From the NCBI RefSeq assembly GCF_947581915.1, contig NZ_CANPWG010000067.1, positions 62,001 to 126,000 on the forward strand: a DNA stretch of 64,000 nucleotides, in the 5' to 3' direction. Below, one piece after another: positions 1 to 64,000 of the stretch (position 1 is the first letter of the stretch; each line of letters opens with the position of its first letter). The notes under the pieces were generated by a model. That model saw only the letters and a list, made by a program, of their open reading frames with translations. It ran no database searches and had not been told where the DNA came from. A program made the translations under genes and the position numbers. The stretch comes from Candidatus Palauibacter scopulicola. GTDB lineage: Bacteria; Gemmatimonadota; Gemmatimonadetes; Palauibacterales; Palauibacteraceae.

Positions 1-407
1 GCGGTGGCGCCGTAGTGGATGGCGGCCTGCCCTTCCCGGCTCGCGTACCACTCCTCCACGTCGCCGGTGCCGCCCTCCAGTTCGAGCGCGGTCGTGACCC
101 CGTCCTGCGCCTGCAACTGGCTCGAGAAGAGGTCCTGGCCGTGGGCGTGGAGGTCGATGAACCCCGGCGCGACGACGAGACCGGACACGTCGACCACGGT
201 CTCACCCTCCAGCGGAGACTCTGAAATCGCGGCGATCGTCCCGTCGCGGATCCCGACGTGGCGCACCGCGTCGAGACCGGACTCGGGGTCCATCACGCGC
301 CCGCCCGCAAGGACGAGGTCGTAGCTCTGAGCCGCCGCGCCGGAAACGGTCGAGGCGAGGGCCGAGACGAGGGCGGCGGCGATGGCGGTCAGCGTTCGGA
401 ACTGCAT
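1..407 (-). CDS. Amidohydrolase (N-acyl-D-amino-acid deacylase-like), N-terminal part
   Basis: The gene runs off the left edge; the first 135 residues are visible. The ATG at 407 follows a GGAGGG site and opens a signal peptide (hydrophobic core about residues 8-24, then AAAQ), so the enzyme is probably periplasmic. Mature residues 29-80 form the small beta-sandwich typical of composite-domain amidohydrolases, and PGFIDLHAHGQD (81-92) holds the two His (87, 89) that bind the catalytic metal. The family hydrolyses cyclic or N-acyl amide bonds; the wording around HAHGQD resembles D-aminoacylase and D-glutamate deacylase relatives. It is the last visible gene of a minus-strand group with proC and the DUF819 gene, which fits amino-acid salvage. 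Substrate cannot be read from this fragment. Confidence 0.85.
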   Translation of the reverse strand, partial: MQFRTLTAIAAALVSALASTVSGAAAQSYDLVLAGGRVMDPESGLDAVRHVGIRDGTIAAISESPLEGETVVDVSGLVVAPGFIDLHAHGQDLFSSQLQAQDGVTTALELEGGTGDVEEWYASREGQAAIHYGAT

Positions 408-453
408 GGGGAGGGCCCTCCGTTCCTGGTTCCGTATCATCAGGGCAACGGCT

Positions 454-1656
454 TCATCCGAGCAGCGCAGGGAGCACGCGCGCGACCGTCAGTCCGAGGA
501 AGGTGCCGGCGGCGTTGCCCAGCGACCCGATCAGGACGGCCGGGAGCACGAGATCGCCGCGCCCGAGGCTGCGCGCCAGCGCGAGCGCGGAGGTGCCGCC
601 GCCCACGTTGGCCTGCGACGCCACGGCCGCGATGTCCACGTCCAGCCGGAGGAGTCGGGCCGCGCCGAAGGTGATGAACCCGTGCACGACGACGATCGTG
701 AGGGTGAAGACGAGGAGGGCCAGGCCGAGCGGGCCGATGTCGGCGAGCGCCCGCACGTCGCAGTGGGCGCCGATCACGCACAGGAAGAGGTAGACGGAGA
801 ACAGGCCCAGCGTGCGGCTGCCGGCGAGATCCGCGATGGCCCGGAACTGGGCGAGGATGAGAGCGATCACCGTGAGGATCAGGATGTCGGGGATCGGGAA
901 GCCCATGGCCGCGGTCCAGGCCTCCAGCCGCTGCGAGGCCCACAGCGTCCCGAAACCGATCGCGAGGACGAGGGCGAGATCGACCGGGTGCACGCGCTCG
1001 GTGTCCTCGTCGACTCCGAGGTCCGGGGCCCGGTCGGCGGAACCCGGCGCCGCGTCCGCCGGCCCGACCCAACTCCGGACGGACTTCGGCCAGTGCGGCC
1101 GCAGCCAGCGCGGAATCGCGATCGTCGCGGCCATCCACACGGTCGTCATGATCGAGTCCACGGCCGACGCGCCGCCGAACAACACGCCCTCGCGCATGAC
1201 GTCGTATCTGAGCGCGACCGCGTTGAAGTTCACGCTGCCGCCCGTGTAGGTGCCCGTGAACATCCCCCCCAGCGGCCCGAACAGGGGACCGATCCGCTCC
1301 GGCCCGTCCACGAGGGCCATGCCCGCGATCACCCCGGCCACGGTCCCCAGCGACCCGATGAGGAAGAGCGTGATGATCGGCAATCCGGCGCGGAGGATGT
1401 CGCGCAGGTTGACCTTCAGGAGGAGCCACACGATCGCGAGTGGGGCAACGGTACGGAAAATCGCGTCGTACGCCGGTACCGGGTTCGTATCGGTCGAGGA
1501 GGTCGGAAGCAGGCCGAAGTTCGCGATGATCGCGGTGAAGATGATGACCATCAGCGCGGTGCCGCCGTGCCGCAGGAAGCTCCGGCGCACGAGCCATTCC
1601 GTCCCCGCGATGACGAGGCACAGGACGGCGACGATGTAGAGCGTCTGCGCGGTCAC
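454..1656 (-). CDS. DUF819 family integral membrane protein
   Basis: Four hundred residues with about ten hydrophobic segments spread along the whole length, and the DUF819-type central stretch rich in Gly (GGMFTGTYTGGSVNFNAVA, about residues 140-158). DUF819 (YjcL-like) proteins are predicted carriers with an inverted-repeat fold; no substrate is firmly known. The start is a GTG at 1656, 19 nt after the proC stop, so the two genes are probably co-transcribed, with the amidohydrolase 46 nt further on. That context suggests transport of an amino acid or its derivative, but this is an inference from neighbours only. Confidence 0.85.
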   Translation of the reverse strand: MTAQTLYIVAVLCLVIAGTEWLVRRSFLRHGGTALMVIIFTAIIANFGLLPTSSTDTNPVPAYDAIFRTVAPLAIVWLLLKVNLRDILRAGLPIITLFLIGSLGTVAGVIAGMALVDGPERIGPLFGPLGGMFTGTYTGGSVNFNAVALRYDVMREGVLFGGASAVDSIMTTVWMAATIAIPRWLRPHWPKSVRSWVGPADAAPGSADRAPDLGVDEDTERVHPVDLALVLAIGFGTLWASQRLEAWTAAMGFPIPDILILTVIALILAQFRAIADLAGSRTLGLFSVYLFLCVIGAHCDVRALADIGPLGLALLVFTLTIVVVHGFITFGAARLLRLDVDIAAVASQANVGGGTSALALARSLGRGDLVLPAVLIGSLGNAAGTFLGLTVARVLPALLG

Positions 1657-1669
1657 GGCGGGCCCCGAT

Positions 1670-1683
1670 CAGTCATCAGTCAT
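1670..1683. repeat. 7-bp tandem duplication across the proC stop
   Basis: CAGTCAT occurs twice in direct succession; the proC stop (1676-1678, minus strand) is inside it. One of several small stop-spanning duplications in the window. Confidence 0.6.
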
Positions 1684-2500
1684 CGGCATAGAGCGACTCG
1701 GCCTTCACGGCGGAGGTCGTGATCCCCTTGATGAAGGCGGAGGAGAAGCCGCGGTGCTCCATTTCGTTGAGGCCGGCGATCGTGCAGCCGCGCGGCGTCG
1801 TCACGCTGTCGATCTCGCGCTCGGGGTGACGGCCCTGATCCCGGACGAGGGCCGCGGCGCCGAGCGCGGTCTGGGCCGCCATCCGGAGCGCTTCGTCGGG
1901 GTGGAAGCCGATCTCGATGCCGCCCTGGCAGGCGGCGCGCACCGCCCGCAGGAAGAACGCCACGCCGCAGGCGCAGAGGGCCGTGGCGGGCACCATGTGC
2001 TCCTCCTCCACGACGAGCGTGGCTCCGACGGCCCGGAACAGCGCCGCCACGCGGTCGAGGGCCCCGGCGTGGGCGGGTTCCGCCGCGAGACACGTCATCG
2101 ACTCGCGCAGCGCGACCGCCGTGTTGGGCATGGCGCGAACGATCGCCACGTCGGGGCCCATGTGCCGACGAATCGCCGCGATCGACGCCCCCGAGACGAC
2201 GGACACCAGGAGGTGGCGCCCGGCCTCCACGTGCGGGGCGATCTCCATCAGCACCGCATCGAGGGCCTGTGGCTGGACCGCGACGATCACCGTGTCGCAG
2301 GCGGTCACGGCGCCCGGATTGTCGGACGACACCGGGAACCCCCGTCCCGCGAGATCCGCTACCCTCTCCGTGTGGCGGCGCGTGACGTGGACCTCCGCCG
2401 GAGCGTGCGAACCCGCGGCCACGAGTCCCTCGGCGATGGCGCGCCCGATATTCCCCGCGCCGAGGATGGCGACGCTGGCGGACGATGTCGGGTGGCGCAT
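1676..2500 (-). CDS. proC: Pyrroline-5-carboxylate reductase
   Basis: Catalyses the last step of proline synthesis, NAD(P)H-dependent reduction of pyrroline-5-carboxylate, in the cytoplasm. The 274-residue product has the dinucleotide-binding AILGAGNIGRAI near residue 10, the SVVSGASIAAIRRHMG stretch, the conserved VRAMPNTAVAL segment and the C-terminal dimer domain with SVTTPRGCTIAGLNEME, all diagnostic. The start at 2500 (MRHPTSS) is chosen because an AGAGG site lies just upstream and the Rossmann strand follows at once; the frame is open further upstream but that part has no family similarity. First gene of a group with the DUF819 carrier. Proline dehydrogenase lies separately at 13871. 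Confidence 0.95.
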   Translation of the reverse strand: MRHPTSSASVAILGAGNIGRAIAEGLVAAGSHAPAEVHVTRRHTERVADLAGRGFPVSSDNPGAVTACDTVIVAVQPQALDAVLMEIAPHVEAGRHLLVSVVSGASIAAIRRHMGPDVAIVRAMPNTAVALRESMTCLAAEPAHAGALDRVAALFRAVGATLVVEEEHMVPATALCACGVAFFLRAVRAACQGGIEIGFHPDEALRMAAQTALGAAALVRDQGRHPEREIDSVTTPRGCTIAGLNEMEHRGFSSAFIKGITTSAVKAESLYADD

Positions 2501-2723
2501 ATCGAAGCCTCTTCGCGTGTTTCGGAAGTGTGGTCCGCGCGGGACTTGTGCTGGCCAAGCCCGGCGACCCGTGGCAAAGCCGCGCTGCCGGCGCGAGGCG
2601 CATTGTCGCCCGCGGGCCGCACGACCCGCAAGGCGTTGCCGCCCGAGCGGCGCTCCGGTGTCGCCGGGCCCGGGCCACGCTGCGACATTGGCGGTATCCC
2701 CTGCCGAAAACGGAGGCCGGAAG

Positions 2724-3101
2724 ATGGATCGTCGGATGGTCGAATACGAAGCGAAGAAGCAGACGCCGCTCGTGGCGTACATTCTCCTCGTGGTGTTCGG
2801 CGTCGTGGGCGCCCACAACTTCTATCTCGGACGACGCGGACAGGCGCTGGCCCAACTTCTGTTCTCCGTCGTCATGGCCGGCGCCATGCTCTGGCTCTTC
2901 GTGGGCTTCGCGTCAGCCGAAATGGCCGATGTGTCGGGCGGGTTCGACGACTTCGTGCGCCGCGCGTGGACCTTCTACGCCATCGGCATCGTGTGGGGCG
3001 TCGGCACCTTCGCCTGGCTCGTGGCGAACGCGATCGAGGTTCCAAAGCTCATCGCGGACCACAACGTCCAACTCCACGCCCGCCTCTTCGGCACCGAGTA
3101 A
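2724..3101 (+). CDS. TM2 domain membrane protein
   Basis: A 125-residue protein starting at ATG 2724 behind GGAGG. After a short charged lead (about 12 residues) comes the TM2 signature: a hydrophobic helix, then GAHNFYLGRRGQALAQLLF, which forms the DRF-like turn and second helix. Two more hydrophobic segments follow (about 45-65 and 80-100), giving a small four-helix membrane protein. Function of bacterial TM2 proteins is not established. It is divergent from proC and convergent with the VapC toxin. Confidence 0.85.
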   Translation: MDRRMVEYEAKKQTPLVAYILLVVFGVVGAHNFYLGRRGQALAQLLFSVVMAGAMLWLFVGFASAEMADVSGGFDDFVRRAWTFYAIGIVWGVGTFAWLVANAIEVPKLIADHNVQLHARLFGTE

Positions 3102-3123
3102 CCACCCGCTGCAATCGCGGGAA

Positions 3124-3141
3124 CGGGGCCTCAGGACCCCG
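3124..3141. terminator. Possible shared hairpin between convergent genes
   Basis: An imperfect inverted repeat (CGGGG...CCCCG with inner GC pairs and one mismatch) sits between the TM2 gene stop and the VapC stop. There is no T tract, so this is only a weak terminator candidate. Confidence 0.25.
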
Positions 3142-3571
3142 CTCTCTCGAGATAGCGCGCTTCGAGGCCGTCGAAACGCTCGAAGTCGCGGTCGTTGGTG
3201 AGAATTGCGGAGATCCCATGCTCCCGGCACAGCGCGGCGGTTTGCGCGTCGAACAGCAGATTCCCCCGAGCGGCGGCCCCGCGGGAAGTGGCGGCCAGCA
3301 GATCGAGGAAGCCGGCGCCGGGCAGGACGACGCGGCAGCTCGGCGAAGCGACGACGCCTTCGAGGAAATCCACGGCCTGCTCCAACGTCGACGGTGGGCT
3401 GAAGACCCGCCTGTGGGTGACGACCCGCAGAAATTCCACCGCGCAGAAGATGGGCAGGCCCCAGTGAGCCGCGCCCTCGGCGAGCGTAATCAACTCCCGG
3501 GCAGCGACCGTGTGAAATTCGATCTCGGCCCGATGCGCATAGATCAGAACGTTGGTGTCGACGGCGATCAC
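3131..3571 (-). CDS. PIN-domain ribonuclease toxin (VapC family)
   Basis: The 146-residue protein begins MIAVDTNVLIYAHR, the first PIN strand with catalytic Asp5; further acidic residues lie in AVEFLRV (Glu about 66), LLFDAQTAAL (Asp about 110) and LTNDRDFERF (Asp about 129), giving the Mg-binding cluster of VapC RNases, which cleave RNA when not held by antitoxin. Length fits the family. Its ATG overlaps the antitoxin stop by four bases (ATGA, 3568-3571), the standard arrangement for a coupled toxin-antitoxin operon. Confidence 0.93.
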   Translation of the reverse strand: MIAVDTNVLIYAHRAEIEFHTVAARELITLAEGAAHWGLPIFCAVEFLRVVTHRRVFSPPSTLEQAVDFLEGVVASPSCRVVLPGAGFLDLLAATSRGAAARGNLLFDAQTAALCREHGISAILTNDRDFERFDGLEARYLERAGS

Positions 3572-3804
3572 GAGCGATCCAGGACATCGTAGAGCGCCTC
3601 TCGATCGGAGATGTCGACCTTGGGCGGTGCGTCCCCCTGCACCGTCTTGAGTTCAAGTTTGAAGGCCGGATCCTTCCGGCGGTCGTCCATCAGTTTCGTG
3701 CGCAACGCGTCCTCGACGAATCGGGTTAGCGAGATGCCCTCGTGTGCCGCTCTCATTTTCGCTCTCCTGAGAATCTCATCGTTCAAGTTAAGCGTGGTTT
3801 TCAT
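3568..3804 (-). CDS. Ribbon-helix-helix antitoxin (VapB-like)
   Basis: Seventy-eight residues from ATG 3804. MKTTLNLNDEILRRAKMRA is a typical ribbon-helix-helix N-terminus (beta strand, then helix A) that binds DNA as a dimer; the C-terminal half (from about residue 45, ending REALYDVLDRS) is acidic and should wrap the PIN toxin encoded immediately downstream. The antitoxin is expected to repress its own promoter; a perfect 6-bp inverted repeat lies about 30 bases upstream. A longer frame exists upstream but lacks similarity to the family. Confidence 0.9.
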   Translation of the reverse strand: MKTTLNLNDEILRRAKMRAAHEGISLTRFVEDALRTKLMDDRRKDPAFKLELKTVQGDAPPKVDISDREALYDVLDRS

Positions 3805-3834
3805 CGGACTCTCAACCGGGCTGCGGACCTGTGA

Positions 3835-3849
3835 TATGGTAGAACCATA
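3835..3849. promoter_or_regulatory. Candidate operator of the VapBC-like pair
   Basis: TATGGT AGA ACCATA is a perfect 6-bp inverted repeat with a 3-bp spacer, 31 bases upstream of the antitoxin start in an AT-richer patch. Size and place fit a ribbon-helix-helix autorepressor site. Confidence 0.5.
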
Positions 3850-3928
3850 CGATTGATGCCATATATCTGGCAAATAATCGACCAAGCTCGTCGGACATGC
3901 GTGGCGCGAACGGTGCCGCGGGTTGGCG

Positions 3929-5194
3929 CTACTCGCCGTTCCAGCGGCGGATTGCGAGGCAGGCGTTGTGCCCGCCGAAGGCGAACGAGTTGGAGAGGGC
4001 GACCGGGACAGGGCGCTCGATGGGGCCGCCGTGGGCGTATTCGAGATCGCACTCGGGGTCCGCCTCCTCGAAGTTGATCGTGGGCGGGATGACGCCGTGC
4101 CTGCAGACCATCATGGAGATCACGGCCTCGATGGCCCCGGCAGCCCCCAGCGGGTGACCCGTCATCGACTTCGTCGCGCCCACCACCGTGGATCGCGCGT
4201 GTTCGCCCAGCACTTCCTTGATCGCCTTCGTCTCGGCGGCGTCCCCGACCGGCGTCGCGGTCCCGTTCGCGTTGATGTAGCCGATGTCGCCGGGTGCGAG
4301 GCCGGCGTCTTCGATCGCCTGCTGCATGGCCAGCCGGGCGCCGACGCCATCCGGAGCTGGAGCCGTCATGTGATACGCGTCCGCGCTCTGCCCGAAACCG
4401 ACGATCTCCCCCAGGATTCGTGCGCCGCGCGCCCTCGCATGCTCGAGTTCCTCGAGAATCAGCATCCCGGAGCCCTCCCCCAGCACAAAACCGTCTCGCC
4501 GAGCATCGAAGGGGCGGCAGGCCTTCTCCGGGTCGTCGTTGCGCGTCGACATCGACCCCATCGACGCGAAGCCGGCGACCGCGAGCGGAGTGATGGCGGA
4601 CTCCGTGCCCCCGGCGATCATCACATCCGTCTCTCCCCGCCGGATCGAGCGGAAGGCGAGGCCGAGCGAGTGGCCGCTCGACGCGCAGGCGGACACGGTC
4701 GCGTAGTTCGGGCCGCGCGCCCCGTACACGATGGACAGGAGTCCGACCGTCATGTCCGGGATGAACATCGGGATGAGCAGGGGGGAGACGAATCGCGGTC
4801 CCTTCGACAAGAGCTTCCTGTGCTGCGCCTCCAGCAACGGGAGCCCGCCGACGGCGACGCCGACGACGACCCCCGTCCGATCCGGGGGCAGGTGGGCGAG
4901 CCCATCGCCGAACCCCGCCTGTTCCATGGCCTGGGAGCCCGCGGCAATGGCGAGCTGCAGAAACCGGTCCGCGCGGCGCGCCCCCTTCCTGTCCAGGTAC
5001 TCAAGGGGATCGAAACCCTTCACCTCACAGGCGAAGCGGACGGCCTGACCCGAGGGGTCGAAGAGCGTGATCGGACCCGCGCCGCTCACGCCCCGGAGGA
5101 GCGCGTCCCAGGTCGAGTCCACATCGAGACCGATGGGCGTAACCATCCCGACACCCGTGATGACGACGCGCCTCGTTGCACCGGTGTGGATCAA
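3929..5194 (-). CDS. fabF: Beta-ketoacyl-ACP synthase II-like protein with Asn in place of a catalytic His
   Basis: The 421-residue protein matches KAS II end to end: RRVVITGVGMVTPIG at the N-terminus, nucleophile Cys170 in SACASSGHSLG, Lys342 and His347 in TKSMTGHPLGAAGAIEA, and the C-terminal NSFAFGGHNACLAI loop. KAS II condenses malonyl-ACP with acyl-ACP in fatty-acid elongation using a Cys-His-His triad. Here the segment normally written NAHGT reads NANGT (residues 308-312): codon 310 (4265-4267, minus) is AAC, so the first catalytic His is Asn. Start is TTG 5194 behind GGGAGGAG. No fatty-acid genes flank it; it sits between two toxin-antitoxin pairs. It may be a specialised or decarboxylation-impaired synthase. 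Confidence 0.88.
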   Translation of the reverse strand: MIHTGATRRVVITGVGMVTPIGLDVDSTWDALLRGVSGAGPITLFDPSGQAVRFACEVKGFDPLEYLDRKGARRADRFLQLAIAAGSQAMEQAGFGDGLAHLPPDRTGVVVGVAVGGLPLLEAQHRKLLSKGPRFVSPLLIPMFIPDMTVGLLSIVYGARGPNYATVSACASSGHSLGLAFRSIRRGETDVMIAGGTESAITPLAVAGFASMGSMSTRNDDPEKACRPFDARRDGFVLGEGSGMLILEELEHARARGARILGEIVGFGQSADAYHMTAPAPDGVGARLAMQQAIEDAGLAPGDIGYINANGTATPVGDAAETKAIKEVLGEHARSTVVGATKSMTGHPLGAAGAIEAVISMMVCRHGVIPPTINFEEADPECDLEYAHGGPIERPVPVALSNSFAFGGHNACLAIRRWNGE

Positions 5195-5348
5195 GCGAAT
5201 GCTCCTCCCGCCTCTCGTCTGGTCTCAGGACGGAAAGATCCCGTCATGGCATCGTGGGATCGACCTCATACCGCCCCTCATCCCGTGTTGGGGGGAGATA
5301 ATACGGCGACGCGGAAGGCCTGACATGGGGAGGCTTCGGTCGTGGCGC

Positions 5349-5774
5349 TCAAGTCCCGCCCCAGGGATCCACGATCTCGATGCCCATGCCCTCGAAATCA
5401 CGAACGTTGCGCGTCGCCACCGCCATGCGGCGGGATGCCGCAATCGCCGCAATCTGACAGTCCGCGGGCGAAACGGGACGCCCGGAGGAGCGGCGCCTGG
5501 CCGCAATGTGGCCGTACGCGCGAGCGGCATCGCTGTCGAAGGGGAGCACCCGGTCCTCGAAGGCATCCCGAAGCATGGTCTCGACCTCGAACAACAGCGT
5601 GTCGCGACGGCGGCCCACCGGGAGGAGCGCCACGCCGTAGCGCAACTCCGCCTCGCTCACCGCGGAAAGGAACAAGTCCTCCACGAAATGGCCCGAGGCC
5701 CAGGCCGCAACGGCGGGCTCGGGCGACTTCCGGATCAGTTCGGAGACGACGTTCGTGTCGAGCAGCGTGGTCAT
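5349..5774 (-). CDS. PIN-domain toxin (FitB/VapC-like)
   Basis: MTTLLDTNVVSELIRKSPEP opens the PIN fold with the first catalytic Asp; Glu in SAVSEAELRYG, Asp in SPADCQIAAIAA and Asp in ATRNVRDFEGMGI complete the acidic site of FitB-type RNases. About 141 residues, the usual length. The ATG at 5774 puts the first strand at the N-terminus; a GTG at 5789, overlapping the antitoxin stop as GTGA, is an alternative start that would add five residues. Pair partner is the antitoxin directly upstream. Confidence 0.92.
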   Translation of the reverse strand: MTTLLDTNVVSELIRKSPEPAVAAWASGHFVEDLFLSAVSEAELRYGVALLPVGRRRDTLLFEVETMLRDAFEDRVLPFDSDAARAYGHIAARRRSSGRPVSPADCQIAAIAASRRMAVATRNVRDFEGMGIEIVDPWGGT

Positions 5775-5785
5775 CGCCCGCGGGC

Positions 5786-6028
5786 TCACTCGAAGGAAGG
5801 CGGCTCGCGCCCTGACTCCCGCGGTGGCAACTCCAGGTCCACGCCGTTCGATGGCCCGAAGTGCGAACGGATGATGCTCGTGAGATCTCTGGATCTCGGT
5901 GCAGGTCCGACGGCCTTGCGCAGGATCTGCCTCACCTCTTCTTCCATGGAACGGCCTTTACCCGCCGCGCGCACGCGCAGGCGGGCCCGTATGTCGTCGT
6001 CAAGGTTACGGATGGTGATGTTCGCCAT
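5786..6028 (-). CDS. FitA-like ribbon-helix-helix antitoxin
   Basis: Eighty residues from ATG 6028, with GGAGGCATGG just upstream. MANITIRNLDDDIRARLRVRAA followed by GRSMEEEVRQILRKAV is the FitA/Arc-type ribbon-helix-helix with its characteristic second helix. The C-terminal tail (PPRESGREPPSFE) is the likely toxin-binding arm. It should bind DNA as a dimer and autoregulate; no clear inverted repeat was seen upstream. Downstream toxin overlaps or nearly overlaps the stop. Confidence 0.92.
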   Translation of the reverse strand: MANITIRNLDDDIRARLRVRAAGKGRSMEEEVRQILRKAVGPAPRSRDLTSIIRSHFGPSNGVDLELPPRESGREPPSFE

Positions 6029-6084
6029 GCTCCATGCCTCCTGATGGCGACAAGAGTAACGGCCTGCTAGCGTTGATAGCAATC

Positions 6085-6171
6085 CGGAGGGTGGGGGTGG
6101 GATTGGCTCGCTTCGCTCGCCGAGCTCGCTCCCTTCGGTCGCTCGGTTCGAACCCACGTGGGCTTACGCCC
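6085..6171. repeat. Partial tRNA-Ser 3' copy split by a palindrome-rich insert
   Basis: Bases 6146-6171 repeat the T-arm and variable-arm part of the neighbouring tRNA-Ser (AACCCACGTGGGCTTRCGCCC, one difference, 6151-6171 against 6200-6220). Bases 6085-6104 resemble the acceptor and T-stem end of the same tRNA. Between them lie about 41 bases (6105-6145) made of GCTCG/CGAGC palindromic pieces of the REP type. The whole looks like a decayed tandem tRNA 3' end with a small insertion. Confidence 0.55.
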
Positions 6172-6181
6172 TTCTTCAAAA

Positions 6182-6265
6182 CGGAGGGGGTGGGATTTGA
6201 ACCCACGTGGGCTTGCGCCCGCCGGTTTTCAAGACCGGTGCATTTAGCCGCTCTGCCACCCCTCC
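6182..6265 (-). tRNA. tRNA-Ser (anticodon TGA)
   Basis: Class II cloverleaf read on the minus strand: acceptor GGAGGGG pairs with CCCCTCC, discriminator G, D-arm GCAGAGCGGC, anticodon stem ACCGG/CCGG with loop CTTGAAAA giving TGA (6229-6231), long variable arm GGGCGCAAGCCC, and T-arm GTGGGTTCAAATCCCAC. The CCA end is not encoded. Reads UCA and, with wobble, other UCN codons. Confidence 0.97.
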
Positions 6266-6352
6266 GGATGACGCTGTTACCCGCGCATCGAGGCTCCGCG
6301 CCGAGGGCAAGGTAATGCGCCCGGAGCCGCGATTCCATTAAGGTCGGGCGGT

Positions 6353-7606
6353 TCAGGTGTCGGGGGGGAGGGTGATTCGGTAGCGGACGACGCGCTGGAT
6401 GCCGAGGTCGTCGCGGCTTACGGCCCACACGTCGTCGCCATCGAACACGGGGAAGGGGTTGGCGGAGAAGTCCTCGGGCGGATTCACGGCTCCCAGGTAG
6501 GTCCCGTCGGCTTCGAATACATCGAAGCGGAGCGGAGAGCGCCACACGAAGGGCGTGGAGAACGGGCTCTCCGGGTCGTGGTCCTCGTTCTCGACCTCCT
6601 GCGCCTCGGTGGCGACCCGCACCCATATCCGGCCGTCCCGTCCGGGGTAGAGCCCGGTGAAGGGCGGCTTCGTGTCCGGGATGGAGGGTCCGTCCCACGT
6701 CCAGCCCGGGACGGTCATTCCGATGCCGCGCTCGGTCTGGGCGCGGGCATGCTCCGCTTCGCGCGGGAAGACGCGGGCGGGCTCGTGCGCGCGCTCGATT
6801 CGGAGGACGCCATCCGAAAACCCCAGGTCGATGGCATAGTCCGACGAGATTCCGCTGACGAAGTGTCCGCCGGGGTGGACCACCCAGATCGCCCGCGGCG
6901 CGAACGGGACTCCGTATGTCGCCCTCGCACCGTCTCTTTCTCCCGTGACGGTCTCGCCCTCGAAGTCGCCGTGCGGCGGCGCCACCGTGTCGCGGGGCGC
7001 TCCATCGGGGTCGAAGACGGCCAGCAAGGCGCGGCCGAACCCGGTCGCTACGGAAGGGTCGCGGGCCGCCACGTACATCCTCCCCCGACCATCCGTCCAC
7101 AGCGGCTGGTTCGAATAGAAGGCGGGGACATAGGGCCATTCCTCCAAAGACTCCTCGTCGGGGCCGTAGACCTGCAGGCGCGCATTGCCCGGATCGCGCA
7201 CGACGATCCGCCGGTCGGGAAGCACGGCCATGGCCTCGGGCCGCTGCAACTCGCCGGGGCCCTGTCCGGGCCCGCCCAGCGTCCGCATGTAGCCGCCCTC
7301 CGGGCCGAATACGCGGACTTCCCGGGCCTGCTGGTCGAACACGTAGACGTTGCGGTCGTCGTCCACCGCGATGGACCCGATGCGGCCGAAGAGATATTCG
7401 TCGGGGCCCTCCACCTCGCCGATCGACAGCTCCGGAACGAGCGTCGCGTCCCCGCCCCACACGCTCCCCGACAGGGTGCGAACGACGACCGTGTCGCCGA
7501 TCCTGTCGGTCACCACCTGCGGGCCGCGCGCGACCTCGGTGCCGGTGCCACAGGCGGCGAACGCCACCGAGAGCACCGCGAACCATGAAACTCTCATCGC
7601 CTGCAT
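6353..7606 (-). CDS. Six-bladed beta-propeller lipoprotein
   Basis: The 417-residue protein starts at ATG 7606, six bases after GGGAGG. A signal peptide ends in the lipobox SVAFAACG, so it should be lipid-anchored. The body carries NHL-like repeats: IGSIAVDDDRNVYVFDQQAREVRV, PEAMAVLPDRRIVVRDPGNARL, and similar blades with the pattern (I/V)xVxDxxGRxYVxD. Such 6-bladed propeller lipoproteins are abundant in this kind of genome and have no assigned reaction; binding of a ligand or partner is likely. It stands alone, next to tRNA-Ser downstream. Confidence 0.85.
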   Translation of the reverse strand: MQAMRVSWFAVLSVAFAACGTGTEVARGPQVVTDRIGDTVVVRTLSGSVWGGDATLVPELSIGEVEGPDEYLFGRIGSIAVDDDRNVYVFDQQAREVRVFGPEGGYMRTLGGPGQGPGELQRPEAMAVLPDRRIVVRDPGNARLQVYGPDEESLEEWPYVPAFYSNQPLWTDGRGRMYVAARDPSVATGFGRALLAVFDPDGAPRDTVAPPHGDFEGETVTGERDGARATYGVPFAPRAIWVVHPGGHFVSGISSDYAIDLGFSDGVLRIERAHEPARVFPREAEHARAQTERGIGMTVPGWTWDGPSIPDTKPPFTGLYPGRDGRIWVRVATEAQEVENEDHDPESPFSTPFVWRSPLRFDVFEADGTYLGAVNPPEDFSANPFPVFDGDDVWAVSRDDLGIQRVVRYRITLPPDT

Positions 7607-7792
7607 CGCTTGCCTCCCGGACCGGACGCACGAGTGCGCCCCCCTCCGACGCGTGAGGGCGCTCCCCGTAGAAACCACCGCCCGAGGATAGGTTGTCCGG
7701 TGCCGCGGCGACCGGCACCTTCGAGCTTCGCATTGAAGAAACGTTTCAGATCGGCGGCGGCGTTGCGGGCGGTCGCGTGAGGGAGAGAAGCG

Positions 7793-8242
7793 ATGACGAG
7801 GATCGGACGGTTCCGGGTCGGACTGGCGGGGATTGTAGCGGCCGCGGCGATGGCCGCCTCCTACGCGGCCGTGCAGGCGCAGGAGTCGTGGCTCGTCGGG
7901 ACGTGGGAAGCCACCGCGGATATGCCCGACATGCCGGGAGCCCCCGCAATGTCAATGACCTGGACGGTCGAGATGGCGGAAGATGGCACCTACGCGGGAA
8001 GCTTCACGCTCGCCGCGGCGGGACAGAGCCGAACCGAGGAAATGTCCGACATCTCGGTCGACGGAGACGCCTTCAGCTTCACGGTGCGCATCGAAGAGCA
8101 GGGGCAGGCGGGCGAGTTCGTCTTCGAGGGGACGATGGCGGAGGACGAGGTCAGCGGCACCTTCGAGGCGGGTCCGGAAGGAATGCCGGCCATGATGACG
8201 GGAACCTTCTCCGGCGCCCGGGCCGAGGGAGACGGCGCCTGA
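7793..8242 (+). CDS. Small secreted protein of unknown function
   Basis: One hundred and forty-nine residues, ATG 7793 behind GAGGGAGAG. A clear signal peptide (GLAGIVAAAAMAASYAAVQAQ, cut near residue 30) precedes a mature part that begins SWLVGTWEATADMP and alternates short polar beta strands, as in small lipocalin-like or beta-barrel domains that start with LxGxW. Met and acidic residues are frequent. No catalytic motif is visible and the gene is not named. Its stop lies in a 20-bp tandem duplication. Confidence 0.75.
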   Translation: MTRIGRFRVGLAGIVAAAAMAASYAAVQAQESWLVGTWEATADMPDMPGAPAMSMTWTVEMAEDGTYAGSFTLAAAGQSRTEEMSDISVDGDAFSFTVRIEEQGQAGEFVFEGTMAEDEVSGTFEAGPEGMPAMMTGTFSGARAEGDGA

Positions 8243-8280
8243 CGCCGGCAGCCCGCGCCTGACGCCGGCGGCCCGCGCCG
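8235..8280. repeat. 20-bp tandem repeat across a stop codon
   Basis: GCGCCTGACGCCGGCRGCCC occurs at 8235-8254 and 8255-8274, followed by the start of a third unit. The TGA of the upstream gene (8240-8242) is in the first unit and a second TGA is in the copy. Confidence 0.8.
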
Positions 8281-8286
8281 GGAAAA

Positions 8287-8359
<73 letters not shown>

Positions 8360-8377
8360 GCGCTGCCGTTTTCTGTG

Positions 8378-8403
8378 ATCGTGTGCTGCAATCGTGTGCT
8401 GCA
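8378..8403. repeat. 13-bp perfect tandem duplication between two tRNAs
   Basis: ATCGTGTGCTGCA occurs at 8378-8390 and again at 8391-8403, filling most of the spacer between tRNA-Val and tRNA-Gly. Confidence 0.8.
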
Positions 8404-8404
8404 A

Positions 8405-8478
8405 TGGGGCGGGAGGGACTTGAACCCCCGACTTCTGCGATGTGAACGCAGCGCTCTGGCCAGCTGAGCTACCGCCCC
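8405..8478 (-). tRNA. tRNA-Val (anticodon CAC)
   Basis: Minus-strand cloverleaf: acceptor GGGGCGG/CCGCCCC, discriminator A, D-arm TAGCTCAGCTGGCCAGAGC, anticodon stem CTGCG/CGCAG around loop TTCACAT (CAC), T-arm CGGGGGTTCAAGTCCCTC with a few non-Watson-Crick pairs. Lies directly upstream of tRNA-Gly and is probably co-transcribed with it. Confidence 0.96.
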
Positions 8479-8593
8479 GAAACGGTCCCCTCAAAGGGCC
8501 AGCGATGTTACCCCGCGACCCCGTCCCGTGTCAAAGCTGCGGGCTGCTGGTGCAGGCGGCCGGTGCGCGCCCCCCGGCGGATCTCCCGGCGGG

Positions 8594-9598
8594 TCAGGCG
8601 CGCCAGGGGGCGAGCAGCTTGAAGAAAGCGTCGGAGTTGTCCTGCACGAACTCCTTGAAGCTCTTCTCGGTGTTGGCCCGCGTGGAGATGTAGCACTGCT
8701 GGCACGTGTTCTGCTTCGTGAACTTCTCCAGCATGTCCTCCTGACGGTCGAAGTACGCCATCACCATCGCGCACGGCGTGAGCCGGCCGTCGGGGTTGAT
8801 GACGAGGAAGCGGCGTCCCGCCTGGCACCCGGGGATCCCTCCCTCCGTCAGAAACCGGTGGAATTTCCACAGCACGCGAGGCGTCGTGTAGACCGGATAG
8901 CCGGCGTTGCGGAGGTCGATGACCTCCTGCAGGCTCTCCGCCAGTCCGTCCAGCCCGTCCCCCTCGATGAGCCCGTCCCGATCCTGCACCCGCAGGTGCG
9001 TGTAGACGGAGAAGTTGATCGGCACGCCCCAGTCCTTCGCGACGCGCACCATGTCTCCGATGTCCCGGTAGTTCCACGCGGTGATGCACACGTTGAGCAG
9101 GATGTCGTCCGTGTCCGTGCTCTGGCGGCGGATCTCGGGCACCACGCGGGCCATGCGGTCGAACAGGCCGGGGATGCGGCGGAACTCGTCGTGCCTTTCG
9201 TCCGGGAAGTCGAGCGAGGTGGACAACTGGTGCATCCCGCTGTCCTTGAGGCGGAAGAAGCGTTCCGGCGTGAGGTTCGACGCGTTCGTGACCACGATCA
9301 TCCAGGGCAGCCCGCCCTTGTTCGTCATCGCATCGACGATGTCGTACACGTCTCCGCGCGCGAGCGGCTCTCCCCCGGAAGCGTGCGACACGACGGGCCG
9401 AAGCTCGCGGCAGATCGCCGCGTAGTCCTCGGCCCCGAGGCGCTCCTCCTTGATCGGCCCGCCCCAGTTGCAGTGCCAGCAGTTCGCCGTGCAGGCGTGC
9501 GTGATCTCGAACGAGACGGAGAGCGGCTTGTTCCGGATCCGGTTCCGGATGCCCCGGGCGAGCATGCGTGCGGCCATGGCTCCGGAGATGTTCGGCAT
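8594..9598 (-). CDS. Radical SAM protein with C-terminal extra cysteines
   Basis: The 334-residue protein carries the cluster motif CTANCWHC (Cys36, 40, 43) that binds the 4Fe-4S cluster and SAM, followed by SGGEPLARGD, the glycine-rich SAM contact. C-terminal cysteines (GCQAGRRF, LTPCAMV and CQQC) suggest a SPASM-like auxiliary cluster domain, as in peptide- or cofactor-modifying enzymes. Substrate unknown. ATG 9598 follows GGAGGGG and lies 4 nt after the stop of the VTT-like membrane protein, so the two form an operon; that pairing hints at a membrane or lipid task, but this is only context. Confidence 0.88.
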   Translation of the reverse strand: MPNISGAMAARMLARGIRNRIRNKPLSVSFEITHACTANCWHCNWGGPIKEERLGAEDYAAICRELRPVVSHASGGEPLARGDVYDIVDAMTNKGGLPWMIVVTNASNLTPERFFRLKDSGMHQLSTSLDFPDERHDEFRRIPGLFDRMARVVPEIRRQSTDTDDILLNVCITAWNYRDIGDMVRVAKDWGVPINFSVYTHLRVQDRDGLIEGDGLDGLAESLQEVIDLRNAGYPVYTTPRVLWKFHRFLTEGGIPGCQAGRRFLVINPDGRLTPCAMVMAYFDRQEDMLEKFTKQNTCQQCYISTRANTEKSFKEFVQDNSDAFFKLLAPWRA

Positions 9599-9602
9599 CC
9601 GT

Positions 9603-10325
9603 TCAACCCCTCCATCGCTTGACCCCCGCGGGGACGGCCTTCACGAGGTACATCGCGAAGACCACGGCGACGCATGCGATCAGCACCCAGTTCGGGATCG
9701 GAATCGTGGCTCCGAGTAGAGCGAGAAGGTAATAGCGGGGAAAACGGGCGACCACCAGCGCCGCGACCCACTTCCACATGGGATACCGGACCGAGAACGC
9801 CAGGAACTTGAAGGGGAAAAAGGGGATGGGCGCGAAGCCGGTCGCCACGATCGTGGCGAAGGGCCACCTCATGAACCAGGAGATCGCCGTCCGGTAGAAC
9901 CTCTTGCGCTTGTAGGCCCGGATGTTCTGGAGGTTGAGGAGGGGGACGAAGACGAGGTGATCCATGATCCCCGCGATGGCCGTGCCCAGCGTGGCCCACG
10001 CGGCGGCGAGCCACAGGTCCGCCACCTTCCCGAAGTAGATGAGGACGGGCTCGTGGGGGAAGACCGAGATCGCCGTGTTCGCCGGGATGGAGTAGAAGGC
10101 GAGATACAGGTAGCTGTCGGACTGGAAGTCGCGCAGGAGGAGGATCGAGGTCGTGAGGCCGATCGCGATCATCAGCCCGCCGCAGATCCAGACTGCCGGC
10201 CCGAGGTGCGTCCGGTCCTCCGCCTCGGACCCGCCGCCGACCGCGCCGCCGGCCGCGTTGCCGACCCTGTCGATCCGGTCCTGCCCCAAAACCGCTCTCC
10301 ACCGTAGCTTTGTGTGCCGCGGCAC
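9603..10325 (-). CDS. VTT/YqaA-like membrane protein
   Basis: About 240 residues with a first hydrophobic helix near 46-66 and several more to the C-terminus. The middle (FPHEPVLIYFGKVADLWLAAAWATLGTAIA, split across residues 88-120) and the later GFAPIPFFPFKFLAFSVRYPMWKW segment match the VTT (DedA/SNARE-associated) fold, with the re-entrant PxPF loop. Members move or scramble lipids or affect membrane homeostasis. The GTG at 10325 is the furthest start and has no strong ribosome site, so the N-terminus is uncertain. Forms an operon with the radical SAM gene. Confidence 0.75.
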   Translation of the reverse strand: MPRHTKLRWRAVLGQDRIDRVGNAAGGAVGGGSEAEDRTHLGPAVWICGGLMIAIGLTTSILLLRDFQSDSYLYLAFYSIPANTAISVFPHEPVLIYFGKVADLWLAAAWATLGTAIAGIMDHLVFVPLLNLQNIRAYKRKRFYRTAISWFMRWPFATIVATGFAPIPFFPFKFLAFSVRYPMWKWVAALVVARFPRYYLLALLGATIPIPNWVLIACVAVVFAMYLVKAVPAGVKRWRG

Positions 10326-10425
10326 GGCCGTGTTCCGCTGAAACTACCGTCACCCGGCCCGCGGTGCTCCGGGCGGGGCGCGCGAAGAGGAGGATCCGAT
10401 CGGCGACCAGCGCGACGACACCCGG

Positions 10426-10665
10426 ATGGACTGCCCGGAGTGCGGCGACCCCGTGGGGCGGTCCGACCAGACCTGCCAGAAGTGCGGCGAGCCGTTGTCG
10501 TTCGCGCCCAATGAGGTCGGCGTGCACTGCGCGGTCTGCGGCGACGCGATCGGCGCCTACACCGAGACCTGCCCGGTCTGCGGCGAGACCGGCTATCCCG
10601 CGCTTCGTCCGCGCCGCGGGCGCAAGTGGAAGGGCTCGCGCCCGGACGGTCTGACCCGGGCGTGA
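10426..10665 (+). CDS. Double zinc-ribbon protein
   Basis: A 79-residue protein with four CxxC knuckles in two pairs: CPEC/CQKC in the first 20 residues and CAVC/CPVC near 35-53, followed by a basic tail. This is a zinc-ribbon scaffold for nucleic-acid or protein contact; no enzyme domain is present. An AGGAGG lies 33 bases before the ATG, too far for it, and no ATG, GTG or TTG in frame sits closer, so the true N-terminus may differ. The TGA stop overlaps the GTG of the following TrmJ-like gene, so translation is probably coupled. Confidence 0.7.
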   Translation: MDCPECGDPVGRSDQTCQKCGEPLSFAPNEVGVHCAVCGDAIGAYTETCPVCGETGYPALRPRRGRKWKGSRPDGLTRA

Positions 10666-11471
10666 CCGGGGGGCGCGCCCGGCTCGACCGGACATCCATC
10701 GTCCTCCACGAGCCACAGGATGTCGTCAACGTCGCGCTCGTGGTTCGCGCGATGAAGAACATGGGGCTGTCGCGTCTGCGACTCGTGAACCCCGCGGAGT
10801 TCGATGCCTGGCGCATCACCGGGATCGCGCACGACACGGAGGACGTCGTGGAGCGCATCCGCATCTTCGACGACCTCCCGTCCGCCCTCGCCGATGCGAG
10901 CTACGTGCTCGGCGCGACCGCCCGCCGCCGCTCCACCCGCCACGAGTGGTGGAGTCCCGAGGGCGCGGCGACGGAATTCACCGGCCCCGCCGGAGGGCGC
11001 GAGGGGCGGCTCGCCGTCGTGTTCGGCCGCGAGGACCGAGGCCTCTCCAACGAGGCGCTCGACCTCTGTCACGGACTCGTGTGCATCCCCACGAACCCGG
11101 ACCACACGTCGATGAACCTCGCCCACGCGGCCGTCATCATCTTCTACGAACTGCGGAAGGCCGCGCTGGGCCCGGCCGACTGGGAGGCGCGCGACCTGCA
11201 GGGCAAGCGGCGGCGCCGGACCCCGCCGGCCCTGCACGGCGAACTGGAGGAGTTCTTCGGTATCTGGGAGCGGGCGATGGGGGAGGTCGGCCTCTTCCAC
11301 GGCATCGACCCGGCGCCGAAGATGCGGAGCTTCCGCAACATCTTTCAGCGCGCGGAGCTCGACCAGCGTGAACTCGGTCTCATCCTCGCCGTGGCGTACG
11401 AGGCGCTGAACTTCGCCCGGAGAGAGAAGAAGCGCGCCCGCGAGCGCGCGGAGGCGGAAGCGGAAGGCTAG
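10662..11471 (+). CDS. TrmJ-like SPOUT RNA 2'-O-methyltransferase
   Basis: From GTG 10662 (GTGA overlap with the zinc-ribbon stop) the protein has 269 residues. SIVLHEPQDVVNVALVVRAMKNMGLSRL is replaced here by the family's usual opening for SpoU/TrmH methyltransferases (residues about 12-40); VVFGREDRGLSNEAL is motif 2 and IPTNPDHTSMNLAHAAVI the knotted SAM-binding motif 3. TrmJ methylates the 2'-hydroxyl of nucleotide 32 in tRNA; rRNA methylation is the alternative. The C-terminal helix-rich part ends in a basic-acidic tail. A GTG at 10626 would add 12 residues. Confidence 0.88.
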   Translation: MTGGRARLDRTSIVLHEPQDVVNVALVVRAMKNMGLSRLRLVNPAEFDAWRITGIAHDTEDVVERIRIFDDLPSALADASYVLGATARRRSTRHEWWSPEGAATEFTGPAGGREGRLAVVFGREDRGLSNEALDLCHGLVCIPTNPDHTSMNLAHAAVIIFYELRKAALGPADWEARDLQGKRRRRTPPALHGELEEFFGIWERAMGEVGLFHGIDPAPKMRSFRNIFQRAELDQRELGLILAVAYEALNFARREKKRARERAEAEAEG

Positions 11472-11484
11472 CTGCGGCGGGCTG

Positions 11485-12849
11485 CTAGATCCGCTGGCGC
11501 AGCTTCGAGACGAGTTCCTCGTTCGAGTCGGTCTGCCGCATGAGGCCGAGGACTTCCTGCATGGCCTCGACGGGCGGATAGGTGCTGAGTTCGCGCCGCA
11601 TCGCCTGCGCGACGAGGAGTTCGTCGTCGCTCATCAGGCGTTCCTCCCGCCGCGTCGCGCTGGAGTTGAGATCGATCGCGGGAAAGATCCGGCGGTCCGA
11701 CAGGTCCCGGTCGAGGACGAGTTCGCTGTTCCCCGTCCCCTTGAACTCCTCGAAGATCACCTGGTCCATGCGGGAACCGGTGTCGACGAGCGCCGTCGCG
11801 ACGATCGTGAGCGATCCGCCGCCCTTGCTCTCCGGGACGCAGCGCGCGCTGCCGAAGAAGCGCTTCGGCTTCTCGAGGGAGTTCGCGTCGATGCCGCCCG
11901 TGAGCGTGCGGCCGCTTCCCTCCTCCGTCGTGTTGTACGCACGCGCCAGCCGCGTGATCGAGTCGAGGATGAGGACGACGTCCTGCCCCATCTCCGCGAG
12001 GCGCCGCGCGCGCTCGAGCGTGATCTCGGCGACCTGCACGTGACGCTCGGCGCGGTGGTCGAAGCTCGAGGCGGTGACCTCGCCGAGCCCCGTCGCCTCC
12101 ATCTCCGTCACTTCCTCCGGACGCTCGTCGACGAGGAGGATGAGGATCGTGGAATCGGGGTGGTTCTTCGAGATGCCCTCGGCGATCGCCTGCAGAACCA
12201 TCGTCTTGCCGGCCTTGGCGGGCGCGACGATGAGCGACCGCTGACCCATCCCCATGGGACAGATGAGGTCGATGATCCGGTTCGTGTAGTCGGGCTGGCC
12301 GCGGCGCTCGAGCCCGCACTCCAGCCGCAGACGCCGGTCGGGGTGCATCGCGCTCAGGCGGTCGAACTGCCGGCGCGGTCCGAGTTGGTCGGGGGGGTGG
12401 CCGTTCACGGTGTGGAGATACCGGAGCGGGGGGCTCTTGCCGGGGCGTGGAGGGCGCCCGGCCTGGCCGCAGATCTCGTCTCCCGTCCGCAGGTCGTAGC
12501 GGGAAACGATCTTCGGGCTCACGTAGATGTCGTCGTCGCTCGGGGTATACCCGGCGTGCTGGCGGCGGATGAACCCCGTGCCGTTACCGAGCCGCTCGAT
12601 GAGCCCCAGGTAGCCGTCCTTCGGACCTTCCGGAACTTCGGCTACCGCAGCCTGCTGGCCGGACTGCTGCGGCGGCGAGCCCTGTCCCTTCCGGTTGCGG
12701 CGTCCGCGCGAGCGGCGGCGCCGGTTCCGGCCCTTTCCGCCGTGGCCACCGGACCCTTTGGCCCGGCCCCTGGACGGTCCCTTGCCGCCGGGCTGACCTC
12801 CGCCCCCGCGCGGGGAGCCGCCGCGGGGCTGTGGTGTGTTGTTCGTCAA
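11485..12849 (-). CDS. rho: Transcription termination factor Rho
   Basis: RNA-dependent hexameric ATPase that ends transcription. The 454-residue protein has a basic, Gly/Arg-rich N-terminal extension (about residues 8-60, RGG-like) in place of much of the usual N-terminal helix bundle; the cold-shock-like RNA-binding domain (GYLGLIERLGNGTGFIRR to about 160); and the ATPase core with Walker A APAKAGKT, LLVDERPEEVTEM, and the R-loop GSARCVPESKGGGSLT. The start is TTG 12849 without a strong ribosome site. Basic RG-rich insertions occur in Rho of high-GC phyla and are thought to extend RNA binding. Convergent with the TrmJ-like gene. Confidence 0.97.
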   Translation of the reverse strand: MTNNTPQPRGGSPRGGGGQPGGKGPSRGRAKGSGGHGGKGRNRRRRSRGRRNRKGQGSPPQQSGQQAAVAEVPEGPKDGYLGLIERLGNGTGFIRRQHAGYTPSDDDIYVSPKIVSRYDLRTGDEICGQAGRPPRPGKSPPLRYLHTVNGHPPDQLGPRRQFDRLSAMHPDRRLRLECGLERRGQPDYTNRIIDLICPMGMGQRSLIVAPAKAGKTMVLQAIAEGISKNHPDSTILILLVDERPEEVTEMEATGLGEVTASSFDHRAERHVQVAEITLERARRLAEMGQDVVLILDSITRLARAYNTTEEGSGRTLTGGIDANSLEKPKRFFGSARCVPESKGGGSLTIVATALVDTGSRMDQVIFEEFKGTGNSELVLDRDLSDRRIFPAIDLNSSATRREERLMSDDELLVAQAMRRELSTYPPVEAMQEVLGLMRQTDSNEELVSKLRQRI

Positions 12850-13245
12850 TGCACCAACTCTTTGAATCGAGGGGCGTCGGGAAACGGGGGGTTGTCGTTC
12901 AAGGAGCGGATCTCGCGCCTTGCAGCCCGTGGCCAGGAACGTCTGGCCGGCGCAAGGGTCGTGGCGACCATCGAACGGGGGTCCCCCGGAATCGCCTGAA
13001 TGCTAGTGTCGTGTCCCGGAAATACGCGAGCTACCGAGAGTGCACCAGTATGGGGCGCATCCGGGGCTCGCGCCAGTTTCCCGGCGGTTCCGCCGGCGCG
13101 CGCCGCCATAGCCGGGGGATCGAGATCCTGTATATTCCGGGCGCTCCGCTCGGCCCGGCTCGGCAGGCTCGCGACGGGCCGGGGGGACGCACCCCCGACG
13201 CATGCCTTGGGAATCTCATCACGGAAGAACTCTGGAGCAAATAGA
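12850..13245. other. 396-bp gap between divergent rho and cupredoxin genes
   Basis: No supportable gene. It should hold the rho leader and promoter on the minus strand and the cupredoxin promoter on the plus strand. TATATT at 13131-13136 could be a -10 element for the latter, without a convincing -35. The only open frame across it has no recognisable similarity. Confidence 0.5.
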
Positions 13246-13848
13246 ATGATGAAGCGATCGACACTACCGGCTTTGGGCGCGTTCGTCCTGTTCGGATGCG
13301 GCGGCGGCGAGAGCGACCAGCCATCCCCGGCGCCGGCCCCCGCCCCGGCTCCCGCCACGGCTTCCGCCACGGAGGCGGCCGCGGCGGCTTCAGGTGCGAT
13401 GGCCGTGGACTGGATCTCGGTGGACGACGGCGCGCGCACCGTGACGATCGACCTCGTCGCGGGCTCGACGGACGTGAACAACCGCTGGAACTTCAACGGC
13501 TACGCAAACGGCGAAGCCACGGTCGTCGTGCCGGTCGGATACGCCGTTACCGTGAACTTCGAGAACCGGGACCCCGTCAACTATCACAGCTTCAGCGTCC
13601 TCCAGCGGGCCGCGAGCTACCCCGCGATCTTCGATGACGCGACGCCCGTCTTCGAGGGCGCGGTCACCTCGAACGCGACTTCGATGACGGAGGCCACGGC
13701 CCCCGGCGGCGGCACCGAGAGCATCAGCTTCACGGCCTCCGCCGCCGGCGAGTACGCGCTCGTGTGCCCCGTTCCGGCTCACGCGGTAACGGGCATGTGG
13801 ATCGGGTTCGACGTCTCCGATTCGGGCGAATCCGGGTTGCGGAGCTAG
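13246..13848 (+). CDS. Sulfocyanin-like blue copper lipoprotein
   Basis: Two hundred residues from the tandem ATGATG at 13246. The lipobox LFGCG (Cys18) anchors it to a membrane; a Pro/Ala linker spans about 26-50. The cupredoxin domain carries all four type I copper ligands: His114 in NYHSF and Cys174, His179, Met184 in CPVPAHAVTGM, the spacing seen in sulfocyanin and related electron carriers. It should shuttle electrons in the periplasm, perhaps to a terminal oxidase; no oxidase gene is nearby. Neighbouring proline dehydrogenase lies 22 bases downstream on the same strand. Confidence 0.88.
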   Translation: MMKRSTLPALGAFVLFGCGGGESDQPSPAPAPAPAPATASATEAAAAASGAMAVDWISVDDGARTVTIDLVAGSTDVNNRWNFNGYANGEATVVVPVGYAVTVNFENRDPVNYHSFSVLQRAASYPAIFDDATPVFEGAVTSNATSMTEATAPGGGTESISFTASAAGEYALVCPVPAHAVTGMWIGFDVSDSGESGLRS

Positions 13849-13870
13849 TTCGAGGGGGGACCGGCCGCGT

Positions 13871-14806
13871 ATGGAGACGATGCGGAAGGTGCTGCTGTGG
13901 GCTTCCACGAACCGGTGGCTGTCGCAGCGCCTGCCGGAGCGCCGTTTCGTGCGGCGCGCGGTGCGCAAGTTCATGCCGGGCGAGACGCTGGAGGACGCGC
14001 TCGGCGAGGCCGCCCGCCTGAGGGAAGAAGGCGTTCCCACCCTCGTCACCACGCTGGGAGAGAACGTCGAGACCGCGGAGGAGACCCGGGAATCCGTCGC
14101 CGAGTACGTGCGGGCCATGGACCTGGCGGAGGAGATGGGGCTCGACCTGGAGGTCTCGATCAAGCCCACCCACCTCGGACTCGACCAGGACCCGGACCTG
14201 GCGGTGGAGAACGTGGGGGAACTCGCGGCGCGCGCCGGAGGTCCCGAGGGTCGCGGCACGCTCTGGATCGACATGGAGGGGTCGTTCTACACGGAGGCGA
14301 CCCTCTCCCTCTACCGCGCGGTCCGGCACCGGCACGTGAACGTCGGGCTTTGCATCCAATCCTACCTCCGGCGGACCGCGGACGACCTCGAATCGATCAT
14401 GGAATTCGGCCCTCGCATCCGGCTCGTGAAGGGGGCGTACGCGGAACCGGCCGAGATCGCCTTTCCGGACAAGCGGGACGTGGACGAGAGCTTCCTGGCC
14501 CTCGCGCGGCGCCTCATCGACCACCTCGGGAGCGGAGGAGATGGCTTCCTCGGGCTCGGGACGCACGATCCGGCGATGATCGGGCCGCTTTCCGCGGACG
14601 CGGGGGCGGCGGGTCTCGATGGCAGCCGGTTCGAAATCGAAATGCTGTACGGGATCGGACGGCGGGAGCAGAGGAGGCTCGTGGGCAACGGAACCCCACT
14701 GCGGGTGCTGATCAGCTACGGGGGGGCGTGGTTCCCGTGGTACATGCGTCGCCTCGCCGAGCGGCCCGCGAACGTGTGGTTCGTCGCCCGCAGCATGTTC
14801 CGCTAG
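13871..14806 (+). CDS. Proline dehydrogenase
   Basis: FAD enzyme oxidising proline to pyrroline-5-carboxylate at the membrane. The 311-residue monofunctional form shows the TIM-barrel markers LWIDMEGSFYTEATL, VGLCIQSYLRRTADDL, RLVKGAYAEP, FLGLGTHDPAMI and EIEMLYGIGRREQRRL, which include the FAD- and proline-contact residues. The RRxxR-type region near the C-terminus (FPWYMRRLAERPANVWFV) is also typical. The start at ATG 13871 follows GAGGGGG. Ten bases separate it from the SDR gene, suggesting co-transcription. The pyrroline-5-carboxylate dehydrogenase partner is not in the window. Confidence 0.94.
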   Translation: METMRKVLLWASTNRWLSQRLPERRFVRRAVRKFMPGETLEDALGEAARLREEGVPTLVTTLGENVETAEETRESVAEYVRAMDLAEEMGLDLEVSIKPTHLGLDQDPDLAVENVGELAARAGGPEGRGTLWIDMEGSFYTEATLSLYRAVRHRHVNVGLCIQSYLRRTADDLESIMEFGPRIRLVKGAYAEPAEIAFPDKRDVDESFLALARRLIDHLGSGGDGFLGLGTHDPAMIGPLSADAGAAGLDGSRFEIEMLYGIGRREQRRLVGNGTPLRVLISYGGAWFPWYMRRLAERPANVWFVARSMFR

Positions 14807-14816
14807 GACGGAGACC

Positions 14817-15677
14817 ATGGACGGAGCATCGGGAGCCGGCGCGCTCTTCGCGCCGGATGTCCTCGCGGGCCGCACGGCGCTCATCACGGGCGGCGGGAGC
14901 GGCATCGGATACGGGATCGCGGAGTGCCTCGCGGCGGCCGGCGCCTCCGTGGGCGTATTCAGCCGCAACGAGGAGCGGGTCGTGCGGGCGGCGGAACGCC
15001 TCGCCTCGACGCACGGGGTGCGGACGCTCCCGACGGTCGGGGACGTGCGCGAACCGGCGGCGCTCGAAGCGGCGGTGCGCGAGACCCGGGACGCGCTCGG
15101 GTCGATCGACATCCTCGTGAACAACGCGGCGGGCAATTTCTACGCGCCGACGGCCGAGCTGTCGCCGAACGGCTGGCGCGCCGTGGTGGAGATCGACCTG
15201 TTCGGCACCTTCCACGCCTGCCGCGCGGTCTACCCCGTCATGGCCGAGCAGGGGTACGGGCGCATCGTGTCGATCTCGATGACCATTCACTACCGGGGCT
15301 GGCCCCTCATGGCCCACGCGACGGCGGCGAAGGCGGGGGTGGACGCCCTGACCCGAACGCTCGCCATCGAGTGGGCGCGGGACGGAATCAACGTGAACGC
15401 CGTGGCGCCCGGTCCGATCCCGACGGAGGGCGTGAAGAAGGCGTTCGAGGCTCCCCCGAGCGACGAAGTCGACATGTTCGGCGTGCGCTCCGGCGCCGGG
15501 TTCGCGGAGCGCTTCATCCCGGCGGGGCGGCTGGGGCACCCGCACGACATCGGGCAGATGATCGCCTTCCTTTGCTCGCCTGCGGGAGACTGGATCACGG
15601 GCACGGTGATCGTCGTCGACGGCGGCGAGTCGCTCGTGAGTCCGCGCACCATCCCCGGCGGACGCTCGGAGAGCTGA
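14817..15677 (+). CDS. Short-chain dehydrogenase, 2,4-dienoyl-CoA reductase-like
   Basis: A 286-residue Rossmann oxidoreductase with the cofactor motif TGGGSGIGYGIAE (about 27-39), LVNNAAGNFYAP and VNAVAPGPI. The usual YxxxK active site reads HATAAKAG: Lys is kept but the Tyr is absent. That is how peroxisomal-type 2,4-dienoyl-CoA reductases look, which use other residues, so this is a family trait rather than damage. Likely role is NADPH-dependent reduction of unsaturated acyl-CoA in beta-oxidation. Convergent with mtaB, with a small hairpin across both stops. Confidence 0.87.
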   Translation: MDGASGAGALFAPDVLAGRTALITGGGSGIGYGIAECLAAAGASVGVFSRNEERVVRAAERLASTHGVRTLPTVGDVREPAALEAAVRETRDALGSIDILVNNAAGNFYAPTAELSPNGWRAVVEIDLFGTFHACRAVYPVMAEQGYGRIVSISMTIHYRGWPLMAHATAAKAGVDALTRTLAIEWARDGINVNAVAPGPIPTEGVKKAFEAPPSDEVDMFGVRSGAGFAERFIPAGRLGHPHDIGQMIAFLCSPAGDWITGTVIVVDGGESLVSPRTIPGGRSES

Positions 15678-15691
15678 GGCGCGGACCTCAG
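15674..15691. terminator. Hairpin spanning two convergent stop codons
   Basis: CTGAGG (15674-15679), six-base loop, CCTCAG (15686-15691): a perfect inverted repeat containing the SDR TGA and the mtaB TGA. No T tract, so at most a weak bidirectional terminator or mRNA 3' end block. Confidence 0.4.
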
Positions 15692-17070
15692 ACCGTGGCC
15701 GCCGACGGCTGGACGGCAGCGGCCGTTCGCGCGTTGGCTGGCACCTCGGCCGTCAGCCGGTCGGCGCGCCCCCGCAGGCGCGCGGCGAAGCGATCGCCGG
15801 GGGTCGCTCGGCCGAGAAGATCGACCCGCAGGTAGTCGCCGGTCACGCCGGCAACGCGGTCGTCCCGGCCCTCCACGACGATGTCGGCCATCGTACCCAC
15901 GCGCGTTTCGGCATAGGCCCGGCCCTTGCGGAGGCCGAGGTCCCGCAGCGTTCGCGAGCGGGCCGCCGCCACGTCTCCGGGTATCCGGTCCGGGAGACTC
16001 GCCGCCACGGTTCCGTCTCGCACCGAATAGGGGAACACATGCAGGTAGGTGTAGGGCAACTCCTCCACGAGCGCCCGCGTCTCCTCGAACTCCTCCTCCC
16101 CCTCTCCCGGGAACCCGACGATGATGTCCGCGCCGAGACCGAACGCGCCGGAATCGGCCGCGCCGAGGCGCTCGGCGATCGCGAGCACGCGGGCACGATA
16201 CGCCTCCCGCGTGTGCCAGCGGCGCATGAGACGAAGCACCCGGTCGGACCCGCTCTGCAGCGGCACGTGCAGGTGGGGCGCCAGCTGTCCGTCCGCCGCC
16301 GCGAGCAGATCCACGAGCCGGTCGTCGATCTCCGTCGCCTCGATGGAGGAGAGGCGGAACCGGGCGGGGACGTCCTCGAGCAGCCGTTCGCACAGCGTGG
16401 CGAGGCTGACGGGGGTGTCGGGACCGCCGCGCCGGGGCTCAGGATCGAGATCCTTCCCGTAATGGCCGATGTGGATCCCCGTGATCACGAGTTCCGGGTG
16501 CGCGCGCGCGAGGGTCGCGGCCTCCGCCACCACCTCGTCGACCGGGCGCGAGACCGAGGCGCCGCGCGCGATCCGGGTCGCGCAGAACGAACATTTTCGA
16601 TCGCACCCGTCCTGAATCTTCAGCCAGGCGCGGGTGCCGCGCGCATTGCGCCGCAGGGGGGCGAACGAAGCCTCCGAGCCGCCGGCGGTGACGGCATCGG
16701 CCGTGGCGAAGTCTCCCAGTTGCGGCAGGAGTTGCGCGACGGCGGCGGGGTCGTGTCCGGGCACGACGCCATTCGCCTCTTCCAGCGCGCGGTACTCGGC
16801 TTCACGGAAGGAGGTTGAACAGCCGGCGACGATGATGCGGAGATCCGGACGCTCGCGGCGCAGGCGGCGCACGAGTCGCCTCGCGTTGGCGTCCGCCTGG
16901 TTCGTCACGGTGCACGTGTTGATCACGGCGACATCCGCCGCGTCCGCGTGGAGAGCGGTCTCCGCGCCGCGGAGTTCCAGTTCCTGGCGGATGCGTTCGG
17001 TGTCGTACTGGTTCGCCTTGCACCCGAAGGTATGGAACCAGACGGAAGGTCTGCCGTTCACGTCGTTCAC
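15688..17070 (-). CDS. mtaB: tRNA t6A37 methylthiotransferase MtaB
   Basis: Radical SAM enzyme that adds a methylthio group to t6A37 of tRNAs reading ANN codons. The 460-residue protein has the N-terminal UPF0004 domain with three cluster cysteines (FGCKANQYD, INTCTVTNQAD, VAGCSTS), the radical SAM motif CDRKCSFC near residue 155, and a C-terminal TRAM-like part. The FGCKxNxxD and TVTxxAD wording separates MtaB from MiaB and RimO. Start is GTG 17070, with a second GTG at 17058 possible. Confidence 0.94.
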   Translation of the reverse strand: MNDVNGRPSVWFHTFGCKANQYDTERIRQELELRGAETALHADAADVAVINTCTVTNQADANARRLVRRLRRERPDLRIIVAGCSTSFREAEYRALEEANGVVPGHDPAAVAQLLPQLGDFATADAVTAGGSEASFAPLRRNARGTRAWLKIQDGCDRKCSFCATRIARGASVSRPVDEVVAEAATLARAHPELVITGIHIGHYGKDLDPEPRRGGPDTPVSLATLCERLLEDVPARFRLSSIEATEIDDRLVDLLAAADGQLAPHLHVPLQSGSDRVLRLMRRWHTREAYRARVLAIAERLGAADSGAFGLGADIIVGFPGEGEEEFEETRALVEELPYTYLHVFPYSVRDGTVAASLPDRIPGDVAAARSRTLRDLGLRKGRAYAETRVGTMADIVVEGRDDRVAGVTGDYLRVDLLGRATPGDRFAARLRGRADRLTAEVPANARTAAAVQPSAATV

Positions 17071-17306
17071 GTCGCCGGGCCGTGTCGCTCGCGAGGGGGT
17101 TCACACGTTCTCTCTTGTAAGATCGGTGCAGCGCGAATGAGACGCTACGGCAGTCCGTGGCAAACCCCGCGTCGGCGCCGGGTGGACTGCACCCCGCTCC
17201 GATGTATCTTTCCGGAGGTTTATCGTCCGGCCGAACGAGGCGCGGACCGTGCGCGGACCCGGCAGTCGCGGCGCGGCCCGGCACAGCGGCCATGGAGGAA
17301 TGCAAG

Positions 17307-17723
17307 ATGTGGTGCGTGAAACAGAAGCGGTATGCCATCTTCGCCGTCGTGGCGATCGGATTGTCGCTGGCGGCGTGCGGTGACAGCGACCCCGTAGTTC
17401 CGGAGCCCACGTTCGAGAGCCCGTCCACGGTGCGCGTGGTCAACCGGCTGCTCGGCCCGGTGATCTACTTCTTCGCGCGACCGTGCGGAACGTCGGACTG
17501 GGGCTCGGATCTCTTCGGCACCGACCATCCCGTCGAGGGGACGATCCAGCCGGGCGGCCAGCGGGACTTCACGGTCGAGGCCGGCTGCTATGACTTCCGG
17601 GCGGTGCACCTGGAAACGACCGAGCCGGGTCCCGGCATCGAGAAGATGATCTTCAACCAGTCGGCCACGCCGGTCACGCCGGTGGTCTGGACGCTCGAGG
17701 ACGATCCCGTCGACCCGACCTGA
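17307..17723 (+). CDS. Small lipoprotein of unknown function
   Basis: One hundred and thirty-eight residues from ATG 17307, chosen because GGAGGA ends seven bases before it; an ATG at 17292 would add five residues but lacks a site. A Lys-rich start, hydrophobic core and lipobox LSLAACG mark a lipoprotein. The mature part is a single beta-rich domain (TVRVVNRLLGPVIYFFARPCG) with two further cysteines that could form a disulfide. No family recognised. Confidence 0.75.
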   Translation: MWCVKQKRYAIFAVVAIGLSLAACGDSDPVVPEPTFESPSTVRVVNRLLGPVIYFFARPCGTSDWGSDLFGTDHPVEGTIQPGGQRDFTVEAGCYDFRAVHLETTEPGPGIEKMIFNQSATPVTPVVWTLEDDPVDPT

Positions 17724-17866
17724 CCCGCAGCCCTGTTCCGTTCCGGCGTCCGGGGGGCGTCGCGGGGGCAACCCCGTTGACGCCCCTCTTCATGTCCCGG
17801 AATATCCGACGCGTGGATCGCGTCCAACACTGAAGTCCGGCCCGGAATGAGGGCGGAGGAACCGTT

Positions 17867-18901
17867 ATGAGGGAGCAGCTCGTCCAGGTGGCGGAAGACA
17901 TGGGGGCCAAGGGCAAAGGGATCCTGGCCGCCGACGAAAGCTCGGGAACGATCCGGAAGCGTTTCGACGGCATCGGCGTCGAATCGACCGAGGAGAACCG
18001 GCGCGACTACCGGGAACTGCTCTTCCGGACGAGCGATGCGCTGAGCGAGTGCATCTCGGGCGTCATCCTGTTCGACGAGACGCTGCGGCAGGCGGCGGCC
18101 GACGGCACGCCGCTCGTCCAGCTTCTCTCCGATGCCGGGTCGATCCCGGGGATCAAGATCGACAGGGGGGCGCATGACCTCGCGGGGGCGCCGGGCGAAA
18201 AGGTGACCGAAGGACTCGACGGGCTGCGCGAGCGGCTGGCGGAGTACTACGAACTCGGGGCGCGGTTCACGAAGTGGCGCGCCGTCATCGACATCGGGCG
18301 GGGCGGAGACCGCTCCATCCCGAGCGCCTACTGCATCGGGGCGAACGCCCACGCGCTCGCCCGGATGGCGGCGCTCAGCCAGGAGCAGGGACTCGTGCCG
18401 ATCGTGGAGCCGGAAGTGCTGATGGACGGCGACCACGACATCGACCGCTGCTTCGAGGCGACCGAAGCCACGCTCAAGCAGGTGTACATGGCCCTCTTCC
18501 ACCAGCGCGTGCTGCTGGAAGGCTCGGTCCTGAAGCCCAACATGGTGCTGTCGGGCAAGCTGTGCGCCGATCAGGCGGGGGCCGAGGAGGTCGCCGAGAA
18601 GACGGTGCGCTGCCTGAAGCGGGCGGTGCCTGCGGCGGTTCCGAGCATCGTCTTCCTGTCGGGAGGGCAGTCGGACATCGAGGCCACCGCCCACCTGAAC
18701 GCGATGAACGCGGGGTTCGACACGCCGTGGAACCTCAGCTTCTCGTACGGGCGGGCGCTGCAGGCCGCGCCGCTGCAGGCCTGGGGTGGTGCCGCCGAGA
18801 ACGGCATGGCGGCGCAGGCGGCGTTTGCGCACCGCGCGCGCATGAACGGCCTCGCGACGCGCGGCGAGTGGTCGATGGAGCTGGAGCGGGCGGCCGCCTG
18901 A
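17867..18901 (+). CDS. Fructose-bisphosphate aldolase, class I
   Basis: Schiff-base aldolase of glycolysis and gluconeogenesis. The 344-residue protein follows the eukaryote-type class I family: GKGILAADESSGTI near residue 16, RFTKWRAVIDIG, PIVEPEVLMDGDHDI, and the Schiff-base Lys in GSVLKPNMVLSGK (about residue 224), then PSIVFLSGGQSD and WNLSFSYGRALQ. ATG 17867 follows GGAGGA. It is monocistronic and convergent with hutF. Confidence 0.96.
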   Translation: MREQLVQVAEDMGAKGKGILAADESSGTIRKRFDGIGVESTEENRRDYRELLFRTSDALSECISGVILFDETLRQAAADGTPLVQLLSDAGSIPGIKIDRGAHDLAGAPGEKVTEGLDGLRERLAEYYELGARFTKWRAVIDIGRGGDRSIPSAYCIGANAHALARMAALSQEQGLVPIVEPEVLMDGDHDIDRCFEATEATLKQVYMALFHQRVLLEGSVLKPNMVLSGKLCADQAGAEEVAEKTVRCLKRAVPAAVPSIVFLSGGQSDIEATAHLNAMNAGFDTPWNLSFSYGRALQAAPLQAWGGAAENGMAAQAAFAHRARMNGLATRGEWSMELERAAA

Positions 18902-18944
18902 GCACCGCCTGAACGCGGACGGGGGGCCGGGTACTAAGCCGGCG

Positions 18945-20390
18945 TCAGATCGCCCGCCGGATCTCCCGCATCGCCTGCCCGAAAGCGGATCGGATCTCGG
19001 CCTCGCCCGCCATCGAGCCACGCTCGACGCGTCGTTCGCCCGCGACGTACACCGCCTCGATGTCCCGCTCGTCGCCCGCCACGAGCCACGCGTCCATGAG
19101 GGTCTCCCAATCGTGTCCCAGGGTGTGCGGACCTTCCCGGTCCAGGACGACGAAGTCCGCCCGGTAACCGGGTTCGATTCGCCCCAGCCGTGCCGGCGGG
19201 CCAACGCCGCCCGCCGGGCCGGATCGGGCCGCCGCCGCCTCGCCGCCGCCCTCCGCGAGCCACGACCAGACGACCGGCCCGGTGCCCGCTTCGGTGGCCA
19301 GACGGGCCCTTCTGCGATCCCGCAGGCGCTGCCCGTATTCGAGTTGCCGCGCCTCCTCGATGGCGGAGATGCGGACATTCGCGTCGGAGCCGACGGCGGC
19401 CGCGCCACCGGCGAGGAAGTGCTCGCGGGCGGGAAAGATCCCGTCCCCCAAGTGGGCCTCCGTGATCGGGCACAGGACGACCCGCGCACCCGCGCTCCAG
19501 AGCCGGTTGCGCTCCGCCTCCGTGGTGTGCGTCGCATGGACGAGACTCCAGCGCGGGCCCAGTTCGACGGTGTCCGCGAGGAGATCGACCGGCGTGTAGC
19601 CGCGCACCGCGAGACATTCCTCGACCTCGAGTTCCTGCTCGCTGATGTGGATGTGCAGGGGCGCTTCGGGACCCAGCGTCGCGTCGACCGCCGCCACGAG
19701 TTCGGCGAGGTCGGCCGTGGGCACCGCGCGGAGAGAGTGCGGCGCCACGCCGGCCACCGCGGGGCCCAGCGCCTCGACCGTGGCCATGAACTCGTCCACC
19801 GAGTCGTGCGCGAAGCGGCGCTGTCCGGCGTGAGGCGCGGCTCCGTCGAAACCGGAGGTCCGGTAGTAGACGGGCAGGAGACTGATGGGAAGGCCGACCT
19901 CCGCGGCCGCCGCGAGCACGGCCTGCGTCGTCTCGGGACCGCGCGCGCCGTCCGGACCGTGGTGCAGATAGTGGAACTCCACCACGTGCGTGAAGCCGGC
20001 GCGCAGCATGCGGGCGTACCCGTGCCGGGCGACGGCGAACAGTTGCTCCGGGGTGATGGAGTTGGCGAGCCGGTACATGGCCCGGCGCCAACTCCAGAAG
20101 GAATCGTCCCCCCGCGCCTCCTCGCCGAAGCCGGCCAGTGCGCACTGGAAGATGTGCGAGTGCGCGTTCGGCATGCCGGGGACCGCGAGCCCTCCGTCCC
20201 GGGGGACGTCGCCGGCGCGAGTCGCCCGGATCGCGCGGATCGTTCCGTCCGGCGCGATCTCGATCGACCGGTCCCGCTCGAGACCTCCGGGGCCCAGAAT
20301 CGCGCGAAAGCTCAGCGTGCGGCTCGTGGTACTCACGGCTCCGACAATACGCCGCGGCCGTTCGGCGCGGGTAGCCCACCGATACACCAT
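18945..20390 (-). CDS. hutF: Formimidoylglutamate deiminase
   Basis: Histidine catabolism: converts N-formimidoyl-L-glutamate to N-formyl-L-glutamate and ammonia. The 481-residue amidohydrolase-fold protein has metal-site PGMPNAHSHIFQ, VEFHYLHHGPDG, APHSLRAVPTADL, HIHISEQELEVEECL, VHATHTT and the late Asp in VGSDANVRISAIEEARQLEYGQRL (segments of the HutF subgroup). ATG 20390 has a GGAGGG four to five bases upstream; a GTG about 19 codons later is an alternative. Other hut genes are not in the window. Confidence 0.92.
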   Translation of the reverse strand: MVYRWATRAERPRRIVGAVSTTSRTLSFRAILGPGGLERDRSIEIAPDGTIRAIRATRAGDVPRDGGLAVPGMPNAHSHIFQCALAGFGEEARGDDSFWSWRRAMYRLANSITPEQLFAVARHGYARMLRAGFTHVVEFHYLHHGPDGARGPETTQAVLAAAAEVGLPISLLPVYYRTSGFDGAAPHAGQRRFAHDSVDEFMATVEALGPAVAGVAPHSLRAVPTADLAELVAAVDATLGPEAPLHIHISEQELEVEECLAVRGYTPVDLLADTVELGPRWSLVHATHTTEAERNRLWSAGARVVLCPITEAHLGDGIFPAREHFLAGGAAAVGSDANVRISAIEEARQLEYGQRLRDRRRARLATEAGTGPVVWSWLAEGGGEAAAARSGPAGGVGPPARLGRIEPGYRADFVVLDREGPHTLGHDWETLMDAWLVAGDERDIEAVYVAGERRVERGSMAGEAEIRSAFGQAMREIRRAI

Positions 20391-20450
20391 CCGCCCTCCA
20401 GGCGTTATTTCATTGAGGCCGTGGCAAGATCATCCAAAAGGAGAATCGCC

Positions 20451-23400
20451 TTGAGTCGCCTTGTCGGCGTTGCGTTGATCGGCCTGCTCGCGGGCCTCGC
20501 GGTCCCTCCGTCCATCGTCTCCGCTCAGGGGGTCACGACCGCCGGCGTGGCGGGGCGCGTGATCGACGCCGATGGAGCCCCGGTGGCCGGGGCGCGGGTC
20601 GAGTTTCGACATACCCGGACCGGCGCCACCCACGCCGTCCTGAGCGACGAACTGGGTCGTTTCAGCCTTGCCAATCTTCGGCCCGGCGGGCCGTACACGC
20701 TGGAGGTCGGGCGCATCGGACTCAGCCCGGTGACGCGGGAGGGCCTGACGCTCATCGCCGGACAGCGGCTGCGGCTCGAGGTTCAACTCTCCGAGACGGC
20801 GGTTCCGCTGCCCGAACTCTCCGTCCGCGTCGAGACGGACCCGGAGTTCGACCCCACCCGCATGGGCGCGACGACCGTCGTCAACCGGGAGGCGATCGAG
20901 GCCCTGCCCACGATATCACGGGATTTCACGGGGTTCGCCCGACTGTCGCCGCTGGTGGCGATCGACGAGATGGGCACGTCGGTGGCGGGATCCAACATCC
21001 GCTTCAACAACATCCAGGTCGACGGCGCCCTCAACCAGGACGTTTTCGGCCTGTCGCCGACCGGCGTGGCCGGGGGACAGGCGAGCGGGCGCGTGATTCC
21101 GCTCGCGGCGATCGAGGAGCTCCAGGTGCTCACGGCGCCGTACGACGTCCGCCAGTCCGGGTTTACCGGCGGCGTCCTCAACGCCGTGACCCGGACGGGG
21201 TCCAACGAGTTCGGTGGATCGGCGTTCGGATTCTTCCGCAACGACGCGCTGGTCGGCGATGCGCTGATCGGCGGCCACCTGCGGGAGCCGGGTGAGCTGG
21301 ACAACGTGTTCGCGGGCTTCGATGTCGGCGGTCCCATCGTGCGGGACCGGCTGCACTTCTTTGTCGCCGGGGAGTTCGAGGGCCGCGAGCGGCCGCCCGA
21401 TGGGTTCACGGTGGGCGTGGACGACATCGTCCGGACGAAGCTCGACCCGGATTCCATTGGGCGCGTCTCGAGACTTCTCAGGGGCTACGGCGCGGATGCC
21501 GGTGAAGCGGGCCTGTACACGCTGGAGAACAATCTGGCGAACGTGTTCGCACGCTTCGACGCGCGTCCCGACGCCAACAACTCCCTCATGCTGCGCTACA
21601 ACTTCGCCTACGCGGCGGACGATCCCGCGACCAACCGCCTGCCGGGCGACGTGTACGAAATGTCGTCCACCGGCACTCGAATCGAGTCGCGCAACCAGTC
21701 GATCGGCGCGCAATGGCTGTCCGCCCCGAGCCCCACACTGTCGAACGACCTCATGGTGAACGTGCAATTCCTGCGCGATCGGGAGACGGCGAACGCGCTC
21801 TTCCCGCGCGTCGAGGTCCGACTCCAGGGGGGCGTCCCCGGGGCCGGGTTCCGGAGGGAAGTGCGGGCGGGTTCGAACTATTCGGGCCCGGACGGCGAAC
21901 TCGATCAGAACATCCTGCAGATCTCGAACGCGCTAACCCTGGTTCTCGGGAACCACCACATTACCCTGGGCGGCGGGTTCGAACGGTTTTCGATCCGTCG
22001 CGAGTATCTGCCCGGAAGCCTCGGCAGCTACTACTTCAACTCGGCCGAAGACCTGGAGGCGAACACGCCGAGCGAGTATGTGATCCACGTCCCTCTCGCG
22101 GAGGACGCGGGCGCCGCGCGGTTTTCGGTGAACCAGCTCTCCGCCTTCGTCCAGGAGGAGGCGCGGATCGGCGACCGGTTGAACGTGCGGCTCGGCGTGC
22201 GCATGGACGTGCCTCTGATGCCGGACGCGCCGGCCCACAATCCGGCGGTGGAGAGTTCGTTCGGCCTCGATACGAGCGAGTTGCCGAGCGGGACCGTCAT
22301 GTTCTCGCCGCGGGCCGGTTTCAACCTGGGTCTCGGCGCGGACCGCGGCACGCAGATCCGGGGCGGCATGGGGCTGTTCACCGGGCGGCCGCCGTTCGCG
22401 TGGCTGGCGAACGCGTATCAGAACACGGGTCTCTCCTCCGTCTTCCTGACGTGCCGGCGGCGGAATCTCGGGGTTCCCGATCCGGAGATCGTTCCGATCT
22501 TCGATCCGCGGGCCCCATCCCCGACGGCATGCGCCGATGGATCGGGGGGCGACTTCGGCGTTCCCACCGTGACGGCCTTCGACCCCGACTTCCGGTTCCC
22601 CCGCGACTTCAAGGCCTCGTTCGGGATCGACCAGCGCCTGCCGGCGGGATTCGTGTTGTCGCTCGAGGGGATCTACACGCGCGCCGTGAACCAGATCGCG
22701 TTCGAGGACCTGAATATCGGACCCGCCATCCCCGATAGTGAACGTACGGAGGAGAACGGATTCACATACGGATTCGGGTACGGGACCCGCCAGGTGTTCG
22801 GGGACCCGGGGGACGGCAGCGAGTTCGTCGACCCGCCCCCCGGAGAGCCGCCGGACGCCCGGGAGCCGATTTTCATTCCGCGGCGGGTGAACGAGGCGTT
22901 CGCGCAGGTCATCAGGATCGGCGACCGGGCGCGGAACTTCTCGTACGCGGTGAGCGCCCGGCTGCGCAAGCAGTTCGGGGATCGGCTGTCAGTGGACGTC
23001 GGTTACGCGTACAACCGCTCTTCGGATGTGCAGAGCCTCGCTTCGCTCGATGCGATCGCGAACTACGGGTTCACGGCGGTCTCGGGCGATCCGAACGACC
23101 CGCTGCGCCAGGCTTCGCTCTTCGACCGGCCGCATCGGCTCGTGGCGAGCGCGACGGCCGCCCTGCCCCGGCTGCTGGGAGGCGGGAGGCTATCGCTGCT
23201 GTACGTAGGGCAGTCCGGCAGGCCGTACTCCTACGTCTACGCCGACGACATCAACGGCGACACGTATCCCGGATTCGGTCGGGCTCTCGACCTCGCCAAC
23301 GATCTGATCTACGTGACGGCGGGCGGATTCGACTTCCCCGGAGGAGGGCAGGCCCCGATCAGCGGAATCCTGTTCGAGCAGCTCATGTTGCAGGAACCCT

Positions 23401-23801
23401 GCCTCCTGGAGAACCGGCGACGGATCCTGAACCGGAACGCGTGCCGGACGCCGTGGTCGAATGAACTTGATCTCCGGTTCAGCCAGCCCTTCCGACTGGG
23501 CGGGGCGGAAGTGGCGCTGACGCTCGACGTACTCAACGTCCTGAACCTGGTCGACAGCGCGTGGGGGCATGTCCAGACCGTGAACCCGATCGTAAGACTG
23601 CTCAGCGTCGAAGACCGTATCGAAGACGACTTCGACCTGACCAACATGACGCCCGAACCGGACGACCCGCTCCGGGCGCGCTACGCGGGCCCCCTCCAGT
23701 TCGGAGACACCGGCGGTGTCCGCGCCGCGGTGCCCTACCTGCCGCAGATCGGCGCCTCGCAGTGGCAGGCCCAGTTCGGCATCGCCATCCGCTTCCGCTA
23801 G
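20451..23801 (+). CDS. Oar-type TonB-dependent outer-membrane receptor
   Basis: I place the start at TTG 20451, seven bases after AGGAG, giving 1116 residues and a clean signal peptide ending IVSAQ. Residues about 28-110 are a carboxypeptidase-regulatory-like beta-sandwich (GVAGRVIDADGAPVAGARVE). The plug follows (NREAIEALPTISRDF, then NIRFNNIQVDGALNQDVFGL and GGVLNAVTRTGSNEFGGSAF), then a long barrel ending in GIAIRFR. Oar-like receptors take up large substrates or peptides with TonB energy, or help adhesion. The choice-of-anchor B gene is 59 bases downstream on the same strand. Confidence 0.93.
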   Translation: MSRLVGVALIGLLAGLAVPPSIVSAQGVTTAGVAGRVIDADGAPVAGARVEFRHTRTGATHAVLSDELGRFSLANLRPGGPYTLEVGRIGLSPVTREGLTLIAGQRLRLEVQLSETAVPLPELSVRVETDPEFDPTRMGATTVVNREAIEALPTISRDFTGFARLSPLVAIDEMGTSVAGSNIRFNNIQVDGALNQDVFGLSPTGVAGGQASGRVIPLAAIEELQVLTAPYDVRQSGFTGGVLNAVTRTGSNEFGGSAFGFFRNDALVGDALIGGHLREPGELDNVFAGFDVGGPIVRDRLHFFVAGEFEGRERPPDGFTVGVDDIVRTKLDPDSIGRVSRLLRGYGADAGEAGLYTLENNLANVFARFDARPDANNSLMLRYNFAYAADDPATNRLPGDVYEMSSTGTRIESRNQSIGAQWLSAPSPTLSNDLMVNVQFLRDRETANALFPRVEVRLQGGVPGAGFRREVRAGSNYSGPDGELDQNILQISNALTLVLGNHHITLGGGFERFSIRREYLPGSLGSYYFNSAEDLEANTPSEYVIHVPLAEDAGAARFSVNQLSAFVQEEARIGDRLNVRLGVRMDVPLMPDAPAHNPAVESSFGLDTSELPSGTVMFSPRAGFNLGLGADRGTQIRGGMGLFTGRPPFAWLANAYQNTGLSSVFLTCRRRNLGVPDPEIVPIFDPRAPSPTACADGSGGDFGVPTVTAFDPDFRFPRDFKASFGIDQRLPAGFVLSLEGIYTRAVNQIAFEDLNIGPAIPDSERTEENGFTYGFGYGTRQVFGDPGDGSEFVDPPPGEPPDAREPIFIPRRVNEAFAQVIRIGDRARNFSYAVSARLRKQFGDRLSVDVGYAYNRSSDVQSLASLDAIANYGFTAVSGDPNDPLRQASLFDRPHRLVASATAALPRLLGGGRLSLLYVGQSGRPYSYVYADDINGDTYPGFGRALDLANDLIYVTAGGFDFPGGGQAPISGILFEQLMLQEPCLLENRRRILNRNACRTPWSNELDLRFSQPFRLGGAEVALTLDVLNVLNLVDSAWGHVQTVNPIVRLLSVEDRIEDDFDLTNMTPEPDDPLRARYAGPLQFGDTGGVRAAVPYLPQIGASQWQAQFGIAIRFR

Positions 23802-23860
23802 ACGCGGCGGCGGCGATACGTTCGGGCGCTCGATCCCCTGAACCCCCGGGAGTCCGTACC

Positions 23861-26320
23861 ATGCGATCACGCAATCTCGCTCTTCTCGTTTCCCTGCTTC
23901 CCTTCGTTGCGGCGCTGGCGGCGCCGGGGGCGGCGCAGACTCATGCGGGCGGCCTGGACGATGCCGCCGGGGCCCCGATCATCGGCTTCGGGGCGGCGGC
24001 CGCGGTTTCCGGGGACGAGATCTTCGTCTCGCGGCCCGGCGAGTTCGCGGCGTTCCCGATGCCGGGCTCCGAACCCGGCAGCGTGCACATATTCCGGCGT
24101 GGCGGGGACGGCTGGGTGGAGGTCGCCACGATACCGGCCCCGAGCGGCGTGTACGGGGACGGCTTCGGCGAGGCGCTGGCCGTCGAGGGCGACATCCTCG
24201 TGGTCGGCGCCCCGAAGGAGAACGAGAGCCGGGGAGCGGCGTACGTCTTCGTCCGCGAAGGCACCATGTGGAGTTCCTGGGAACGGCTGGAGGCCCCGGA
24301 CGCGATGCCGGGAGACGCCTTCGGTTCCTCGGTCGCCGTGGGGGCCGGGGGCCAGTTCGGGGTGATCGGCGCTCCGGGGCGCGGCGCCAGCGGTTCGGTG
24401 TTCGCCTACGTGCAGTCCGACATGGGGCTGACGTCTGTCGAACTGACCGGGTCCGACGCCCCGGCGGACGCCCGTTTCGGGGCGGCCGTCAGCGTCGAGG
24501 GCGATCTGGCCCTCGTGGGCGCGCCCGGGCCGTTTGCGCTCAGCCAGTTCACACCGCCCGCGCCACCGCAGGCGGGGACCGGCTACCTGTTCCGCCGCAG
24601 CGGCACCGAATGGGATGAGGTCGCCCGGCTGACCCCGGCCGGCGGCATGGTGGCCGGCCTGTCCGCGGTGCTCATGGAGGGAGACGCATACCTCGGCTCT
24701 CCGCTCGCCAACCAGGCGCAGGGCTCCGTCTTCCGGTTCGCGGCGGACGACGATGGGACGTGGTCGCAGACGGGGTCGATCGCGGCTGCGTCGCCGTCTC
24801 CGGCGGCCTTCTTCGGCTATGCCCTCGCCGGGGCGGGCGGGCGACTCGTGGTCGGGGCGCCGGGCACAAACGCCTTCGCGGGCGCGGCGCACGTCCTCCG
24901 GGCAGGGGACGACGGCGCGTGGAGCGAGGAGACTTTGCTGGAAGGCGAAACCCGCGGGCTCATGGGCTTCATGGGCAACGCGGTGGCCGGAGGTGACGGC
25001 CTCGCCGTGGTCGGGGCGCCCGGCTCCGAGTTCTTCGAGGGCATCGGCTTCGTGTTCGAGCGCGACGCGGGCGGCACGTGGAGCGAGGCCGCTCCCATCC
25101 ATGAGACCGAACTGGGCCTGGCCGCCGTCAGGGGCGAAGAGATGCGATGCTCGGACGACGGGACGGTCGCCGGCTTCGATTGCTCCGAGGTGGACCTCGT
25201 CTCCTTCCTCCCGGCCCGGGAAGTCGGGGGCGCGCGCGGGATCATGGTCAGCGACATCTGGGGCTGGGTGGATCCGCAGACGGGCCGCGAGTACGCGATC
25301 CTCGGACGGTTCGACGGTACCTCCTTCATCGACGTGACCGACGCCGGGAATCCCATCTATCTCGGGAACCTCCCCCTCACCGAGGGCGCGATGCCCAACC
25401 TGTGGCGGGACATGAAGGTCCATGCCGACCACACCTTCATCGTGGCGGACAACGCCGGCGAACACGGGATGCAGGTCTTCGATCTCAGGCGGCTGCGGGA
25501 CGTGACCAATCCCCCGGTGGATTTCGACGAGGACGCCCACTACGCCGAATTCGCCTCCGCGCACAACATCGTCATCAACGAGGCGTCGGGCTTCGCCTAC
25601 GTGGTCGGCGGCAGCGGTGGCGGCGAGACCTGCGGCGGCGCGCTGCACATGGTGGACATCCGCGATCCGCGGAACCCGACCTTCGCCGGCTGTTTCGCGG
25701 ACCCCGAGACGGGGAACGCCGGATCGGGCGGCTATACGCACGACGCGCAGTGCGTCATCTACGAGGGCCCCGACGAGGATCACGTCGGCAGGGAGGTGTG
25801 CTTCAACGCGAGCGCGACGAAGCTCGGCATCGGAGACGTGACCGACAAGAACAACCCGACGCCGATCTCGAACGCCGCCTATCCGAACGTGGCCTACTCC
25901 CACCAGGGGTGGCTGTCGGAGGACCAGCGCTACTTCTACCTGAACGACGAACTCGACGAACTGTCGGGCGGGACGACCGGTACGCGGACGCTCGTGTGGG
26001 ACGTGGCGGATCTGGACGATCCGGTGCTCGTGCGGGAGTTCGTGCAGGACAACGCGGCGTCGGACCACAACCTCTACATCCGCGACAACCTCATGTACCA
26101 GTCGAACTACGTGAGCGGTCTCCGGATCTTCGACATCTCCGACCCGGAGAACCCCGTGCCGGCCGGCTTCTTCGACACGGTGCCGGGCAGCCCGGACGCG
26201 CCGGGCTTCGCGGGATCCTGGAGCAACTACCCGTTCTTCCCCTCCGGGAACATCATCGTGTCCAGCATGCGCGAGGGCCTGTTCGTGCTCAGGAAGCGGG
26301 AGCCCGCCCTCGTGCCTTAG
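23861..26320 (+). CDS. Choice-of-anchor B family secreted protein with FG-GAP repeats
   Basis: An 819-residue exported protein: signal peptide to about residue 25 (APGAAQ), then about six FG-GAP-like repeats of the form FGxAVAVEGDxxVVGAP (residues about 40-420), and a C-terminal half of choice-of-anchor B type (VSDIWGWVDPQTGREYAILG, FIDVTDAGNPIYLGNLP, DMKVHADHTFIVADNAGEHGMQVFDL). These are surface beta-propeller proteins of unknown ligand. There is no clear sorting tail. The last 32 bases overlap the orphan antitoxin on the other strand. Confidence 0.9.
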   Translation: MRSRNLALLVSLLPFVAALAAPGAAQTHAGGLDDAAGAPIIGFGAAAAVSGDEIFVSRPGEFAAFPMPGSEPGSVHIFRRGGDGWVEVATIPAPSGVYGDGFGEALAVEGDILVVGAPKENESRGAAYVFVREGTMWSSWERLEAPDAMPGDAFGSSVAVGAGGQFGVIGAPGRGASGSVFAYVQSDMGLTSVELTGSDAPADARFGAAVSVEGDLALVGAPGPFALSQFTPPAPPQAGTGYLFRRSGTEWDEVARLTPAGGMVAGLSAVLMEGDAYLGSPLANQAQGSVFRFAADDDGTWSQTGSIAAASPSPAAFFGYALAGAGGRLVVGAPGTNAFAGAAHVLRAGDDGAWSEETLLEGETRGLMGFMGNAVAGGDGLAVVGAPGSEFFEGIGFVFERDAGGTWSEAAPIHETELGLAAVRGEEMRCSDDGTVAGFDCSEVDLVSFLPAREVGGARGIMVSDIWGWVDPQTGREYAILGRFDGTSFIDVTDAGNPIYLGNLPLTEGAMPNLWRDMKVHADHTFIVADNAGEHGMQVFDLRRLRDVTNPPVDFDEDAHYAEFASAHNIVINEASGFAYVVGGSGGGETCGGALHMVDIRDPRNPTFAGCFADPETGNAGSGGYTHDAQCVIYEGPDEDHVGREVCFNASATKLGIGDVTDKNNPTPISNAAYPNVAYSHQGWLSEDQRYFYLNDELDELSGGTTGTRTLVWDVADLDDPVLVREFVQDNAASDHNLYIRDNLMYQSNYVSGLRIFDISDPENPVPAGFFDTVPGSPDAPGFAGSWSNYPFFPSGNIIVSSMREGLFVLRKREPALVP

Positions 26321-26531
26321 CGGGCGGAACGACCGGTCCCACGATGCCGACGACGGTCACGGTGCCCTGCAGCTCCTTCTGCGGGTACTCCGTCCGGCTT
26401 TGGCGCGGGGGCCGCAGTTCAGCGACTGGTCGCCCATTCTTGAGGATGACGACGGGTTCCCCCGTCTCGCAGACGCGATCCAGGACAGCGAAGCAGCGGG
26501 TCTTGAAGTCAGATGCGGCGATCGTTTCCAT
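26289..26531 (-). CDS. Phd/YefM-type antitoxin without toxin partner
   Basis: Eighty residues. METIAASDFKTRCFAVLDRV followed by GEPVVILKNGRPVAELRP is the Phd/YefM DNA-binding fold with its usual spacing; the C-terminal part (about 50-80) is the toxin-binding tail. Normally a toxin gene follows directly, but here the 3' end runs into the antisense end of the choice-of-anchor B gene and no toxin frame is present downstream. It may be an orphan, a remnant at the island edge, or act on a distant toxin. Confidence 0.8.
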   Translation of the reverse strand: METIAASDFKTRCFAVLDRVCETGEPVVILKNGRPVAELRPPRQSRTEYPQKELQGTVTVVGIVGPVVPPAKARGRAPAS

Positions 26532-26779
26532 GTGATTTCCGATGGGATTCGTGCGAACGGGCCAACCGTCCGTGGCCGGGATGCAGGTCTCCAGGCTTCG
26601 CAGATTGCTCGCGCCACACGGACACTCCTCCTATTCTTATCGAGGTTTCCTGCGGAGGGAAGAGAAGCTGCCCTGCTCGGGTCCCCACGGTAGGAGAAAC
26701 GAATGCTCTGGGCACTCAAAGCTACTGGTGTTCCACCATTCCGTACGTCTCGAACCTCAGAAGGACGATCCCCCCAACC

Positions 26780-27373
26780 ATGCCACGGCTGAGTTCCAGG
26801 GCCGCTCTTGCGGCTTACCTGCGTGATCATGTCGGGGAGGTCGTCGAATCCGCCGACCTACAGGCTGCTGCCAACCACGCGCTGCAGTACTCGCGCCGCT
26901 TGCGCGAACTACGCCAAGAGGGCTGGAAGATCAGTTCTCATCTTGACCGCGCCGACCTCAAGCCGGGGCAGTATGTGCTCGAGGAACTGCCACCCGACGA
27001 GCCTCCCTATCGTTTCGCGCATTCCATCCCTTCGTCGCTCCGAGCACAAGTCTTGGAACGAAACGGGTATACGTGTCAGATGTGCGGGGCGGGGGCAAGT
27101 GATCTGGACGAACGCGCTGGAGGTCGGCCAACGAAATTGCAAGTGGGCCACATCACCGACTTGAGCCATGGCGGGCAGAATACCCTGTCGAATCTTCGAG
27201 CCCTGTGCAGCACGTGCAATCAGGGAGCAAAGAACCTCGTGCAAGAGCCGCCGAGCTGGGTCTGGCTGCTCAGCCAACTCCGGCGTGCGACAAGAGACGA
27301 CCAACGCCAGGCGCTCGATTGGCTCAGGAACAAGTTCGACGAACCTGCTCGCCGCCGCAGCGAGGTAGATTAG
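26780..27373 (+). CDS. HNH endonuclease of a restriction-modification cassette
   Basis: From ATG 26780 the product has 197 residues. The N-terminal 75 residues resemble a small winged-helix-like domain (VVESADLQAAANHALQYSRRL). The C-terminal HNH domain shows CQMC and CSTC zinc knuckles, the VGHITDLSHGG metal-binding His segment, and NTLSNLRALC, so the nuclease core looks intact. Such HNH proteins often accompany cytosine-5 methyltransferases and cut the same site. About 110 bases separate it from the methyltransferase on the same strand. Confidence 0.88.
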   Translation: MPRLSSRAALAAYLRDHVGEVVESADLQAAANHALQYSRRLRELRQEGWKISSHLDRADLKPGQYVLEELPPDEPPYRFAHSIPSSLRAQVLERNGYTCQMCGAGASDLDERAGGRPTKLQVGHITDLSHGGQNTLSNLRALCSTCNQGAKNLVQEPPSWVWLLSQLRRATRDDQRQALDWLRNKFDEPARRRSEVD

Positions 27374-27482
27374 GAGACGGGGCCGTTTGAACCTCAAGGG
27401 GTGTTGACAGCCGGTTGATGAGCGCCGGAAGATTGGTAACGTGAGACGTAACTCGGGGGGCTAATCGGGAGGAGAGGCGGGA

Positions 27483-28469
27483 TTGCCGACGGTTCTTGAG
27501 ATTTGTGCGGGGGGCGGGGGTCAGGCGCTGGGGCTTGAGAACGCCGGTTTCGAGGCGGTGGGGTTGGTCGAGAACGACCACTACGCTTGCGCGACGCTCC
27601 GAAGGAACCGGCCGGCCTGGCCGGTTTTTGAAACCGATGTTCGGAGGCTCGACCCAGAAGGATTCCGAGGTGTGGACCTTGTTGCCGGGGGCGTACCCTG
27701 TCCTCCCTTTTCGGTCGCCGGGAAACAGCTCGGAGGCGAGGATGAACGGGATCTCTTCCCGGCTGCACTGCACCTGGTCGAACAACTCGACCCTGGTGGG
27801 GTTTTGCTCGAGAACGTGGCAGGCTTCGCTTCACGTCGCTTTATCGCGTACCGACGGGCCCTGATCTCTCGTTTGGACGGGCTGGGATACTGGGTGGATG
27901 CGAGCATCGTGAACGCCCGCGATTTCGGCGTACCGCAGTTGCGGCCGCGGTTCATTCTCGTGGCTGTGAAGAAGCACCTCGCACACTTCTTCGCGTGGCC
28001 CTCATCGACCACACCCGGCGCGTCCGTCGGTGAGGTACTCGTCGATCTGATGGCCTCACGAGGCTGGCCGGGAGCAGCCGAGTGGGCCGCGGGAGCAGAC
28101 GACATCGCGCCCACACTGGTTGGAGGCTCGAAGAAGCATGGCGGTGCGGACCTCGGACCGACCAGGGCTAGGGCCGCGTGGAAGCGACTTGGCGTCAACG
28201 GGCTATCACTTGCGGATGCCCCTCCGGGCCCCGACTTCCCCGTAGGGACGATGCCGCGGCTGACGGTCCGCATGGCGGCACGCATCCAAGGCTTCCCCGA
28301 CACATGGCGTTTCGAGGGAGGCAAGACCGCCGCTTACCGGCAAGTGGGCAACGCATTGCCACCACCTGTCGCCGAAGCCGTCGGTCGATCGCTCCGAGCG
28401 GCCCTGTTGCGGCAGGAACCTGACCTCAGCGCCGAAGAGCAGTTGGTACTTCGATACCAAACCGCATGA
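27483..28469 (+). CDS. DNA (cytosine-5) methyltransferase
   Basis: Three hundred and twenty-eight residues starting at TTG 27483 behind GGAGGAG. Ordered motifs of m5C methyltransferases are all present: I (LEICAGGGGQALGLE), IV with catalytic Cys (GGVPCPPFSVAGKQ), VI (LLENVAGF), VIII (PQLRPRFILVAV) and X (YRQVGNALPPPVA). The target-recognition region lies between about 180 and 265. Because the next gene is an NgoMIV relative, the likely target is GCCGGC or a related site; this is inference. The stop overlaps the endonuclease ATG by four bases. Confidence 0.94.
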   Translation: MPTVLEICAGGGGQALGLENAGFEAVGLVENDHYACATLRRNRPAWPVFETDVRRLDPEGFRGVDLVAGGVPCPPFSVAGKQLGGEDERDLFPAALHLVEQLDPGGVLLENVAGFASRRFIAYRRALISRLDGLGYWVDASIVNARDFGVPQLRPRFILVAVKKHLAHFFAWPSSTTPGASVGEVLVDLMASRGWPGAAEWAAGADDIAPTLVGGSKKHGGADLGPTRARAAWKRLGVNGLSLADAPPGPDFPVGTMPRLTVRMAARIQGFPDTWRFEGGKTAAYRQVGNALPPPVAEAVGRSLRAALLRQEPDLSAEEQLVLRYQTA

Positions 28470-29308
28470 CAAAGGAGATTCTTCATGCGGCCCGCCAAGG
28501 CCTGCACCGGCGGTTACAAGAAAAACTCTGGTCGCTGCAAGACGGGATAGCGAGCAATTCGGACAAGGACAGCCCGACAAGCGTCTCAATCGGGCGCACC
28601 TTGGCGGAGACGCTAGGCGTTCCTTCGGGAAAGCCTCGCCTCAGGGGATCGGCCGCAGGCGCCGAGTTCGAAAGGCAGACCGTTGATTTCCTTCGGGCTA
28701 CTTTTCCGGCCCTGCATCACCTTCGGCCGGGTCACTGGGAGATTGAGCCCGGCTCCGCCATCGCCAAGTTCGAGCAGTACTCCCACCTCGACGCTCTCAA
28801 GGAAGCGGCGGCCGGCAACGCCGCGCTTGCTGCGGTTCTGGGCAGTGATTACACGATCAAGCCCGACATCGTCATCGCCCGGGCGCCTGAGGAAGATGAC
28901 CGAATTAACCGAGAAGCCCCCTTCGTTGGAAACGACACCGCCGGACTCACCCCTCTCCGGAGACGGAACAACTCGCAACATCTCTTGCACGCCAGCGTCT
29001 CCTGCAAGTGGACGATCCGCAGCGACCGAACTCAAAACTCGCGGGCTGAGGCGTTGAATCTGGTCCGCAACCGGAAGGGTCGAGCACCTCACATCGCGGT
29101 CGTAACTGCCGAACCCTTGCCCAGTCGACTCGTTTCAATCGCCATCGGGACCGGCGATATCGACTGCACTTACCATGTAGCGCTTCACGAACTTCGCGAA
29201 GTCGTCGAAGCCTTGGAGTTGGACGACGCCCGGGAAACGCTCGACCTAATGGTCCACGGAAAGCGGCTTCGTGATGTGTCAGACTTGCCGCTTGACCTAG
29301 CCGTCTGA
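28466..29308 (+). CDS. NgoMIV-family type II restriction endonuclease
   Basis: Two hundred and eighty residues, close to NgoMIV (286). The family cuts GCCGGC as a tetramer. Recognisable elements are GAEFERQTVDFL, TIKPDIVIARAPEEDD with the catalytic Asp, the S-x-K core in SVSCKWTIRSDR, and QNSRAEALNLVRNRKG with the extra acidic residue, in the order and spacing of the family. ATG 28466 overlaps the methyltransferase stop (ATGA), so expression is coupled. Base composition is lower than the genome around it. Confidence 0.9.
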   Translation: MTKEILHAARQGLHRRLQEKLWSLQDGIASNSDKDSPTSVSIGRTLAETLGVPSGKPRLRGSAAGAEFERQTVDFLRATFPALHHLRPGHWEIEPGSAIAKFEQYSHLDALKEAAAGNAALAAVLGSDYTIKPDIVIARAPEEDDRINREAPFVGNDTAGLTPLRRRNNSQHLLHASVSCKWTIRSDRTQNSRAEALNLVRNRKGRAPHIAVVTAEPLPSRLVSIAIGTGDIDCTYHVALHELREVVEALELDDARETLDLMVHGKRLRDVSDLPLDLAV

Positions 29309-29317
29309 ACCGCTCTC

Positions 29318-29758
29318 GTGACGGAGTACAACCCCAAGTCCCCTGATGAAATCCACCGCAACATGTCCGCGATTCGAAGCACCGGCGGCAAGACGGAGGT
29401 CGCTCTCCGGTCGATCCTCCACCGACGCGGGCTCAGGTTCCGCAAAAACTACCCGAAGCTCCTGGGCCGACCGGACATCGTGTTCATCGGAGCTCGCGTC
29501 GCCGTGTTCATCGATGGCGATTACTGGCATGCGCGTGTTCTTCGCGAGCGGGGCCCCGAGGCTCTTGAAGCGCAACTCAAGACGTCGAATCAAGCGTACT
29601 GGATCGACAAGTTCACGAAGCGCGTTGTGCGCGACGACCATGTCACTGCCACGCTCCAAAACGAAGGCTGGACGGTGCTGCGGCTCTGGGAATCGGACGT
29701 TCGCGCCGACCTCGATCGTTCGGCGGATCTCATCTCCCACACCGTCCGCAGTTCATAA
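29318..29758 (+). CDS. vsr: Vsr-type mismatch endonuclease
   Basis: Very-short-patch repair nuclease that nicks T:G mismatches left by deamination of 5-methylcytosine. The 146-residue protein has MSAIRSTGGKTEVALRSILH, the catalytic Asp in LLGRPDIVFIGARVAVFIDG, WHAR, YWIDKFTKRVVRDDHVTATL and GWTVLRLWESDV. The zinc-binding Cys of the Escherichia coli enzyme's GCFWH segment is replaced by GDYWH. Start is GTG 29318, ten bases after the endonuclease stop; its place behind an m5C methyltransferase is the classical context. Convergent with the TIR-like gene. Confidence 0.9.
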   Translation: MTEYNPKSPDEIHRNMSAIRSTGGKTEVALRSILHRRGLRFRKNYPKLLGRPDIVFIGARVAVFIDGDYWHARVLRERGPEALEAQLKTSNQAYWIDKFTKRVVRDDHVTATLQNEGWTVLRLWESDVRADLDRSADLISHTVRSS

Positions 29759-29815
29759 CCACCACGCACTCGTTTCTTCAACGCCGTTTACCAGCGTACC
29801 AGCAGCTCCACCTGC

Positions 29816-30331
29816 CTACCTACTCCCTCCCCGTTCCTCCGCCGCCCTTTCCACCGCACGACTCAGGTCACGGTGCCTCCACGGTACGACCCGAATTGCC
29901 TTCTCCCCGATAACGGCAGGCATCCTCGCCGGCGGAGCCTTCCCCTGATACATGCCCACGACGCCCTTCCCTAGTCTCAGGCTCTCCCGCACCTCCCAGT
30001 CGACCCAACGACTCTCCGCCGTCTCACCCGAAAGAAACACGATCGTTACTGAACATTGCCTAATCCGCTCCCTGATTTTTCGCCGAATATACTCCGCTTC
30101 ACCGCTGTCGAAGGGCACCTTCACCGACCAATCTTTGAACTCCAGTTCGCTGTTCTCGTTCCTTGCTTGTCCTCTGAGGAGGTTCACCGAATCAAGATCG
30201 GTCGAGTTGAAGCTCAAGAACACGTTTCGCTTCTGCCCCTCACCATCCCCCCTCAGAATCCTCTTCGCCTCCCGTTCCAGCCGCCTCAGATCGCTAGGAT
30301 CGACTCCAGCGCTTCCACCACTTCCCCCCAT
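29816..30331 (-). CDS. TIR-like (DUF1863/ThsB-type) protein with Gly-rich N-terminus
   Basis: Last gene of the QueC/TGT/OGG/SLATT operon. ATG 30331 is fixed by GGGGAGGA ending seven bases upstream, inside the QueC 3' end; only two bases separate the QueC stop from it. The 171 residues begin MGGSGGSAG, then a charged helix (about 12-30) and a flavodoxin-like TIR-like domain: RNVFLSFNSTDLDSV (35-49), FKDWSVKVPF, IRRKIRERIRQCSVTIVFLS, and SRWVDWEVRESLRLGK with Glu113 where TIR NADases carry the catalytic Glu. ThsB proteins of Thoeris make a cyclic ADP-ribose signal from NAD on infection. Here it may produce the signal for the SLATT protein; NADase activity is inferred. Confidence 0.85.
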   Translation of the reverse strand: MGGSGGSAGVDPSDLRRLEREAKRILRGDGEGQKRNVFLSFNSTDLDSVNLLRGQARNENSELEFKDWSVKVPFDSGEAEYIRRKIRERIRQCSVTIVFLSGETAESRWVDWEVRESLRLGKGVVGMYQGKAPPARMPAVIGEKAIRVVPWRHRDLSRAVERAAEERGGSR

Positions 30332-30333
30332 TT

Positions 30334-30936
30334 CTAATCCTCCCCTTCTCTCTTGGCATCGGCAATTTCCCGGCACGCGATGCAGCCGCCGCACACCTCC
30401 TCCTCGCCCGCATGACACGAGTACGTTTTCGATACCCCCCTTTCCCTGGCCAACCTCAACACGTCTCGCTTTGAGCACCCTATTAGCGGCGCTAGCACCG
30501 ACACGCTTCTTCCCACAGACAGCCGAATGGCATCTTCTGCGCGGTTGACGAATTCCTCCGTCTGGTCATCAAACAGTCGTCGCCCCGGATCCAATAAACC
30601 GAGGGCAACCCCGTCTGCTCCGACCTCGACTGCATACGCCGCCCCCGCAACGAGCAACAAGAGATTTCGACCGGGCTGAAACGCATCTTCGTACACGTGC
30701 TGCTTGGGATCCGTTAAGCCGCTCGAGACGAGGCGACCGAAGTCACACAGATCGACCCGCTCTACCGTTGGCAGGCCAAATCGTGCGTGCACGTGCTGAC
30801 ACGCGAACCATTCCAACCTCGCGCTTCTTTGCCCATAGTTCACGAATAACGGGAACAGTTTGATTCCCTCTTCTTGAGCCAGAAGACTCATTACGGTCGA
30901 GTCGATTCCACCTGACACCAAGGTTACTATCGCCAT
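30334..30936 (-). CDS. QueC-like 7-cyano-7-deazaguanine synthase homologue
   Basis: Two hundred residues. PP-loop SGGIDST (8-14) binds ATP; VNYGQRSARLEW, PGRNLLLLVAGAAYA and the four zinc cysteines Cys174, 182, 185 and 188 follow as in QueC, which turns 7-carboxy-7-deazaguanine into preQ0. No queD, queE or folE genes are nearby, so it would need precursor from elsewhere, or acts on another target. It overlaps the OGG-like stop by ten bases. QueC-like genes are a marker of type IV CBASS (Cap9) and of the Qat system. As I recall, some defence QueC homologues attach the deazaguanine to protein N-termini; this has not been checked here. Confidence 0.92.
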   Translation of the reverse strand: MAIVTLVSGGIDSTVMSLLAQEEGIKLFPLFVNYGQRSARLEWFACQHVHARFGLPTVERVDLCDFGRLVSSGLTDPKQHVYEDAFQPGRNLLLLVAGAAYAVEVGADGVALGLLDPGRRLFDDQTEEFVNRAEDAIRLSVGRSVSVLAPLIGCSKRDVLRLARERGVSKTYSCHAGEEEVCGGCIACREIADAKREGED

Positions 30937-31616
30937 AGTGTCGTTTCCCTTTTTGCAGTTCGCACAACCAGCCAGACGGCCATGTCGAATGCCGCCGGCG
31001 AATATCCTCGCTTGTCAGCATACGCCATGAACAACTCCTCAAGTCCCTCGTATCGTGACAGCGTGTTTATCGTCCTGACACCCGACTCAATAATACCGAT
31101 CCAGTGCAAGTACGTGAGGACATGTACGTCTAGTACGGCAAGTCGCCTTGCAAAGCCGATGGTTCTCAAGTACAAGCTTGCCTGCTTCGGCCCTATGCCA
31201 GGTATCTCCGCCGCAAACGTCCGCCGTACGTCATCTTCCCCATCACCGTCACCCAGGAGGCCTCGGATAGACCCCCCATCATCATACACACGTTCCGCGG
31301 CTCCGCGAATGTGACCTGCCGTTCTCCGAAAAAACCTGTATCCTCTTCCCAGCGACAGCAGTGTCGCGTGTTCGGGTTCGTCGAGTCCACCTCGCCACCG
31401 GTCGGCCGACAGGAGCCCAGCTCGACCCAGTCGTCCCAGCGCAGCGTGACTCACCTCCCAGTGAACGCGACTCCCCAAAATACACCAGACAAGTTCCCGC
31501 CATAGATCATCCTCGCTATGGCCCTCCCATACCGGCACTGGTCGAATGTCGAGTTCGTGGTAAACAACTCGTATCGCCTCGTCGATCCGCGACAGCTCCC
31601 TTCCGGCCTTCCTCAT
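30927..31616 (-). CDS. OGG-like HhH-GPD DNA glycosylase/lyase homologue
   Basis: From ATG 31616 (ATGA overlap with the TGT-like stop; GGGGGA upstream) the protein has 229 residues. ELVWCILGSRVHWEV is the family's helical opening, and the helix-hairpin-helix EIPGIGPKQASLYLR (137-151) with Lys144 plus VLDVHVL with Asp163 are the catalytic Lys/Asp pair of bifunctional glycosylases. The core is therefore intact. In housekeeping context such enzymes remove 8-oxoguanine; between a TGT-like and a QueC-like gene it more likely handles a 7-deazaguanine-type base or a base-modified adduct. It corresponds to the OGG component of type IV CBASS. Confidence 0.88.
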   Translation of the reverse strand: MRKAGRELSRIDEAIRVVYHELDIRPVPVWEGHSEDDLWRELVWCILGSRVHWEVSHAALGRLGRAGLLSADRWRGGLDEPEHATLLSLGRGYRFFRRTAGHIRGAAERVYDDGGSIRGLLGDGDGEDDVRRTFAAEIPGIGPKQASLYLRTIGFARRLAVLDVHVLTYLHWIGIIESGVRTINTLSRYEGLEELFMAYADKRGYSPAAFDMAVWLVVRTAKRETTLWR

Positions 31617-32599
31617 TGCGCCGTGTCCCCCTTCTGGCACGCCTCGAGCAATCGGGTCAGGACCGCCCCTCCGACGTGTTCCCCAAGGAGCGCGTCTAGA
31701 GTTCCGGCACTCCGGGCAACCCGTAACCGCCTCATGAACTGGTCGTAAAATCGCAGATTATAAAATAGCGGGTGAATTGCCCACGGCCACTCCGGCCCTG
31801 AATCGACCGAACTGCCGTCCTGAAGCAAGTCCCAATGTTCGAACGGGAGCACTCTGCCGGTCTCGTGATCAATCACTTGCCGACACCACTCGAGACCGTC
31901 GAAACTGTCCGCTCCTGCTAAGCTGTACGTGATGAGGGACACCGGATGTCCCGTACCCAGGATATGTAGAGGGACATACGCCGGCAGCTCATTCAGAGAC
32001 AACCGAATGCGCCGTATCATCCCCGCTCGATCGATCAGGCCACGACCGAGCCTTCGTTCGGGCACTGCCAGCATCATGGGTTCGATCGCCTGCGCTGTAA
32101 GGTGCACCGCCTCCCGGATAACTGACGGTCGACCATGAACGATTGGAATGACGGTCCCATTTCCGCACTCTTGTGCGCGCACTACACTTTCTTCAACGGC
32201 CTCCGCAATTGCCTGAGCTGTCTCGGGCGGGTGGTGGCTATCGTACACAAACCTATAGTCGTGCGGCACCTCGGAGACAACTTCATCGAACGCCGACGCG
32301 TCCCACTCCGCGTCCGTCCGCCACTGACCCTCATAGGTTCCGCTGTCCAAAAAGACACCGCCGCCGTTCGTCCGCTGCCGTTGGAGCAACTGTACAACTT
32401 GGCGCCGCACTCCATCGGTACACTGCGCCACATCAAATGCGGAGAGCAGGAACGGCCCCCCTCGCCCGACCAGCAACGTCAGACACTCCAACATCGAAGC
32501 CTTTGTCCTTATGCTTGACACTGACGGAACGAAGTTCGGAAGGGCCACTGACCATCCCGCAATCGGCAACCCGTCAGCCGCCTCTTGTATCAAGTCCAT
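31613..32599 (-). CDS. TGT/DpdA-like guanine transglycosylase homologue
   Basis: The 328-residue protein keeps the TIM-barrel landmarks of tRNA-guanine transglycosylases: GGVFLDSGTYEGQW with Asp85 (first catalytic Asp), VHGRPS, LHILGTGHPVSLI (212-223), AGADSFDGLEW with Asp231/Asp234 in the nucleophile loop, and YNLRFYDQFMRRLR near the C-terminus. The CxCxxC zinc site of classical TGT is missing; scattered cysteines do not make one. Zinc-less relatives occur as DpdA and in type IV CBASS (Cap10). It may swap a base in nucleic acid or transfer a deazaguanine to another acceptor. A GGGAGGGG lies ten bases before ATG 32599. Confidence 0.87.
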   Translation of the reverse strand: MDLIQEAADGLPIAGWSVALPNFVPSVSSIRTKASMLECLTLLVGRGGPFLLSAFDVAQCTDGVRRQVVQLLQRQRTNGGGVFLDSGTYEGQWRTDAEWDASAFDEVVSEVPHDYRFVYDSHHPPETAQAIAEAVEESVVRAQECGNGTVIPIVHGRPSVIREAVHLTAQAIEPMMLAVPERRLGRGLIDRAGMIRRIRLSLNELPAYVPLHILGTGHPVSLITYSLAGADSFDGLEWCRQVIDHETGRVLPFEHWDLLQDGSSVDSGPEWPWAIHPLFYNLRFYDQFMRRLRVARSAGTLDALLGEHVGGAVLTRLLEACQKGDTAQ

Positions 32600-32632
32600 A
32601 ACCTGACGCCCCTCCCGAGACGTTCGACCGTT

Positions 32633-33607
32633 CTACGCCAACTCGTCCGTTGACTTCAAATCGGCCTCCGGTTGTCTAGCTCTTCCTGCAGATCGAGCAT
32701 GCCAAAGTGTATGTTCCCGTGAAATCGCATTTTCGATCTGACGGACTAGCCCCGCCAGCCCCTCCTCGCGGTCGATTTCGGCCTCCAGGGCTTCGAGATC
32801 TAGTAGTTCCTGTGCTGTGATCGAGTAAGTATACGCCAACTCACTGTAGCGGCGCATACGCGTCCACGCCACTGCAGATGCGGCGGCGGTTGTCAAAAAC
32901 GGTATCAAGTTTAGGGTTATGGTTGGAGTGATTGCTATTGCCACGCCACAGCCAATAGCGGCAATCTGGAGGAATATGGCACCAATCAGCCAGCGCTTTT
33001 GCAGCGTCGCGTTGCGAGTCGCCTTTCGCGCATACCACACCCTTTGATTCTGCAGGCGCTGCTCTCGATACACCTGTCGTCTCTGCTCCCAAGGAGCCTG
33101 CCGCAGACGCATCATGGAGTCGCTTATCATCTGATCGCTGTCGGAGATGCTAGGTGTGAGGCGGTCTAAGACCGCAGGGTTCGAGTGACGTATTGTGCGA
33201 AGGCAGGCGATGAAGGCCTCGACTAGGCTCTGGTCGTTGGCGAAGGGAGGCGACTTCGTAACGAACTGCCAGCTGGCGGTTTTTACGGATTCGGCGATCA
33301 CGCGGCACTGAAACCAGGCAAGTTCATCCTTACGGAGATAGGCGATCCACGTGAGCAGGACGCCTATCCCGAGTGCCAACGTGGACAAGACGTGCAACCA
33401 GCGACCGATTGTCGAGTCAACGACGGCGGACGTGGCGGCCGCGGCGCTACCAAGAACCAAGCACGTGATATGGTACTTTTGGAACGTGAAGAAGAGGCGC
33501 TGAGCTGCGCCTGCCGCGCTGTCAGCTTGAGTATACAGGGCGGGCAGATCGAGATCGGCGCGGGGCGACGCTGTGGAAGCGGGCGAGGGCGTGTCCTTAC
33601 CGGACAT
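32633..33607 (-). CDS. Tandem SLATT (DUF4231-like) membrane effector
   Basis: First gene of the defence operon. ATG 33607 follows AAGGAG by six bases. The 324 residues hold two units each with a pair of membrane helices: about 45-63 with 70-91, then ELAWFQCRVIAESVKTASWQF, a SLATT signature; and about 206-225 with 230-248, then a long helix (LLDLEALEAEIDREEG) and AISREHTLWHARS, the usual SLATT end. SLATT proteins are predicted pore-forming effectors coupled to nucleotide-signal generators in defence operons. It begins 15 bases behind the MFS stop, so the operon promoter must lie within or before the MFS gene. Confidence 0.88.
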   Translation of the reverse strand: MSGKDTPSPASTASPRADLDLPALYTQADSAAGAAQRLFFTFQKYHITCLVLGSAAAATSAVVDSTIGRWLHVLSTLALGIGVLLTWIAYLRKDELAWFQCRVIAESVKTASWQFVTKSPPFANDQSLVEAFIACLRTIRHSNPAVLDRLTPSISDSDQMISDSMMRLRQAPWEQRRQVYREQRLQNQRVWYARKATRNATLQKRWLIGAIFLQIAAIGCGVAIAITPTITLNLIPFLTTAAASAVAWTRMRRYSELAYTYSITAQELLDLEALEAEIDREEGLAGLVRQIENAISREHTLWHARSAGRARQPEADLKSTDELA

Positions 33608-33622
33608 GGGGTACTCCTTGGA

Positions 33623-34906
33623 TCATGACTGGAGTTCGCGGACGCTGCTTGAGCGGGGGATCTGAATCTGCCTGCTGACGCGGCGGAAGGCGAGCGCGGC
33701 GAGCAGGCCGATGGCGCCGAAGCCGGCGACGACCGCGAACACGTGCTGGTGGCCGGGGAGGCCCGGCGAGTTGTCGAGCAGGACGCCCATGAGCGGTCCC
33801 ATGAAGATGTCGGGGGTGAAGCCGAGCACGGAGACGAGGCCGGCCGCGCTCCCGGTGTAGGCGTGTGGCACGGCGCCCTCGGCCAGCAGGGCGAAGTAGA
33901 CGCCGCGCAGCGCGTAGATGCCGACGCTGGCGGTCACGATGGTGGCGATGAGCATCCAGGCCGGGCCGGGCACCAGCACCCCGGAGGCGATGAGCAGGCA
34001 GCCGCCGATGAGGATCGCGAAACCCCACACGATGACGCGGGAAGCGTCGATCCGGTCTCCGAGGAAGCCGGCCGCGATGGCCGCGGCGGCGCGGATCCAG
34101 AAGGCGAGCGTGCCGATCCCGGAAGCCTGGACGTCGTTGAAGCCGAGCGCGTCCCGCGACAGGAGCGAGAAGTCGTCCGTGGCCTTGTACCCCGTGTAGG
34201 CGCAGATGATGATGACGGCCTGCAGCCACACGACCGGCATGCGGCACGCGGCTCGCACCCCCTCCAGCGACAGCTTCGGGCGGCCGTCGGTGTCGGCGCC
34301 CGGCCGGCTGTCGGGCACAACGAACCACACGAAGACGGCGCTGGCGAGGGTGATTCCGGTGAAGACGCGGATCACCCCGCGGAAGGCGGCGGCCCGCTCC
34401 TCGGGCGTGGCCGCCGACGCCTCGCCCGGCAGGAGCCAGGCGAAGACCGCCACGGACACCGTCGCCACGAGCGCCGCCAGGAGCCCCCGGCCCCCGTCGA
34501 GGAAGCCGTAGGCCCGGCCCTGGGCGGAGTGCCCGCCCCACTCCCGCGCGGCCCGGATCATCGCGGCCCAGAAGAGGAGGACGGTGGTCATCCCCCAGAA
34601 GGCCCACAGCAGGTTCATCGTCCGCGGCGGAGGAAAGTCGGCCAGCACGAGCCCGCCGAGTCCGGTGGTGAGCAGCGCGAGCGCCATGAGCCGCCGGGCC
34701 GAGAACCGGTCCGCGAGCGGGCCGCCGGCGAAGTACGCCGCCATCGCCACGATCCCGTACAGCGAGAAGGCGGTCCCCAGTTCGAGGTTGGTGATCCCGA
34801 ACGCGTCGAGCAGCGTCGGGCGGAAGACGCGCGCGAGGACGAAGGGGAGCAGGAAGACGCCCTCCCCTGCCGCGATGAGGGCGACGAGGACGAGCCCTCG
34901 CCTCAC
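33623..34906 (-). CDS. MFS transporter
   Basis: Four hundred and twenty-seven residues with twelve hydrophobic segments in two halves and a central cytoplasmic loop (about 200-225). The MFS signature is seen in GGPLADRFSARRLMALAL (loop 2-3) and GFLGDRIDASRVIVWG in the second half. Substrate cannot be told. Starts at GTG 34906. Its stop is followed after 15 bases by the lower-GC SLATT operon, so the island joins exactly here. Confidence 0.88.
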   Translation of the reverse strand: MRRGLVLVALIAAGEGVFLLPFVLARVFRPTLLDAFGITNLELGTAFSLYGIVAMAAYFAGGPLADRFSARRLMALALLTTGLGGLVLADFPPPRTMNLLWAFWGMTTVLLFWAAMIRAAREWGGHSAQGRAYGFLDGGRGLLAALVATVSVAVFAWLLPGEASAATPEERAAAFRGVIRVFTGITLASAVFVWFVVPDSRPGADTDGRPKLSLEGVRAACRMPVVWLQAVIIICAYTGYKATDDFSLLSRDALGFNDVQASGIGTLAFWIRAAAAIAAGFLGDRIDASRVIVWGFAILIGGCLLIASGVLVPGPAWMLIATIVTASVGIYALRGVYFALLAEGAVPHAYTGSAAGLVSVLGFTPDIFMGPLMGVLLDNSPGLPGHQHVFAVVAGFGAIGLLAALAFRRVSRQIQIPRSSSVRELQS

Positions 34907-34928
34907 CGGACCCCCGTGCGGTTGTGGG

Positions 34929-34988
34929 TCAGCGGTCGGGCTGGCCGCTCAGCGATCGGGCTGACGGCTTAGCGGTCGGGCTGGCGTC
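34929..34988. repeat. Three 20-bp tandem repeats across the cyanophycinase stop
   Basis: Units at 34929-34948, 34949-34968 and 34969-34988 share TYAGCGRTCGGGCTGRC-GC with few changes. The last holds the cyanophycinase stop (34969-34971, minus) and encodes its RQPDR tail. Confidence 0.85.
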
Positions 34989-35889
34989 GGGGCCATGGCC
35001 GCCCCTCGACGCGGCCGAGCGGTTGAAGCCCGCGGGATGGACGGTACGCCTGCCGTGTCGCCAGGTCGTACTGGTCGCCCGGGGCGAGGAAGTAGAACAG
35101 GCCGCCGCTGTCGAGCGTGCTCTGGTTGTCGTAGATGACGACGTACGACTCTCCGATGACCTCGAAGCGGTCGCCCTGCACGACGATCGCGGTGTTCTCG
35201 TCGATCCCGATGCCGAGGAGTTCGGGCCTCGCTTCGATGATCTCCAGCAGGTCGAAGTGCCGGTTCCTGTAGAGGAGGTGCTGGTCGATCGCCGTGTTTC
35301 GGAGGAATCCCAGCCCTTCCTCGTGACTCCCCATCATGATCGTGTTCGTCGCCGTGTCGCCGCGCGCCAGGTACGACCCCTGGATCGTCGCGCCGGCGGA
35401 CGAACCGCCGATCACGCCGCCGCGCTCGAGGAGGGCCCACAACTCGTCCTCCGTGCGCGTCCCCGCGTAGGAATCGACCAGGCGCCACTGGCGCCCGCCG
35501 GTGAACCAGACGCCGGTCGCCTCCCGGATCGCGGCCACGAAGGCTTCGCTGTTCGCCTCGTCCCGGTCGTTCGTGTGGCGGACCGTCAGGTGCTCGACGC
35601 CGGCTGCCTGGAAGGGCCTGACGCCCCCGAACGACGGCCCGTAGGACTCCGCGCCGCCCGCCGTGGGGATGACGACGATGCGCGCGTCCGTCCCGCCGGC
35701 GAGTTGCACGAAGCGGTTCGCGATCTCGGGGCTCCGCATGGCGCCGCCCACGATCACGAGCGACCCGTTCGGCGGGCCGACTTCCTGGGCCTCGACCTCG
35801 GCCGGCGCCATCGACGCGACCGCGAAGGCCGCCACCGCCACGGTCAGGAGTGCCCGGACCCCGCTCCACGCTCGCCGCTCTGTTCGCAT
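34969..35889 (-). CDS. Cyanophycinase-like exported peptidase (family S51)
   Basis: From ATG 35889 (GAGAGGG upstream) 306 residues with a signal peptide ending AEVEAQ. SLVIVGGAMRSPEIANRFV is the family's first strand, VVIPTAGGAESYG follows, TGGRQWRLVDSY, and GGVIGGSSAGATIQGSY holds the nucleophile Ser; GLGFLRNTAIDQHLLYRNR gives the His. Cyanophycinases cut the Asp-Arg backbone of cyanophycin; exported relatives take other beta-aspartyl or small peptide substrates. No cyanophycin synthetase is present, so degradation of external polymer is more likely. Confidence 0.88.
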   Translation of the reverse strand: MRTERRAWSGVRALLTVAVAAFAVASMAPAEVEAQEVGPPNGSLVIVGGAMRSPEIANRFVQLAGGTDARIVVIPTAGGAESYGPSFGGVRPFQAAGVEHLTVRHTNDRDEANSEAFVAAIREATGVWFTGGRQWRLVDSYAGTRTEDELWALLERGGVIGGSSAGATIQGSYLARGDTATNTIMMGSHEEGLGFLRNTAIDQHLLYRNRHFDLLEIIEARPELLGIGIDENTAIVVQGDRFEVIGESYVVIYDNQSTLDSGGLFYFLAPGDQYDLATRQAYRPSRGLQPLGRVEGRPWPRRQPDR

Positions 35890-36069
35890 CGCTCGACCCT
35901 CTCGATTCGGTTGCGCTCCCGGCCTTCCGGCGGACGATCTCACGGTACGGGGATCGCGGAGACCGGGCGACCCCGGCAGTCCGCGTGGGCCGGGCCGGCG
36001 CTTGTCGCTCGCCGCGGGCCGCGTCACGTTGCGGGGCCAACGATCCCCGGCGACCCGGAGACGCAGACC

Positions 36070-36564
36070 ATGCTCAGACCGTCCCTTCTCCTCGGCTCCT
36101 CCCTTGGTCTCGCGGGGCTGGCCGGTGGACTCATCGACCCCGCGGCGCCAGAGGCCGGCGGGGCGCTGTCGCCGCGGGCCGACGCCCTCGTGGGAGCCTG
36201 GGCCGCCAACGAATACGTCCTCGCGAGCGGTGCCCGGCATCCCGTGCGCGGGCGCATCATGTTCACGGACGGAGAGTGGCAGGTCCTCTTCTTCGTCATG
36301 GATGGCGACGAGCCCAGGCGCGGCTCCGGCGAGGGCGGACGCTACGCCTTCGACGGAGAGACGCTCACCTTCGAGCACCTCCATCACTTCTCGTATGGAC
36401 GCACGATGGCGGGACTGCCGGCGAGCCCGCTTGCGATGACCGCGCGGGACGGGGAGGGACCGCTCGAGCCGACCGGGGTCGAGATCGACGGCGACGCGTT
36501 GACGCTGCTCTTCCCGAGCGGGAACTCGATGTCCTTCACGCGCAGTTCCACCTGCTGTCCATGA
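36070..36564 (+). CDS. Small secreted lipocalin-like protein
   Basis: One hundred and sixty-four residues from ATG 36070; a hydrophobic leader (PSLLLGSSLGLAGLAGGL) and then a domain beginning LVGAWAANEYVLASGARHPVRGRIMFT, the LxGxW plus repeated G-R-I-x-F pattern of lipocalin-like domains, with a GGRYAFDGETLTFEHLHHFS strand pair. Likely binds a small ligand outside the cytoplasm; nothing catalytic is seen. The stop overlaps the aminotransferase ATG as ATGA. Confidence 0.75.
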   Translation: MLRPSLLLGSSLGLAGLAGGLIDPAAPEAGGALSPRADALVGAWAANEYVLASGARHPVRGRIMFTDGEWQVLFFVMDGDEPRRGSGEGGRYAFDGETLTFEHLHHFSYGRTMAGLPASPLAMTARDGEGPLEPTGVEIDGDALTLLFPSGNSMSFTRSSTCCP

Positions 36565-37853
36565 CCGGGGCGGACTCCGGAGACGATTGCCACGGGCTCC
36601 TGGACCGGAGGGAGTGGCTCCGCCTCGGGGCGACCGGCGCCGCCGCCCTCGGGCTTCCCGCCTGCGCCGCCTGGGAGGGGGACGCGCCGTCGGCGGAACT
36701 CCCGCCGCTCCAGACCCCGCCCGGGACGGACGACGCGGACTGGGACGACGTCCGCGCGCACTTCCTCGTCGAACCCGGCACGGCCTACCTGAACAACGCG
36801 AGCATCGGCATGCCGCCGCGGCAGGTCGTGGATGCGGTCGCCGCGGGCTATCGGGCCATGGCCGAGCTTCCCGTCCGCGGCCGGTCGGACCTGAGCGCCC
36901 GGATCGCGGAACACGTCGTGCCCGGACTCGCCGACCTGTTCTCCGTGCGGTCGGACGAACTCACGCTCACGCGAAACGCGTCGGAGGCGCTCCACCTCCA
37001 GAGCATCGGGGTCGCGCTGAACCCCGGCGATGAAGTCCTGATCACGACCCAGGAGCATCCGGCGGGTCGCCGTCCGTGGGAGTTCCGGCAGGTACGCGAG
37101 GGGATTCGGGTGAACGAGGTCTTCATCCCCAGCCCCCTGCCGCCGGAGGAGGAGATCCTCTCGCGGTTCGAGGACGCGATCACGCCCCGGACGCGGGCGG
37201 TCTCCTTCTGTCACGTCACCCGCGGGGGGCACCTCTATCCCGTGGAGGCGGTCTGCGGGCTCGCGCGCGAGCGGGGGCTCGTGAGCCTGGTGGACGGCGC
37301 GCAGGCGGTGGGCCAGTTCCCCATCGACCTGACCTCCCTGGGCTGCGACGCGTACAGCGTGAGCCTGCACAAGTGGATGCTGGCACCGGCGGGGACCGGC
37401 TTCCTCTTCGTGCGACGCGATGCGCGCGACCGCATCCGGACGGCGTTCGCGCCCGATGCGACCCCTGAGCAGCCGCAGTTCGGCCCGCCGGGCACCGCGG
37501 CATTCCCCGTGCGCGCCGCGATCGGGACGGCGGTCGATTTCGTCGCGGCGGTCGGGCTCGAGGCCGTGGAGGCGCGCTGCCGCCATCTGTCGGATCACCT
37601 CAAGTCGCGCCTCGCGGAGGTGGACGGCGTCACGCTCCTCAGCGGCGACCGCGCACGGAGCGCGCCGGGTTCGACGATCTTCGAGAAGGAGGGTCTCGAC
37701 GCGGTGGCCGCGGTGGGCGCCTTCGAGGCGAGCATCTCCTCCCACATCGACGAGCACCAGCGCGATGGCCACAACGCGATCCGTGTGTCGACCCACATCT
37801 ACAACACGACGGGGCAGGTCGACCGTTTCGTCGAGGCCCTGGCCCTGCACTAG
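36561..37853 (+). CDS. Tat-exported class V aminotransferase-fold protein
   Basis: Four hundred and thirty residues. The leader DRREWLRLGATGAAALGLPACA is a twin-arginine signal ending in a lipobox-like Cys, so the folded enzyme is exported with its PLP cofactor. The body is class V aminotransferase: AYLNNASIGMPPRQVVD, LTRNASEALHLQ, EHPAGRRPWEF, LVDGAQAVGQFPIDL (Asp to PLP ring) and SLHKWMLAPAGTGFLFVR with the PLP Lys. Closest in style to isopenicillin N epimerase-like and cysteine-desulfurase-like enzymes; substrate unknown. Coupled to the lipocalin-like gene by an ATGA overlap. Confidence 0.88.
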   Translation: MTGADSGDDCHGLLDRREWLRLGATGAAALGLPACAAWEGDAPSAELPPLQTPPGTDDADWDDVRAHFLVEPGTAYLNNASIGMPPRQVVDAVAAGYRAMAELPVRGRSDLSARIAEHVVPGLADLFSVRSDELTLTRNASEALHLQSIGVALNPGDEVLITTQEHPAGRRPWEFRQVREGIRVNEVFIPSPLPPEEEILSRFEDAITPRTRAVSFCHVTRGGHLYPVEAVCGLARERGLVSLVDGAQAVGQFPIDLTSLGCDAYSVSLHKWMLAPAGTGFLFVRRDARDRIRTAFAPDATPEQPQFGPPGTAAFPVRAAIGTAVDFVAAVGLEAVEARCRHLSDHLKSRLAEVDGVTLLSGDRARSAPGSTIFEKEGLDAVAAVGAFEASISSHIDEHQRDGHNAIRVSTHIYNTTGQVDRFVEALALH

Positions 37854-37882
37854 CCCGCACGTCGGGCTGATCGGAGGCACGA

Positions 37883-38335
37883 ATGACCGGTTCCGCACGA
37901 ACGCCCCGAACCCTCTCTCTCGCCGCGCTCGGCGCCATCCTCCTCATCGGGGTCGCCGCCGCGGGGTCGAATTCCGCGCCCGCGCAGGAGAGCGCGATCT
38001 ACGAGATCCGCAACTATCACTTCGACCCGGCGCGGTTCGAGGAGTACGCGGAGGTCGCGCAGGGCGACTACATCCGCTACCTGCGCGAACACCTGGACAT
38101 CGTCGGTTTCTGGATCGAATCGGGGATCCCCGCCGAGGTCCGGGGCGCGGAGCAGGACGAACTCGGTCCCGCGAACGTCACGTGGGTCATCCGCTGGGCG
38201 TCGAAGGAGGAACGGGACGAGAAGCTCCCCGCCGTCCTCGGTACGCCCGAATGGCGTGAGATCTTCGCCGAAGTTCCCGGTGGCGGCGCGAGCTACCTGA
38301 GAATCGAGTCGCGCTTCATGTCGTCGCTCGACTGA
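37883..38335 (+). CDS. NIPSNAP family secreted protein
   Basis: One hundred and fifty residues, ATG 37883. A signal peptide ends near NSAPAQ; the rest is a ferredoxin-like NIPSNAP domain: IYEIRNYHFDPARFEEYAEVA, IVGFWIESG, NVTWVIRWASKEERDE and a conserved C-terminal strand. NIPSNAP proteins lack a settled biochemical role. Thirty bases downstream of the aminotransferase on the same strand, so it may belong to that unit. Confidence 0.85.
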   Translation: MTGSARTPRTLSLAALGAILLIGVAAAGSNSAPAQESAIYEIRNYHFDPARFEEYAEVAQGDYIRYLREHLDIVGFWIESGIPAEVRGAEQDELGPANVTWVIRWASKEERDEKLPAVLGTPEWREIFAEVPGGGASYLRIESRFMSSLD

Positions 38336-38401
38336 CGGACCGACCCGCTCGAGACCCTGACAGTTCGACGCGCCCGACGCGCCGTCCGGTCCCTCGCCGT
38401 G

Positions 38402-39046
38402 TTAGCAGCGGCCCTGCCTGAAGTCGACCGGGCGGCAGGTGAACCCCCATTCGCCCCACAGACCTCGCCCCTCGGCCTCGGCGGCGGCTTCCGCGGCCTC
38501 GATGCGGTCCGCGTACCGGCGGTTGGGGGGGATGACGAACGCGAGCGCGTACCCGCTCGCGACCATGTGTTCGTTCAGCATGTCCCCGCCCGGAAGGAAG
38601 AGATAGGCGAGATCCCGGTCGAAGGTGTCCACGCGAACCGCGTCGTACTCGACCCTGAGCGCCGTGCTCACCGGGGCCACGCGCAGCAACTCGTCGCGGG
38701 CGCGGGCGCCCCACGGTTCCTGCGCCATTTCCGGGGCGTCGATGGAGAGAATCCGGATCTCCCGGCCATCGGCGCAGCGGACGGAATCGCCGTCGATCAC
38801 GAAGGAGAGAACGCAGTCCCCGCTTGGCATGGCAGGCGGGGGCGGCGGCGGGGGCGGAGTCGACTCCGAGCACCCCGCGACGGCGAGGGCGATGAGGAGG
38901 ACCGCGGCCGCGCGGCCGGAGCGGCGGACCTCCCCGCGGGGGCGCGCGATCCCGCCCCGGGTTACGGGCCGAACCGGGGTTGCGGGGCGGACCGGGGTTA
39001 CGGGCCGGACCGGGTCACGGGCCGACCCGGATCGTCCCCACCTCAT
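38402..39046 (-). CDS. Thermonuclease-like (SNase) lipoprotein
   Basis: Two hundred and fourteen residues from ATG 39046, which lies inside the 3' end of the upstream lipoprotein gene. A strange N-terminus (about residues 10-30) is three to four copies of the hexapeptide PVRPVT made by an 18-bp repeat. Then comes a hydrophobic stretch with lipobox ALAVAGCS, a proline run, and the nuclease domain: VIDGDSVRCADG, IRILSIDAPEM, VRVDTFDRDLAYLFL, MVASGYA, RGLWG. The Arg and Asp/Glu residues of staphylococcal nuclease are mostly present. The real start may be close to the lipobox. Confidence 0.8.
   Translation of the reverse strand: MRWGRSGSARDPVRPVTPVRPATPVRPVTRGGIARPRGEVRRSGRAAAVLLIALAVAGCSESTPPPPPPPPAMPSGDCVLSFVIDGDSVRCADGREIRILSIDAPEMAQEPWGARARDELLRVAPVSTALRVEYDAVRVDTFDRDLAYLFLPGGDMLNEHMVASGYALAFVIPPNRRYADRIEAAEAAAEAEGRGLWGEWGFTCRPVDFRQGRC
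38962..39030. repeat. Four 18-bp tandem repeats across a stop codon
   Basis: Units of the form TTACGGGCCGGACCGGGG begin at 38962, 38980, 38998 and (17 bp on) 39015. They cover the stop of the 39015-39830 gene and code a hexapeptide repeat in the overlapping nuclease gene. Confidence 0.85.
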
Positions 39047-39830
39047 CGGTGCCCAGGTGACGGCCGTCGGCGTTCATGTACCAGCCCCGCAGTCGCGGCA
39101 GGCGCAGCCCGCCGTCCTCGGTCAGGCCCTCGAAGGTGATGTACTCGCCGTCGTTCGCGCTCTCGTCGTGGTAGAAGCGGCAACCCACGAGCTGCGCGGT
39201 CGCGGGGTCGAAGTAGAAGTACCATGTGTCGCCGCCGGTATCGGGGTCGTAGGTGACCCGGACGGCGTGGACCTCCCGGTCCATGAAGGCGGTCTCGACG
39301 ATCTCGGGGTCGAGGTGGGCGCCGGGGTCGGGGATCTTCATCGGAAGACCCGCCAGGAACCCGTAGTAGCTGCGCCAGAACATCCCGTCCTCGCGATGGA
39401 GGCGCATGCGCTCGCGGTCCGCGTCGGGGAGGTCCGCCTGCGCGACCCCGTCCACGGTGGCGGACCAGCCGTCGGCCGCCGTCTCGTACTCGATCGAGGA
39501 GCCGCGATAGCGGCCGGAGAGGGCGAAGTCGCGCTCGTCCGGGCCGAACTCCAGGTCGACGGCGACGCGTTCCCCGCCCTCTCCGTCGGTCCCGGCCCAC
39601 GACATAGAAATGGAGCGGGTGCCCCAGACACCGCCCGGATCGTGGAAGGCCACGGACCGCGCCACGAGTTCCTGCGCGGGGGTGAGGTCAGCTTCCGCGG
39701 CCGAGCCGGAGGCGTCCTCGTCCGCCGGGGGACGAGGGCCGCAGGCGGCGGCGAGCAGGACGAGCCCGGCCATGGACGCAGTGCGGGAAGCGGGTCGGAA
39801 CGCCGGTCGAAACATCCTTGGAGTCTTCAT
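39015..39830 (-). CDS. Lipoprotein of DUF6503-like type
   Basis: Two hundred and seventy-one residues from ATG 39830. The leader ends LVLLAAACGP, a lipobox. The domain begins AQELVARSVAFHDPGGVWGTRSISMSW, a HDPxGxW signature I associate with DUF6503, then a beta-rich lolA-like barrel with DTWYFYFDPATAQLVGCRFYH and GLRLPRLRGWYMNADGRHLG. Such proteins probably bind a hydrophobic ligand in the periplasm. Divergent from the FKBP gene. The stop lies in an 18-bp repeat. Confidence 0.75.
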   Translation of the reverse strand: MKTPRMFRPAFRPASRTASMAGLVLLAAACGPRPPADEDASGSAAEADLTPAQELVARSVAFHDPGGVWGTRSISMSWAGTDGEGGERVAVDLEFGPDERDFALSGRYRGSSIEYETAADGWSATVDGVAQADLPDADRERMRLHREDGMFWRSYYGFLAGLPMKIPDPGAHLDPEIVETAFMDREVHAVRVTYDPDTGGDTWYFYFDPATAQLVGCRFYHDESANDGEYITFEGLTEDGGLRLPRLRGWYMNADGRHLGTDEVGTIRVGP

Positions 39831-39907
39831 GCCTGATACTAGCAACGCGCGCTGAAACGCCGCTACATTCGGGCGATTCGCCACTATCCACTCTCGGAGG
39901 CAATTCC

Positions 39908-40504
39908 ATGCAGCGTGATATGACATTGAACGGGTTTCGGGCCGTGGCGGCCCTGCTCCTGGCGCCGCTCGCCATTGCGTGCGCGGGCGACGCGGGGGAG
40001 GCGGCGGAGAGCGGCGCGGAGGGCGAGGCAGCGGAAGCGGCCGAGACGGCCGGCTCGCCCGAGGGGGCCGGCACGCCCGAGGGTGTGATCACGGATCTCC
40101 GGGAGATGACGTTCGCCGATGAACTCGCGGTCGACCTCGATGCGATGGAGGAGACCGAGAGCGGCCTCTTCATCCAGGTGCTGCAGGGGGGGAGCGGACC
40201 GCCGGCCGGCTACGGCGACGAGATGGGCGTCCACTATACCGTCTGGCTTCCCAACGGGAGCAAGGTGGACTCGAGCCACGATCACGACCCGCCCGAACCG
40301 CTCGAAATGGTCCTCGGTTCGACCGCCCTGATCGACGGCTGGGTGGAGGGGGTCACCGGCATGCGGATGGGCGAGCGCCGCAAGCTCGTGCTGCCGTACC
40401 ATCTCGCGTATGGGACGGAGGGACGGCCGCCGGCGATTCCCGCCTATTCGCCGCTCGTGTTCGAGGTCGAACTCGCGGAGCACATTCCCACCGGGGAAGG
40501 TTGA
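39908..40504 (+). CDS. FKBP-type peptidyl-prolyl isomerase lipoprotein
   Basis: One hundred and ninety-eight residues, ATG 39908 with GGAGG upstream. Lipobox LAIACAG, an Ala/Glu-rich linker (about 26-60), then the FKBP domain: GYGDEMGVHYTVWLPNGSKVDSS, LGSTALIDGWVEGVTGMRMG, RRKLVLPYHLAYG and IPAYSPLVFEVELAE. The strand and loop order is complete. It would speed prolyl isomerisation in protein folding outside the cytoplasm. The FAH gene follows 34 bases on. Confidence 0.92.
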   Translation: MQRDMTLNGFRAVAALLLAPLAIACAGDAGEAAESGAEGEAAEAAETAGSPEGAGTPEGVITDLREMTFADELAVDLDAMEETESGLFIQVLQGGSGPPAGYGDEMGVHYTVWLPNGSKVDSSHDHDPPEPLEMVLGSTALIDGWVEGVTGMRMGERRKLVLPYHLAYGTEGRPPAIPAYSPLVFEVELAEHIPTGEG

Positions 40505-40538
40505 TCGTGGTCCGGACCGGGGCGGCCGGGACGGGGCG

Positions 40539-41396
40539 GTGACCGCGTACGTCCGTTACCTCGCGCCGGGTGCCACGGAGCACGGGGACGCCGCGGCCTC
40601 CGGAAACGGCGGCGGCCGCTGGGGGGTCGTGGAGGATGAGGTCCTCGCGGACGGAACCATCGAGGACGGCATGGTGGAGGAACTGGCGGCGCCTCCCTTC
40701 CGCGGGGAGGTTCGCACCGGGAGCCGGATGCGGCTCGATGAGCTTCACCTCCTCGCGCCGGCGACCCCGTCGAAGGTCATCGCGGTGGGTCTGAACTACC
40801 GGAGCCACCTCGACAACAGCCCGATTGGGACGCGCCCGGAGCCCACGGTGCCTCCCCTGTTCGCCAAGCTGCCGAGTTCGATCGTCGGGCCGGACGCCGC
40901 GATCGAGATTCCCCCGGACGCGGAAGTCGTCCACGCGGAGGGAGAAGTCGTCGTCGTGATCGGTCGCGCGGCGCGTCACGTCAGCCCGGAGGAGGCTGGC
41001 GATCGCGTTTTCGGCGTGACGGCCGGCAACGACGTGAGCGAGCGGGTCTGGCAGCGCGACGACCTGCAGTGGCTCAGGGCCAAGGGCAGCGATTCGTTCG
41101 GGCCGCTCGGTCCGCGCATCGTGACCGGCGCGGCGTGGGAGGACCTGCGCCTGCGCACACGTCTCAACGGCGAGGTCGTGCAGGACGCGCGCACCTCGGA
41201 TCTCATCTTCTCCATCCCCGAGATCATCGCCTACGCGAGCCGCTACTTCACGCTCCTTCCGGGCGACGTTATCTACACGGGAACTCCCGGGAAGACCTCG
41301 GCGATCTCCGCCGGCGACCGGGTGGAGGTGGAGGTGGAGGGGGTCGGCGTTCTGGCGAACGACGTGAAGGTCGAAGCACCGAAGGATCGGACATGA
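40539..41396 (+). CDS. Fumarylacetoacetate hydrolase family protein
   Basis: Two hundred and eighty-five residues from GTG 40539. Core motifs of the FAH fold: KVIAVGLNYRSHLDN, PPLFAKLPSSIVGPDAAIEIP, VVHAEGEVVVVIGRAARHV (metal-binding Glu pair), VFGVTAGNDVSERVWQ, KGSDSFGPLGPRIVT and LLPGDVIYTGTPGKTSAI. The family cleaves C-C bonds or hydrates/decarboxylates in aromatic and sugar-acid breakdown; the exact reaction is not decided. Stop overlaps the M14 gene's first ATG. Confidence 0.92.
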   Translation: MTAYVRYLAPGATEHGDAAASGNGGGRWGVVEDEVLADGTIEDGMVEELAAPPFRGEVRTGSRMRLDELHLLAPATPSKVIAVGLNYRSHLDNSPIGTRPEPTVPPLFAKLPSSIVGPDAAIEIPPDAEVVHAEGEVVVVIGRAARHVSPEEAGDRVFGVTAGNDVSERVWQRDDLQWLRAKGSDSFGPLGPRIVTGAAWEDLRLRTRLNGEVVQDARTSDLIFSIPEIIAYASRYFTLLPGDVIYTGTPGKTSAISAGDRVEVEVEGVGVLANDVKVEAPKDRT

Positions 41397-44300
41397 TGAA
41401 GGCACCGAGAGCCGTGAGGCTCGGGCTGGCGTTCGCGGCGGCGTTCGCGGCGCCTCCGGCTTCCCGCGGGCTCGACGCCCAGCAGGCGCCGGATCTCGCC
41501 ACGCTGTTCGATTTGGGGACGCTCGTGCTCGATACGAACGGCGACAGCGTGCCCGATCTCGTGAACGCCGCGCTCGTGCTCGGGGAGGGTCCGTCATCGA
41601 GCGTCCTCGCGGCGGCGGCCGAGGTCGCCGCGCGGCTGGGTTTCGAGACGATGGCGATGGACCTGCCGCTGTCCCGGAACCCGGAGGGCGGCCAGATCGG
41701 GATCGTGGTGGGGCGGAGCGGACTGGAGGGCGCCGGCCTGCGTGCGCCCGGCATTGACCCCGCCTCGCTCGACTCGGGAGAAGGCGCCGTGGCGGTGCGC
41801 GAGGAGGGCGGACGCACCTGGGTGCTCGTGGTCGGCGGGGACGACGAGGGGCTGCGGGCGGCGGCCCGCCTGTTCGCGGGCGTCCTGCCGCACACGCGAA
41901 CGCTGTCGACCGCGAAGCTGGACCGCGTCCGGGACGACCTCGCCGAGACGCTGGAGGCGGGGGGCGTGGCGGGCGCCGCCGTGCGCCTGACCCAGGCGAG
42001 GGTCAGAGCGGGCCAGGCCGGCGTGGGACGCGTGATCGCCGAGATCGACGTCGATGACGCGGACCTGGCCATTGCCGCGGAACTCCTCCGGGGCCTCGCC
42101 GCGGGCGACGTGGCCCCCGACCCCGGCGAGCCGGAAGCGGCGGAGGCCGAGGCAGAGGAAGAGACGGAGGGCGAGTCGGCCGACGCGGAGACGCCCCCGG
42201 CACGTCTGGCCTACCCGGGGCTCGAATCGGTGGAGGCGCGGCTGGCGGGCGGCCCCACGATCCGGATCGCCGGCCGCGCGGCGCCGGATGCCCCGGGGCC
42301 GATCCCGGGCCGGCCGGGCAGCGGCGGCAAGAACGACATGGATCTCTCCAACCTCTACACCTCCGACGGGCTGCTCGGCGGCGGGGTGCTCCCGAACCGC
42401 GTGGACGCGATGCTGGCGCCCGGCGAGGGAGGCGTTGACGGCCTGCCCGACCTGGCGGGGAGGCTCGGACTCGAATCGACCGGGCTCACGGTGCCGCTCG
42501 TCGTCCCGGCCGCGTCGATCGAAGGGGCCGCCGCCCGGCCCACGCTGGTCCTGGCCGGGGTGGACAACGCCCTGACCCGGCAGCTCGCCGACAGCGCGAA
42601 GATCGATACGGGGTCGCTCGCCCCCGGCGAGGGGCTCATCGAGGTGGTGCCGGCGGCCTTCGGGTCCAAACCGGCCCTCGTCGTCTCCGGCGCGGACGCG
42701 GCCGGGGCCGAGCGCGCGCTCGATCAGCTGGCCCGGACGTTTCCGCACCTCGCGGAGCGCGGCGACGACCGGCCCACCGTCGATGACGTCGAGCGCGGCC
42801 TGTGGGACGCCCTGTCCGGCCACTCGCCCGTGGGCCAGGCGGCGATCGGCCTCTACAAGCTCGGCCGCATCGCCGACAAGCTCGCGGACCGGCAGATCGC
42901 CCGCGCGGACGTGCTGCTCTCCGTCGAGAAGGCAGACGCCGGCCTCGAGGCGTACGTGCAGGCCCGGGCGGCGGAAGCGCTCGGGCTCGCCGAGCCCGCC
43001 GCCGTCGAGGTCACGGTCGACGATCGCGATGTTCAGCGGGCGACCACCATCTTCGCCGACACGCTCGCGCTGCCGTCGGAAGTCGACCGCTTCCGGGAAC
43101 TGTTCCGCGCCCAGGTCCTCCCGGCGGCCGGATCCGCCGGCTCGGGCGGCCCCATTCGGGTGGAGGCCCGCCTCAGCGAGCCGCCGGAGATCCGCCGCGA
43201 GCTGGAGCGGGAGGCGCGGGACGCGCTCATCGAAGCGGGGGCTCCGGTAGACGCGGTCGAGGTCCGCGTCCTCTCCGCCTTCAAGCAGGGGTATTCCTGG
43301 CTCGAAGAAGTGATTCTGCCGCAACTCGCGGGCCGGGACCCCGGCGACATCGGCGAGATCGTCATCCGCTTCCGCCGCAACGACCCACCGCCGGAGTGGC
43401 CGCAGCAGGCGATCCACACCCCCGTCCGCTGGCTGCACGAGATCTTCCCCATCGATGAGGTGTTCGCCCGCGAACTCGGCGTCGAGCTGGAGCGGATCCG
43501 CTTCGAGCAGACGACCGAGGGACCGACCTACGAGGTGACGGTCACGGATGCGGGCGGCGACGAGCTACTGTCGGACGAGTTCGAGCCCCACCGGGTGCTG
43601 CGTCCCTATTTCGACCGCTTCCGGGACTACGAGCACGTCCGCGTGACGACCGGGTGGATCCGCGCCGCGGCGGGAGGCCGCACGCTCGTCGACGAGCGCA
43701 TCGTCACGGACCCCGAGGCCTTCTGGGACCACTACCAGAGCGTTGTTCTCCCGGCCATCTACGACTACGTGATGGACCGGCACGACGGCATCCCCGAGGG
43801 CGGCAACGCGGACGCGCCCTACTTCGGCGAACTCACCGTCGAGCTCGAGATGAGCGAGCCCAACTACCGGCTCGAGATCGACAACGAGATTCACGCGCCG
43901 ATGGACGCCCTCCACGAGGAGATCTACTTCGGCACGATCGAGTTTTTCGATCTCATCGGCCGAAACTCCCGCGGGCAGGGGCTGACCTTCCCCGGCCGCA
44001 TCCTCCCCGTCATGCGGCCGCGCGGCGACGGGCGGCCGGCGGAACTCCGGGTGAGCTTCACGGGGTTCGCCACCTCCCGGCCCGCGGTGGTCGTCGCCTT
44101 CGAGGATGCGGCGGGCGCGGCGGACACGATGCGGCTCGACATCCCGAAGACCGGCCTCGAGCGCCCGTCCGCCAGGCTGGCCATCGTGCGCGCCGGCGAG
44201 CCGGGGATCGCGCACCTCGGGCTTCGCGTCCGCGTCGACACGGACGCCGACATGCGCGACAGCCTCCTGAACTACGCATCGCCGCGGCAGGTCGACCGGA

Positions 44301-45697
44301 GCATGGTCTCCGCCGAGCAGGTAGAAGCCACGGTGCGCGAGATCGAGGCGCTGCGCGCGGGCGGCCTCTACGCCCCCTCGCTGGCCTGGGCCGGGCTCGG
44401 TTCGCTCGAGGTCTGGGCCGAATGGACGCACGAGCAGGACCCGGAGTCCCGCCGCACCGCCCGGCTCGCGGCGAACGGGACGCCGCCGGCGCTCCCTGAC
44501 TGGCGCTCTCTCCTGCCCGAAGGCTGGAGCTACGCGGGCGAGCGCCTCGTCCAGTGGGAAACGCCCATGCCCCCCCCGGAGGGTCACGGGATCCTGGCCA
44601 TGATGGCCGAGGCCTTCGAGGAAGTGACGATGTACAAGGTCGGCGAGTCCTACCTGGGCCGGGACATCTGGGCGGCGGATCTCATGCCCCCGATCGCGGC
44701 GTCGCACTGGTCGCGCGTGAAGGCGACGACCTTCAAGCCCACGCTCATGCACTCCGCGCGGCAGCACGCGAACGAGGTTTCCTCGACGAGCCACGTCCTG
44801 CGGCACGCGGAACTCCTCCTCACGGATCCCGGGGAGCGGGCCAAGCTCGACGATGTGAACGTCATCATCCATCCGTTCACGAACCCCGACGGCGCCCAGC
44901 TCGCGTACGACCTGTACCGGATCACGCCGGACTTCATCCTGCACGCAGGCTACCTGGCGTCGCTGGGCGTCGACGTGATGACGGGGTCGCGCGACGATCA
45001 TCCCATCTACCCCGAGGCACCCGTCAGAAACCGGCTGTGGGGCCGCTGGCTGCCGGACATCTTCCTGAACCCGCACGGATACCCCTCCCACCAGGTCGTG
45101 CAGTTGTTCAGCGAATACTCGGGTCTCGTGCGGCGGGGGCGCGTGACCGAGCGCAACTGGGGCCTGAACAAGGGCTGGTTCATGCCGGGATTCGGCTACG
45201 TCGACAGTCCCGAATACCCCCGGCACCGCGACGCGGCGTTCGAGATCCGCGACTACATCACGCGCGGGATCAATTCGAACCGCGACGTGTTCACGATGAA
45301 CCAGCGCACCTATGCGCGCTACCGCCGCTACGGAGCCGCCTACGATCCGGATGTGTTCCGGCTCCCGATGACCGACAGCGTGCTCATCGAGATGCCGCTG
45401 CGGGGATCGAGCGGCGAGTCCCGGTTCGGGTTCGACCCGCGCATCACGATCTGGTCCGGAACGACGGAAGCCCCGGACGAGACGGCGTACGGCCCGTGGA
45501 TGGAGCTGGTCGCCAAGGCGGGGCTCTCGTGGAACGAGGCGCTGCTCGACTACCTGTACGAGGGAGAGCACGAAGTGAAGCGCTCCGGCTCGTCTTTCTT
45601 CGGCGGCGTGGCGCTGCGCATGAACCGTCCGCGGCCGCCCGAGGAGGACGAGGAATCGGAAGCGGACACCGTCACGACGAACGGCGGGGGCTCGTAA
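41393..45697 (+). CDS. Very large M14-family zinc carboxypeptidase-like protein
   Basis: A 1434-residue exported protein (leader to about 28). The M14 domain is at the C-terminal third: HSARQHANEVSSTSHV with His1125 and Glu1128 (HxxE zinc ligands), INPFTNPDG-like IHPFTNPDGAQLAYDL, and NPHGYPSHQ with His1228 as third ligand. The first 1000 residues have at least two related stretches beginning DLxNLxTxxGLLGxxxPNRVDAMLAPGEGG and DLATLFDLGTLVLDTNGDSVPDLVNA, suggesting duplicated beta-alpha modules of unknown role. It should trim peptides outside the cell or in the periplasm. Coupled to the FAH gene by ATGA overlap. Confidence 0.85.
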   Translation: MMKAPRAVRLGLAFAAAFAAPPASRGLDAQQAPDLATLFDLGTLVLDTNGDSVPDLVNAALVLGEGPSSSVLAAAAEVAARLGFETMAMDLPLSRNPEGGQIGIVVGRSGLEGAGLRAPGIDPASLDSGEGAVAVREEGGRTWVLVVGGDDEGLRAAARLFAGVLPHTRTLSTAKLDRVRDDLAETLEAGGVAGAAVRLTQARVRAGQAGVGRVIAEIDVDDADLAIAAELLRGLAAGDVAPDPGEPEAAEAEAEEETEGESADAETPPARLAYPGLESVEARLAGGPTIRIAGRAAPDAPGPIPGRPGSGGKNDMDLSNLYTSDGLLGGGVLPNRVDAMLAPGEGGVDGLPDLAGRLGLESTGLTVPLVVPAASIEGAAARPTLVLAGVDNALTRQLADSAKIDTGSLAPGEGLIEVVPAAFGSKPALVVSGADAAGAERALDQLARTFPHLAERGDDRPTVDDVERGLWDALSGHSPVGQAAIGLYKLGRIADKLADRQIARADVLLSVEKADAGLEAYVQARAAEALGLAEPAAVEVTVDDRDVQRATTIFADTLALPSEVDRFRELFRAQVLPAAGSAGSGGPIRVEARLSEPPEIRRELEREARDALIEAGAPVDAVEVRVLSAFKQGYSWLEEVILPQLAGRDPGDIGEIVIRFRRNDPPPEWPQQAIHTPVRWLHEIFPIDEVFARELGVELERIRFEQTTEGPTYEVTVTDAGGDELLSDEFEPHRVLRPYFDRFRDYEHVRVTTGWIRAAAGGRTLVDERIVTDPEAFWDHYQSVVLPAIYDYVMDRHDGIPEGGNADAPYFGELTVELEMSEPNYRLEIDNEIHAPMDALHEEIYFGTIEFFDLIGRNSRGQGLTFPGRILPVMRPRGDGRPAELRVSFTGFATSRPAVVVAFEDAAGAADTMRLDIPKTGLERPSARLAIVRAGEPGIAHLGLRVRVDTDADMRDSLLNYASPRQVDRSMVSAEQVEATVREIEALRAGGLYAPSLAWAGLGSLEVWAEWTHEQDPESRRTARLAANGTPPALPDWRSLLPEGWSYAGERLVQWETPMPPPEGHGILAMMAEAFEEVTMYKVGESYLGRDIWAADLMPPIAASHWSRVKATTFKPTLMHSARQHANEVSSTSHVLRHAELLLTDPGERAKLDDVNVIIHPFTNPDGAQLAYDLYRITPDFILHAGYLASLGVDVMTGSRDDHPIYPEAPVRNRLWGRWLPDIFLNPHGYPSHQVVQLFSEYSGLVRRGRVTERNWGLNKGWFMPGFGYVDSPEYPRHRDAAFEIRDYITRGINSNRDVFTMNQRTYARYRRYGAAYDPDVFRLPMTDSVLIEMPLRGSSGESRFGFDPRITIWSGTTEAPDETAYGPWMELVAKAGLSWNEALLDYLYEGEHEVKRSGSSFFGGVALRMNRPRPPEEDEESEADTVTTNGGGS

Positions 45698-45771
45698 CGC
45701 ATACTTGCTCGGGCCCGGCTTGGGAAATCAGGTTGGGGCGTTCTCGCACCGTTCAACGCAGGGGAATCCCG

Positions 45772-46260
45772 ATGCACATATCGAAGAAAAGCTCGAACCT
45801 TTTTCCGACCGCCGCCCCGTGGAGCGCTATCCGCGGGTCGGTCTGGATGGCGGCGGTCGCGCTCATCCTCGGCGCCTCGAGCCTCGCGGGCCAGGAGGAG
45901 GGCGGCGACCCGGCGGAGACGGAGGAGGGCGCGGCGGCCGCGAACACGACCCAGGGCGTGTTCAGCGAGGAACAGGCCACGCGCGGCGAAGACGTCTTCT
46001 GGAACATCTGCGCGGAATGTCACTTCGAGGAGGACTTCGGGGGTCCGTTCATCCAGTCCTGGGCCGGCGCCTCGGTGAAGGACCTCGTGGACGAGATCGT
46101 GGCCACGATGCCGGAGGACAACCCGGGCGGGATGCCGATGGAACAGTACGTCGACGTCGTCGCCTACATGTTCAAGATCAACGGCATGCCGACCGGCGAC
46201 GACGAACTCACCGAGGAGAACGTGGAGGCGGTGGAGATCGCGGTGGAGATCGACCCCTGA
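45772..46260 (+). CDS. Class I c-type cytochrome
   Basis: One hundred and sixty-two residues, ATG 45772. Signal peptide to about SSLAGQ, acidic linker, then a single haem site CAECH (Cys80, Cys83, His84) following ATRGEDVFWNIC; a Met in GGMPMEQYVDVVAYM is the probable axial ligand. The order matches small class I cytochromes that carry electrons to membrane oxidases or dehydrogenases. The next gene starts within 50 bases, so both may be co-transcribed. Confidence 0.9.
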   Translation: MHISKKSSNLFPTAAPWSAIRGSVWMAAVALILGASSLAGQEEGGDPAETEEGAAAANTTQGVFSEEQATRGEDVFWNICAECHFEEDFGGPFIQSWAGASVKDLVDEIVATMPEDNPGGMPMEQYVDVVAYMFKINGMPTGDDELTEENVEAVEIAVEIDP

Positions 46261-46300
46261 TGCCGTGACGGATTCTCCTTCAGCGGAACCGAGCGCGGGG

Positions 46301-48868
46301 ATGACCGCCATGCGACACCGAACGTCTTCCGTGGTGCTCCTGGCTTTGCTGGGTCTGGCCGTGGCCGGGCTCCGGGCGCGTCCCGCCAGCGCACAGGTAC
46401 CGAAGGTCACCGCCGGACAGGTGACGGACCGGGAGACCCTGCGGGGATTCGTGACCTGGGCCGCATCCGTCGCGGCCTCCATCACGGACATCAACCAGGG
46501 ATCGCAACTGATCCAGGCGGTCCGGACGGAGGGCAGCGACTACAACTCCGGCAACATGTACCTGATCTTCATGACCCTCGACGGTCAGGTGTTCATTCAC
46601 GGGGAAGACCCCAACCTGGACGGCACGAATGTCTTCGGGGTCGTGGACGAAAACGGGAACCCGGTCGTTCAGCAACTGCTCGCCGCCGGGGCGGCCGGGG
46701 GCGGGTTCGTCGAGTGGTGCTGGGACGACCCGAACGACCCGAACGACCCCCGCTGCAAGGACAGCTACGCGCTCCAGCACTTCTCTCCGGTGGCCGGAGT
46801 GGACCTGGTCGTGGTCGGGGGATACTACCAGGATCTGTCCGGCGCGGGGCAGCCGCTGCCGCCGGTCCCGCTCCCCGAGATTTCCGCCGCCGACGTCGTG
46901 GACCGGGAGACCCTCCGGCAGTTCGTGGACGGGACGGTCGTCTGGCTGAGGGAGCTCGTGGGTCAGGTCGGCTTCGAGCGCGCGAACGAATGGAAGGCCC
47001 TTCTGCGGGAAGAGGGGGGACACTTCAAGTCCGGTCCCATCTATCTCTTCATCTTCACTCCCCAGGGGTTCGTCATCTTCCACGGCGCCGACGCGTGGCG
47101 GGAAGGGCGGCAGGTGCTGGACAACACCGACTTCCAGGGGCGGATGTTCGTGAGGGACGTCATTGCCGTCGCCCAAGGGGGCGGGGGCTTCGTCGAGTAC
47201 TTCTGGGACGACCCGACGGTCCAGGGGGACGAGGACACCGGAACCCCCAAGGTGAGTTACGCCGTCTCGCTGGAGAGCGACCTGCCCGTCTTCCAGGGCG
47301 TCGAGTTCATCGTAGGAGCCGGGTTCTACCGGAACTTCTCCACCGCGGAAGCGGAGGCGGCCGCGGAGGACTGGCTCGAACGGTTCGGCCGCTCGGTGGC
47401 GAGCCAGGCCATGGAGATGATCGGCAACCGCGTGGCGCACTCTCACCGGAGTCCCGACCAGGTGACGGTCGGCGGTCGCACGATCGACCTCGCCGCGCTG
47501 AATGCCGGGAGCGGGCTGCTCGGTGGCCTCAACGCCCTGGCCCCCGCGGCCTCCCCCACGAGCCGGATGGCGCCGACCGGGTTCCTCCCCGCGTCCGTCG
47601 GGGGGCTGCTGGGCGAGACGTCTTTCCAACTCTCCAGTCAGGATGCGGGGGACGGAGGCGGCTACTCGCTGTGGGGCGCCGGAGAGATGATGCGGTTCTC
47701 GAGCGGCGACGGTGCGAGATTCCACGACGGCGAAGTCGTCACGGCCGCCCTCGGGGCCGACTACGCGTTCGGATCGATGCTCGCGGGGCTCGCGGTGTCC
47801 CACAGCCTGGGGTCGGGCGGATTCGAACTGGGACGCGCCGGGGAGGACGACGTCGGCGACGTGTCGACATCGCTGACCAGCGCGTTTCCCTACGCGCGGC
47901 TCGCGCTCAGCAACCGCCTCTCCGTCTGGGGCGTGGCCGGGTACGGCTTCGGCCAGCTCGACATCTCGGGCGGCGGCGAGCAGGACCCGACGAGCGACAT
48001 CGGGATGCGCATGGCCGGCCTCGGAGCGCACGGCGAGCTTGTGGGAGCCGACGATCCGGACGGCTTCGAACTCGCGCTGCGGGCGGACGGCTTCGTGGCG
48101 CAGATGACCTCCGACGAGGTCGAGAGCCGGAGCGAACTCATGGCCGACGTGAGTCGCGTGCGGGCCATGCTCGAAGCCCACAAGGGATACTCGCTGAGCG
48201 GCGGAGAGCTGGTCCAGCCACAGCTTCGCGTCGGCATGCGCCACGATGGCGGTGATGTGGAGACCGGGCTGGGCATGGAGCTGGGCGCCGCCCTGGCCTT
48301 CCTCGACCCCGATCGGGGCCTCACAATCTCCGTGCACGGCCGCACGCTCGTGACGCACGAGCAGAGCGACTACGAGGAGTGGGGACTCGGCGGGTCGATC
48401 ACGCTCAACCCGCAGGGCGGCGGGCGAGGGCTGTCGCTCCGCGCGAGCCCTTCCTGGGGGTCGACGGCGAGCGGTCTGGCGCGGCTGTGGGCGCAGGGGG
48501 CGACCGGGTTGACGCCGAACGGGTACGGCTACGGCTTCGGCAGCCGCCGGCTGGATGCGGAAGTCGGATACGGCGTCGACGCGCTGTCGGGCCGGGGCAC
48601 CTTCACGCCGTACGCGAGACTGGTGCTGTCGGAGCATCCGGGCGCGGGGCCGTCCGGCGCGGGCCAGGGCGGCGCGGGGCCGTTCCAGGGTCCGGTCGCG
48701 CTGATGCCGCTCCACGCATCGGGGCAGAGCCTGTACGGCTACCACATGGGCGGGCGTCTCAACGTCGGCTCGGGCCTCTGGCTGAACGTCGAGGCGGGCC
48801 GGAACGCCTACGGCGCCGCGTCGGGCCCGGCGAACAGCGTGACGCTCAACCTCGCCATGAACTGGTAG
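46301..48868 (+). CDS. Cache-domain protein fused to an outer-membrane beta-barrel
   Basis: From ATG 46301 about 855 residues with a signal peptide ending RPASAQ; ATG 46310 and GTG 46265 are other possible starts. Two Cache-like sensory units follow (about 15-170 and 175-330 of the mature part), each with VxDRETLRxFV, a GSxYxSGxxYLxxxxxxGxVxxHG-type core and GGGFVEYxWDDP. The rest (from about 440) is Gly/Ser-rich, beta-strand repeats like autotransporter barrels, ending TLNLAMNW with a C-terminal aromatic. Cache domains normally sit in inner-membrane chemoreceptors; a Cache-plus-barrel architecture in the outer membrane is unusual. Confidence 0.82.
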   Translation: MTAMRHRTSSVVLLALLGLAVAGLRARPASAQVPKVTAGQVTDRETLRGFVTWAASVAASITDINQGSQLIQAVRTEGSDYNSGNMYLIFMTLDGQVFIHGEDPNLDGTNVFGVVDENGNPVVQQLLAAGAAGGGFVEWCWDDPNDPNDPRCKDSYALQHFSPVAGVDLVVVGGYYQDLSGAGQPLPPVPLPEISAADVVDRETLRQFVDGTVVWLRELVGQVGFERANEWKALLREEGGHFKSGPIYLFIFTPQGFVIFHGADAWREGRQVLDNTDFQGRMFVRDVIAVAQGGGGFVEYFWDDPTVQGDEDTGTPKVSYAVSLESDLPVFQGVEFIVGAGFYRNFSTAEAEAAAEDWLERFGRSVASQAMEMIGNRVAHSHRSPDQVTVGGRTIDLAALNAGSGLLGGLNALAPAASPTSRMAPTGFLPASVGGLLGETSFQLSSQDAGDGGGYSLWGAGEMMRFSSGDGARFHDGEVVTAALGADYAFGSMLAGLAVSHSLGSGGFELGRAGEDDVGDVSTSLTSAFPYARLALSNRLSVWGVAGYGFGQLDISGGGEQDPTSDIGMRMAGLGAHGELVGADDPDGFELALRADGFVAQMTSDEVESRSELMADVSRVRAMLEAHKGYSLSGGELVQPQLRVGMRHDGGDVETGLGMELGAALAFLDPDRGLTISVHGRTLVTHEQSDYEEWGLGGSITLNPQGGGRGLSLRASPSWGSTASGLARLWAQGATGLTPNGYGYGFGSRRLDAEVGYGVDALSGRGTFTPYARLVLSEHPGAGPSGAGQGGAGPFQGPVALMPLHASGQSLYGYHMGGRLNVGSGLWLNVEAGRNAYGAASGPANSVTLNLAMNW

Positions 48869-48929
48869 GAGACGTGGTTGGGGCCGGTCGCCCATACCCA
48901 GGTGGCCCACCCCGCCGGCCGCCAGCGTC

Positions 48930-49484
48930 GTGAAGCCACCTACGGATTCCTACACCGCACCGGACTCCCTCGCCGGAGTCCGCGCCGGCATCCGCCGCTG
49001 CCTCGAACGCGCCGCGGACGTCGCGCAACTGGACATCGCCGCGCCCGAAGTCTCGGCGTGGAGCGTGCAAGACCACCTCGAGCACCTGCTCTTCTCCGAC
49101 CGGAGCGTGCTCGACTGGATCCTGAACGCGCTGGCCCGGCCGAACCCGGTGACGAGGGAAGAGTCACCGCATGAGTTCGGAGTGGCGCTTCTGGCCCGCG
49201 GATCGATCCCGCGCGGCCGCGGCCCCGCCCCCGACTTCACCTTGCCGGACGGCATGGCACCCGGTGAATTGCAGACCGGGTTTCAGGCGCTGCGCGAACT
49301 GGCGGACGGCCTGAAGCCGCGTCTGGCGGCGCTCGACACGTGCCTGCACACGCTCCCCCACCATGTGCTCGGCCACTTCACGCCCGCCGAGTGGCTACGC
49401 TTCCTCCACCTCCACCACCGCCATCACGAAGCGATCATCCGCGACATCCTGGAAACCAGCAGGTCAGTGGCACCAACAGCCTGA
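48930..49484 (+). CDS. DinB-like four-helix protein
   Basis: One hundred and eighty-four residues from GTG 48930. Helical throughout with His residues placed as in DinB/YfiT metal sites: WSVQDHLEHLLFSD (about 45-58) and FLHLHHRHHEAIIRDIL (about 158-174). DinB-like proteins bind a divalent metal and often use a thiol cofactor or have unknown roles. It is convergent with the nuclease gene, three bases apart. Confidence 0.8.
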   Translation: MKPPTDSYTAPDSLAGVRAGIRRCLERAADVAQLDIAAPEVSAWSVQDHLEHLLFSDRSVLDWILNALARPNPVTREESPHEFGVALLARGSIPRGRGPAPDFTLPDGMAPGELQTGFQALRELADGLKPRLAALDTCLHTLPHHVLGHFTPAEWLRFLHLHHRHHEAIIRDILETSRSVAPTA

Positions 49485-49487
49485 TTG

Positions 49488-50996
49488 CTACAGGAACAGC
49501 CGCATACGCTGGTCCAGATCGGTACGTGTGAGGATCCCCGTGGCATTCAACACTTCCAGGTTGAACGATTCCCTGGAACTACGCGCTCGCCACTCCTCGG
49601 CGACCCACACGAGGTCCTCGGCCGCTATCAGGGCCACATCGGTGTCACTCCCACACTCCGACTTCAGTCGGAACGCATTGGCCATCGCCTCATCCGCCAC
49701 CGCGGGGACGATGATCAAGAAACACGAGACACGTTGTTCGGCGTCGCGGATGTACCGTTTGAACTGCCTAAGGTGGCTTGGAGGAAAGGTGTAGACGGTC
49801 TCCTTGCTCTTGTTGTCCCAGAGCAGCAACTCCTTCGTCCTGCCGAATACGACACAGCCGTCCGCGTGATCGCTTCCCTCCATGTGCTGGAGCTCGAGGC
49901 CGAGCTTCTCGCTGAACAGAAAGCGGGTGCCCTCCTCAAAAGCTCCTTCGATCTCCCGGTCCTTCGTGATGATTCCGTTTGACAGCAGGTTTGCTCGGTC
50001 GCGGGCCGCCAACTCCACCAAGTACTGATAGTAGCGCTCACCGGGCGGCGTCTCCTCCGCCACATCCCTTATCACCAGGTGCGCGAAGTGACGAATGATC
50101 CGCTTGATCTTCGTGGACTTACTGCCGCTGACTTTCAAGCCAGGAACTGACGCGCACAGGTTGTAAAGGTCTTCGTTCGAGAGAGCTTCCAACGCCGCGC
50201 TCGGTTTGACGCCGGCCAGGACGACTCTCTCGATGCGTGCTTCCTTCGTGCCGCGCTCGGGCAATCCCACGGATCGGAGAATCGTCGCCAAGTGGGCTAC
50301 CGTAAGCTTGGAGAGTAGCTTTTCCCAAGCGTGGGGGCTTAGCTCGATTCCGAGGACGCGCCGAACCGACGGTACGATCTCCTCCGGTATCACATACAAG
50401 CCTCCGTTGGCGCGGTTGCAGTAGAAGACGATCCCGCAGCGTTGGAGACTGAGAAGGGCCTCCCGGCATTCCACCGCCGTGTGGAGGACGTTCCCTTGGC
50501 GCGGGAAATGCTCCAGCTGGGCTTGGATGATCCGCATAGTCAGCGGAGAGAGGCCCAAGCTCTCGCGAAGCACTCTCAGGAGCTCCAGTTCCTGCGTGGT
50601 GACGACCGCGTCCCCAATTGCAACGCGCATCACGTCCCGAAACACTTCGACAGAGCGAGCGTCTTCATATCGCAAGGCTTGAGGCGATGCCGCAGCGTCA
50701 AGCACTTCCTGCTGAAGCTGAGTCACGCGTTCCACGACATCCAGCTCCGAGGCGCTGCAGTCCGGTGAACCGATCAGGGCTTCCAGGACACATGTCTGGC
50801 GGATCTGGTCTTGGAGACGACCGTCAAACTGGAGAACTGCCTCGATTCTTTGCGGATCGGTCAGTTCGTCGGTATTCCGCAGGATGATCTCCCGCGCCCG
50901 CTCCTCATCCGGTTTCGGAAAATCCTTCGTAAAACTGTCGACCACGCGTTGCAGCATGGCCTTGGTCATCAGCTCTATTGCTTCGGCAACCCTCAT
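49488..50996 (-). CDS. TerB-like/SAP/PD-(D/E)XK nuclease, candidate solo defence gene
   Basis: Five hundred and two residues from ATG 50996 (GTG 51011 is an alternative). Parts seen: a TerB-like helical stretch DVMRVAIGDAVVTTQELELLRVLRESLGLS (about 120-150); two SAP-like DNA-binding helix pairs (about 228-262 and 272-305, KLTVAHLATILRSVGL and NEDLYNLCASVPGLKVSGSK); and a C-terminal restriction-like fold with Asp379 (HADG) and Asp394-x-Lys396 (LLWDNKSKE), the PD-(D/E)XK catalytic pattern. The combination suggests a DNA-recognising nuclease. G+C is lower than the flanks, hinting at transfer. No partner gene, so function is not known. Confidence 0.72.
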   Translation of the reverse strand: MRVAEAIELMTKAMLQRVVDSFTKDFPKPDEERAREIILRNTDELTDPQRIEAVLQFDGRLQDQIRQTCVLEALIGSPDCSASELDVVERVTQLQQEVLDAAASPQALRYEDARSVEVFRDVMRVAIGDAVVTTQELELLRVLRESLGLSPLTMRIIQAQLEHFPRQGNVLHTAVECREALLSLQRCGIVFYCNRANGGLYVIPEEIVPSVRRVLGIELSPHAWEKLLSKLTVAHLATILRSVGLPERGTKEARIERVVLAGVKPSAALEALSNEDLYNLCASVPGLKVSGSKSTKIKRIIRHFAHLVIRDVAEETPPGERYYQYLVELAARDRANLLSNGIITKDREIEGAFEEGTRFLFSEKLGLELQHMEGSDHADGCVVFGRTKELLLWDNKSKETVYTFPPSHLRQFKRYIRDAEQRVSCFLIIVPAVADEAMANAFRLKSECGSDTDVALIAAEDLVWVAEEWRARSSRESFNLEVLNATGILTRTDLDQRMRLFL

Positions 50997-51131
50997 CGCA
51001 CTCCGCTCCACCCATTCAGTTGTTCAAAGCACCGATAGCCCGCGCTCCCACAAGTCGAGCGGGGCGAAGAAATGCTCAGAGTGAATCGTCGCATCCAAGA
51101 TTCCAAGCGCCGTGTCGCCAGCCCTGGCGAC

Positions 51132-52904
51132 TTACGCCTGGGCTCTTCCCGCCCTCACGCGGCGGATGGCGGCGGCGCCCTCGAGGAGGAGCCAGATCTC
51201 GAGGATGAAGATCGCGGCGCCGATCACGAGCAGAAGCCATTCGTTCGTTCCGAAGAAGCCGCCGAGGTTGATGATCATGGCCCAGGTCGTCATGAAGAGC
51301 AGGAAGCCCATCGGGATCATCGTCACCCAGACGGGGCGTCCCTTGCTCATCAGGTAGAGCGACACGATCAGGAGCGTGAGGCCCGCCAGGAGCTGGTTCG
51401 TCGTCCCGAACAGCCGCCAGATCACCATGCCGCCGGCGCCCCGGTCCACCGAGAGGGCGAGGAGCGCGCAGCTGGCGACGGCGATTCCGGTCGCGACCCA
51501 GCGATTCTGGATCGCCTTCACCTTGTACTCGACGCCGAGCTCGCTGATGATGTAGCGCTGCAGCCGGATCGCGGTGTCCAGCGTCGTCGCGGCGAAGCTG
51601 ATCACGACGACCGAGGCGAAGATGACGGCGATGCTTTCCGGGATCCCCAGCCCCCCCGCGAGCACGCCCACCCCGTTGACGAAGGCCGTCGTGGCGCCCG
51701 CGGTGGCGGCCTCGAAGCTCCCGTAGTGCTGTTGCCAGAGCGCCAGTCCCTGCGTCGCGCCCACGTCCCGGCTGAGGTAGATGGCGAAGCCCGCCGTACA
51801 TGCGATGATCGATGTGACGGCGAGCGAGCCCTCGCCGATGGCGCCGCCGTAGCCCACGTAGCGGGCGTCCGCCTCGTTCGCGAGCTGTTTCGATGACGTA
51901 CCGGATGCCACGAGGCCGTGGAAGCCGCTGATCGCGCCGCACGCGATGGTGATGAAGAGGAGCGGCAGCCAGCCCGGCGTGTCGGCCGGCAGGTCCGTGT
52001 TCACCGTGGGCGCCACGACTTCCGGGTTCACCACGATCACGCCGAGGCTGATGATGCCGAGCGCGACGAAGAGCTGGTGCCCGTTCACGTAGTCGCGCGG
52101 CTGCAGGAGCAGCCACACCGGCAGCACCGATGCGATGAAGGTGTAGGCGAAGAGGATCGCGATCCACCCCACCCGCCGCCCGTCCGCCGCCGCCGCCTCC
52201 CCTGCCGCGGCCGCGTCCCCTCCCGCCGCGGCCATTTGCGCCTCGGTCGGGCTGAACCCGATGAGGTCGGGCAGCGTAAACGGCATGTCCTGCCCGAACC
52301 AGATGAGCACGTACAGCGTGGCCAGCGCCCCCAGCGACGGGATGAGGATCCCCGTCCCCGTCCGGTAGATGAGGAAGCCGACGATGAGCGCCACGACGAG
52401 GGAACCCCACACCGGGACCACGGCGCCGGGGTTGGCCATGAACAGGTTCGCGATGATGACGGCGAACACGGCGTTCACCATCAGGAGCAGGAAGAAGATG
52501 ATGAGGAGGAAGAGGACGCGGGCGCGCTGGCCGAGGATCGACTCGGTGAGCGTCCCGATGGAGCGGCCCTTGTGGCGGTTCGAGATCCACAGGGCGCTGA
52601 AGTCGTGCACCGCGCCGGCGAAGACCGTCCCGAGCACGACCCACAGGAAGGCCGGCAGCCAGCCCCAGATGACGGCGATCGCCGGTCCCACGATCGGCGC
52701 CGCCCCCGCCACCGAGGTGAAGTGGTGTCCGAACAGCACGTGCTTGTTCGTCGGGACGTAGTCGACGCCGTCCCGGAACTCGTTCGCCGGCGTCACGAAA
52801 TCCGGGTCGAGCTTGAAGACCTTGCCCGCGATGAAGCGCGAGTAGATGAGGACTCCCGTGAGGAAGGCCGACAGACCAATCACCAGCAGGACGATCGCGC
52901 TCAT
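51132..52904 (-). CDS. cstA: Carbon starvation protein CstA-like peptide/pyruvate carrier
   Basis: Five hundred and ninety residues from ATG 52904, seven bases after GGAGGAGGT. About 15-16 membrane helices; CstA signatures include NKHVLFGHHFTSVAGAAPIVGPAIA, HDFSALWISNRHKGRSIGTL, and VNPEVVAPTVNTDLP. CstA and its kin (BtsT, YjiY) import pyruvate or peptides when carbon is short. The ATG overlaps the ArsA stop (ATGA), tying it to the ArsA/cory-CC-star genes. In high-GC bacteria this trio recurs, and cory-CC-star is thought to act with the carrier. Confidence 0.93.
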   Translation of the reverse strand: MSAIVLLVIGLSAFLTGVLIYSRFIAGKVFKLDPDFVTPANEFRDGVDYVPTNKHVLFGHHFTSVAGAAPIVGPAIAVIWGWLPAFLWVVLGTVFAGAVHDFSALWISNRHKGRSIGTLTESILGQRARVLFLLIIFFLLLMVNAVFAVIIANLFMANPGAVVPVWGSLVVALIVGFLIYRTGTGILIPSLGALATLYVLIWFGQDMPFTLPDLIGFSPTEAQMAAAGGDAAAAGEAAAADGRRVGWIAILFAYTFIASVLPVWLLLQPRDYVNGHQLFVALGIISLGVIVVNPEVVAPTVNTDLPADTPGWLPLLFITIACGAISGFHGLVASGTSSKQLANEADARYVGYGGAIGEGSLAVTSIIACTAGFAIYLSRDVGATQGLALWQQHYGSFEAATAGATTAFVNGVGVLAGGLGIPESIAVIFASVVVISFAATTLDTAIRLQRYIISELGVEYKVKAIQNRWVATGIAVASCALLALSVDRGAGGMVIWRLFGTTNQLLAGLTLLIVSLYLMSKGRPVWVTMIPMGFLLFMTTWAMIINLGGFFGTNEWLLLVIGAAIFILEIWLLLEGAAAIRRVRAGRAQA

Positions 52905-53920
52905 CGGACAACCTCCTCCGTAGTATCGAGTACGGCGGTATCGAGTACGGGAATCCGCCCAAGCGCGTCCACGCCCACGGGATCGGAGTCCTGAAGGTCG
53001 ACGCGGAGGACGGGCCAATCTCCGAGAGACTGCGAGATCCTCGCAAGATAGACGGCCTGGCGTTCGCGCCTCGCGACGAGGAAGGGGTCCTCGCCCGCGC
53101 CGTCATGGCGCTCCGGGAGTACCATGTTCACCACGATGGCTCCCACCGGGACGTCGTGCTTCGAGAGGGCCTCGACCGCCTTCTCCGTCTCCCAGATCGG
53201 CAGGCGTTCGGGGATCACGACGAACACGAACGCGGTCCGGCGGGGGTCGGTGAGAACCCGGCGGGCCTCCTGAAAGCGGTCCCGGCGTTCCTCGAGCGCC
53301 CGCAGGAGAGGGTCGTTGTCGAGATCGTCCGCCTCCGGTCCCGCCACGTTCTTCCACATCCGCGAGAGGGCGCCCACCTTCCGCCGGCGCTTGATGAGCC
53401 CGCCGATCCAGGTCGTCATCAGCTCCGGCAGGGAGAGCAGCCGCAGCGTCTGGCCGGTGGGCGCCGTGTCGAAGACGATCCGGTCGTAGGCGTCCCCTTC
53501 ATCTTCGAGGATCTGCGTGAAGCGGTCGAAGAGGGCCGACTCCACGGCTCCGGGCGAGACGCGCGCGATGTCGATCTGCCGGTAGACCTCGCCCAGGAGC
53601 CGCGGGGGCGCGGCCGACTCCACGCGCGACTTGACGGCCTCGATGTAGCGGTCCGCTTCCCGCTCCGGATCGACCTCCATGGCCCAGCACCCCTCGGCAA
53701 CCTGCCGGGGCCGGTCCCCCAGCTTCGCCTGGAGCACGTCTCCCGTGGAGTGCGCCGGATCCGTGGACACGAGGAGGGTCCGGCGCCCGCTCCCGGCCAT
53801 GTCGAGCGCCGCAACGGCGGCCATGGTCGTCTTTCCCACGCCGCCCTTGCCGCCGAAGAAGAGGACCGGCCGGTCCGGGAACGGCAGCGGGGCCCGCCGC
53901 GAATCCGTGTCCCTCAGCAA
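52901..53920 (-). CDS. ArsA/GET3-like ATPase
   Basis: From TTG 53920, which overlaps the cory-CC-star stop, the protein has 339 residues. Deviant Walker A FFGGKGGVGKTTMAAVAAL (about residues 20-38) with the signature Lys, STDPAHSTGDVL (switch I), FDTAPTGQTLRLLSLPEL (switch II), and VVNMVLPE mark the ArsA/TRC40 dimeric ATPase family. The metal-binding cysteines of arsenite pumps are not present, and no arsB lies near, so arsenite export is unlikely; a chaperone or regulator of the co-transcribed CstA carrier fits better. The C-terminus carries a 15-bp DNA duplication (VLDTAVLDT). Confidence 0.88.
   Translation of the reverse strand: MLRDTDSRRAPLPFPDRPVLFFGGKGGVGKTTMAAVAALDMAGSGRRTLLVSTDPAHSTGDVLQAKLGDRPRQVAEGCWAMEVDPEREADRYIEAVKSRVESAAPPRLLGEVYRQIDIARVSPGAVESALFDRFTQILEDEGDAYDRIVFDTAPTGQTLRLLSLPELMTTWIGGLIKRRRKVGALSRMWKNVAGPEADDLDNDPLLRALEERRDRFQEARRVLTDPRRTAFVFVVIPERLPIWETEKAVEALSKHDVPVGAIVVNMVLPERHDGAGEDPFLVARRERQAVYLARISQSLGDWPVLRVDLQDSDPVGVDALGRIPVLDTAVLDTTEEVVR
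52923..52951. repeat. 15-bp tandem duplication near the ArsA stop
   Basis: GTATCGAGTACGGCG at 52923-52937 is followed by a near copy at 52938-52951; it codes the repeated VLDT in the ArsA C-terminus, about 20 bases from the stop. Confidence 0.8.
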
Positions 53921-54198
53921 CAGCGGAACCCGCCTTCGGGCCCGCGCTCCATCCCGACCCGGACGTGCCACTCGTGAAACTCCTCGATGAGCGACGGATA
54001 CAGCTCGAGCATGTAGAACTGGACCGGGTTGGGCACGCCGAGAAGGTCGGAGAAGCCCATCAGCATGAACGCGTCGTGCTGCCGCAGGTACTCGCGATGG
54101 ATCGTCGCGCGGTAAGGGGCGATGTAAAGCCCCTCGTAGATTTCGCGTATCTCCCTGAGTCGCCGCCGCCACCGCGGCACCGTCGTCGTCACAGCCAT
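53914..54198 (-). CDS. Cory-CC-star protein
   Basis: Ninety-four residues, ATG 54198 with AGGGGA upstream. The chain is helical, REIREIYEGLYIAPYRATIHREYLRQHDAFMLM, then FSDLLGVPNPVQFYMLELYPSLIEEFHEWH, and ends GFRCC, the double-Cys end that gives this family its name. The role is not proven; members occur with ArsA-like ATPases and CstA. It is the first gene of that operon, so a promoter should lie in the 117 bases upstream. Confidence 0.88.
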   Translation of the reverse strand: MAVTTTVPRWRRRLREIREIYEGLYIAPYRATIHREYLRQHDAFMLMGFSDLLGVPNPVQFYMLELYPSLIEEFHEWHVRVGMERGPEGGFRCC

Positions 54199-54315
54199 GC
54201 CGTCGTCCCCTGATCCATTTGTCGTTTCGAGCCGCGAAGCGGAAGAAGCGCTGCCGAAATCGCACGCGCGGTCCTGCAGGTCAATACACGGTCGGGCACG
54301 TCGCTACTGCTCACG

Positions 54316-55575
54316 TCAAGGGCCGAGCGCACCGATCGGAATCACGGAGACGCCGTCAGGCCGCTCGTACCCGTATCCGCTCCCGACGATGACCCCGAGC
54401 GCGGCCGGTTCTCCGCAGCGTTCCGTATCGACCCGGTCCGCGAACTTGAGGAGGCTGCGCGCGGCGTCGTCGGTCCGGCCCGTCCCCAGCTTGATTTCGA
54501 ACGCGGCCCACCGATCCGGCCCGGCGTCGACGATCGCATCGACTTCAAGACTCGTTTCGTCGCGGTAATGGAACACGTCCGCTTCCATCGCCTGAGCGTA
54601 CACGCGGAGGTCCCGCACGACCATGGACTCGAACAGAAAGCCGAACCACTCGAAGTCCCGAAGGAGGTGCGCGGGGGTTGCCCGCAACGCGGCGACCGCG
54701 AGGGAAGGATCCACGAAGTGCCGCTTGGGTCCACGCCGCAGGCGCGACCGCGACCTCAGCCTCGGCGACCACGGCGGCTGGTCTTCTACGATCATGAGGC
54801 GCTCAAGATTGGTGAGGTAGGCACGCGCAGTGCGATTCGTCATCGCCCCATCCGGGCCGGCGACATCGCGTCTGATGGTGGCGAGCGATGCGCAGGTTGC
54901 GACGTTCCGCGCCAGCGAGCGGAGGAAACGGCGAATCCGGTTCGGATCCCGTCGGACGCCGTCCACTCGCCGCAGATCGCTACGGGAGATGTTCTCCAAG
55001 TAGTCCCGGCAGGCGCTCAGTGCCTTTTCCTCTGGAGAGCGGTGGTGTTCCGGCCACCCACCGGTGCACAAGAGTCCGGCTAGCCGGTCGGCGGACAACT
55101 CCACTTTCGGGCTGCGGACCGTGGCGCCGCCGACCACGTCGCGGAGCGAGACGCCGCCGGTCGAATGGCCAAGCTCGAACAGAGACATGGGGCGAAGACG
55201 AAGTCGGCTTATACGGCCGGCCCCCGTGTGCCGGGTTGCGTCATCGGGCGGAACTGCCGACCCAGTGAGAATGAAGTGACCCCTGCCGACGCGTTCATCG
55301 ATTGCACGGCGAATGTGGTTCCAGATCAGGGGCTCTACCTGCCACTCGTCGATCAGACGAGGGGTTTCTCCCTCCAAGATGAGCCGTGGGTCGACGGCCA
55401 TCATGTCCCGCGCCTGTTGATCGGCATCGAGGAACACGCTGCTCGCGGCCACCTGTCGCGCCAACTCTGTCTTGCCGCAGGCCCGTGGGCCCTCGACCAG
55501 AACGCCGCCGGACCACGAGAGGCGCTCCGTCAGTTCTCGATCTGCGACCCGAGGAATGTAGGTGTTGATATCGAC
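54316..55575 (-). CDS. DUF4143 AAA-type ATPase with no ordinary start codon
   Basis: The frame is open from a stop near 55690 but contains no ATG or GTG before the first conserved element and no TTG until 55464, which lies after the Walker A. The conserved part begins VDINTYIPRVADRELTERL, then LVEGPRACGKTEL (Walker A), RLIDEWQVEP (Walker B region), HFILTGSAVP (sensor 1), and the DUF4143 C-terminal restriction-like domain with FHYRDETSLEVDAIVD and AFEIKLGTGRTDDA. The family is intact elsewhere in bacteria. Either a rare start (CTG, ATT or ATC) is used, or the start was lost. I give 55575 as an approximate beginning. Function of the family is unclear. Confidence 0.8.
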   Translation of the reverse strand, partial: VDINTYIPRVADRELTERLSWSGGVLVEGPRACGKTELARQVAASSVFLDADQQARDMMAVDPRLILEGETPRLIDEWQVEPLIWNHIRRAIDERVGRGHFILTGSAVPPDDATRHTGAGRISRLRLRPMSLFELGHSTGGVSLRDVVGGATVRSPKVELSADRLAGLLCTGGWPEHHRSPEEKALSACRDYLENISRSDLRRVDGVRRDPNRIRRFLRSLARNVATCASLATIRRDVAGPDGAMTNRTARAYLTNLERLMIVEDQPPWSPRLRSRSRLRRGPKRHFVDPSLAVAALRATPAHLLRDFEWFGFLFESMVVRDLRVYAQAMEADVFHYRDETSLEVDAIVDAGPDRWAAFEIKLGTGRTDDAARSLLKFADRVDTERCGEPAALGVIVGSGYGYERPDGVSVIPIGALGP

Positions 55576-55661
55576 CCCATCGGTTCGAGGCGGCGTGCGA
55601 CAGGCTTTGAGAAGGTCGCGATGATCGAACCATAGACGCGGGGCAGTGCGCTCGCAATCTC

Positions 55662-55785
55662 CAGGACCTCGTTTGCGGCGCGCTCAAGGCTTCATTTGCG
55701 GCGTCTCCAGGGACTCCGTTTGCAACGCAAACAAGACCTCATTTGCGACGCGCCGAGGGCCTCGTTTGCGGACGCCCGGCGGCCC
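55662..55785. repeat. Five degenerate tandem repeats of 23-24 bp
   Basis: The core RCCTCRTTTGCGRCGC recurs five times; its TTTGC starts at 55672, 55695, 55719, 55742 and 55765, a period of 23, 24, 23 and 23 bp. It begins 12 bases after the amidohydrolase stop and ends just before the conserved part of the ATPase frame. No spacers between units, so not CRISPR. Confidence 0.85.
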
Positions 55786-55796
55786 CGAATTGCAGA

Positions 55797-57002
55797 TCAG
55801 CCTCCGGGACGGCTGGCCAGTTGGCTTTGCTCCCAGGCGCGGACGCGGGGGATGGCGGCGTCGAAGATGCGCTCGTAGTTGAGCCGCACGACGTGGGCGC
55901 GTACGTCGGGATCGAGCCGCTCCCACAGCGGGTCGTAGACCGTGTAGTTGGCGACGTAGCCCTCCCAGTTGGCGGGGGCCACGGCGTCGGTGCCGAACAG
56001 GAACCGCGTCGGGTGGCGGCCGATGAGGGTAGCCCAGGCAGCGGCGCTCGCGTCGTCGCCAACGATGTACCTGGCCACCTCGTCCCAGGAGATGTCGAGC
56101 GCCACATGGTCGTAGCGCGGGTCGGACAGCCAGCCGTCGAGCCACGCGACGTGCCCGTCCGAAGGCCCGACGAAGCGGCCCAGGCCGGTGTGGGCCCAGA
56201 TGATCGTCGCCTCCGGGTGGCGGGCGAACACCTCCAGCACCTCCGCGGCGTGATCCGGCGGTTCGCCCGGACGGACGTTGTCGACGTCGTTGTGGAGGAT
56301 GACGACGAGGCCGATCTCCGCCGCCGTGGCGAGGATCCGGTCGAGGGCGGGATTGCGCAGACTCGCCGCGTGCCCGGAGACCTTGGACGAGACGAACTCC
56401 TTGTGGATGGTGAACTCGCCGATGCCGGCGAACACGCCGGGGAAGGTGAGCAGGACGCGCTCGATGTGGTCGGAGGCGTACATGTCCGACGGGTTGAAAC
56501 CCGTGATCATGGGGTCGACGCGGCTGCGGTCCTCCTCGGGCAGCGACAGGTACTCCCGCGCGATCACGGCGTCCACGAACGAGTAGTAGTAGAGATCGGC
56601 GTTCGTGCGCAGGTAGTAATCGGGCGCGCGGTCGCCCGACAGGAAGTAGTCCCACTTCTGCTGCAGCGGGATCCCGAACATGGCCACGCGCCCTACCCGC
56701 CCGGCGGTCGTGTCCAGGAACTCGCGCGCCGTGGGGCCACGCTGGATGTAGTTCAGGAGATGGAAGTGGGAGTCGTTGAAGAGCGGCGTTCCGGACGGCG
56801 GTGTCGCCGGAGCCGCGGCGCCGGTGTCGGCGGAGGACGGCGGCGCGGCGGCGGATGGGCTTGGAGATGCGGCGGCGGGCGGCGACGACGACGACGGGGG
56901 CGCGGGCGGACCCCGGCCCGTCGCGCAGGCGGCGAGGAGTCCCGCCGCCAGCACACCCGCCGCCAGTACACCCGCCGCGGGACTCCGCGCGCGGGGTCTC
57001 AC
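55797..57002 (-). CDS. Amidohydrolase family (TatD/amidohydrolase-2-like) lipoprotein
   Basis: Four hundred and one residues from GTG 57002 (GTGA overlap with the upstream ggt stop). Leader with lipobox LLAACATG, a long Pro/Ser/Ala linker (about 30-70), then a metal-dependent hydrolase: FNDSHFHLLNYIQRG (HxH), FAGIGEFTIHKEF, LHNDVDNVRP, WAHTGLGRFV, DISWDEVARYIVGD and FGTDAVAPANWEGY. All metal ligand positions of an amidohydrolase-2-like fold seem present. Substrate not known; last gene of a five-gene minus-strand group. Confidence 0.85.
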   Translation of the reverse strand: MRPRARSPAAGVLAAGVLAAGLLAACATGRGPPAPPSSSSPPAAASPSPSAAAPPSSADTGAAAPATPPSGTPLFNDSHFHLLNYIQRGPTAREFLDTTAGRVGRVAMFGIPLQQKWDYFLSGDRAPDYYLRTNADLYYYSFVDAVIAREYLSLPEEDRSRVDPMITGFNPSDMYASDHIERVLLTFPGVFAGIGEFTIHKEFVSSKVSGHAASLRNPALDRILATAAEIGLVVILHNDVDNVRPGEPPDHAAEVLEVFARHPEATIIWAHTGLGRFVGPSDGHVAWLDGWLSDPRYDHVALDISWDEVARYIVGDDASAAAWATLIGRHPTRFLFGTDAVAPANWEGYVANYTVYDPLWERLDPDVRAHVVRLNYERIFDAAIPRVRAWEQSQLASRPGG

Positions 57003-58810
57003 CAGGCCACCGCGGCGCTGTTGTTGCGGTTGTGGGACGCCGCGCGCAGCGCGCCCGTGTCGGGATCGCGCTGGATCGCGACCCACAGCCCTTCGCCGCC
57101 GAAGCGGGCCTCCATGGGGAAGATCTCCTCGTACGCGTATCCCGTCCCGTCGAGAACTTCCCGCGGGAACTTCCCGCCCGGCACGCGGAAGGTGAGGGCG
57201 CCGGTCGCCGGATCCGAGTTTGGCATGAAGAAGTCGGGCGTATCGATCGCCTCGTCCACCGTCATGCCGAACCGCATCACGTTCAGCAGCCCCTGGAAGG
57301 TCCGGTGGTGGAGGCCGGACCCCATCGAGGCGAAGCCGAGCACGGGCCGCCCGTCGCGGAACAGGATCCCGGTCTGCGTGGGCGCCGGGAGCCGCGATCC
57401 CGGCTCGAGGCGGGCGATCTGCGTCTGCTGGAAGGACGCCGGATCGCCGATCGTGATCCCGTCCACGACGATGGCGGTCTTGCCCCACAGGACCGCGTTG
57501 ATGCTGTGCGTGATCGCGGCGATGTTGCCCTCGCCGTCGATGGCCACGACGTCGTCGGAGTGGCCGGGGCCGCGCGGCGCCCAGTTGCCGAAGGGCAGCC
57601 CGGTCTGGATGACGTTCCACAGCCGGTCGGCGTGGTCCGGCGTGACGCGCGCCGCCGGGGTGAAGTCGCCGCCGACGAGCGACGCGGCCAGTTCGGGCGG
57701 CAGGAAGTCGAGCAGCGAGGCGCGGGTCACGTCGAGCGCGGCCCGCAGGGCCTCCGGCGATTCCGTCCAGTGGCCCTCCTCGAGCAGCCCGGAAGCCGCC
57801 GCGAGCCGCTGCGCCTCGATCATCGCCACCCCGCCCGCGTTCGGAGGCGGGTTCGTGTACAGCTCCCAGCCGTCCCCCAGGTCCGCCACGAGCGGCTCGT
57901 CCCAGATGACCTCGTAGGCCGCGAGGTCCTCGACGGTCATCCGACCCCCGTCGGCCTGGATCGCGGCCGCCGCCTTCCCGGCCCACGGGCCGCCGTACAT
58001 GTAGCCGGTCCCCTGCTCCGCCACCGCACGCAGCGTCGCGGCCAGCGCGGGCTGGCGCAGCACGTCCCCCTCGACGTAGGGAGAACCGTCTTCCTTCAGG
58101 AACGTCGCCTTCGTCTCGGGAAGCCGGGCGAGGTCCGCGGCCCGTCCCTCCCAGTAGCCCTCCACCTTCTTCGAGATGGGGAAGCCCCGCTCGGCGACGT
58201 GGATCGAGGGCTTGAAGATCTCCGCCCACGGGAGCCGCCCGAACCGCTCATGCGCCGCCCCGACCCCCTTCATGAACCCACCCACGAGCGCCGTGCGCCC
58301 GCTGACCTCGGTCCCGTACATCCCGTCGGGAGACGAGAGATCGAGGCCGCCGGGGATGTTCGCGGGATCGGACTCGCCGAGCACCGTGTTCCACTCGGCG
58401 TTCATCGTGTAGACCCGGTCCGTGCCCGCGTCGTAGTAGACGAGCGACAGGATGCCGAAGTAGCTGATCGGCGCGCCCGCGGTGAGCGCGACCTGCATGA
58501 GCGAGGTCGTCATCGCGGCGTCGATCGCGTTCCCTCCCTGCTTCAGCGCCTCCAGTCCGGCGCGCGCCGCGAGCCCGTTGTAGGCGACGGTGACCGCCCC
58601 GTTCTCCCCCGTGGCGACGCCGGCTTCCGTCCGGTCCACGAGTTGCGCCTCCATGAACCGCTCGTAGTCGGCGGCCCAGCGCTCCGGCGAGAGATCGGGC
58701 TCCGCCTGGCACGCCGCCAGCACGAGGAGGAAGGCAATCCACGCGACCGGGCGGCCACGTGCGGGCCGTCCCCCGGAACAGCTCGCGGAACGGCTCGCGG
58801 CCGCGCTCAC
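56999..58810 (-). CDS. Gamma-glutamyltransferase family lipoprotein
   Basis: Six hundred and three residues from GTG 58810, which overlaps the S9 peptidase stop (GTGA). The leader ends VLAACQ, a lipobox. The N-terminal-nucleophile fold begins AVTVAYNGLAARAGLEALKQGGNAIDAAM, and the small-subunit start is GEGNIAAITHSINAVLWGK, where the Thr becomes the nucleophile after self-cleavage; GSGLHHRTFQGLLNVM and the C-terminal DGRPVLGFASMG follow. These enzymes move or hydrolyse gamma-glutamyl groups of glutathione and peptides. Fits peptide salvage with its S9 neighbour. Confidence 0.9.
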   Translation of the reverse strand: MSAAASRSASCSGGRPARGRPVAWIAFLLVLAACQAEPDLSPERWAADYERFMEAQLVDRTEAGVATGENGAVTVAYNGLAARAGLEALKQGGNAIDAAMTTSLMQVALTAGAPISYFGILSLVYYDAGTDRVYTMNAEWNTVLGESDPANIPGGLDLSSPDGMYGTEVSGRTALVGGFMKGVGAAHERFGRLPWAEIFKPSIHVAERGFPISKKVEGYWEGRAADLARLPETKATFLKEDGSPYVEGDVLRQPALAATLRAVAEQGTGYMYGGPWAGKAAAAIQADGGRMTVEDLAAYEVIWDEPLVADLGDGWELYTNPPPNAGGVAMIEAQRLAAASGLLEEGHWTESPEALRAALDVTRASLLDFLPPELAASLVGGDFTPAARVTPDHADRLWNVIQTGLPFGNWAPRGPGHSDDVVAIDGEGNIAAITHSINAVLWGKTAIVVDGITIGDPASFQQTQIARLEPGSRLPAPTQTGILFRDGRPVLGFASMGSGLHHRTFQGLLNVMRFGMTVDEAIDTPDFFMPNSDPATGALTFRVPGGKFPREVLDGTGYAYEEIFPMEARFGGEGLWVAIQRDPDTGALRAASHNRNNSAAVAW

Positions 58811-60924
58811 TGGTCGGAGGTCGCGGACGGACGGAGCCACTGCTCCCACCATTCGAGTTGGACCCACATCCGGTGCACCATGCGCCACGGCGTCCATCCC
58901 CCGTGGTAGGAGTCGGGATAGCGCACGAACTTCGCGGGCACCTGCTGCTTCCGCAGCGCCACGTACATCTGCTCCGCCTCTTCGATCGGGACCCGGTGGT
59001 CCGATTCTCCATGGACAAAGAGGGTCGGCGTCGTGACCCCCTTCGCGTGGATGATGGGAGAAGAACGCAGGAGGTGCTCAAGTCCCCGTTCCTCCCAGGG
59101 CGGGCCGTAGAACTCGCTCTCCTTCGTACGCGGGATGTCCGCCACGGCGTAGTCGCTGACCCAGTTCGAGATCGAAGCCCCGGCGATGGCGGCGGCGAAG
59201 CGGTCCGTCTGCGTGATGACCCAGTTCGTGAGAAATCCCCCGTAGGAATAGCCGGTCGCGCCCATGCGCGCGGTGTCGATCTCGTAGCGTTCGATCGCGT
59301 GGTCGACGCCCGCCATCACGTCGTCGTAATCGTTGAACCCCCAGCCGCCCCACGTCCCCCAGCGGAAGTCCTCTCCGTATCCGGTCGAGGCCCGCGGGTT
59401 CGTGAACAGCACCATGTAGCCCTGCGCCGCAAGGAGCTGCTGGTCGAACGAGAACGTGTTGCCGTAGGCCCCGTGGGGTCCGCCGTGCATCTGCAGGACC
59501 ATCGGGAATCCGCCCTGCCCGGCGGCGTAGCCGCGCGCCGGGAGCATCCAGCCTTCGACCTCGGTCCCGTCGGGACTCCGAAACGAGAGCCGCTCCGGGC
59601 TGGACATTCCGATCCCGGCGAGCAGGTCGCGATTCACCTCGCTGAGCCGCACCTCGTCGTCCATCTCGGCCCCCACCTCCGCGACCCAGACATCGCCGGG
59701 TTCCGTCGGCGCGGTGGCGCGGAACGCGACGCGCGAGAAGTCCCCCGAGAAGGAGAAGCTCCCGAGCCGGCGGTCCCCCCTCGTCACCTGCTCGACCGCC
59801 CCCCCTCCCTCGGCGACGCGGAAGAGGTGCGTGTTGCCGCGAATACCCGCGGAGAAATAGACGTGCCCGCCGTCGGCGCTCACGGTGGGACCGCCGGGGA
59901 TGAGGTCCCACTCCGCGGTGAGGTTGCGGAGCCGCGTCCCGTTCGCCGCGTCGAACACGAAGAGGTCGTTGGGCGCCCCGCGGTCGCGGGCTTCGCGGAT
60001 GATGATGTCGAGGCCTTCGTTGCCCCGGACGACGAGCCGCGCACCGTCGGCGGACCAGGCCGGGGAGGAGTAGTTGTATCCGTCGTCCGTGAGCCGGTTC
60101 ACGTCGCCGTCGAGGTCGACGACCCAGAGATCCGACCGCTCGTACGAGTGCTCATCGCGCTGGTGGACATCCGCGGTGAACGCGAGCCGCCGGCCGTCGG
60201 GACTCCAGGCGAGCCCGGAGGCATCGAAGCCGAGTTCCGTGAGCTGCCGCGCTTCTCCCCCCTCGGCCGGCAGCAGGTACACTTCGCGGGGAGGCGTCGC
60301 GTTCGGATCGCGCGGGTCGGGGAGGTAGCCCCGCCGGTCGAAGCGGTAGTTCATCCAGTCGTACTCGCGCCCATCGAACCGCTCCACGGTGCGGCGCTCG
60401 AAGTCGGACTCCCAGACGGGCTCCGGCGGAGGCGGGGGCGGCGTCGGCCGCGTGAACGCGATCCAGCGGCCGTCCGGGCTGAAGACCGGAGAGCCCCGCA
60501 GCCCCTCGAGCCGGAACGCCTCGCCGGCCGGCCGGTCCATGCGGAGGAACCACGTGCTCCCGGCGCCCGATCCACCCGGGTCGGGCCGATTCGACGTGAA
60601 GACGAGGTAGCGGCCGTCGGGGCTCCAGCGGGGCGAGGAGGCGCTGAAGCTCGGGCTCGTCACCCGCGTCGCCTCCCCGGAACCGTCGGCGTCCACGAGC
60701 CGGATCTCGCTGTGGCGGCGGTTCTCTTCCTCGAGGACCGACGTCACGACGTAGGCGACGCGCGAGCCATCGGGCGAAAGGGCCGGGCTCCCCGCGTCCT
60801 TGAGCCGGTAGTAGTCCGCGAGTTCGAGGGGCCGCCCTTCCTGCGCGACGAGTCCGGGCGCCGCCAGGAGCACGGCGAAGGGGATCGAGAGGATCGGTCG
60901 GGAGTTGCGAACGCGCATGCGCAT
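58807..60924 (-). CDS. S9 family prolyl oligopeptidase-like peptidase
   Basis: Seven hundred and five residues from ATG 60924, five bases after GGAGG. Signal peptide to about LVAQ, then WD40-like/TolB beta-propeller blades (SPDGSRVAYVV, SPRWSPDGRYLVF, AWSPDGRRLAFT) and the alpha/beta hydrolase domain with nucleophile in GYSYGGFLTNW, Asp in HGESDHRVP, and His in YHGGWTP. The order is that of acylaminoacyl-peptidase/dipeptidyl-peptidase relatives of S9. Its stop overlaps the ggt start, and it follows the PQQ gene by 20 bases. Probably periplasmic. Confidence 0.95.
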   Translation of the reverse strand: MRMRVRNSRPILSIPFAVLLAAPGLVAQEGRPLELADYYRLKDAGSPALSPDGSRVAYVVTSVLEEENRRHSEIRLVDADGSGEATRVTSPSFSASSPRWSPDGRYLVFTSNRPDPGGSGAGSTWFLRMDRPAGEAFRLEGLRGSPVFSPDGRWIAFTRPTPPPPPPEPVWESDFERRTVERFDGREYDWMNYRFDRRGYLPDPRDPNATPPREVYLLPAEGGEARQLTELGFDASGLAWSPDGRRLAFTADVHQRDEHSYERSDLWVVDLDGDVNRLTDDGYNYSSPAWSADGARLVVRGNEGLDIIIREARDRGAPNDLFVFDAANGTRLRNLTAEWDLIPGGPTVSADGGHVYFSAGIRGNTHLFRVAEGGGAVEQVTRGDRRLGSFSFSGDFSRVAFRATAPTEPGDVWVAEVGAEMDDEVRLSEVNRDLLAGIGMSSPERLSFRSPDGTEVEGWMLPARGYAAGQGGFPMVLQMHGGPHGAYGNTFSFDQQLLAAQGYMVLFTNPRASTGYGEDFRWGTWGGWGFNDYDDVMAGVDHAIERYEIDTARMGATGYSYGGFLTNWVITQTDRFAAAIAGASISNWVSDYAVADIPRTKESEFYGPPWEERGLEHLLRSSPIIHAKGVTTPTLFVHGESDHRVPIEEAEQMYVALRKQQVPAKFVRYPDSYHGGWTPWRMVHRMWVQLEWWEQWLRPSATSDQ

Positions 60925-60943
60925 GGGGGCCTCCGAAACGGGC

Positions 60944-62860
60944 TTAGCGTCGTACTCGCCAGGCGAGCAGGAGATTGCCGGGCATCTGGCTGAACAGGTC
61001 GTATCCCGAGTTGACGAGGATGTAGCCGCGCGCCACGACGGGGCCGGGCCCGTCGATGGCGCCGCCCCGCCCCGGCACACCGTTCACGGTCTCGAACTCG
61101 CGGGCGGTGTCGACATCCCAGAGCACCGAGCCGTCCTCCGTGGAGAAGGCGCGCATGTGGCCGTCCAGGCTCCCGGCCAGCACCGCCCCTTCGATCGCGG
61201 TGGGGGCCGGGGAGAAGAAGGGCATGCAGCCGGCCCGGTCCTGGCACACGGACGGATCGGGGGGCGCGTGCCACAGGACTTCGCCGCCGGCGAGTTCCAG
61301 GGCGTAGACGCCGGGAGTGGGCGGATCGCCGGCGTTCATCTGCGTGGACTCCCCGGAGCGCGGGTCCGAGATGATGGCGAACGGGTTGTCGACGTTCGGC
61401 ACGTAGGCCCGGCGGCCGTCGGACGCGAGACCCCAGTGGATGCCGCCGAGAGAGCTTCCCGTGCCGACGCGGCGCGCCCACACGAGTTCGCCGTCCGAGT
61501 CGGGGTCCAGCGCCCACACCATGCCGGACTTCTGCCCGGCGATGAGGAGCTGCGATCCGTCCTCGGCGGTGACGATGATCGGGGCCATGCCGAAGTCGTG
61601 ATCCGGGCCCGTCGGCGCGGGGCAGTTCTGGAAGCGGGGCGAAAGGCAGGACATGTTCCAGGCGTCGTCTTGCCGACCCTGGAAGGTCCAGCGGGCCTCG
61701 CCCGTCTCCATGTCCAGCGCGGTGATCGCGTCGCTCCCGCCCGTCGTCGGCCGCGTGTAGTTCTCGCCGGTCCCGATGTAGAGGAGACCGCGCGCGGCGT
61801 CGACCGTCGGGCTCGACCACACCGGCGCCCCAGAAGGCGCGAAGAGGCGGGTTCCAGCCTCGTTCTCTCCCACGTGCCGCGGCTCGTCGGCCACGGTCTG
61901 GAACTCCCACAGCGGTTCGCCCGTCTCCGCCGAGAAGGCGGCGACGCCGCCGCTGGACGTGCAGCACTCGTAGGCGGGATCGCCGGCGCTGATGATCTCC
62001 ATCGAAGAAAGCGGGACGAAGACGCGGCCCTCGTGGACGGTCACGCTTCCCGTGACGACGTGATCCGCGTGGGTGCCGGCGACGGCGCGCCAGTGGAGAG
62101 CGCCGCTCGTCGCGTCGATCGCGTACACGTTCGTGCGGAAGTCCGCGAAGAAGGCCGACTGCCCGCCGTCGGGGCCGTCTCCGATCGCGATCGCGCCGCG
62201 CACGGCGGCGTCGCCCGCGAACACCCAGTGTACGCAACCGCTCTCCAGGTCGATGGAATACACCTCGCCGTAGGCCGAACCCACGATGACCCGGTCGTCG
62301 ACCACGGCCGGCTTCGAGCGCACCTGGCTCACGTCCGGGAAACCGAAGGCCCAGGCGAGTTCCAGATTCGGCAGGTCGGCGGCGGTGAGCCCCGCGCGGG
62401 CCGCATCCGCGAAGCCCGTCTCGCCGGCGCCACCGCCCCAGCCCGACCAGTGCACGACGCCCTCCTCGCTCGGCGCGCTCGCGCAGAAGGCGGAGGACGG
62501 GAGGCGGGTCTCGACCAGGGTATCGCCGGTGAGCCACTCCGCCACGGCGCGGCGCTCGTCCGCCGTGAGATCCTCGCCGTGCCGGCGCATGCGGCCTCCC
62601 TCCAGCGAACTGAGGACGGCCCGGGGCGTCATCGCGCCGAGCGTGGTGAGGCCGGGAGCGCGCACCGTGCGCTGGCCGGAATGGCACTCCGCGCACGAGG
62701 CGGCGTACACGCGCATGCCGGGACTGTCATCCATGGGCGGCGGATCGAGCAGCCCCCGCGCCCGCTCCTGGGCGGCGACCGGTTCGGCCGCGGCGGCGAG
62801 GGCACTGCCGGCTGTGACGGCGGCCACTACGGCGGCGAAAGCGGCGGTGACGATGCGCAT
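60944..62860 (-). CDS. PQQ-type beta-propeller protein with N-terminal cytochrome c
   Basis: Six hundred and thirty-eight residues from ATG 62860 (GGAGAAA upstream). After a signal peptide (to about VAAQ) there is a cytochrome c domain with CAECH (Cys56, Cys59, His60), then an eight-bladed propeller of PQQ-dehydrogenase type with blades such as VIVGSAYGEVYSIDLESGCVHW, AITALDMETGEARWTF, and GMVWALDPDSDGELVW. The layout resembles polyvinyl-alcohol dehydrogenase: cytochrome first, propeller after. It may oxidise an exported alcohol and pass electrons on. Followed after 20 bases by the S9 gene. Confidence 0.9.
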   Translation of the reverse strand: MRIVTAAFAAVVAAVTAGSALAAAAEPVAAQERARGLLDPPPMDDSPGMRVYAASCAECHSGQRTVRAPGLTTLGAMTPRAVLSSLEGGRMRRHGEDLTADERRAVAEWLTGDTLVETRLPSSAFCASAPSEEGVVHWSGWGGGAGETGFADAARAGLTAADLPNLELAWAFGFPDVSQVRSKPAVVDDRVIVGSAYGEVYSIDLESGCVHWVFAGDAAVRGAIAIGDGPDGGQSAFFADFRTNVYAIDATSGALHWRAVAGTHADHVVTGSVTVHEGRVFVPLSSMEIISAGDPAYECCTSSGGVAAFSAETGEPLWEFQTVADEPRHVGENEAGTRLFAPSGAPVWSSPTVDAARGLLYIGTGENYTRPTTGGSDAITALDMETGEARWTFQGRQDDAWNMSCLSPRFQNCPAPTGPDHDFGMAPIIVTAEDGSQLLIAGQKSGMVWALDPDSDGELVWARRVGTGSSLGGIHWGLASDGRRAYVPNVDNPFAIISDPRSGESTQMNAGDPPTPGVYALELAGGEVLWHAPPDPSVCQDRAGCMPFFSPAPTAIEGAVLAGSLDGHMRAFSTEDGSVLWDVDTAREFETVNGVPGRGGAIDGPGPVVARGYILVNSGYDLFSQMPGNLLLAWRVRR

Positions 62861-62930
62861 CAGGCGTTTCTCCGGAACGAGATCGAGAGAACCCGTGGAA
62901 CATAGGCCCTCACGTTCCGTCGCGGCACGG

Positions 62931-62995
62931 TACGCCGCCAGCGGCCCGGGACGGTGCGGCGCCAGCGGCCCGGGGGCGTGCGGCGCTAGCCGCGG
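62931..62995. repeat. Three 24-bp tandem repeats across a stop codon
   Basis: Units start at 62931, 62955 and 62979 (TRCGSCGCCAGCGGCCCGGG-type, exact 24-bp period). The third contains the stop of the serine hydrolase gene (62986-62988, minus). Confidence 0.85.
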
Positions 62996-64000
62996 ATGGG
63001 GCGCGCGGCCTCGATCACGCGGTGCACGATGAGATCGGCCACGGCGTCGGCCTGTCTCCCGTCGTGATCGCCCGTGCCGCGCCAGTGGGTCTGGGCCACG
63101 ACGACGAGTTGCCGATCCGGCACGACCCACACGAACTGGCCCCCGTAGCCCCACATCACGAACGCGGACACGTCCTCGCCGCCGCCCTGGCGGTCGCTCC
63201 ACGTCTGGTAGCCGTACCCCGCGTCCCGCAGGACGTAGCCGATGTCGCCGAGCGCCACGAGCCGGTCGACCTGCGTTGCCGTCCATGCCCGGGAGACGAC
63301 CTGCCGTGACCCGGACCGGCCTCCCTGCAGGAGGAGCTGACCGATCTTCGCGGCGTCGCGCGCACGGAGCGCCAGCGCGGCGCCGCCCACGATCACGCTG
63401 TCCTGCATGACCGGCCAGCGCTTGTTGTCGATGCCGAGCGGACCCATCAACTCCCGCTCCGCGAACTCCAGCGCGCTCCCGTCGACCGCGTTCTCGACGA
63501 TGACCGTCAGCAGGTGCGACCCCCCGGTGTTGTAGATGAACCGTCGGCCCGGAGGGGCGACGATGGGCAGGTCGAGGACGTACCCGACGGGCCGGCCGGA
63601 ACGGGCCCACGGGCCGAAGTCCTCCTCGTCGGACCACTGCATGCCGCTCGTCATCGTGAGGAGGTCGCGCACGCGGATGCCGCCGTGCTCGGACCGCCGC
63701 GACGGATGCGACAGCCAGTCCGTCATCGGATCCTCCGGGTCCAGAAGTCCCCGATCCGAGGCGAGGCCGACGAGCAGCGCCGTGACGGTCTTCGTCACGG
63801 ACCGCATGTCGAAGGCCGAATCCCGGTGCATGCCGCCGTAGTACGCCTCCTCGACGAGATGCCCGTTCCGGACCGCGACGAGCGCCCGGATGTTCGGCAC
63901 GGCGTTCGCCGCATTCGCGAACGCGCTTTCCAGCAACTCCGGATCGAACCCCTCGGCTCCGGGCGTCGACTTCGTCCACGCACGCGAAAGGTCGACGGGC
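62986..64000 (-). CDS. Class C beta-lactamase-like serine hydrolase, 5' end outside window
   Basis: The gene enters from the right edge: the frame stays open to base 64000 and the added part reads on smoothly (WTKSTPGAEGFDPELLESAF, typical of these hydrolases). The core shows the SxxK motif SVTKTV, RDLLTMTSGM, the Tyr of the YxN motif in YNTGGSHL, and GYGGQFVWV near the C-terminus. Family members are DD-peptidases, esterases or amidases of the periplasm. First gene seen of the minus-strand group that continues with the PQQ gene after about 125 bases. Signal peptide is not visible because the start is missing. Confidence 0.88.
   Translation of the reverse strand, partial: PVDLSRAWTKSTPGAEGFDPELLESAFANAANAVPNIRALVAVRNGHLVEEAYYGGMHRDSAFDMRSVTKTVTALLVGLASDRGLLDPEDPMTDWLSHPSRRSEHGGIRVRDLLTMTSGMQWSDEEDFGPWARSGRPVGYVLDLPIVAPPGRRFIYNTGGSHLLTVIVENAVDGSALEFAERELMGPLGIDNKRWPVMQDSVIVGGAALALRARDAAKIGQLLLQGGRSGSRQVVSRAWTATQVDRLVALGDIGYVLRDAGYGYQTWSDRQGGGEDVSAFVMWGYGGQFVWVVPDRQLVVVAQTHWRGTGDHDGRQADAVADLIVHRVIEAARPIRG

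What the first reader, a model, noticed from the sequence alone, without database searches (positions are those of the whole stretch)
29816..33607. QueC/TGT/OGG cassette with a TIR-like protein and a SLATT effector but no CD-NTase
Five genes on one strand (SLATT, TGT-like, OGG-like, QueC-like, TIR-like) are coupled by 4-10 base overlaps or 2-33 base gaps, so they act together. Seen directly: PP-loop and four zinc cysteines in QueC, catalytic Lys/Asp in the OGG-like protein, Asp pair in the TGT-like protein, TIR-like fold with Glu, paired membrane helices in SLATT. Known: QueC, TGT and OGG homologues together are the accessory set of type IV CBASS, where a CD-NTase makes the signal. No CD-NTase motif is present in the operon or beside it. 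Inferred: a TIR-like signal maker (as in Thoeris ThsB) drives a SLATT membrane effector, and the deazaguanine set modifies or licenses one of them. This would join Thoeris, SLATT and type IV CBASS parts in one new system.
Basis: partly seen in the sequence, partly recalled or inferred. Interest (0 to 1): 0.95.

Follow-up and report, generated by a model that had tools for sequence, protein, structure and literature searches.

The report
TIR immune operon with deazaguanine tagging
Five neighbouring bacterial genes look like an anti-virus alarm in which an enzyme borrowed from nucleobase metabolism probably tags the alarm protein itself, joining parts of two known bacterial immune systems in a combination we did not find described.

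Summary
The five-gene operon is real (SLATT, TGT-like, OGG-like, QueC-like, TIR; minus strand, 33607-29816) and conserved. One scan with the TGT-like family kept 80 loci; with the window and three plasmid loci, 80 of 84 hold TGT-OGG-QueC-TIR in that order (two lack OGG, one looks decayed, one runs off its contig). No CD-NTase was found in the 84. The decisive new point is the TIR's true start, MGGSGGSAG: the Gly-rich tail that type IV CBASS CD-NTases need for N-terminal deazaguanylation by the QueC homologue Cap9. In 81 of 82 loci the TIR beside QueC starts MGG; none of 33 other TIR frames in these loci does, nor any of 15 distinct other ThsB-type frames read in the phylum. The QueC keeps its ATP, zinc and guanine-recognition residues; the TGT-like profile matches Cap10 best in the PDB; the TIR has the ThsB fold and an invariant catalytic Glu. 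Best reading: a Thoeris-like TIR alarm licensed by deazaguanylation of its own N-terminus, with a SLATT membrane effector. The chemistry, the signal and phage protection are inferred. A 2025 preprint surveying TIR systems could not be read and may already contain it.

The parts
32633..33607 (-). SLATT membrane protein, 324 aa, two tandem SLATT units (SLATT_3 + SLATT_1); proposed effector
   Evidence: Pfam; model mean pLDDT 86.5 with helices 23-60, 65-92, 94-116 and 173-226, 235-252, 254-275, 281-310
31613..32599 (-). TGT-like protein, Cap10-type, 328 aa; proposed reader of the modified TIR tail
   Evidence: Best PDB sequence match of its family profile is Cap10 9ntn, E 1.9e-12; many conserved positions shared with the Cap10 of two type IV CBASS loci
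30927..31616 (-). OGG-like helix-hairpin-helix glycosylase/lyase, 229 aa from ATG; accessory, role unknown
   Evidence: Ogg-HhH 9.3e-21; hairpin Lys and the Asp conserved 0.99 and 1.0 over 82 loci; not found in L025 and L046
30334..30936 (-). QueC-like enzyme, 200 aa; proposed Cap9-type protein deazaguanylase
   Evidence: QueC 6.6e-33; profile matches Cap9 9nto at 1.1e-29, after two canonical QueC structures; SGGxDS, RN, Asp124 and four Cys invariant in 82 loci
29816..30331 (-). TIR protein, ThsB type, 171 aa, begins MGGSGGSAG; proposed signal maker and target of modification
   Evidence: ThsB_TIR 5.6e-22; fold match Z 17.8 to B. cereus TIR 8fz9 and 11.3-15.6 to structures named ThsB; Glu113 invariant in 56 sequences
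30230..30331 (-). coding stretch of the TIR tail: MGGS acceptor, residues 1-11 unstructured in the model, helix 12-27, linker
   Evidence: MGG start in 81 of 82 loci; model

Best explanation
This is a TIR-based immune operon controlled by protein deazaguanylation. (1) After removal of Met1, the QueC-like enzyme uses ATP to join 7-carboxy-7-deazaguanine, or a close relative, to Gly2 of the TIR, as Cap9 does to type IV CBASS CD-NTases. (2) The Cap10-type TGT-like protein binds the tagged tail and holds or presents the TIR. (3) On infection the TIR uses its conserved Glu to turn NAD+ into an ADP-ribose-type messenger. (4) The messenger opens the SLATT membrane protein and the infected cell stops. 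Shown here: gene set, order, spread, MGG tail, conserved active-site residues, predicted folds, no CD-NTase found. The OGG-like protein is accessory and has no proposed step.
For: MGG start of the TIR beside QueC in 81 of 82 loci, against 0 of 33 other TIR frames in the same loci and 0 of 15 distinct other frames read for 17 further ThsB_TIR hits in 150 genomes of the phylum. The start codon lies -14 to +21 nt from the queC stop in the 80 read directly. Type IV CBASS CD-NTases carry MGGS, needed for the modification (PMC13279940); L006 and L112 show it beside QueC and TGT. A profile of TIR tails run over 10,443 N-termini gives these two CD-NTases as the best hits outside TIR frames, weakly (E 0.008 and 0.034). 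QueC keeps Asp124, equal to Cap9 Asp117, in 82 of 82. The TGT-like profile matches Cap10 first in the PDB. TIR Glu113 invariant in 56, ThsB fold. A TIR-SLATT pair exists without QueC and its TIR lacks the tail. In plasmids the 13 records with the close TIR (48.8% identity or more) are the same 13 with a TGT match over 80% or more of the query.
Against: No biochemistry. The QueC of this family has Phe and Gln where Cap9 and QueC have Tyr and Cys (F122 in 81 of 82, Q125 in 82 of 82), so the base or reaction may differ. QueD (PF01242) was not found in the window's genome nor in 5 of 42 other hosts, and 3 of the 37 others have only weak matches, so the source of the precursor is open. One locus (L016) starts MAGS. 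The third CD-NTase tail tried (9ntn) scored below two unrelated N-termini (E 0.44). SLATT was found in 52 of 84 loci, so the effector may vary. The SLATT protein has no other Pfam domain that would bind a messenger.
Confidence: 0.66

Rival explanations
1. The tag is a lock or a bait, not an activator: the tagged TIR is held silent by the TGT-like protein, and loss of the tag or of 7-deazaguanine during infection frees it. The system would then monitor the deazaguanine pool or its attack by phage enzymes, with the OGG-like glycosylase helping.
For: The same parts fit: conserved tail, Cap10-type binder, a glycosylase with its catalytic Lys and Asp kept.
Against: In type IV CBASS the modification is required for defence (PMC11996544 abstract), not for silence. 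OGG was not found in L025 and L046, which keep TGT, QueC and TIR.
Confidence: 0.14
2. The TIR destroys NAD+ itself and the SLATT protein is a separate or optional killer; no diffusible messenger links them. Deazaguanylation still licenses the TIR.
For: SLATT was not found in 32 of 84 loci, though some contigs are short. Some TIRs act as direct NADase effectors (PMC12847820, passages).
Against: The window TIR is a small ThsB-type domain, the messenger-making kind; SLATT lies just before TGT in the window and in L015-L018 and L069; a TIR-SLATT pair exists alone.
Confidence: 0.11
3. The QueC, TGT and OGG proteins make and insert a modified base in RNA or DNA, and the TIR and SLATT genes are a separate defence module beside them.
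For: All three belong to nucleobase families; OGG homologues act on DNA (established knowledge of the family).
Against: The TGT-like profile matches Cap10, not a tRNA enzyme, best in the PDB. The MGG tail was seen only on the TIR beside QueC. The host has its own canonical QueC and TGT. The order is kept across phyla.
Confidence: 0.06
4. It is a type IV CBASS whose CD-NTase lies elsewhere in the genome.
For: The window's genome has a CD-NTase on another contig, and 10 of 42 other hosts searched have a PF18144 match somewhere.
Against: The window genome's CD-NTase starts MGLAAWF, without the tail, and has its own SLATT_4 neighbour. 32 of 42 host genomes searched have no PF18144 match. No CD-NTase matched in 84 loci with 15 queries.
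Confidence: 0.03

Closest known systems
Type IV CBASS (CD-NTase with Cap9 QueC and Cap10 TGT)
   Same: QueC-like and Cap10-like proteins; glycine-rich MGGS tail on the presumed signal maker; in L006 and L112 a small protein with hydrophobic stretches (read by eye) lies next to the CD-NTase
   Different: The signal maker is a ThsB-type TIR, not a CD-NTase; QueC has Phe and Gln in place of the Tyr and Cys of the YxDC motif
Thoeris (ThsB TIR with a messenger-activated effector)
   Same: ThsB-type TIR with catalytic Glu and ThsB fold; effector candidate in the same operon
   Different: Adds QueC, TGT-like and OGG-like genes and an N-terminal tail; effector candidate is SLATT, not SIR2, TM-macro or caspase-like
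qatABCD (QatB with MGTS tail, QatC)
   Same: A QueC-family protein paired with a partner that starts Met-Gly and has a flexible tail (PMC13279940)
   Different: QatC is larger and has Thr/Thr at the base-recognition site; no TIR, TGT or SLATT in that system
TIR-SLATT (DUF4231) pair of the Natronomonas gomsonensis plasmid, L123
   Same: TIR next to a SLATT/DUF4231 protein
   Different: No QueC set annotated within 6 kb, and the TIR starts MPTRRVF with no tail

Membership tests
Type IV CBASS | CD-NTase in the operon | tested here: not met
   None among the five genes; 15 queries (3 CD-NTases, 12 frames picked at PF18144 hits) found none in 84 loci at E 1e-3; a single-sequence model found none either
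Type IV CBASS | Cap9-type QueC with ATP, zinc and guanine-recognition residues | tested here: inconclusive
   Kept in 82 loci, but Tyr to Phe in 81 and Cys to Gln in 82 of the YxDC motif; a quick tree puts cassette QueC and Cap9 on separate branches, with long-branch warnings
Type IV CBASS | Cap10-type TGT | tested here: met
   Profile matches Cap10 9ntn at 1.9e-12, next best (archaeosine TGT) 4.7e-6
Type IV CBASS | MGGS tail on the signal maker | tested here: met
   Present, but on the TIR: MGG in 81 of 82 loci; fourth residue Gly in 45 and Ser in 30 of 81 read
Thoeris | ThsB-type TIR | tested here: met
   ThsB_TIR 5.6e-22; Z 17.8 to 8fz9, 132 aligned, rmsd 2.3; Z 15.6 to EcThsB2, 135 aligned, rmsd 3.0
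Thoeris | SIR2, TM-macro or caspase-like effector (types named in PMC12847820, passages) | tested here: not met
   The effector candidate is SLATT. Further Thoeris types exist in print (type VI) whose effectors I could not read
Thoeris | TIR makes an ADP-ribose-type messenger on infection | not testable with these tools
   Needs enzyme assay
qatABCD | QatC with Thr/Thr base site and extensions; QatA, QatB and QatD | tested here: not met
   QueC is 200 aa with Phe122/Asp124; the other genes fall in other Pfam families
Queuosine biosynthesis QueC | YPDC motif and QueD/QueE neighbours | tested here: not met
   FDDQ in the window, F-P-D-Q in most loci; neighbours are TGT-like, OGG and TIR; NCBIfam QueC score 111.7 against cut-off 150.3

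The most novel reading that the evidence does not exclude
The nucleobase tag is an assembly switch for TIRs. The TGT-like protein binds the deazaguanylated tail of the cassette TIR and so brings TIR domains together to form an active site. In 45 of 84 loci the TGT-like protein carries its own TIR domain, which would make the tag the glue between two TIRs. The same Gly-rich tail would then be a portable module moved between CD-NTases and TIRs, and deazaguanylation a general licence for immune signal makers.
Probability: 0.25. Interest if true: 0.95.

Novelty: new variant of a known kind. Interest (0 to 1): 0.85.

Why it matters
Protein deazaguanylation is known for one class of immune enzyme (CD-NTases) and proposed for QatB. 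A conserved acceptor tail on TIR proteins, in bacteria of many phyla and one archaeal MAG, would make it a shared control step of two major bacterial alarm systems, CBASS and Thoeris. It gives a one-residue prediction (Gly2) that can be tested at once, and suggests that deazaguanine metabolism is watched by, or feeds, antiviral immunity.

Tried and rejected
Rejected: (a) type IV CBASS with a remote CD-NTase. (b) Ordinary queuosine genes: the host has its own canonical QueC and TGT, and the motif differs. (c) qatABCD. (d) Calling an OGG homologue in the type IV CBASS locus L112: that gene had no Pfam match and BLASTP to the window OGG gave E 0.31, so no claim is made.

Led nowhere: the viral-contig scan with the TGT-like protein and the phage-record search with the TIR found no match. 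A search for type IV CD-NTases in 398 Pseudomonadota genomes gave none at 1e-20, without a positive control. QueE with one Deinococcus query gave none in the host, without a positive control. The SLATT model had no PDB or viral match at E 0.001 or better; folds not listed there are not excluded. PDB sequence search with SLATT gave one chance-level hit (E 0.85).

Literature: ten searches listed no title or abstract start on a TIR-QueC operon; lists were capped at 10 to 25 rows. Read: PMC13279940, parts 1-3 of 6 and passages; PMC13329287, parts 1-2 of 5 and passages, neither main text holding the word TIR by term search; PMC11996544, abstract; passages of PMC10952713, PMC9503650, PMC13232231, PMC12847820. 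Not readable and possible prior art: Yirmiya 2025 bioRxiv 10.64898/2025.12.03.692087, seen only as a reference, the full text of the Wassarman preprint (only its abstract is held), and JB.00365-20. The catalytic roles of the TIR Glu and the OGG Lys and Asp are recalled family knowledge.

L052 was first taken for a contig end; it has a broken OGG and no QueC or TIR detected in the sequence that follows.
Full report
The operon. Five genes run on the minus strand: SLATT 33607-32633, TGT-like 32599-31613, OGG-like 31616-30927, QueC-like 30936-30334, TIR 30331-29816. Pfam confirms each family. Gaps and overlaps are +33, -4, -10 and +2 nt. The stretch from 26 to 34 kb has 57-63% G+C against mostly 66-72% elsewhere in the window. 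A search with the TGT-like profile found none in the 15 other same-genus genomes listed, so it looks acquired. The host is a Gemmatimonadota genome by inference: genome G025, of the same class, carries the cassette on a 157,283-base contig, and so does the record of L087, titled Gemmatimonadetes.

The key detail. The TIR frame can be read upstream into queC, but the ATG 2 nt after the queC stop follows an AAGGGGAGG stretch and gives MGGSGGSAGVDPSDLRRLEREAKRILRG. In type IV CBASS, Cap9 joins 7-carboxy-7-deazaguanine to the N-terminal Gly of a CD-NTase, and the MGGS motif of the CD-NTase is required (PMC13279940); Cap10, a TGT-family protein, binds the modified tail (PMC11996544 abstract). Two type IV CBASS loci met here have CD-NTases that start MGGSGGGFFSN (L006, Pseudanabaena plasmid) and MGGSGGSYFSS (L112, from the window's own phylum).

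Spread. One scan of genome contigs with the TGT-like family (A2, four rows) kept 80 loci of 91 relatives. With the window and three Rhizobiaceae plasmid loci this gives 84. In 80 of 84, TGT, OGG, QueC and TIR follow each other on one strand. L025 and L046 lack a detectable OGG; L084 ends at its contig end; L052 has a broken OGG and no QueC or TIR detected in the sequence after it. Of 83 loci with a looked-up origin, 54 are Pseudomonadota; the others include Acidobacteriota, Planctomycetota, Thermodesulfobacteriota, Bacillota, Nitrospirota, Myxococcota, Gemmatimonadota and more, and one archaeal MAG (15 named phyla; five loci without one). In a sample of 398 Pseudomonadota genomes, five hold a match, one of them the centre genome, a known carrier. 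The scan used the TGT-like protein, so it selects for this kind of cassette, but not for the tail.

The tail. Of 82 loci with a TIR beside QueC, 80 start MGG as read; L048 is frameshifted and its first piece starts MGG; L016 starts MAGS. Starts were chosen in favour of MGG where several were open, but they lie -14 to +21 nt from the queC stop (78 ATG, 1 GTG, 1 TTG). There are 69 distinct first-30-residue sequences among 81 read. The controls allowed any start within 80 codons. Other TIR frames in the same loci: 35 counted, less two pieces of the L048 TIR, leaves 33, of which none starts with GG; one of the 33 is a piece of the frameshifted L013 TIR. In 150 genomes of the phylum, 19 ThsB_TIR hits include two beside QueC, both MGG; for the other 17 the script read 15 distinct frames, three of them found only weakly (E 0.01 to 0.1), and none starts with GG. 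Nor do the TIRs of a TIR-SLATT pair (L123) and a TIR-caspase pair (L124). A profile of 67 tails run over 10,443 N-termini gives the CD-NTases of L112 and L006 as best hits outside TIR frames (E 0.008 and 0.034), then an unrelated glycine-rich stretch (0.077), another unrelated one (0.32) and the third CD-NTase, 9ntn (0.44): suggestive only. The AlphaFold model (mean pLDDT 81.9) has no structure in residues 1-11, a helix 12-27, and the TIR fold from 35.

The enzymes. In 82 loci the QueC keeps SGGxDS, Gln36, Arg90-Asn91, Asp124 and the four zinc cysteines. Asp124 aligns with Cap9 Asp117, which reads the guanine edge (PMC13279940); QatC has lost it (same paper). Phe replaces Tyr in 81 of 82; in E. 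coli QueC the Tyr to Phe change of this motif leaves partial activity (PMC13329287). Gln replaces Cys in 82 of 82. F-x-D-Q thus marks a QueC subfamily. A quick tree of 36 cassette QueC (of 82), 3 Cap9 and 4 canonical rows puts the cassette set on one side of a branch (SH-aLRT 98), with long-branch warnings. The TGT-like profile matches Cap10 9ntn first in the PDB (1.9e-12; next 4.7e-6). OGG keeps its hairpin Lys (0.99) and Asp (1.0) over 82. TIR Glu113 is invariant in 56 sequences. The TIR model matches 8fz9 at Z 17.8 and structures named ThsB at Z 11.3 to 15.6.

The effector. The window SLATT is two SLATT units in one chain. In L015-L018 and L069 a full SLATT gene lies just before TGT as in the window; in L011 and L013 a TIR gene lies between. 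Another group has a small protein there: of 17 members scanned (14 real, one spurious frame, two CBASS comparators), 14 match DUF4231 and 14 SLATT_1. Rhizobiaceae and many others have PfkB (38 loci) and TPR-S/TRAF-binding genes (43 loci) nearby. SLATT was found anywhere in the locus in 46 loci by model and 52 with six more read; the rest may be cut off or use other effectors. SLATT has been predicted to be an ADP-ribose-derivative-regulated effector and is seen with TIRs in phages (PMC9503650 passage). In 45 loci the TGT-like protein is fused to a second TIR.

CD-NTases. None in 84 loci with 15 queries. I searched the genomes behind 42 of the 80 loci: 32 have no PF18144 match, 10 have one or more. 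The window's genome has one on contig C49, starting MGLAAWF with a SLATT_4 neighbour, a separate CBASS-like pair.

Open points. The precursor: the host has canonical QueC and TGT but no QueD family match; five of 42 other hosts also lack it and three more match only weakly. Drafts are incomplete, so this is not a refutation, but it leaves the source of the base open. OGG has no clear step. No experiment was done here, and one relevant preprint could not be read.

Verdict. It works like type IV CBASS in its tagging step and like Thoeris in its signal step, and is a member of neither as defined.

Noticed in passing
window 26513-29758, + strand: A restriction-modification set faces the operon: HNH protein, C5 cytosine methylase, NgoMIV-family restriction enzyme (Pfam 9.8e-102) and Vsr endonuclease. 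The low-G+C stretch seems to be a defence island.
   Followed up: partly
L111 7143-8694 (window's genome, contig C49): A CD-NTase (SMODS 2.3e-54) followed by a SLATT_4 protein (8.8e-67): a separate CBASS-like pair in the same genome.
   Followed up: partly
L003, L004, L005 and many Pseudomonadota loci: The TGT-like protein is fused to a second TIR domain in 45 of 84 loci; 37 of these 45 also have a PfkB-family kinase gene in the locus. The kinase's role is unknown.
   Followed up: partly
L123 5543-6495 (Natronomonas gomsonensis plasmid): A two-gene DUF4231/SLATT-TIR pair in a haloarchaeal plasmid, possibly a minimal TIR system with a SLATT effector.
   Followed up: no
L112 6654-10528 (same phylum, genome G201): A type IV CBASS-like locus with QueC, TGT, MGGS CD-NTase and a small protein with hydrophobic stretches, plus one further gene without a Pfam match.
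   Followed up: partly
window genome G000: Canonical QueC and TGT are present but no QueD family protein was found, so the host's deazaguanine pathway looks incomplete or unusual.
   Followed up: partly

What the first reader, a model, noticed from the sequence alone, without database searches (positions are those of the whole stretch)
30305..30331. Gly-rich N-terminus on the TIR-like protein may be a modification target of the QueC-like enzyme
The TIR-like protein starts MGGSGGSAG ahead of a charged helix; Met removal would expose Gly. The start codon is fixed by a strong ribosome site inside the QueC gene. Some defence QueC homologues are, as I recall, linked to attaching 7-deazaguanine to protein N-termini. 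The pairing of an exposed Gly with a QueC-like gene two bases upstream suggests the TIR-like protein as the substrate. This is a hypothesis, not a read-out.
Basis: inference. Interest (0 to 1): 0.65.

Follow-up and report, generated by a model that had tools for sequence, protein, structure and literature searches.

The report
TIR immune protein tagged by QueC-like enzyme
The glycine-rich start of this TIR protein is present in all 62 relatives whose first codons could be read next to the same QueC-like gene, across about ten phyla, and it matches the tag site used in type IV CBASS, so this looks like an undescribed phage-defence operon in which a modified nucleobase is attached to a Thoeris-type TIR protein.

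Summary
In detail: a ThsB-family TIR gene starts MGGSGGSAG at 30331-30305 (minus strand), with a GGGGAGG ribosome site inside the QueC-like gene and 2 nt after its stop. The operon is SLATT, Cap10-like TGT, Cap11-like OGG, Cap9-like QueC, TIR: the ancillary set of type IV CBASS with a TIR where the CD-NTase should be. In type IV CBASS, Cap9 puts 7-deazaguanine on the N-terminal Gly of the CD-NTase (motif MGGS), and Cap10 binds it.

A TIR search of 84,980 species gave 55 loci; 53 carry the QueC-like gene next to the TIR and none a CD-NTase. In all 62 QueC-adjacent TIRs with a readable start, including plasmid and genome loci, the protein starts M-G-G; Gly2 uses all four GGN codons. TIRs of the same Pfam family without QueC neighbours lack it (0 credible of 20).

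Not shown: the modification itself, the exact base (all 60 enzymes examined have FxDQ where Cap9 and QueC have YxDC), defence activity, and the precursor source in this host, which lacks QueD and QueE. I found no description of this operon in the open-access library searched.

The parts
30305..30331 (-). MGGSGGSAG start of the TIR protein; after Met removal Gly2 is the proposed acceptor of the 7-deazaguanine group
   Evidence: M-G-G in 62 of 62 QueC-adjacent homologues with a readable start; residues 1-9 predicted disordered
30339..30345 (-). Shine-Dalgarno-like GGGGAGG for the TIR gene, inside the QueC-like frame, 7 nt before the ATG
   Evidence: read directly
29816..30331 (-). ThsB-family TIR protein, 171 aa, proposed signal-making enzyme and modification substrate; Glu113 of the WVxWE motif sits at the place of the TIR catalytic Glu
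   Evidence: Pfam PF08937 5.3e-22; PADLOC ThsB; fold match to B. cereus TIR 8fz9 and ThsB 6lhy; E113 invariant
30334..30936 (-). QueC-like (Cap9-like) ATP-dependent enzyme, 200 aa, proposed to attach the base to the TIR N-terminus
   Evidence: Pfam QueC 6.6e-33, PADLOC QueC, PDB Cap9 9nto 2e-9; below NCBI's canonical QueC cut-off, 111.7 against 150.3 bits; SGGxDS, RN, D124 and four Zn Cys invariant in 60 of 60
30927..31616 (-). OGG-type helix-hairpin-helix protein (Cap11-like); ATG at 31616-31614 overlaps the TGT stop as ATGA; a GTG start at 31640 is also open; role unknown
   Evidence: Pfam Ogg-HhH 9.3e-21; overlap read; present in 53 of 55 loci
31613..32599 (-). TGT-family protein (Cap10-like), proposed reader of the modified N-terminus
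   Evidence: PADLOC TGT 6.9e-21; the only credible PDB relative is Cap10, 9ntn, 4.7e-7; shares DSGxYE and FDGLxW with CBASS Cap10 and lacks the canonical CxCxxC zinc motif
32633..33607 (-). SLATT_3 + SLATT_1 membrane protein, first gene of the operon, proposed pore-type effector
   Evidence: Pfam SLATT_1 2.3e-27 and SLATT_3 9e-24

Best explanation
This is a five-gene anti-phage operon of a hybrid type that I found undescribed: the N-terminal deazaguanylation module of type IV CBASS (Cap9-like QueC, Cap10-like TGT, Cap11-like OGG) serving a Thoeris-type TIR instead of a CD-NTase. Proposed working: (1) methionine aminopeptidase removes Met1 of the TIR and exposes Gly2 (established rule for M-G proteins). 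(2) The QueC-like enzyme activates 7-carboxy-7-deazaguanine with ATP and joins it to the alpha-amine of Gly2, as Cap9 does with CdnD (inferred from homology and the invariant MGG). (3) The TGT-family protein binds the tagged tail, as Cap10 does, holding the TIR in a regulated complex (inferred). (4) On infection the TIR makes an NAD-derived signal (inferred from its ThsB family and conserved Glu). (5) The signal opens the SLATT membrane protein and the infected cell dies or stops growing (inferred). The anatomy and the conservation are shown; the chemistry and the defence are not. The confidence given is for the core claim that the TIR N-terminal Gly is the substrate of the QueC-like enzyme; that the attached group is exactly the Cap9 one is about 0.65.
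For: A TIR-profile scan of 84,980 species found 55 loci; QueC and OGG are beside the TIR in 53 and TGT in 52 (two exceptions lie on short or cut contigs, one lacks only the TGT end), and a CD-NTase in none. M-G-G at the start in 62 of 62 readable QueC-adjacent TIRs, about 42 clusters at 90% identity and 14 at 70%; all four Gly codons used at position 2. Same motif in the proven substrate class: CD-NTase MGGS (PMC13279940); CBASS loci L008 and L172 have MGGSGGGFF and MGGGGGGGGY; the solved CdnD chain aligns at its GGS start. Control: TIRs of the same Pfam family without QueC, 1 of 20 with any possible MGG start, that one deep inside a 519-aa frame; SLATT, OGG, TGT, QueC and TPR-S genes of the same loci 0. 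TGT nearest to Cap10. QueC catalytic residues kept in 60 of 60. Tail predicted disordered.
Against: All 60 TIR-type QueCs examined carry FxDQ where canonical QueC and Cap9 carry YxDC, so the base or the reaction may differ; an E. coli QueC Y131F mutant keeps partial activity (PMC13329287). The TIR-type QueCs form their own clade, not inside Cap9. The host genome has no QueD and no convincing QueE, so it may not make the precursor itself, though it keeps canonical QueC and TGT, which fits salvage; 22 of 26 host genomes do have QueD. No modified protein has been observed; no phage test exists.
Confidence: 0.82

Rival explanations
1. The Gly tail is modified by the QueC-like enzyme, but with a different group than the Cap9 product, because the nucleobase-recognition motif has changed from YxDC to FxDQ.
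For: F122, D124 and Q125 are fixed in 60 of 60 TIR-type QueCs while CBASS Cap9 and canonical QueC keep YxDC; separate clade; the genus of the host mostly lacks QueD and QueE.
Against: The Asp and an aromatic ring are kept, and Y131F in E. coli QueC is partly active (PMC13329287); SGGxDS, YGQ, RN and the zinc Cys are all kept; 22 of 26 host genomes have QueD.
Confidence: 0.25
2. The MGG tail is only a flexible spacer or a recognition peptide that docks into QueC or TGT without being modified.
For: The tail is low-complexity and predicted disordered; no modification has been measured.
Against: A spacer would not need invariant G2 and G3: positions 4-8 vary among G, S, T, N, D, Y and others while 2 and 3 do not; the catalytic residues of QueC are kept in all; the same motif is the proven modification site in type IV CBASS (PMC13279940, PMC11996544).
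Confidence: 0.08
3. The QueC-like enzyme acts on nucleic acid or on free base, as in queuosine or dADG pathways, and the TIR is an ordinary Thoeris gene that happens to lie next to it.
For: Sequence and fold matches to canonical QueC are as good as to Cap9, and the neighbours resemble base-handling enzymes (TGT, OGG).
Against: The four-gene order is kept in 53 loci across about ten phyla; P0002 scores below NCBI's canonical QueC cut-off; the genome has its own canonical QueC and TGT; the TGT is nearest to Cap10 and lacks the tRNA-type zinc motif; it does not explain MGG.
Confidence: 0.05
4. The real substrate is another protein of the cell, for example the CD-NTase that the same genome encodes on another contig.
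For: The genome holds one SMODS CD-NTase and its only in-frame start before the domain reads MGLAAW, which also exposes a Gly.
Against: It lies on a different contig beside a 2TM effector, without QueC or TGT genes, lacks the MGG tail, and would not explain the TIR tail conserved in species with no CD-NTase at the locus.
Confidence: 0.03

Closest known systems
Type IV CBASS (CD-NTase with Cap9 QueC, Cap10 TGT, Cap11 OGG)
   Same: Same three ancillary families, same MGG[S/G] start on the adjacent nucleotide-signal enzyme, SLATT-type membrane protein next to it; Cap10 is the only credible PDB relative of the TGT; in loci L008, L171 and L172 the CBASS order is QueC, TGT, CD-NTase, then a SLATT-type gene.
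   Different: No CD-NTase in any of the 55 loci; a ThsB-type TIR takes its place; gene order TGT, OGG, QueC, TIR; QueC forms a separate clade with FxDQ instead of YxDC; in 43 of 55 loci the TGT carries an N-terminal TIR domain.
Thoeris (ThsB TIR sensor plus ThsA effector)
   Same: The TIR matches ThsB_TIR and PADLOC ThsB models and the ThsB fold.
   Different: No ThsA was recognised among the operon proteins in Pfam or PADLOC; SLATT instead; the N-terminal MGG extension is absent from ordinary family members; QueC, TGT and OGG are extra.
qatABCD (QatC QueC-family, QatB substrate with MGTS start)
   Same: A QueC-family enzyme beside a protein with an unstructured N-terminus and an essential Gly motif (PMC13279940).
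   Different: No QatA, QatB or QatD; QatC is larger and has lost the Tyr/Asp nucleobase residues, whereas here Asp124 is kept.
PfkB-linked QueC cluster 4 of Libby et al. 2026 (PMC13329287)
   Same: Many loci here also carry a PfkB-type gene (31 of 55).
   Different: Published cluster 4 motifs (YGQ(x)6E, CH(x)5CxxCxGCxK) do not fit these proteins (YGQ(x)5E, CH(x)6CGxCxxC); that paper proposes purine salvage and does not mention TIR. Whether some of these proteins were in that cluster I cannot tell.

Membership tests
Type IV CBASS | CD-NTase gene in the operon | tested here: not met
   No CD-NTase in the operon nor in 55 related loci; the genome's one CD-NTase is on another contig
Type IV CBASS | Cap9-type QueC, Cap10-type TGT and Cap11-type OGG genes together | tested here: met
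Type IV CBASS | MGGS/MGG N-terminus on the signal-making partner | tested here: met
   on a TIR instead of a CD-NTase
Type IV CBASS | Cap9 retains YxDC nucleobase motif | tested here: not met
   FxDQ in 60 of 60 TIR-type QueCs
Protein deazaguanylation (works-like) | Catalytic QueC core: SGGxDS, YGQ, RN, nucleobase Asp, four zinc Cys | tested here: met
   (57-60 of 60 each)
Protein deazaguanylation (works-like) | Covalent 7-deazaguanine on Gly2 of the partner | not testable with these tools
   needs mass spectrometry
Protein deazaguanylation (works-like) | CDG precursor supply in the host (QueD, QueE) | tested here: inconclusive
   Absent from this genome and most of its genus; QueD present in 22 of 26 host genomes; canonical QueC and TGT kept here
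Thoeris | ThsB-type TIR protein | tested here: met
Thoeris | ThsA effector (SIR2-SLOG or TM-macro) | tested here: not met
   The remaining operon proteins are QueC, OGG, TGT and SLATT
qatABCD | QatA, QatB and QatD partners and an extended QatC | tested here: not met
   No such families in the operon; QueC-like protein is only 200 aa
Canonical QueC (queuosine pathway) | Score above NCBI equivalog cut-off and YPDC motif | tested here: not met
   111.7 against 150.3 bits; FDDQ in P0002

The most novel reading that the evidence does not exclude
N-terminal nucleobase tagging is a general licensing switch for immune nucleotide-signal enzymes: the same QueC/TGT/OGG module has been wired to two unrelated enzyme folds, CD-NTases and TIRs, through a shared MGG acceptor tail, and the TIR branch has evolved its own base chemistry (FxDQ) and TIR-fused readers.
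Probability: 0.6. Interest if true: 0.9.

Novelty: new variant of a known kind. Interest (0 to 1): 0.8.

Why it matters
N-terminal deazaguanylation has been shown in one immune system and proposed in a second (type IV CBASS and Qat). This operon would be a third and would join two immune pathways studied separately, CBASS ancillary chemistry and Thoeris TIR signalling. It predicts a specific residue, enzyme and mass shift, it occurs in cultured Pseudomonas and Rhizobium relatives whose operons can be cloned, and it gives an independent set of partners with which to ask what the tag and its reader are for, an open question in type IV CBASS as well.

Tried and rejected
Viral contigs and phage records gave no relatives of the TGT or TIR, so no phage-borne version was found. 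Long-start alternatives for the TIR were considered: GTG starts upstream inside the QueC frame exist, but the ATG at 30331 has the ribosome site and is the start nearest the QueC stop, a rule that picks MGG in 60 of 60 loci; choosing by longest Shine-Dalgarno match instead gives 52 of 60, seven of the eight misses being MMGG one codon earlier. The idea that the TIR-type QueCs are simply Cap9 was not upheld: they form a separate clade and the three groups meet without resolved order. A promoter scan gave no sites above chance.

Full report
The observation. The TIR gene runs from 30331 to 29816 on the minus strand, its first nine codons read MGGSGGSAG, its ATG lies two bases after the TAG of the QueC-like gene, and a GGGGAGG ribosome site sits inside that gene. 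The predicted structure has a disordered first nine residues, a helix at 12-26 and a TIR fold whose best solved neighbours include a Bacillus cereus TIR (8fz9) and ThsB (6lhy).

The surroundings. The TIR is the last of five tightly packed genes: SLATT_3+SLATT_1 membrane protein (33607-32633), TGT-family protein (32599-31613), OGG-type protein (ATG at 31616, ATGA overlap), QueC-like protein (30936-30334) and the TIR. PADLOC's QueC and TGT models both match. In the Protein Data Bank the TGT-family protein alone finds only one credible relative, Cap10 of type IV CBASS (9ntn, 4.7e-7); a weaker sugar-kinase hit at 0.06 is not credible, and no tRNA-type TGT appears. A small profile that includes one CBASS sequence finds Cap10 at 3e-32 and tRNA-type enzymes at 3e-4 or worse. 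The QueC-like protein is about as close to Cap9 (9nto) as to canonical QueC, but scores below NCBI's cut-off for canonical QueC.

What is known of that chemistry. In type IV CBASS, Cap9 joins 7-carboxy-7-deazaguanine to the N-terminal Gly of the CD-NTase and Cap10 binds the tagged N-terminus; both are needed for defence (abstract of PMC11996544). PMC13279940 gives the substrate motif as MGGS, reports an essential MGTS in QatB of the Qat system, and describes Met removal exposing Gly2. A CD-NTase from a Pseudanabaena plasmid starts MGGSGGGFF and one from a genome of the Bacteroidota sample starts MGGGGGGGGY; a third (L171) has no evident MGG start, its likely one reading MASS.

The conservation test. 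Rhizobial plasmids hold the same arrangement, and six TIRs from the window, those plasmids and a relative of the same class all start M-G-G. A scan of 84,980 species with a TIR profile found 55 loci. QueC and OGG lie beside the TIR in 53 and TGT in 52; the exceptions are L060 and L066, on short or cut contigs, and L053, which lacks only the TGT end; a CD-NTase is in none. By record titles the loci come from Pseudomonadota, Nitrospirota, Bacillota, Bacteroidota, Gemmatimonadota, Acidobacteriota, Desulfuromonadales, Poribacteria, Paceibacterota and Micrarchaeota; several are metagenome bins, so single phylum labels may be wrong. With plasmid and other genome loci added, 60 TIRs were read by a mechanical rule, the start codon nearest the QueC stop: 60 of 60 begin MGG, and L014 and L015 do too. 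L065 has a broken frame and was not counted. The 62 include some near-copies; they make about 42 clusters at 90% identity and 14 at 70%. Gly2 is written with all four codons, so the constraint is on the residue.

Controls. In 298 genomes of the same phylum, TIRs of the same Pfam family without a QueC neighbour begin directly at the TIR domain; under the permissive rule that any in-frame start may count, 1 of 20 shows MGG, deep inside a 519-aa frame. QueC, OGG, TGT, SLATT and TPR-S genes of the same loci show none; PfkB genes show 3 of 37 under that permissive rule. The controls are more distant TIRs, so the comparison is not matched by phylogeny.

The enzyme. In 60 TIR-type QueC proteins the ATP loop SGGxDS, RN, the nucleobase Asp and the four zinc Cys are invariant and YGQ nearly so (Y in 57), but the nucleobase motif is FxDQ instead of YxDC, in all 60. 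A tree gives three well-supported groups, TIR-type, CBASS Cap9 and canonical, whose order is unresolved. I therefore call the enzyme Cap9-like, not Cap9. E. coli QueC Y131F keeps partial activity (PMC13329287), so the change need not abolish use of the same base, but the product is not assured.

The reader protein. The TIR-type TGT proteins share DSGxYE, FDGLxW and other residues with CBASS Cap10 and lack the CxCxxC zinc motif in all members examined. This is inference.

Accessory genes. TPR-S (39 of 55), PfkB-type (31), a second TIR (30) and SLATT (26) are common but not universal; the fixed core is TGT, OGG, QueC, TIR. The window has the compact form with SLATT first, like L014 and L015.

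Against. The host genome lacks QueD and a convincing QueE, as do most members of its genus, yet keeps canonical QueC and TGT; the precursor may be salvaged. Of 26 genomes with the operon, 22 have QueD. The genome also holds a separate two-gene CBASS whose CD-NTase starts MGLAAW; it is unlikely to be the substrate.

Known or new. The two QueC-family papers do not mention TIR or Thoeris, a 2023 review lists the QueC domain only for qatABCD and type IV CBASS, and searches for Thoeris with QueC or SLATT found nothing describing this operon. The full text of the deazaguanylation paper is not in the library, so I cannot exclude that it is mentioned there. I class it as a new variant of a known kind: it works like type IV CBASS tagging but is not a member, because the defining CD-NTase is absent.

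What is shown and what is inferred. Shown: start site, operon, homologies, order, invariance of MGG, controls, motif change, precursor-gene gaps. Inferred: Met removal, modification of Gly2, reading by the TGT protein, TIR signalling, SLATT effector action, anti-phage role.

Noticed in passing
G000 contig C16 (locus L099) and genus genomes: Most genomes of this genus keep canonical QueC and TGT but lack QueD and QueE, while G013 has the full cluster; this suggests salvage of a 7-deazaguanine precursor that still needs QueC.
   Followed up: partly
L066:1260-3050: A divergent TIR starting MGGG sits between a weak TGT-like gene and an 8xMP membrane protein on a 4.2-kb contig with no QueC in view, possibly a remote variant of the same system.
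   Followed up: partly
L004-L007, L010 and most loci: In 43 of 55 loci the Cap10-like TGT is fused to an N-terminal TIR domain, an architecture that would put a second TIR on the proposed reader.
   Followed up: partly
L171:7537-8505: A type IV CBASS CD-NTase whose likely start reads MASSKD rather than MGG, an apparent exception to the Gly rule in CBASS.
   Followed up: no
window 27483-29758 (+): Three genes that read by eye as a C5 cytosine methyltransferase, a restriction-enzyme-like protein and a Vsr-like endonuclease lie convergent to the operon, suggesting a small defence island (not searched).
   Followed up: no
L173:5143-6697 (G000 contig C49): A separate minimal CBASS: SMODS CD-NTase starting MGLAAW followed by a 2TM effector.
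   Followed up: yes
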